The notes beneath the pieces are model-generated. The model was not told the DNA's origin. It made no database searches and saw nothing but the letters and a program-made list of their open reading frames with translations. Both the position numbers and the translations under genes were made by a program. This document shows positions 1-9,362 of a stretch of DNA of 9,362 nucleotides, piece by piece (the first letter of the stretch is position 1; each line of letters starts with the position of its first letter). This stretch comes from Pseudomonadota bacterium (GTDB taxonomy: Bacteria; Pseudomonadota; Gammaproteobacteria; Burkholderiales; Burkholderiaceae), in assembly GCA_021783435.1 (NCBI GenBank), contig JAJXUC010000148.1, positions 1-9,362 on the forward strand. The letters are read 5' to 3'.

Positions 1-493
1 TGATGCGCTGCATGCCGACCCAGCCCGGCTCGCCGTCGGCATCGATGGCCATCATCGGCACCAGCAGCTGCGCCCTGCCCTGGCGCAGTCCGGCCGGATC
101 GAGCATCGGTGCCTGCAGGTAGGGAAAGGCCTTGGGCTCGTGGGAGTCCTCCCATCGCTGGATCGCCTCCTCAACGGCAATCGCCTGGCGTTCAGCCTGC
201 TGCCTGCGCCATGCCTCGCGCTGCACTTCAATCCGTGCCATCTCTTGCGGCGTCAGTTCGCGCGCCAGTTCGGGTCTGAACTGGACCGGCTTGCCGTCGG
301 CCTTGAAGTTGGTGATCCAGCCGGTGCCGTCGGGCCGCAACAGATAGCCTGCATCGTTCTTGCCTGACGGCATGTCACCAACGTCGGCGCGATGAATGCG
401 CCCGTCGGCTTCCAGCCGCTCGGGGTCGATGTTGACCCCCTGCAGTCTGGCGAACGCCAGGAACTGGTCGATGGTCTGATCGTTCTGATGCAA
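1..493 (-). CDS. Toprim-type DNA primase, N-terminal part (cut by window edge)
   Basis: This is the first 164 codons of a minus-strand gene that continues beyond the left edge. The residues (LEADGRIHR near 27-35, DAGYLLRPDGTGWITNFK near 47-64, then a charged helix and KAFPYLQAP...LRQGRAQLLVP...GWVGMQRI at about 121-164) follow the plan of the zinc-less, Toprim-containing primases found on plasmids and integrative conjugative elements. In those the PYL...GLR...LLVP..D.DG....LQRI stretch precedes the catalytic Toprim domain, which lies outside this window. Such proteins are expected to prime lagging or transferred strands in the cytosol. The start is a TTG at 493-491, placed 5 nt after a strong AAGGAGG (505-499). 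A GTG directly before it (496-494) is in frame but too close to the Shine-Dalgarno. The methyltransferase gene lies 62 bp upstream on the same strand, so the two are probably co-transcribed. Family assignment comes from residue pattern only. Confidence 0.72.
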   Translation of the reverse strand, partial: MHQNDQTIDQFLAFARLQGVNIDPERLEADGRIHRADVGDMPSGKNDAGYLLRPDGTGWITNFKADGKPVQFRPELARELTPQEMARIEVQREAWRRQQAERQAIAVEEAIQRWEDSHEPKAFPYLQAPMLDPAGLRQGRAQLLVPMMAIDADGEPGWVGMQRI

Positions 494-498
494 CACAG

Positions 499-505
499 CC
501 TCCTT
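499..505 (-). promoter_or_regulatory. Ribosome binding site of the primase gene
   Basis: The minus strand reads AAGGAGG, a near-perfect anti-16S match. It sits 5 nt before TTG (493-491) and 2 nt before GTG (496-494), so spacing favours the TTG start. Confidence 0.7.
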
Positions 506-555
506 GTGATGCGCTCGCGCCGAGCGGCTTCAACTGGATTCGGTGAGGTGTTGAA

Positions 556-2028
556 TCAGGTGCGATTTGCGGTCAGCTTCCACACTTGACGCTGGTAAGC
601 CGCAGCTCCAGCGTCTTCCGCGATCTTTTCCGGGAAGAACTGATGGCGCTCGCACAGGTCGAAAAGCAGTTGCACGTCGGCCAGGGTGGAGTAGCTCAGA
701 AAGACTTTTCCTCCAGGCACGAGCCAGCGTGGCAACTGCCCGAAAAACCGGCGCAGCAGATGGCCGTTTTCGTCGAGGGCGATGTGATCGATCGGATCCC
801 CGTGGGGTCGGCCTTGCCAGAATGGGTAATTCCAGAGGATGCAGTCGTAGGCCTCATCCCAAGGCGCTTCGGGAGGAAGATCATCCAGAAGATCGCCCTG
901 AGCCCAGGCCACGTCCAGCTCATTCGCGTCGGCGTTGGCTGCGGCGTTGATGATGGCCTCGGGGTCGATGTCGGAGCCAAGAACGCACAGGGATGGATTG
1001 CTGCTCTTCACCCACAGCGCCAACGCGCCGGTTCCACACCCCAGATCCAGAACCCGCGACCCACCTGGGAATCCATCCTGCTGGAGGAAATCTGGCTGGC
1101 TACGCAGCGCGTCAAGCATGAACCGGGTGGACGAGCCGGGGGCTGGGTGGTAGACGCCAGGCGAGGCGCGCAAAAGCAGCTCGCCCAGCCTGAACGCCCC
1201 CGCGGTGCGCTGTCGGTCCAGGAATTCCGCATGCGACAGATCCTGCAGTTGCGCCTCGAATGCAGCGAGTCGTGCTTCCGGAACCAGCGCCGTCCATTGA
1301 CGCGTTCCCGGGATGACTCCATCGCCGGCGGACAGAAGCTCGGCCGGGGTCAGTCCCAGAACCTGTCGAATCCCCTCAGGATCTTGTCGCAGGGAAAAAT
1401 GAACGGCTCGGGTGTCCCCTTGCGCCTGATGCCCAAGCAGCACGCCGGCGTGCGCCATTTGATGGACCAGCGCGGCCAGGAGATGCACCGTCTCCTGATA
1501 GAGCGCGTCGGCAAGCAGCTCCATGCTCTGAACGTCCGAGCAGAGCGCCGCGCGCGTGAGATCTGGCGCGCCGAGTCGGTCGCCGTAAAACATGAAATCC
1601 ACCAGCCATTCGGTGTCGCCCAGGGGTCGCACTGTCCTGCGCGGCGACACAGAGCCTTCCGGGTAAGGAAAGACGGTTTCGAAGACGTCCGGACCGCAGG
1701 CGTTCCTGCGGGCGAGCATGAAGCCGATGCGCACATCGCCAATGCGCACGAGCAGCGAGGCGCTGATTCCCAGATCAGCCCAACGCACCCTGAGATAGCC
1801 ACGCTCAGCGGAGATCTCGACTTGGGGCTGCGGGATCGGGACGCCATGGGACCAGACCGCAGTCTGAACCCCATCACGCTGCGCGTCGGCGCGTGCCAGG
1901 CGCTCGAGGCGATCGGCGACGGCAGCGTAGATCCAGGCTCTGGCCGATTCGACACGGCCATCCGCCGGCGTGACGATGTCGGGAACCGCGAATGCGATGC
2001 GAGGAAGTTTCTGATGGCTTTGTGACAT
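556..2028 (-). CDS. Class I SAM-dependent methyltransferase with a long N-terminal domain
   Basis: A 490-aa protein. The C-terminal part is a Rossmann-fold methyltransferase. Motif I VLDLGCGTG is at 326-334, an acidic SDIDPEA at about 352-358 should bind the SAM ribose, GDLL at 378-381 fits motif III, and WNYPFW at 399-404 sits where N-methyltransferases carry NPPY/F. GVYHPAPGSS at 291-300 resembles the approach to motif I in MTS/PrmC/RsmC-like enzymes. These features suggest transfer of a methyl group to an amide or exocyclic amine of nucleic acid or protein. The target cannot be read from sequence. The first roughly 290 residues match nothing I recognise and could be a substrate-recognition domain. 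The ATG at 2028 is the first usable start: upstream in-frame codons run into a stop with no ATG, GTG or TTG, and there is no clear Shine-Dalgarno, only GGAGGAGG about 40 nt upstream. It is probably in an operon with the primase and divergent from the toxin-antitoxin module. Confidence 0.85.
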   Translation of the reverse strand: MSQSHQKLPRIAFAVPDIVTPADGRVESARAWIYAAVADRLERLARADAQRDGVQTAVWSHGVPIPQPQVEISAERGYLRVRWADLGISASLLVRIGDVRIGFMLARRNACGPDVFETVFPYPEGSVSPRRTVRPLGDTEWLVDFMFYGDRLGAPDLTRAALCSDVQSMELLADALYQETVHLLAALVHQMAHAGVLLGHQAQGDTRAVHFSLRQDPEGIRQVLGLTPAELLSAGDGVIPGTRQWTALVPEARLAAFEAQLQDLSHAEFLDRQRTAGAFRLGELLLRASPGVYHPAPGSSTRFMLDALRSQPDFLQQDGFPGGSRVLDLGCGTGALALWVKSSNPSLCVLGSDIDPEAIINAAANADANELDVAWAQGDLLDDLPPEAPWDEAYDCILWNYPFWQGRPHGDPIDHIALDENGHLLRRFFGQLPRWLVPGGKVFLSYSTLADVQLLFDLCERHQFFPEKIAEDAGAAAYQRQVWKLTANRT

Positions 2029-2126
2029 AGCGGTGCGGACCCGTTGGCTTTTGGAACTTGGCCCGGAGAGGCCTCCTCCCTGGATTCCGCACCACGTTGC
2101 GTCAGGCCGGTCGCCCGGTCAGCGCG

Positions 2127-2148
2127 ATTGTGAACCATGATTGACAAT
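2127..2148. promoter_or_regulatory. Palindromic operator candidate for the HigA-like antitoxin
   Basis: A 22-bp imperfect palindrome has half-sites ATTGTGAACCA and TGATTGACAAT, which match at 9 of 11 positions when one is reverse-complemented. Its right half contains the -35 hexamer TTGACA of the rightward promoter. A dimeric HTH antitoxin bound here would block polymerase, the usual autoregulation of type II modules. The site also lies about 100 bp upstream of the divergent methyltransferase, so it might affect that gene too. The palindrome is seen directly; its ligand is inferred. Confidence 0.55.
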
Positions 2149-2169
2149 TGACCGCCGTAAGGCCAGAAT
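2141..2169 (+). promoter_or_regulatory. Sigma70-like promoter of the toxin-antitoxin operon
   Basis: A consensus -35 TTGACA (2141-2146), a 17-bp spacer and a weaker -10 CAGAAT (2164-2169, 4 of 6 matches) lie directly upstream of the toxin ATG at 2177. The short distance implies a very short leader or leaderless transcript. No Shine-Dalgarno is evident. Confidence 0.55.
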
Positions 2170-2176
2170 GCCGCTC

Positions 2177-2472
2177 ATGTTGGAACTGATCCAGAGTCAG
2201 ACTTTCAGCGCTGGCTGAATGGACTGAAAGACCGGCAAGCACGGGCGCGCGTCCAGGCCCGGCTTGATCGTCTGGCGCTCGGGAATCCGGGCGACGCCAA
2301 GCCCTTGCGAGACGGCGTGTCTGAGCTCCGGATCGACTATGGGCCAGGCTACCGCGTGTACTTCATGCGGCGTGGGCCGGTGATCGTCGTGCTGCTCGCT
2401 GGCGGCGACAAGCGCACGCAGGACGCGGATATCGAACGGGCGATTGGAATTGCCAAGGACTGGGAGGACTGA
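2177..2472 (+). pseudogene. higB: RelE/HigB-family toxin, frameshifted near codon 8
   Basis: The frame starting at about 2200 encodes a nearly complete type II toxin of the HigB/Gp49-like branch of the RelE/ParE superfamily: DFQRWLNGLKDRQARAR, LALGNPGDAKPL, SELRIDYGPGYRVYF, VVLLAGGDKRTQDADI, ending at TGA 2470-2472. Toxins of this kind are mRNA interferases. This frame has no start codon, and the codon at 2158-2160 is a stop. The expected beginning, M-L-E-L-I-Q-S, lies at 2177-2197 in another frame, which hits TGA at 2216-2218. Restoring one base near 2198-2200 would join the two parts into a normal 98-aa protein. The gene is therefore broken by a single-base deletion, unless this is a sequencing error. 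The antitoxin follows 3 bp after the stop, in the toxin-first order typical of HigBA. Confidence 0.8.
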
Positions 2473-2475
2473 ACG

Positions 2476-2772
2476 ATGGCTGAAAAATTCACGTGCTACG
2501 ACACGGCGGACTACCTGAAGGCCGACGAAGATATGGTTGCCTACCTGGATGCCTGCATCGAGGATGACCCCGGCGATGGCAGCCTCATCCGCGTTGCGCT
2601 GGGCACGATTGCCCGGGCCCGGGGCATGAGCCAGCTTGCCCGAGATACCGGCATCTCACGCGAAGGGCTTTACCAGGCGTTGTCTGCCGAAGGCAACCCG
2701 GAGTTCTCCACGGTGATGAAGGTGATCCGGGCGCTGAAGCTCAGGCTGCACGCAGAGTCATTGCCTGGTTGA
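2476..2772 (+). CDS. higA: HigA-like antitoxin (addiction module antidote, HTH)
   Basis: A 98-aa protein that looks intact. It has the layout of the addiction-module antidote family paired with Gp49/HigB-like toxins. The N-terminal YDTADYLKADEDMVAYLDAC stretch at 8-27 is typical, followed by IRVALGTIARARG and a helix-turn-helix at about 51-90 (MSQLARDTGISREGLYQAL, then PEFSTVMKVIRALKLRL). It should neutralise the toxin and repress the operon from the palindrome at 2127-2148. The start lies 3 bp after the toxin stop, with the purine-rich tail of the toxin gene (GGGAGGA) as possible Shine-Dalgarno. With the toxin frameshifted, its remaining roles would be autorepression or neutralising related toxins elsewhere. 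Confidence 0.88.
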   Translation: MAEKFTCYDTADYLKADEDMVAYLDACIEDDPGDGSLIRVALGTIARARGMSQLARDTGISREGLYQALSAEGNPEFSTVMKVIRALKLRLHAESLPG

Positions 2773-3047
2773 CGGCTACCACTGTCCCTAATCGGCCAGT
2801 GAAGCCAGTAGCGTTGCATCGCTGTAAGGCCGAGGACGGCCAGGAGCGGTCGTTGGCGAAATCGCTCCAGAGCTGACGTTGCGGCCGGAAGGTACGCCGA
2901 CAGCCTTCTCATCTTGAAGAATCACCGGTAAGCTCAGCCAATGTGTCGTCCGGCGGTGCGCTGGAATTGGGCGATGAGACAGATTGGGCAAACTGTCTCG
3001 TTTCGGGCGCTGCTGCGCTTCGACCTTGAAATCGTCCTGACATTCTT
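2773..3047. other. Non-coding spacer after the antitoxin
   Basis: No convincing gene was found in any frame: short ORFs here lack family-like residues and start signals. One hairpin is visible: GAGACAG (2976-2982) pairs with CTGTCTC (2993-2999) around a 10-nt loop, followed by GTTTC. It is only a weak terminator candidate for the toxin-antitoxin operon. A second, smaller stem, GGCCG/CGGCC, lies near 2828-2841. Confidence 0.5.
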
Positions 3048-3142
3048 TTACTCAGTAGTCAGTAAATAAGGCGACAAAAAAGTGCTTGGAACCCGCATGA
3101 ACGCTTGCACTGTTGTCGCCCTACTTATCGTTTGCTGAGTAA
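3048..3142. repeat. 95-bp imperfect palindrome with 30-bp inverted arms
   Basis: The arms 3048-3077 and 3113-3142 are inverted copies that align without gaps and match at 23 of 30 positions. Both ends are perfect: TTACTCAG/CTGAGTAA outside and GGCGACAA/TTGTCGCC inside. A further GTGC/GCAC pair lies in the 35-bp centre at 3082-3085 and 3107-3110. Possible identities are a miniature transposable element, two joined ends of a lost element, a tyrosine- or serine-recombinase binding site, or a bidirectional structural terminator. I do not recognise the repeat as belonging to a named IS or transposon. It lies between the toxin-antitoxin block and the metal-transport cargo. Confidence 0.6.
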
Positions 3143-3332
3143 TGGAGCATGTCAGTCTTCTCGACGTTTCAGCGGCTGCGCGCAGTCCGGCGCGAGTTCG
3201 GGCGCCATGAGCACAAATTTGATCCGGTTGAGCGAACCGGGACAAAGGCACCAAACGTCACTGGAACCTCGCATCTGATCTGCGATGCTCGGAGACTCCT
3301 CTTTTGACACGACCCTCCCTGTTGACCGATTG

Positions 3333-4271
3333 ATGAACACCAACCTGACAGACGACAACGAATCCGAGTCCAGCGCAGAAGACCGGGCCGCAGCCGCATC
3401 ACGCAGCACCTGGGTCAGCGTGGCGGTGAACCTTGGTTTGAGCACGCTGCAAATCCTGGTCGGCCTGCTGGCGAAGTCGCAGGCCTTGATTGCAGACGGA
3501 GTCCACTCACTATCCGACCTGCTGGCCGATTTCATCGTTCTGCTGGCCAGCCACTTCGGCAAGAAGGATGCGGACGCCGACCATCCTTATGGCCATCATC
3601 GATTCGAGACGGCCGCCTCGCTTGCGTTGGGTGCCTTGCTGCTCGCCGTCGGTATCGGCATGCTCTGGTCCGCGTTTCTCAAGCTGGAGCACCCTCATAC
3701 CGTGCCGCAGGTGCACAGTGCCGCACTCTGGGTGGCCGCGACCGCTCTGGTCGCCAAGGAGTTGTTGTTCCGGTACATGCTGGGCGTGGCCAAGCGCGTG
3801 AAGTCGAGCTTGCTGGTTGCCAACGCCTGGCATGCCCGCTCCGATGCCGCATCCTCTTTGGTCGTCGGCATCGGGATCATCGGCAACCTCGCTGGCTATC
3901 CGATCCTGGACCCGATCGCAGCAGCGATTGTCGGATTCATGGTGGGCAAGATGGGCTGGGAGTTCGCCTGGGACGCCCTGCATGACCTGATGGATCGCGG
4001 AGCCGACGACGACGAGGTCGAAGCGATCCGCCAGACCTTGCTCCAGACAGCGGGCGTCGCCGGCGTTCATGACCTGCGAACCCGCAAGATGGGCGACATG
4101 CTCCTGGTGGATGTGCACCTGGAAGTCGACGCCGCACTCAGCGTCGAAGCCGGGCATGACATCGCCGTCGAAGCCCGCCGCCAGGTCATGCAGCGACATC
4201 GCGTCCTCAACGTCATGACGCATATTGATCCGTGGCGACGCCCAGATCTGGATCACGCGTTGACACACTGA
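3333..4271 (+). CDS. Cation diffusion facilitator (CDF) metal efflux protein
   Basis: A 312-aa inner-membrane protein of the CDF family, which exports divalent metal from the cytosol in exchange for protons. It shows the expected TM segments in the first 210 residues. The TM2 metal site is DGVHSLSD (H58, D62) and the TM5 site is NAWHARSDAASS (H167, D171). HPYGHHRFE is at 84-92, and the C-terminal cytosolic ferredoxin-like domain (about 222-312) contains TRKMGDMLLVDVHLEVD and VMTHIDP. HxxxD in both TM2 and TM5 is the pattern usual for zinc-type members, so Zn2+ (perhaps Cd2+ or Co2+) is the best guess. I chose ATG 3333 because MNTNLTDD begins a normal-length N-terminus. An in-frame ATG at 3285 would add 16 residues. 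Neither start has a good Shine-Dalgarno. The gene is separated from the next by about 340 bp and appears to be its own unit. Confidence 0.88.
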   Translation: MNTNLTDDNESESSAEDRAAAASRSTWVSVAVNLGLSTLQILVGLLAKSQALIADGVHSLSDLLADFIVLLASHFGKKDADADHPYGHHRFETAASLALGALLLAVGIGMLWSAFLKLEHPHTVPQVHSAALWVAATALVAKELLFRYMLGVAKRVKSSLLVANAWHARSDAASSLVVGIGIIGNLAGYPILDPIAAAIVGFMVGKMGWEFAWDALHDLMDRGADDDEVEAIRQTLLQTAGVAGVHDLRTRKMGDMLLVDVHLEVDAALSVEAGHDIAVEARRQVMQRHRVLNVMTHIDPWRRPDLDHALTH

Positions 4272-4286
4272 TCTGCCCGTTGCATG

Positions 4287-4318
4287 GCCGCACCAATCAC
4301 AGCGCAACACGGTGCGGC
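4287..4318 (+). other. Hairpin after the CDF gene
   Basis: GCCGCACC (4287-4294) pairs perfectly with GGTGCGGC (4311-4318) around a 16-nt loop, 16 nt after the CDF stop. No T-run follows, so it is not a textbook intrinsic terminator. It could still end the CDF transcript or stabilise its 3' end. Confidence 0.4.
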
Positions 4319-4323
4319 AGCAC

Positions 4324-4353
4324 TTGACCTTTCTCGCACGCGCCAATTAAACT
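4324..4353 (+). promoter_or_regulatory. Candidate promoter of the NRAMP cluster
   Basis: TTGACC (4324-4329), an 18-bp spacer and TAAACT (4348-4353, 4 of 6 to consensus) sit at the start of an unusually AT-rich patch (4345-4375) in a GC-rich region. It would give a leader of about 250 nt before the first ORF at 4614. Inferred by eye. Confidence 0.4.
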
Positions 4354-4359
4354 TAAAAG

Positions 4360-4613
4360 GTTTTCGTTTTTGGCCGTATCCCGGCTCAAACCCACCCCAT
4401 GGACAGTGACAGTTGTCGATCAGTGAAGTGAACGCCTGAAGGCTCTCGACAGCAGACCTGTTCCCGCTGCCGCCGCCCTCAGGCTGGCGGTAGCCTCTGG
4501 ATGAGTTCCTCATCCTTGTGCTCCCCCCTCTTCGTGTGAGTTGTCACGCAAGCCGCGTTGGCTGTGCTTGCGTGCATCGTTTGTTATTCCGTCCTGCACG
4601 AACGGAGGAAGTC
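4360..4613 (+). promoter_or_regulatory. Structured 5' leader of the NRAMP cluster
   Basis: About 250 nt without a convincing gene, containing four stem-loops in one orientation. Stem 1 is GCTGCCGCC/GGCGGTAGC (4466-4474 with 4486-4494, one G-U pair). Stem 2 is GGATGAG/CTCATCC with loop TTC (4499-4515). Stem 3 is CACGCAAGC/GCTTGCGTG (4545-4553 with 4566-4574). Stem 4 is TCCGT/ACGGA (4588-4592 with 4602-4606). The last stem covers the start of the Shine-Dalgarno GGAGGAAG (4604-4611) of the leader ORF, so it could gate translation. I could not fit the region to the M-box or yybP-ykoY riboswitch consensus. It may be an unclassified metal-responsive leader, or simply a structured UTR. Confidence 0.45.
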
Positions 4614-4820
4614 ATGTTTTTTGCCTTTCAGAACCTCTTGGCCCGCTTGCGGCCCTGCCGCAGCGCGCAGCCCCTTGCCGCATCCCGCATCGTTCCATCC
4701 GGGACAGATCCCGTGCACATCAGCCTGATGGATGTGCGCCTGGCTTCGGTCGGTATCGTCCTGGCGCATCGTGGTCAAACCCAGGGTCACAGCACCTTGA
4801 ACCGGGGAGGTCGGCCATGA
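4614..4820 (+). CDS. 68-aa leader ORF translationally coupled to the NRAMP gene
   Basis: A small unrecognised ORF. It starts MFFAFQNLLARLRPCRS, continues with an SASR/DPVHISLMDV-like middle and ends NRGGRP. The start is strongly supported by GGAGGAAG (4604-4611) 2-5 nt before ATG 4614, better than that of most genes here. Its stop TGA (4818-4820) overlaps the NRAMP start as ATGA, and the NRAMP Shine-Dalgarno lies inside its last codons. Third codon positions are mostly G or C, in keeping with real coding. There are no clear TM segments. It could be a regulatory leader peptide whose translation opens the NRAMP start, or a small protein in its own right. No family is recognised, and an untranslated leader remains possible. 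Confidence 0.5.
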   Translation: MFFAFQNLLARLRPCRSAQPLAASRIVPSGTDPVHISLMDVRLASVGIVLAHRGQTQGHSTLNRGGRP

Positions 4821-6199
4821 ACACCGAAGTCGCGACCCTCGATCCCAAGCTGTGCCCGGACTGCCCCCCGCTGCCAGAGAACCTGGAACAGCGCCTTCGC
4901 GACCGTCTGTATCTGGATGCCTTGCGCAGCGCAAAGCAGAACTGGCGGACCCGACTCGCCCTGGGAGTGGCGCTGATCGGGCCGGGCGTGCTGGTCATGC
5001 TCGGTGACAACGATGCTGGCGGCGTCGTGACCTACGCCCAGACCGGCGCGACCTACGGGCTGGGCATCTTCCTGCCCATGATGATTCTTCTGGGTTTCGT
5101 CGCCTATGTGGTGCAGGAGATGACCGTGCGCCTGGGCGCGGTCACCCGCCGCGGCCACGCCGAGCTGATCTGGAAGCGCTACGGTGCCTTCTGGGGGTGG
5201 TTTTCGCTCATCGATCTGGTGGTGGCCAATGTGCTGACCCTGATGACCGAGTTCATCGGCATCCGCCTGGGCGGTCAGGCCCTGGGGCTATCGGCGTGGC
5301 TGACAGTGCCGGCCTCACTGCTGTTCATCACCTATGTCCTGGTGTTTCTGCGGTACTGGACCTGGGAGCGGATTTCGCTGTTCATCGCGGTGTTCAACCT
5401 GATCTTTGTGCCGCTCGCCCTGTTTTCGCACCCGAACTGGCATGCGGTCGCGCAGACCTTTGTGGGGCACGGCTGGATCGTGCCGGGCGGCTTCCTGTCG
5501 CTCACCTTCCTGATCCTGATCTCGGCCAACATCGGCACCACCATCGCGCCATGGCAGCTGTTCTTCCAACAGTCGTGCGTCGTGGACAAAGGTCTGTTGC
5601 CACAAGACATTCGTGCAGGTCGCCGCGATCTGATGCTCGGCATCATCGGCATGGTGCTGGTGGCCATGGCCATCATCATCCTGGCGGCGCAGACCCTCAA
5701 GGGCGTGCCCAATGTGCAGAATGTCGATGCCGATATGGTGCTGCATGCCATTCGCAGCAAACTGGGCGACGGCATGATGGCCTTGTTTGCCCTGGGTCTG
5801 ATGGAAGCCGGGCTGATTGCCTCCATCGTGATCACGGCCAGCAGCGCCTGGGCAATCGGCGAAGCCTTTGACATCGATCGCTCGATCAACGCGCCCCCGC
5901 GCAAGGCCATCGGTTTTTATCTGCCCGCGATCCTCGGCACGGCCGTGGCGGCCATCGCGGTGATGATTCCGAACCTGCCCCTGGGTTTTCTGAACCTGAG
6001 CGTGCAGGTGATTGCCACGGTGTTCATGCCCGCGGCCATGCTGTTCCTGCTGATGCTGCTCAACGACCGTGAGCTCATGGGCGACCAGGTCAATTCGCCG
6101 CGGCGCAACGCGGTGTCCATTGCCATCATGGTGGGCTTGATTGTGTGCAACGGCCTCTATGGTGTGGCCACTTTGTTTCCCCATGTCTTTGGAGGATGA
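4817..6199 (+). CDS. Divergent NRAMP-family divalent metal transporter (possible Mg2+ type)
   Basis: A 460-aa inner-membrane protein of the NRAMP/SLC11 superfamily with about 11 hydrophobic segments from residue 47 onward. GPGVLVMLGDNDAGGVVT at 55-72 is TM1: D66 aligns with the metal-binding Asp of canonical DPGN, but the Asn position is G69. In TM6, TTIAPWQLFFQQS at 241-253 replaces the canonical V-MPHN-LF, so the soft-metal ligand Met is A244. LLNDRELMG at 414-422 is another mark of the non-MntH branch. Loss of Met is the change known in NRAMP-related magnesium transporters, so Mg2+ is plausible and Mn2+/Fe2+ less likely. The N-terminus carries a CPDC motif (C13, C16). The start at 4817 has GGGGAGG 6 nt upstream. 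A longer in-frame reading from 4541 only adds leader-like residues. A small membrane gene follows after 3 bp. Confidence 0.9.
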   Translation: MNTEVATLDPKLCPDCPPLPENLEQRLRDRLYLDALRSAKQNWRTRLALGVALIGPGVLVMLGDNDAGGVVTYAQTGATYGLGIFLPMMILLGFVAYVVQEMTVRLGAVTRRGHAELIWKRYGAFWGWFSLIDLVVANVLTLMTEFIGIRLGGQALGLSAWLTVPASLLFITYVLVFLRYWTWERISLFIAVFNLIFVPLALFSHPNWHAVAQTFVGHGWIVPGGFLSLTFLILISANIGTTIAPWQLFFQQSCVVDKGLLPQDIRAGRRDLMLGIIGMVLVAMAIIILAAQTLKGVPNVQNVDADMVLHAIRSKLGDGMMALFALGLMEAGLIASIVITASSAWAIGEAFDIDRSINAPPRKAIGFYLPAILGTAVAAIAVMIPNLPLGFLNLSVQVIATVFMPAAMLFLLMLLNDRELMGDQVNSPRRNAVSIAIMVGLIVCNGLYGVATLFPHVFGG

Positions 6200-6202
6200 G
6201 CC

Positions 6203-6400
6203 ATGAAGCAACTGCATGAATTCGATCCTGCCGACATCCGCCGCCTCATCGAGCGCGAGGGCTGGGAGAAACCCTTGGCGCCTGTGCAGCGTGTGCGGCT
6301 CACGACCCGGCAGCAGGCTGTGTTCTGGGGATTGCGGATCTATGTGATGGTGATGACCGCAGTGGTCGTCTGGGCCTTCCTGCACGGCGCCGCCGGCTGA
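6203..6400 (+). CDS. 65-aa single-TM protein co-transcribed with the NRAMP transporter
   Basis: A small protein with a soluble, charged N-terminal half (KQLHEFDPADIRRLIEREGW, residues 2-21) and one C-terminal TM helix (about 40-62, from FWGLRIYVMVM onward). The N-terminus therefore probably lies in the cytosol. GGAGG at 6191-6195, within the NRAMP stop region, stands 7 nt before the ATG, and only 3 bp separate the two genes, so they are in one operon. No family is recognised. Position, size and topology suggest an accessory or stabilising subunit of the transporter, comparable in concept to other small membrane proteins that modulate transporters. That role is inferred. Confidence 0.75.
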   Translation: MKQLHEFDPADIRRLIEREGWEKPLAPVQRVRLTTRQQAVFWGLRIYVMVMTAVVVWAFLHGAAG

Positions 6401-6552
6401 CCCTCCCCGGCGCGCATCGCGCGCCCATCTCATCTCCTCTGAACCCGTGTGACGCATTGCGTCGCACGCCGGGGGGCGTGCGCGCCGCGCGCACGCCCCT
6501 GCATCCCGAACCGTCACGATCCCGATCCAGAATCGGGAGGGAAGGACGCATC
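6401..6552 (+). promoter_or_regulatory. Run of four hairpins between the transporter and porin genes
   Basis: Four stem-loops lie in 152 bp. (1) GGCGCGC/GCGCGCC with loop ATC (6409-6425). (2) GTGTGACGC/GCGTCGCAC with loop ATT (6447-6467, one G-U pair). (3) GGGGCGTGCGCG/CGCGCACGCCCC with loop CCG (6473-6499), an exceptionally stable 12-bp perfect stem. (4) TCCCGAT/ATCGGGA with loop CCAGA (6520-6538), which overlaps the GGGAGG upstream of the porin start. None is followed by a T-run. They could protect the upstream mRNA, partly terminate transcription, or limit porin translation. Confidence 0.55.
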
Positions 6553-7644
6553 ATGAGCAAATTCCATCTGTTCCTTCTGTATGTCGTTCTGCTGGCCATC
6601 GTGCTCGGCAGCGCGGCGCTGCCCGCCGCCCGTGCGGACGACGGCGCGCTGAGCACAGCGGGCCGACTCGATCTGAACAGCCAGGCCAATCTCTCGGGTG
6701 GGCTGCAAAGCCGCCCGGCATCCTCTGTGCTGTTCCAGTGGGGAGGCAGCCTGGACACGGGAGCCGCCCGGTGGTGGCCCGGTGGCTTGATCGAGTTCAG
6801 CGTCGAGGGGGTGCGCTCTGGTGGCAATTTGCCCGACCGCACCGGGGCGATCCAATACCCGAACAACGAGTGGGCACCCAATTTCTTGCGCCTGTATCAA
6901 TTGACCTATCGGCAGCAACTGGGCGCGGCGGCTGTGCGCGTGGGCATCATGGACCTCAACCAGTATTTCGAGGCGAGTGACGTCTCGGATCTGCTGCAAA
7001 ACAGCTCGTTTGGTCTGGCGCCGAACTTCACCGCAAATTTCAACGACCCTTCATTTCCAAACCCGGGTCTCGGGGCGATGGCGGAATACCGCTTCACCCC
7101 CGCCTGGACGGCACGCGCCGGCATCTGGCAGGGCAACCCGCCGGGGCTGGCTCAGGCGCTGCACCAAGGGGCGCTGTGGATCGGCGAGGTGCAATGGACC
7201 GGGGCGGCGATCCAGGGCGATCAGTCGGCGCAGGACCTCAAGCTCGGCGCCTGGCACTACCGCCAAAGCGATCCGACGATCGGCCCGACCACCTCTGGCG
7301 GTTACCTGGTGGGCGAGACGCGCTGGGCACGCGGTGCCCAGCAATGGGGCGCTTTTGTTCTGGCCGGCACGTCCCCGGCGCAAGTCAATCTGGTGACGCA
7401 GTTTCTGGCGGCAGGGGTTCTGGTGACGGGGCCGTTCGCCAGCCGACCGCAGGACCAGTTCAGCATGGGCGTGAGCCGGGTGAATCTGCGCGCGCCGGCA
7501 GCGGAGACGGTGCTGGAGCTCGTGTACTCTTGGCAAGTGTCCCCGACCGTGGCGTTGCAGCCCGATGTGCAGCGCTTCTGGCATCCGGGAGGCGTCAATC
7601 CCAGCGCGCTGGTGGCTGGGCTGCGCCTGCATCTGGCCTTTTGA
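6553..7644 (+). CDS. OprB-like outer-membrane porin
   Basis: A 363-aa protein with a signal peptide (h-region LFLLYVVLLAIVLGSAA, predicted cut after A28 in AARA-DD). The mature part is rich in alternating beta-strand patterns and ends in Phe (LRLHLAF), the sorting signal for BAM-inserted barrels. The order LYQLTYRQQL (114-123), VRVGIMDLNQYFE (128-140), NSSFG (150-154), LELVYSWQVSP (321-331) and LQPDVQRFWHPGG (335-347) fits the OprB carbohydrate-selective porin family. At 363 aa it is shorter than many OprB proteins. The start ATG 6553 has AAGGA 6 nt upstream and leads into the signal peptide. Upstream in-frame codons from 6457 cross the 12-bp hairpin and are rejected. The solute is unknown: the family usually passes sugars, but the context suggests ions. 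mgtC follows within 3-15 bp. Confidence 0.85.
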   Translation: MSKFHLFLLYVVLLAIVLGSAALPAARADDGALSTAGRLDLNSQANLSGGLQSRPASSVLFQWGGSLDTGAARWWPGGLIEFSVEGVRSGGNLPDRTGAIQYPNNEWAPNFLRLYQLTYRQQLGAAAVRVGIMDLNQYFEASDVSDLLQNSSFGLAPNFTANFNDPSFPNPGLGAMAEYRFTPAWTARAGIWQGNPPGLAQALHQGALWIGEVQWTGAAIQGDQSAQDLKLGAWHYRQSDPTIGPTTSGGYLVGETRWARGAQQWGAFVLAGTSPAQVNLVTQFLAAGVLVTGPFASRPQDQFSMGVSRVNLRAPAAETVLELVYSWQVSPTVALQPDVQRFWHPGGVNPSALVAGLRLHLAF

Positions 7645-7659
7645 ATCGTGAGACACAGC

Positions 7660-8367
7660 ATGACCGTCCTGTGGAATGATCCCCGCGTCCAGATCCTTGC
7701 CAGCCTGCTGATGGCCTTTGTGCTCGGTGGCATTGTGGGCTATGAACGCCAGTACCGGCAACGCACGGCAGGGCTGCGCACCAATGTGCTGGTGGCCGTC
7801 GGTGCGGCATTGTTCGTCAACATGGCCGATCGGCTTGACGGACATGGCGGATCGGTACGGGTGATCTCTTACGTCGTTTCAGGTATCGGTTTTCTGGGGG
7901 CGGGTGTGATCATGCGCGAGGAAGGCAACGTGCGCGGGATCAACACCGCCGCAACGCTGTGGGGATCGGCCGCGATCGGGACGGCGTGTGGGGCGATGTT
8001 GTTTTTCGAGGCGAGTCTGGGGGCCTTGTTCGTGCTGGCGGCCAACACGCTGTTGCGTCCTCTGGTGAATGCCATGAACCGCCAGCCGCTGGATACCGAG
8101 GCGGTCGAAGCCACCTACACGGTCTATGTGATCGCGGCGCAGACTGAGCGCCAGAACGCCCTGGAACGCGTCGAGCAGGCCCTTGAGTCAGCAGGCTATC
8201 CGATCCGTGAATTGCAGCAGCACGCCTTCGGGCAGGCCGAGGTGGAAATCGAAGCCACGCTGATGGCCACTTCGGTGGATGGAGAGGCGCTCGACGCCAT
8301 CGTCGACAGCCTGTCCAAACTGCCGCAAGTCCACCAGGCGTTCTGGAGCCCGAGTACGTCAGAGTGA
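7660..8367 (+). CDS. mgtC: MgtC/SapB family inner-membrane protein
   Basis: A 235-aa protein. The N-terminal membrane domain carries the family signature: GGIVGYERQYRQRTAGLRTN at 23-42, LVAVGAALF at 44-52, SGIGFLGAGVIMREEGNVRG at 74-93 and INTAATLWGSAAIG at 94-107. The C-terminal domain (about 145-235) resembles the ACT-like cytosolic domain of the longer MgtC proteins. MgtC members are needed for growth at low Mg2+ and, in Salmonella, act on F-type ATP synthase rather than transporting Mg2+. ATG 7660 has a weak GAGA 6 nt upstream. An in-frame GTG at 7648 would add four residues and start 3 bp after the porin stop. The gene is last in the cluster and convergent with the next gene. Confidence 0.88.
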   Translation: MTVLWNDPRVQILASLLMAFVLGGIVGYERQYRQRTAGLRTNVLVAVGAALFVNMADRLDGHGGSVRVISYVVSGIGFLGAGVIMREEGNVRGINTAATLWGSAAIGTACGAMLFFEASLGALFVLAANTLLRPLVNAMNRQPLDTEAVEATYTVYVIAAQTERQNALERVEQALESAGYPIRELQQHAFGQAEVEIEATLMATSVDGEALDAIVDSLSKLPQVHQAFWSPSTSE

Positions 8368-8371
8368 GCGG

Positions 8372-8695
8372 TCAGCTCGGTCGCAGATCGACGACTTCAC
8401 ACAGGCGACGGGGCGAGCGTTCAAGGCGCCATGTGCAGAGAAAAAAACGCAACCAGGTCAGTAGTTGCCAATTTGTTTCACTGGTCCCGGTACGACTCGC
8501 AGGGTTCAGGTGCAAGTGTGTGCGGATTTTTTGATCGAGGTGGTCTCGCGCCTCGACCAGCGTGTTGGACGTTGCCGAAAGACCCAGGTTGAGACAGATC
8601 AGCGTCCAACCTTTGGCATGGTGTTGACCAAAAATGTAGAGGCGGCGTTGCCTCAGGAGATGGGTTTGGTTTTTCAAAATTGGAACAGTCTGCAT
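8372..8695 (-). CDS. Small HicB-like protein of unknown function
   Basis: A 107-aa ORF. Residues 29-61 (KGWTLICLNLGLSATSNTL, then VEARDHLDQKIRTHL) fit the partial HicB-like fold: a short beta-hairpin, then a helix beginning T-x-x-EA. Small uncharacterised bacterial proteins share this layout. The tail (WLRFFLCTWRL, 81-91) has no recognised motif. No Shine-Dalgarno is evident before ATG 8695, and base composition is lower in GC than the neighbours. No HicA partner lies adjacent. It is convergent with mgtC, the two stops being 4 bp apart. It could be a real small protein or a decaying remnant. Confidence 0.5.
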   Translation of the reverse strand: MQTVPILKNQTHLLRQRRLYIFGQHHAKGWTLICLNLGLSATSNTLVEARDHLDQKIRTHLHLNPASRTGTSETNWQLLTWLRFFLCTWRLERSPRRLCEVVDLRPS

Positions 8696-8763
8696 GGATC
8701 AAAGTGAGGACGAAGTCAACGAAGTGAGCCGTTTCGCGCAGGATGCGGGTGCATTTTCCCTCT
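8696..8763. other. Short spacer without recognised signals
   Basis: This is the gap between the transglycosylase stop and the HicB-like start, both minus strand. No clear promoter, terminator or Shine-Dalgarno is visible. The small gene may be read through from upstream. Confidence 0.4.
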
Positions 8764-9249
8764 TCACCACGCTTGGAGGCCGGTACCCCAGTGCCACAGT
8801 TGGCTCCATTGGGCGTCTAGCCAAGAAATGATATGGAAACTGGACGCAATCTCCTGCGCGTAGCGCTGCTGTAATGCCGGCGTCGTGGAGTGGTAGGCGC
8901 CAACCGCCGCCCAGGTGTTGCCATAGCGCTGGACGGCACGGTGATACAATCGCGCGCCCGCTAGGATATTGGCACAGATCGGCATCACCGTCTCCGGCGT
9001 CAATTTCAGTGAAGGCAGATTTCTGCTGTTGATCTGCATGAGACCGTAATCTGTCGTGCCGTTGCTATTTCGGTGCACGCGCCAAGGCCAGAAATGTGAT
9101 TCATGCCACGCGATGGCCATGAGCACGTCGGCATTCACATGCTCACGCCGCGCAGCCTCAGCGAAACAAAACCCCTGTGGTTGTGCGATTTGAAGTGGGG
9201 TCTGCGCAGGGTCAGCCTGAAGCAGCACCGAAAGCGCTATGCCCCACAT
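8764..9249 (-). CDS. Lytic transglycosylase, VirB1/IagB type
   Basis: A 161-aa protein with the SLT lysozyme-like domain: catalytic E50 in AIAWHESHF, then NSNGTTDYGLMQINS (61-75) and NTWAAVGAYHS (111-121), closing the domain. C28 (GFCFAEAA) and C92 (PICANI) match the cysteine pair of exported IagB/VirB1 enzymes. It would cut peptidoglycan glycan strands in the periplasm, locally opening the wall for a conjugation, pilus or secretion apparatus. The start ATG 9249 is chosen because AAGGA stands 6 nt upstream and a hydrophobic stretch (WGIALSVLL) follows. In-frame TTG 9276 would add a KxxxxR n-region that suits a signal peptide, and ATG 9348 is a third option. Its presence, with the primase at the other end, is the main hint of a conjugative element. 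Confidence 0.85.
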   Translation of the reverse strand: MWGIALSVLLQADPAQTPLQIAQPQGFCFAEAARREHVNADVLMAIAWHESHFWPWRVHRNSNGTTDYGLMQINSRNLPSLKLTPETVMPICANILAGARLYHRAVQRYGNTWAAVGAYHSTTPALQQRYAQEIASSFHIISWLDAQWSQLWHWGTGLQAW

Positions 9250-9362
9250 CGGTCTTCCTTGCAGTGCCTTGACCAACGTTCCATGGCTCGATTTTCTCAG
9301 GGAATTGAGATGAACGACCCAAACCACCGTTTTTGAGAACGGAGGCATTCGAGAAAGCTAAG

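Follow-up and report, generated by a model that had tools for sequence, protein, structure and literature searches.

Organization of the locus

The window, by which we mean the whole stretch of 9,362 nucleotides that was analyzed, contains an open reading frame (ORF) for an NRAMP-related carrier and, directly behind it, a small ORF predicted to encode a membrane protein with a single helix (Table 1). The carrier ORF scores 206.5 bits with the Pfam Nramp model, whose cut-off is 29.8. The small ORF, which is absent from the initial annotation of this DNA, starts with an ATG three bases past the stop codon of the carrier, and a GGAGG lies eight bases ahead of that ATG. Its product has no match at E ≤ 0.001 in Pfam, NCBIfam, or PHROG, and its homologs, where they are named at all, carry "hypothetical" names.

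Table 1. Coordinates of the carrier, its metal-site residues, and the neighboring genes in the window.
Feature	Position	Strand	Basis
Cation diffusion facilitator (CDF), context	3285-4271	+	Pfam PF01545, PF16916
NRAMP-related (NRMT-like) carrier, 460 aa	4817-6199	+	Pfam PF01566; EleNRMT is the nearest solved structure; tree
Carrier TM1 site D66-A67-G68-G69, at the DPGN position	5012-5023	+	EleNRMT D55/A56/G57/G58
Carrier TM3 acidic residue E145	5249-5251	+	E in 57/57 window-clade rows; EleNRMT E133
Carrier TM6 site T241-T242-I243-A244-P245-W246 to Q251, at the MPH...H position	5537-5569	+	EleNRMT T224/A227/W229/N234
Small single-helix membrane protein, 65 aa, candidate subunit	6203-6400	+	Homologs behind clade carriers; dN/dS; fused-tail HMM
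OprB-type porin ORF, context (TTG start listed, in-frame ATG at 6553)	6457-7644	+	Pfam PF04966, 120 bits
MgtC/SapB family protein, context	7648-8367	+	Pfam PF02308, PF21770

The OprB porin gene and then mgtC follow on the carrier's strand, together spanning 6457-8367, and the porin could serve as an outer-membrane route for Mg2+; OprB recurs in one of the 80 relative loci searched (L023). The initial annotation had placed mgtC next to the carrier and read it as support for a role in Mg2+ transport. An mgtC gene is present in the window, but it is separated from the carrier by the 65-residue ORF and the porin gene, and the support it lends is weak, since the window MgtC used as a query matched two of the 80 relative loci (L024 and L025). 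With these two loci found by search and one plasmid found by annotation, mgtC was rejected as a conserved partner of the carrier.

Upstream, a possible leader ORF for 68 residues (4614-4820, plus strand) ends in a TGA that overlaps the ATG of the carrier (ATGA). A tblastn search with this ORF yielded no convincing homologs (best E of 0.53); a similar-looking ORF ends at the same overlap with the carrier ATG in L001, and other ORFs end there in L005, L012, and L004. The leader ORF is a candidate for translational coupling or leader-peptide control.

The metal site of the carrier

The TM1 segment of the carrier reads DNDAGG, with D66 encoded at 5012-5014 and G69 at 5021-5023, and the TM6 segment reads GTTIAPWQ, with A244 encoded at 5546-5548 and Q251 at the position of the second His. 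The canonical MntH/SLC11 motifs, DPGN in TM1 and MPH in TM6, are absent, and DAGG and APW stand in their places. An alignment of the window clade shows that D66, A67, G68, G69, E145, T241, A244, P245, W246, and Q251 are invariant in all 57 rows, so that these residues are a signature of the clade and no accident. Translation and alignment thus bear out the residues that the initial annotation had read from the NRAMP ORF, namely a retained D66, G69 in place of Asn, and A244 in place of Met.

That annotation had gone on to propose that loss of the TM1 Asn makes the site more unusual than those of the known Mg2+ transporters, and this does not hold. According to the available part of the published account (PMC8806188), DxxG-TxxA/T is the stated motif of the NRMTs (Nramp-related Mg2+ transporters), and EleNRMT has Gly for the Asn, Ala for the Met, and replacements of both TM6 His residues. 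The carrier has both halves of this motif, DxxG in TM1 (D66 to G69) and TxxA/T in TM6 (T241 to A244), as do all 57 rows. EleNRMT of Eggerthella lenta (PDB 7QIA, 7QIC, 7QJI, and 7QJJ) has the same D-A-G-G and T..A-P-W and has likewise lost both His positions, the second of which is N234 in EleNRMT and Q251 here. A metal site stranger than those of the NRMTs is ruled out by the EleNRMT residues and by the motif as given in that part of the account; judged by its residues, the site is ordinary among NRMTs.

Family placement and distribution

We placed the carrier in a maximum-likelihood tree of 98 rows rooted on MntH. The window carrier falls in a clade of 55 rows (support 100/97), while EleNRMT and 16 relatives form a clade of their own (17 rows, 99/90). 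The window lies in a 65-row branch that is sister to the EleNRMT clade, although the node joining the two is weaker (95/73). The initial annotation had stated that a place within canonical MntH on a tree would refute its proposal, and the tree puts the protein outside MntH. The scores agree: the carrier lies below the NCBIfam MntH/Nramp cut-offs (NF001923, 96.8 versus 430 bits; TIGR01197, 40.6 versus 272.5 bits), its best solved match by sequence is EleNRMT at 168 bits, with MntH at 40 bits or less, and a Foldseek search with a predicted model of carrier plus small protein also returned EleNRMT as the nearest solved structure. The carrier is therefore NRMT-like by motif and nearest structure, yet it stands outside the EleNRMT clade proper. 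In the available part of a 2026 preprint (PMC12873925), the Nramp-related groups are described as uncharacterized except for the NRMT-like group and the group with B. subtilis MntG.

Carriers with the small helical module, whether split (encoded as a separate gene) or fused to the carrier, make up the 55-row clade, with L031b as the sole exception, and the EleNRMT clade has none. The fused forms constitute a sister branch of 22 rows (support 100/100) of longer, uncharacterized carriers of approximately 540-570 residues (L058-L080, P0176-P0295).

Database neighbors of the carrier at 96% and approximately 90% identity include proteins named Thiomonas. Close relatives, going by record titles and names, come from Rhodanobacter, Acidocella, Acidiphilium, Acidiferrobacter, Alicyclobacillus, Sulfobacillus, Sulfoacidibacillus, Acidithiobacillus caldus, Thermoplasmata, and Micrarchaeota, which we take to be acidophiles or organisms of acidic sites. 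Within one 27-row clade of the tree, Bacillota stand together with archaea, a metagenome-assembled genome (MAG) from Actinomycetes, and a proteobacterial plasmid. This mixture suggests horizontal transfer, although errors of MAG binning are another possible source of it. The conjugative Acidiphilium plasmid pACRY04 carries the carrier, the small gene, MgtC, and a repressor annotated as metal/formaldehyde-sensitive, and an At. caldus megaplasmid has a carrier copy with cadR and two CDF genes. The window itself may be part of a mobile or conjugative element, as suggested by a weak similarity to DNA primase at 2-496 (minus strand) and, at 8764-9348 (minus strand), by a lytic transglycosylase similar to IagB, TrbN, and VirB1. 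An HI1420-type addiction-module antidote protein is encoded at 2476-2772 (plus strand).

A further NRAMP group, sister to these carriers, retains Met (paralogs L089-L092, L099, L101, L102, and L105). It comprises 10 rows of the tree and combines DTDxGS in TM1 with GAVIMPW in TM6 (Met in 11 of 11 aligned rows), a mixed metal site. A paralog of this kind is present in at least eight of 13 carrier genomes and is a natural candidate for the supply of Mn or Fe.

Evidence for magnesium

Among Gram-positive loci with the split arrangement, 14 of the 15 scanned have an M-box riboswitch 165-350 nt upstream of the carrier (125-160 bits), and at the remaining locus, L045, the upstream sequence is only about 200 nt long. 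M-boxes turn genes off at high Mg2+, as stated in the available part of PMC4072509. Of the four fused loci scanned, L073 alone has an M-box, and among 18 EleNRMT-clade Bacillota loci one had an M-box within its short flanks. None was found in the window, in any of the eight non-Gram-positive split loci scanned, or in L078. Upstream of the window carrier, a search of Rfam gave no known RNA element (best chance match of 17.9 bits), and the region is unconserved in an alignment with ten close relatives.

We searched 36 genomes that have a carrier of this clade for the Mg2+ transporters CorA, MgtE, and MgtA. CorA was matched in 10 of them and MgtE in three (two over the cut-off), and MgtA exceeded the cut-off in four; in 25 of the 36, all three were below the cut-off. 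The model for Mg2+ P-type ATPases matched weakly in all 36 genomes, owing to other P-type ATPases, and exceeded its cut-off in four. CorA and MgtE were both absent from 12 of 17 proteobacterial genomes with the carrier, compared with 21 of 199 other, evenly drawn Pseudomonadota (Fisher p = 8e-8, a value that is indicative only because the carrier genomes are interrelated, their completeness is not given, and the 199 baseline genomes were not screened for the carrier). CorA was not rarer among Bacillota with the carrier (4 of 9, versus 99 of 199 genomes of the phylum, a baseline taken for CorA only). The role as a Mg2+ importer that the initial annotation had suggested gains support from the M-boxes of the relatives and from how seldom CorA or MgtE occurs in the proteobacterial carrier genomes; mgtC lends it little. 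In many acidophiles, the pair of carrier and small protein may be the chief Mg2+ importer in place of CorA and MgtE.

These same observations bear on whether the carrier is instead chiefly an importer of Mn2+, or of another transition metal, with Mg2+ uptake being incidental. Such a preference would suit the CDF gene upstream of the carrier and the behavior of two relatives: in the available parts of the respective reports, EleNRMT was demonstrated to transport Mn2+ as well as Mg2+ (PMC8806188), and NrmT of Acidobacterium capsulatum complemented a Mn2+ defect in full but relieved a Mg2+ defect only when Mg2+ was supplied at low-millimolar levels (PMC4072509). It fits poorly with Mg2+-sensing M-boxes upstream of nearly all the Gram-positive members, with the scarcity of CorA and MgtE in the proteobacterial genomes, and with Met-bearing paralogs that could supply Mn in many of the carrier genomes. 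We consider a Mn2+ importer unlikely, though still a serious contender.

A small single-helix protein is encoded behind the carrier

Of 61 window-clade members examined, the window included, 59 have a homolog of the small ORF behind the carrier, and they range from Proteobacteria to Micrarchaeota. The two unpaired carriers are cut by contig ends, with 79 and 0 nt of downstream sequence. Since the HMM used for this count was built from 54 of the same small ORFs, the figure of 59 of 61 is descriptive, and independent support comes from an HMM of fused tails described below. The small ORF evolves under selection, with dN/dS values of 0.15-0.43 in 14 pairs with the window, and a bias toward Lys and Arg precedes the helix in 54 of 54 small proteins. 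The flanking ORFs are otherwise variable, with no family found in more than two among those scanned (55 of 104 upstream and 52 of 100 downstream).

In the fused relatives, the carrier ends in W-x-x-P...LR-x-Y-L followed by a helix, and the metal-site motif is the same, with Gly at the position of G69 in 18 of 22 and Ala in four. We built an HMM from 18 of these C-terminal tails and ran it on 13,102 six-frame ORFs from 114 loci. It matched 43 of 59 small ORFs of the window type at E ≤ 1, and 39 of the 59, together with those of L057, L114, and L078, ranked above the first unrelated ORF (E = 0.76). When the small proteins and fused tails were aligned with MAFFT, the W, P, and LR-Y positions were in register. 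The converse HMM, built from the small ORFs, matched a single fused protein (E = 0.17), and hhalign of the small protein against the fused tail gave a probability of 10% despite an E-value of 8e-4. On this comparison of sequences, the small protein appears to be homologous to the last helix segment of the fused sister-clade carriers, in which it follows one further helix. The module was found in none of 19 EleNRMT-clade carriers (478-1461 nt of downstream sequence each), and none was seen in seven MntH-type carriers or 11 carriers of the Met-bearing group. The EleNRMT clade differs from the window clade not only in being separate on the tree but also in showing no helper helix in these loci. 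On the tree, the split state would be older and fusion would have occurred once (three changes in all), a reconstruction that hangs on the weak modules in L057, L114, and L078.

A predicted model of the fused protein L077 (pLDDT 89) has an extra helix at residues 455-480 and then the last helix at 513-542. Known NRAMP topology suggests that the 11-helix core ends on the outer side of the membrane. If it does, the extra helix would bring the chain back to the cytoplasm, so the last helix would run from inside to outside, as would that of the free small protein. For the human, plant, and Eremococcus NRAMPs in structure libraries, the alignment to the L077 model extends as far as residues 527-544; for EleNRMT and the Deinococcus, Bacteroides, and Staphylococcus proteins it goes only to 447-452. 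NRAMPs vary in helix count, and some have 12 helices. The end points of these aligned ranges hint that the last fused helix occupies the place of the last helix in 12-helix NRAMPs, a suggestion on which we do not rely, since the ranges show no more than where each alignment stops. In a model of the window carrier with the stop codon read through, the small helix falls at 497-525 with a pLDDT of 58-74, which is too low for placing the helix or reading contacts.

Might the small ORF simply be a neighbor with a job of its own, such as a small regulator of another protein, and have no part in the carrier? The poorly scored model of its helix and the weak reverse HMM and hhalign results leave some room for this. 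A separate job would, however, have to accommodate a pairing that persists across bacteria and archaea while other neighbors vary, as well as sister-clade carriers that end in a homologous tail, and we judge it improbable. Carrier and small gene are well supported as a gene pair, and their products are a candidate complex.

Partner genes have been described for related carriers. According to the available part of PMC4072509, NrmT of Clostridium acetobutylicum (Ca_c0685 and Ca_c3329) and of A. capsulatum has as its partner a soluble homolog of the MgtE N-terminal domain, and a gene for this domain is adjacent at most NrmT loci. The window clade resembles NrmT, as far as that part describes it, in being NRAMP-related, in M-box control of some members, and in having a partner gene in the locus, but its partner is a one-helix membrane protein, whereas that of NrmT is soluble. 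There is no gene for an MgtE N-domain beside the window carrier, whose neighbors are the CDF, small ORF, OprB, and MgtC genes. Unannotated ORFs that may encode small single-helix proteins occur at L114 (a Citrobacter freundii plasmid; 5187-5420) and L057 (8566-8688), near carriers with an MgtE-like/CBS gene, and both types of partner may coexist in these outer members of the clade. MetP-MetS also combines a LeuT-fold carrier with a small membrane subunit; the likeness would lie in the idea of a carrier with a one-helix partner, the family and the substrate being different. Our literature search, which covered the available parts of PMC8806188, PMC4072509, PMC10606218, PMC9606685, and PMC12873925 among other sources, found no mention of a small partner for NRAMP carriers. 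What appears to be new here is the gene pair with its helper helix and the distribution of this pair among acidophiles, the metal site being already known.

Discussion

We propose that the window encodes an NRMT-like Mg2+ importer of acidophiles with a separately encoded transmembrane subunit, a reading to which we assign a probability of roughly 0.6; Mg2+ as the physiological substrate, transport that does not depend on protons, the physical association of the two proteins, and the task of the small one are what we infer. In this importer, Mg2+ would enter between TM1 and TM6 and be held, mostly hydrated, by D66 and by the hydroxyl and backbone of T241, as proposed for EleNRMT. The site widened by D66, G69, T241, and A244 would accept largely hydrated Mg2+, and Mn2+ too, without proton coupling, as shown for EleNRMT. 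Loss of the TM6 His pair makes proton coupling unlikely, although the loss is only suggestive, and for an acidophile, whose proton gradient is steep, an uncoupled carrier would keep acid from leaking in. The small protein, with a predicted cytoplasmic N-terminus, would take the place of the C-terminal helix seen in the fused forms. It most likely packs against the carrier as a subunit that stabilizes or regulates it, and the conserved W-x-x-P segment, facing the cytoplasm, could contribute to either effect.

The membrane potential of acidophiles is reversed, that is, inside-positive. That the carrier would under this potential serve metal resistance, as an uncoupled exit path, is highly improbable: while the plasmid copies beside the pACRY04 repressor or beside cadR and two CDF genes, and the CDF gene upstream in the window, would suit such a role, an off-switch at high Mg2+, as the available part of PMC4072509 describes for M-boxes, has the wrong sense for an exporter, and most of the copies retrieved are located on long genome contigs, where no resistance genes recur.

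A bolder form of the importer proposal, to which we would give slightly less than even odds, is that these are the first two-piece members of the NRAMP superfamily. Their last helix would have a gene of its own, retained throughout bacteria and archaea that favor acid and moved by plasmids, and in hosts without CorA and MgtE the pair would be the chief importer of Mg2+; in the sister clade, the helix would be fused to the carrier, with the extra helix restoring its side of the membrane.

The interest of the locus moves from an oddity of the metal site to an architecture that can be tested, in which a helper helix accompanies an NRMT-like carrier of Mg2+. Substrate assays on carriers of this clade may give weak or deceptive results when the carrier is expressed by itself. 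If the proposal is true, it would provide a route of Mg2+ uptake for the acidophiles of bioleaching and mine drainage, a role for small "hypothetical proteins", and natural split and fused forms with which to study a peripheral helix in a LeuT-fold carrier.
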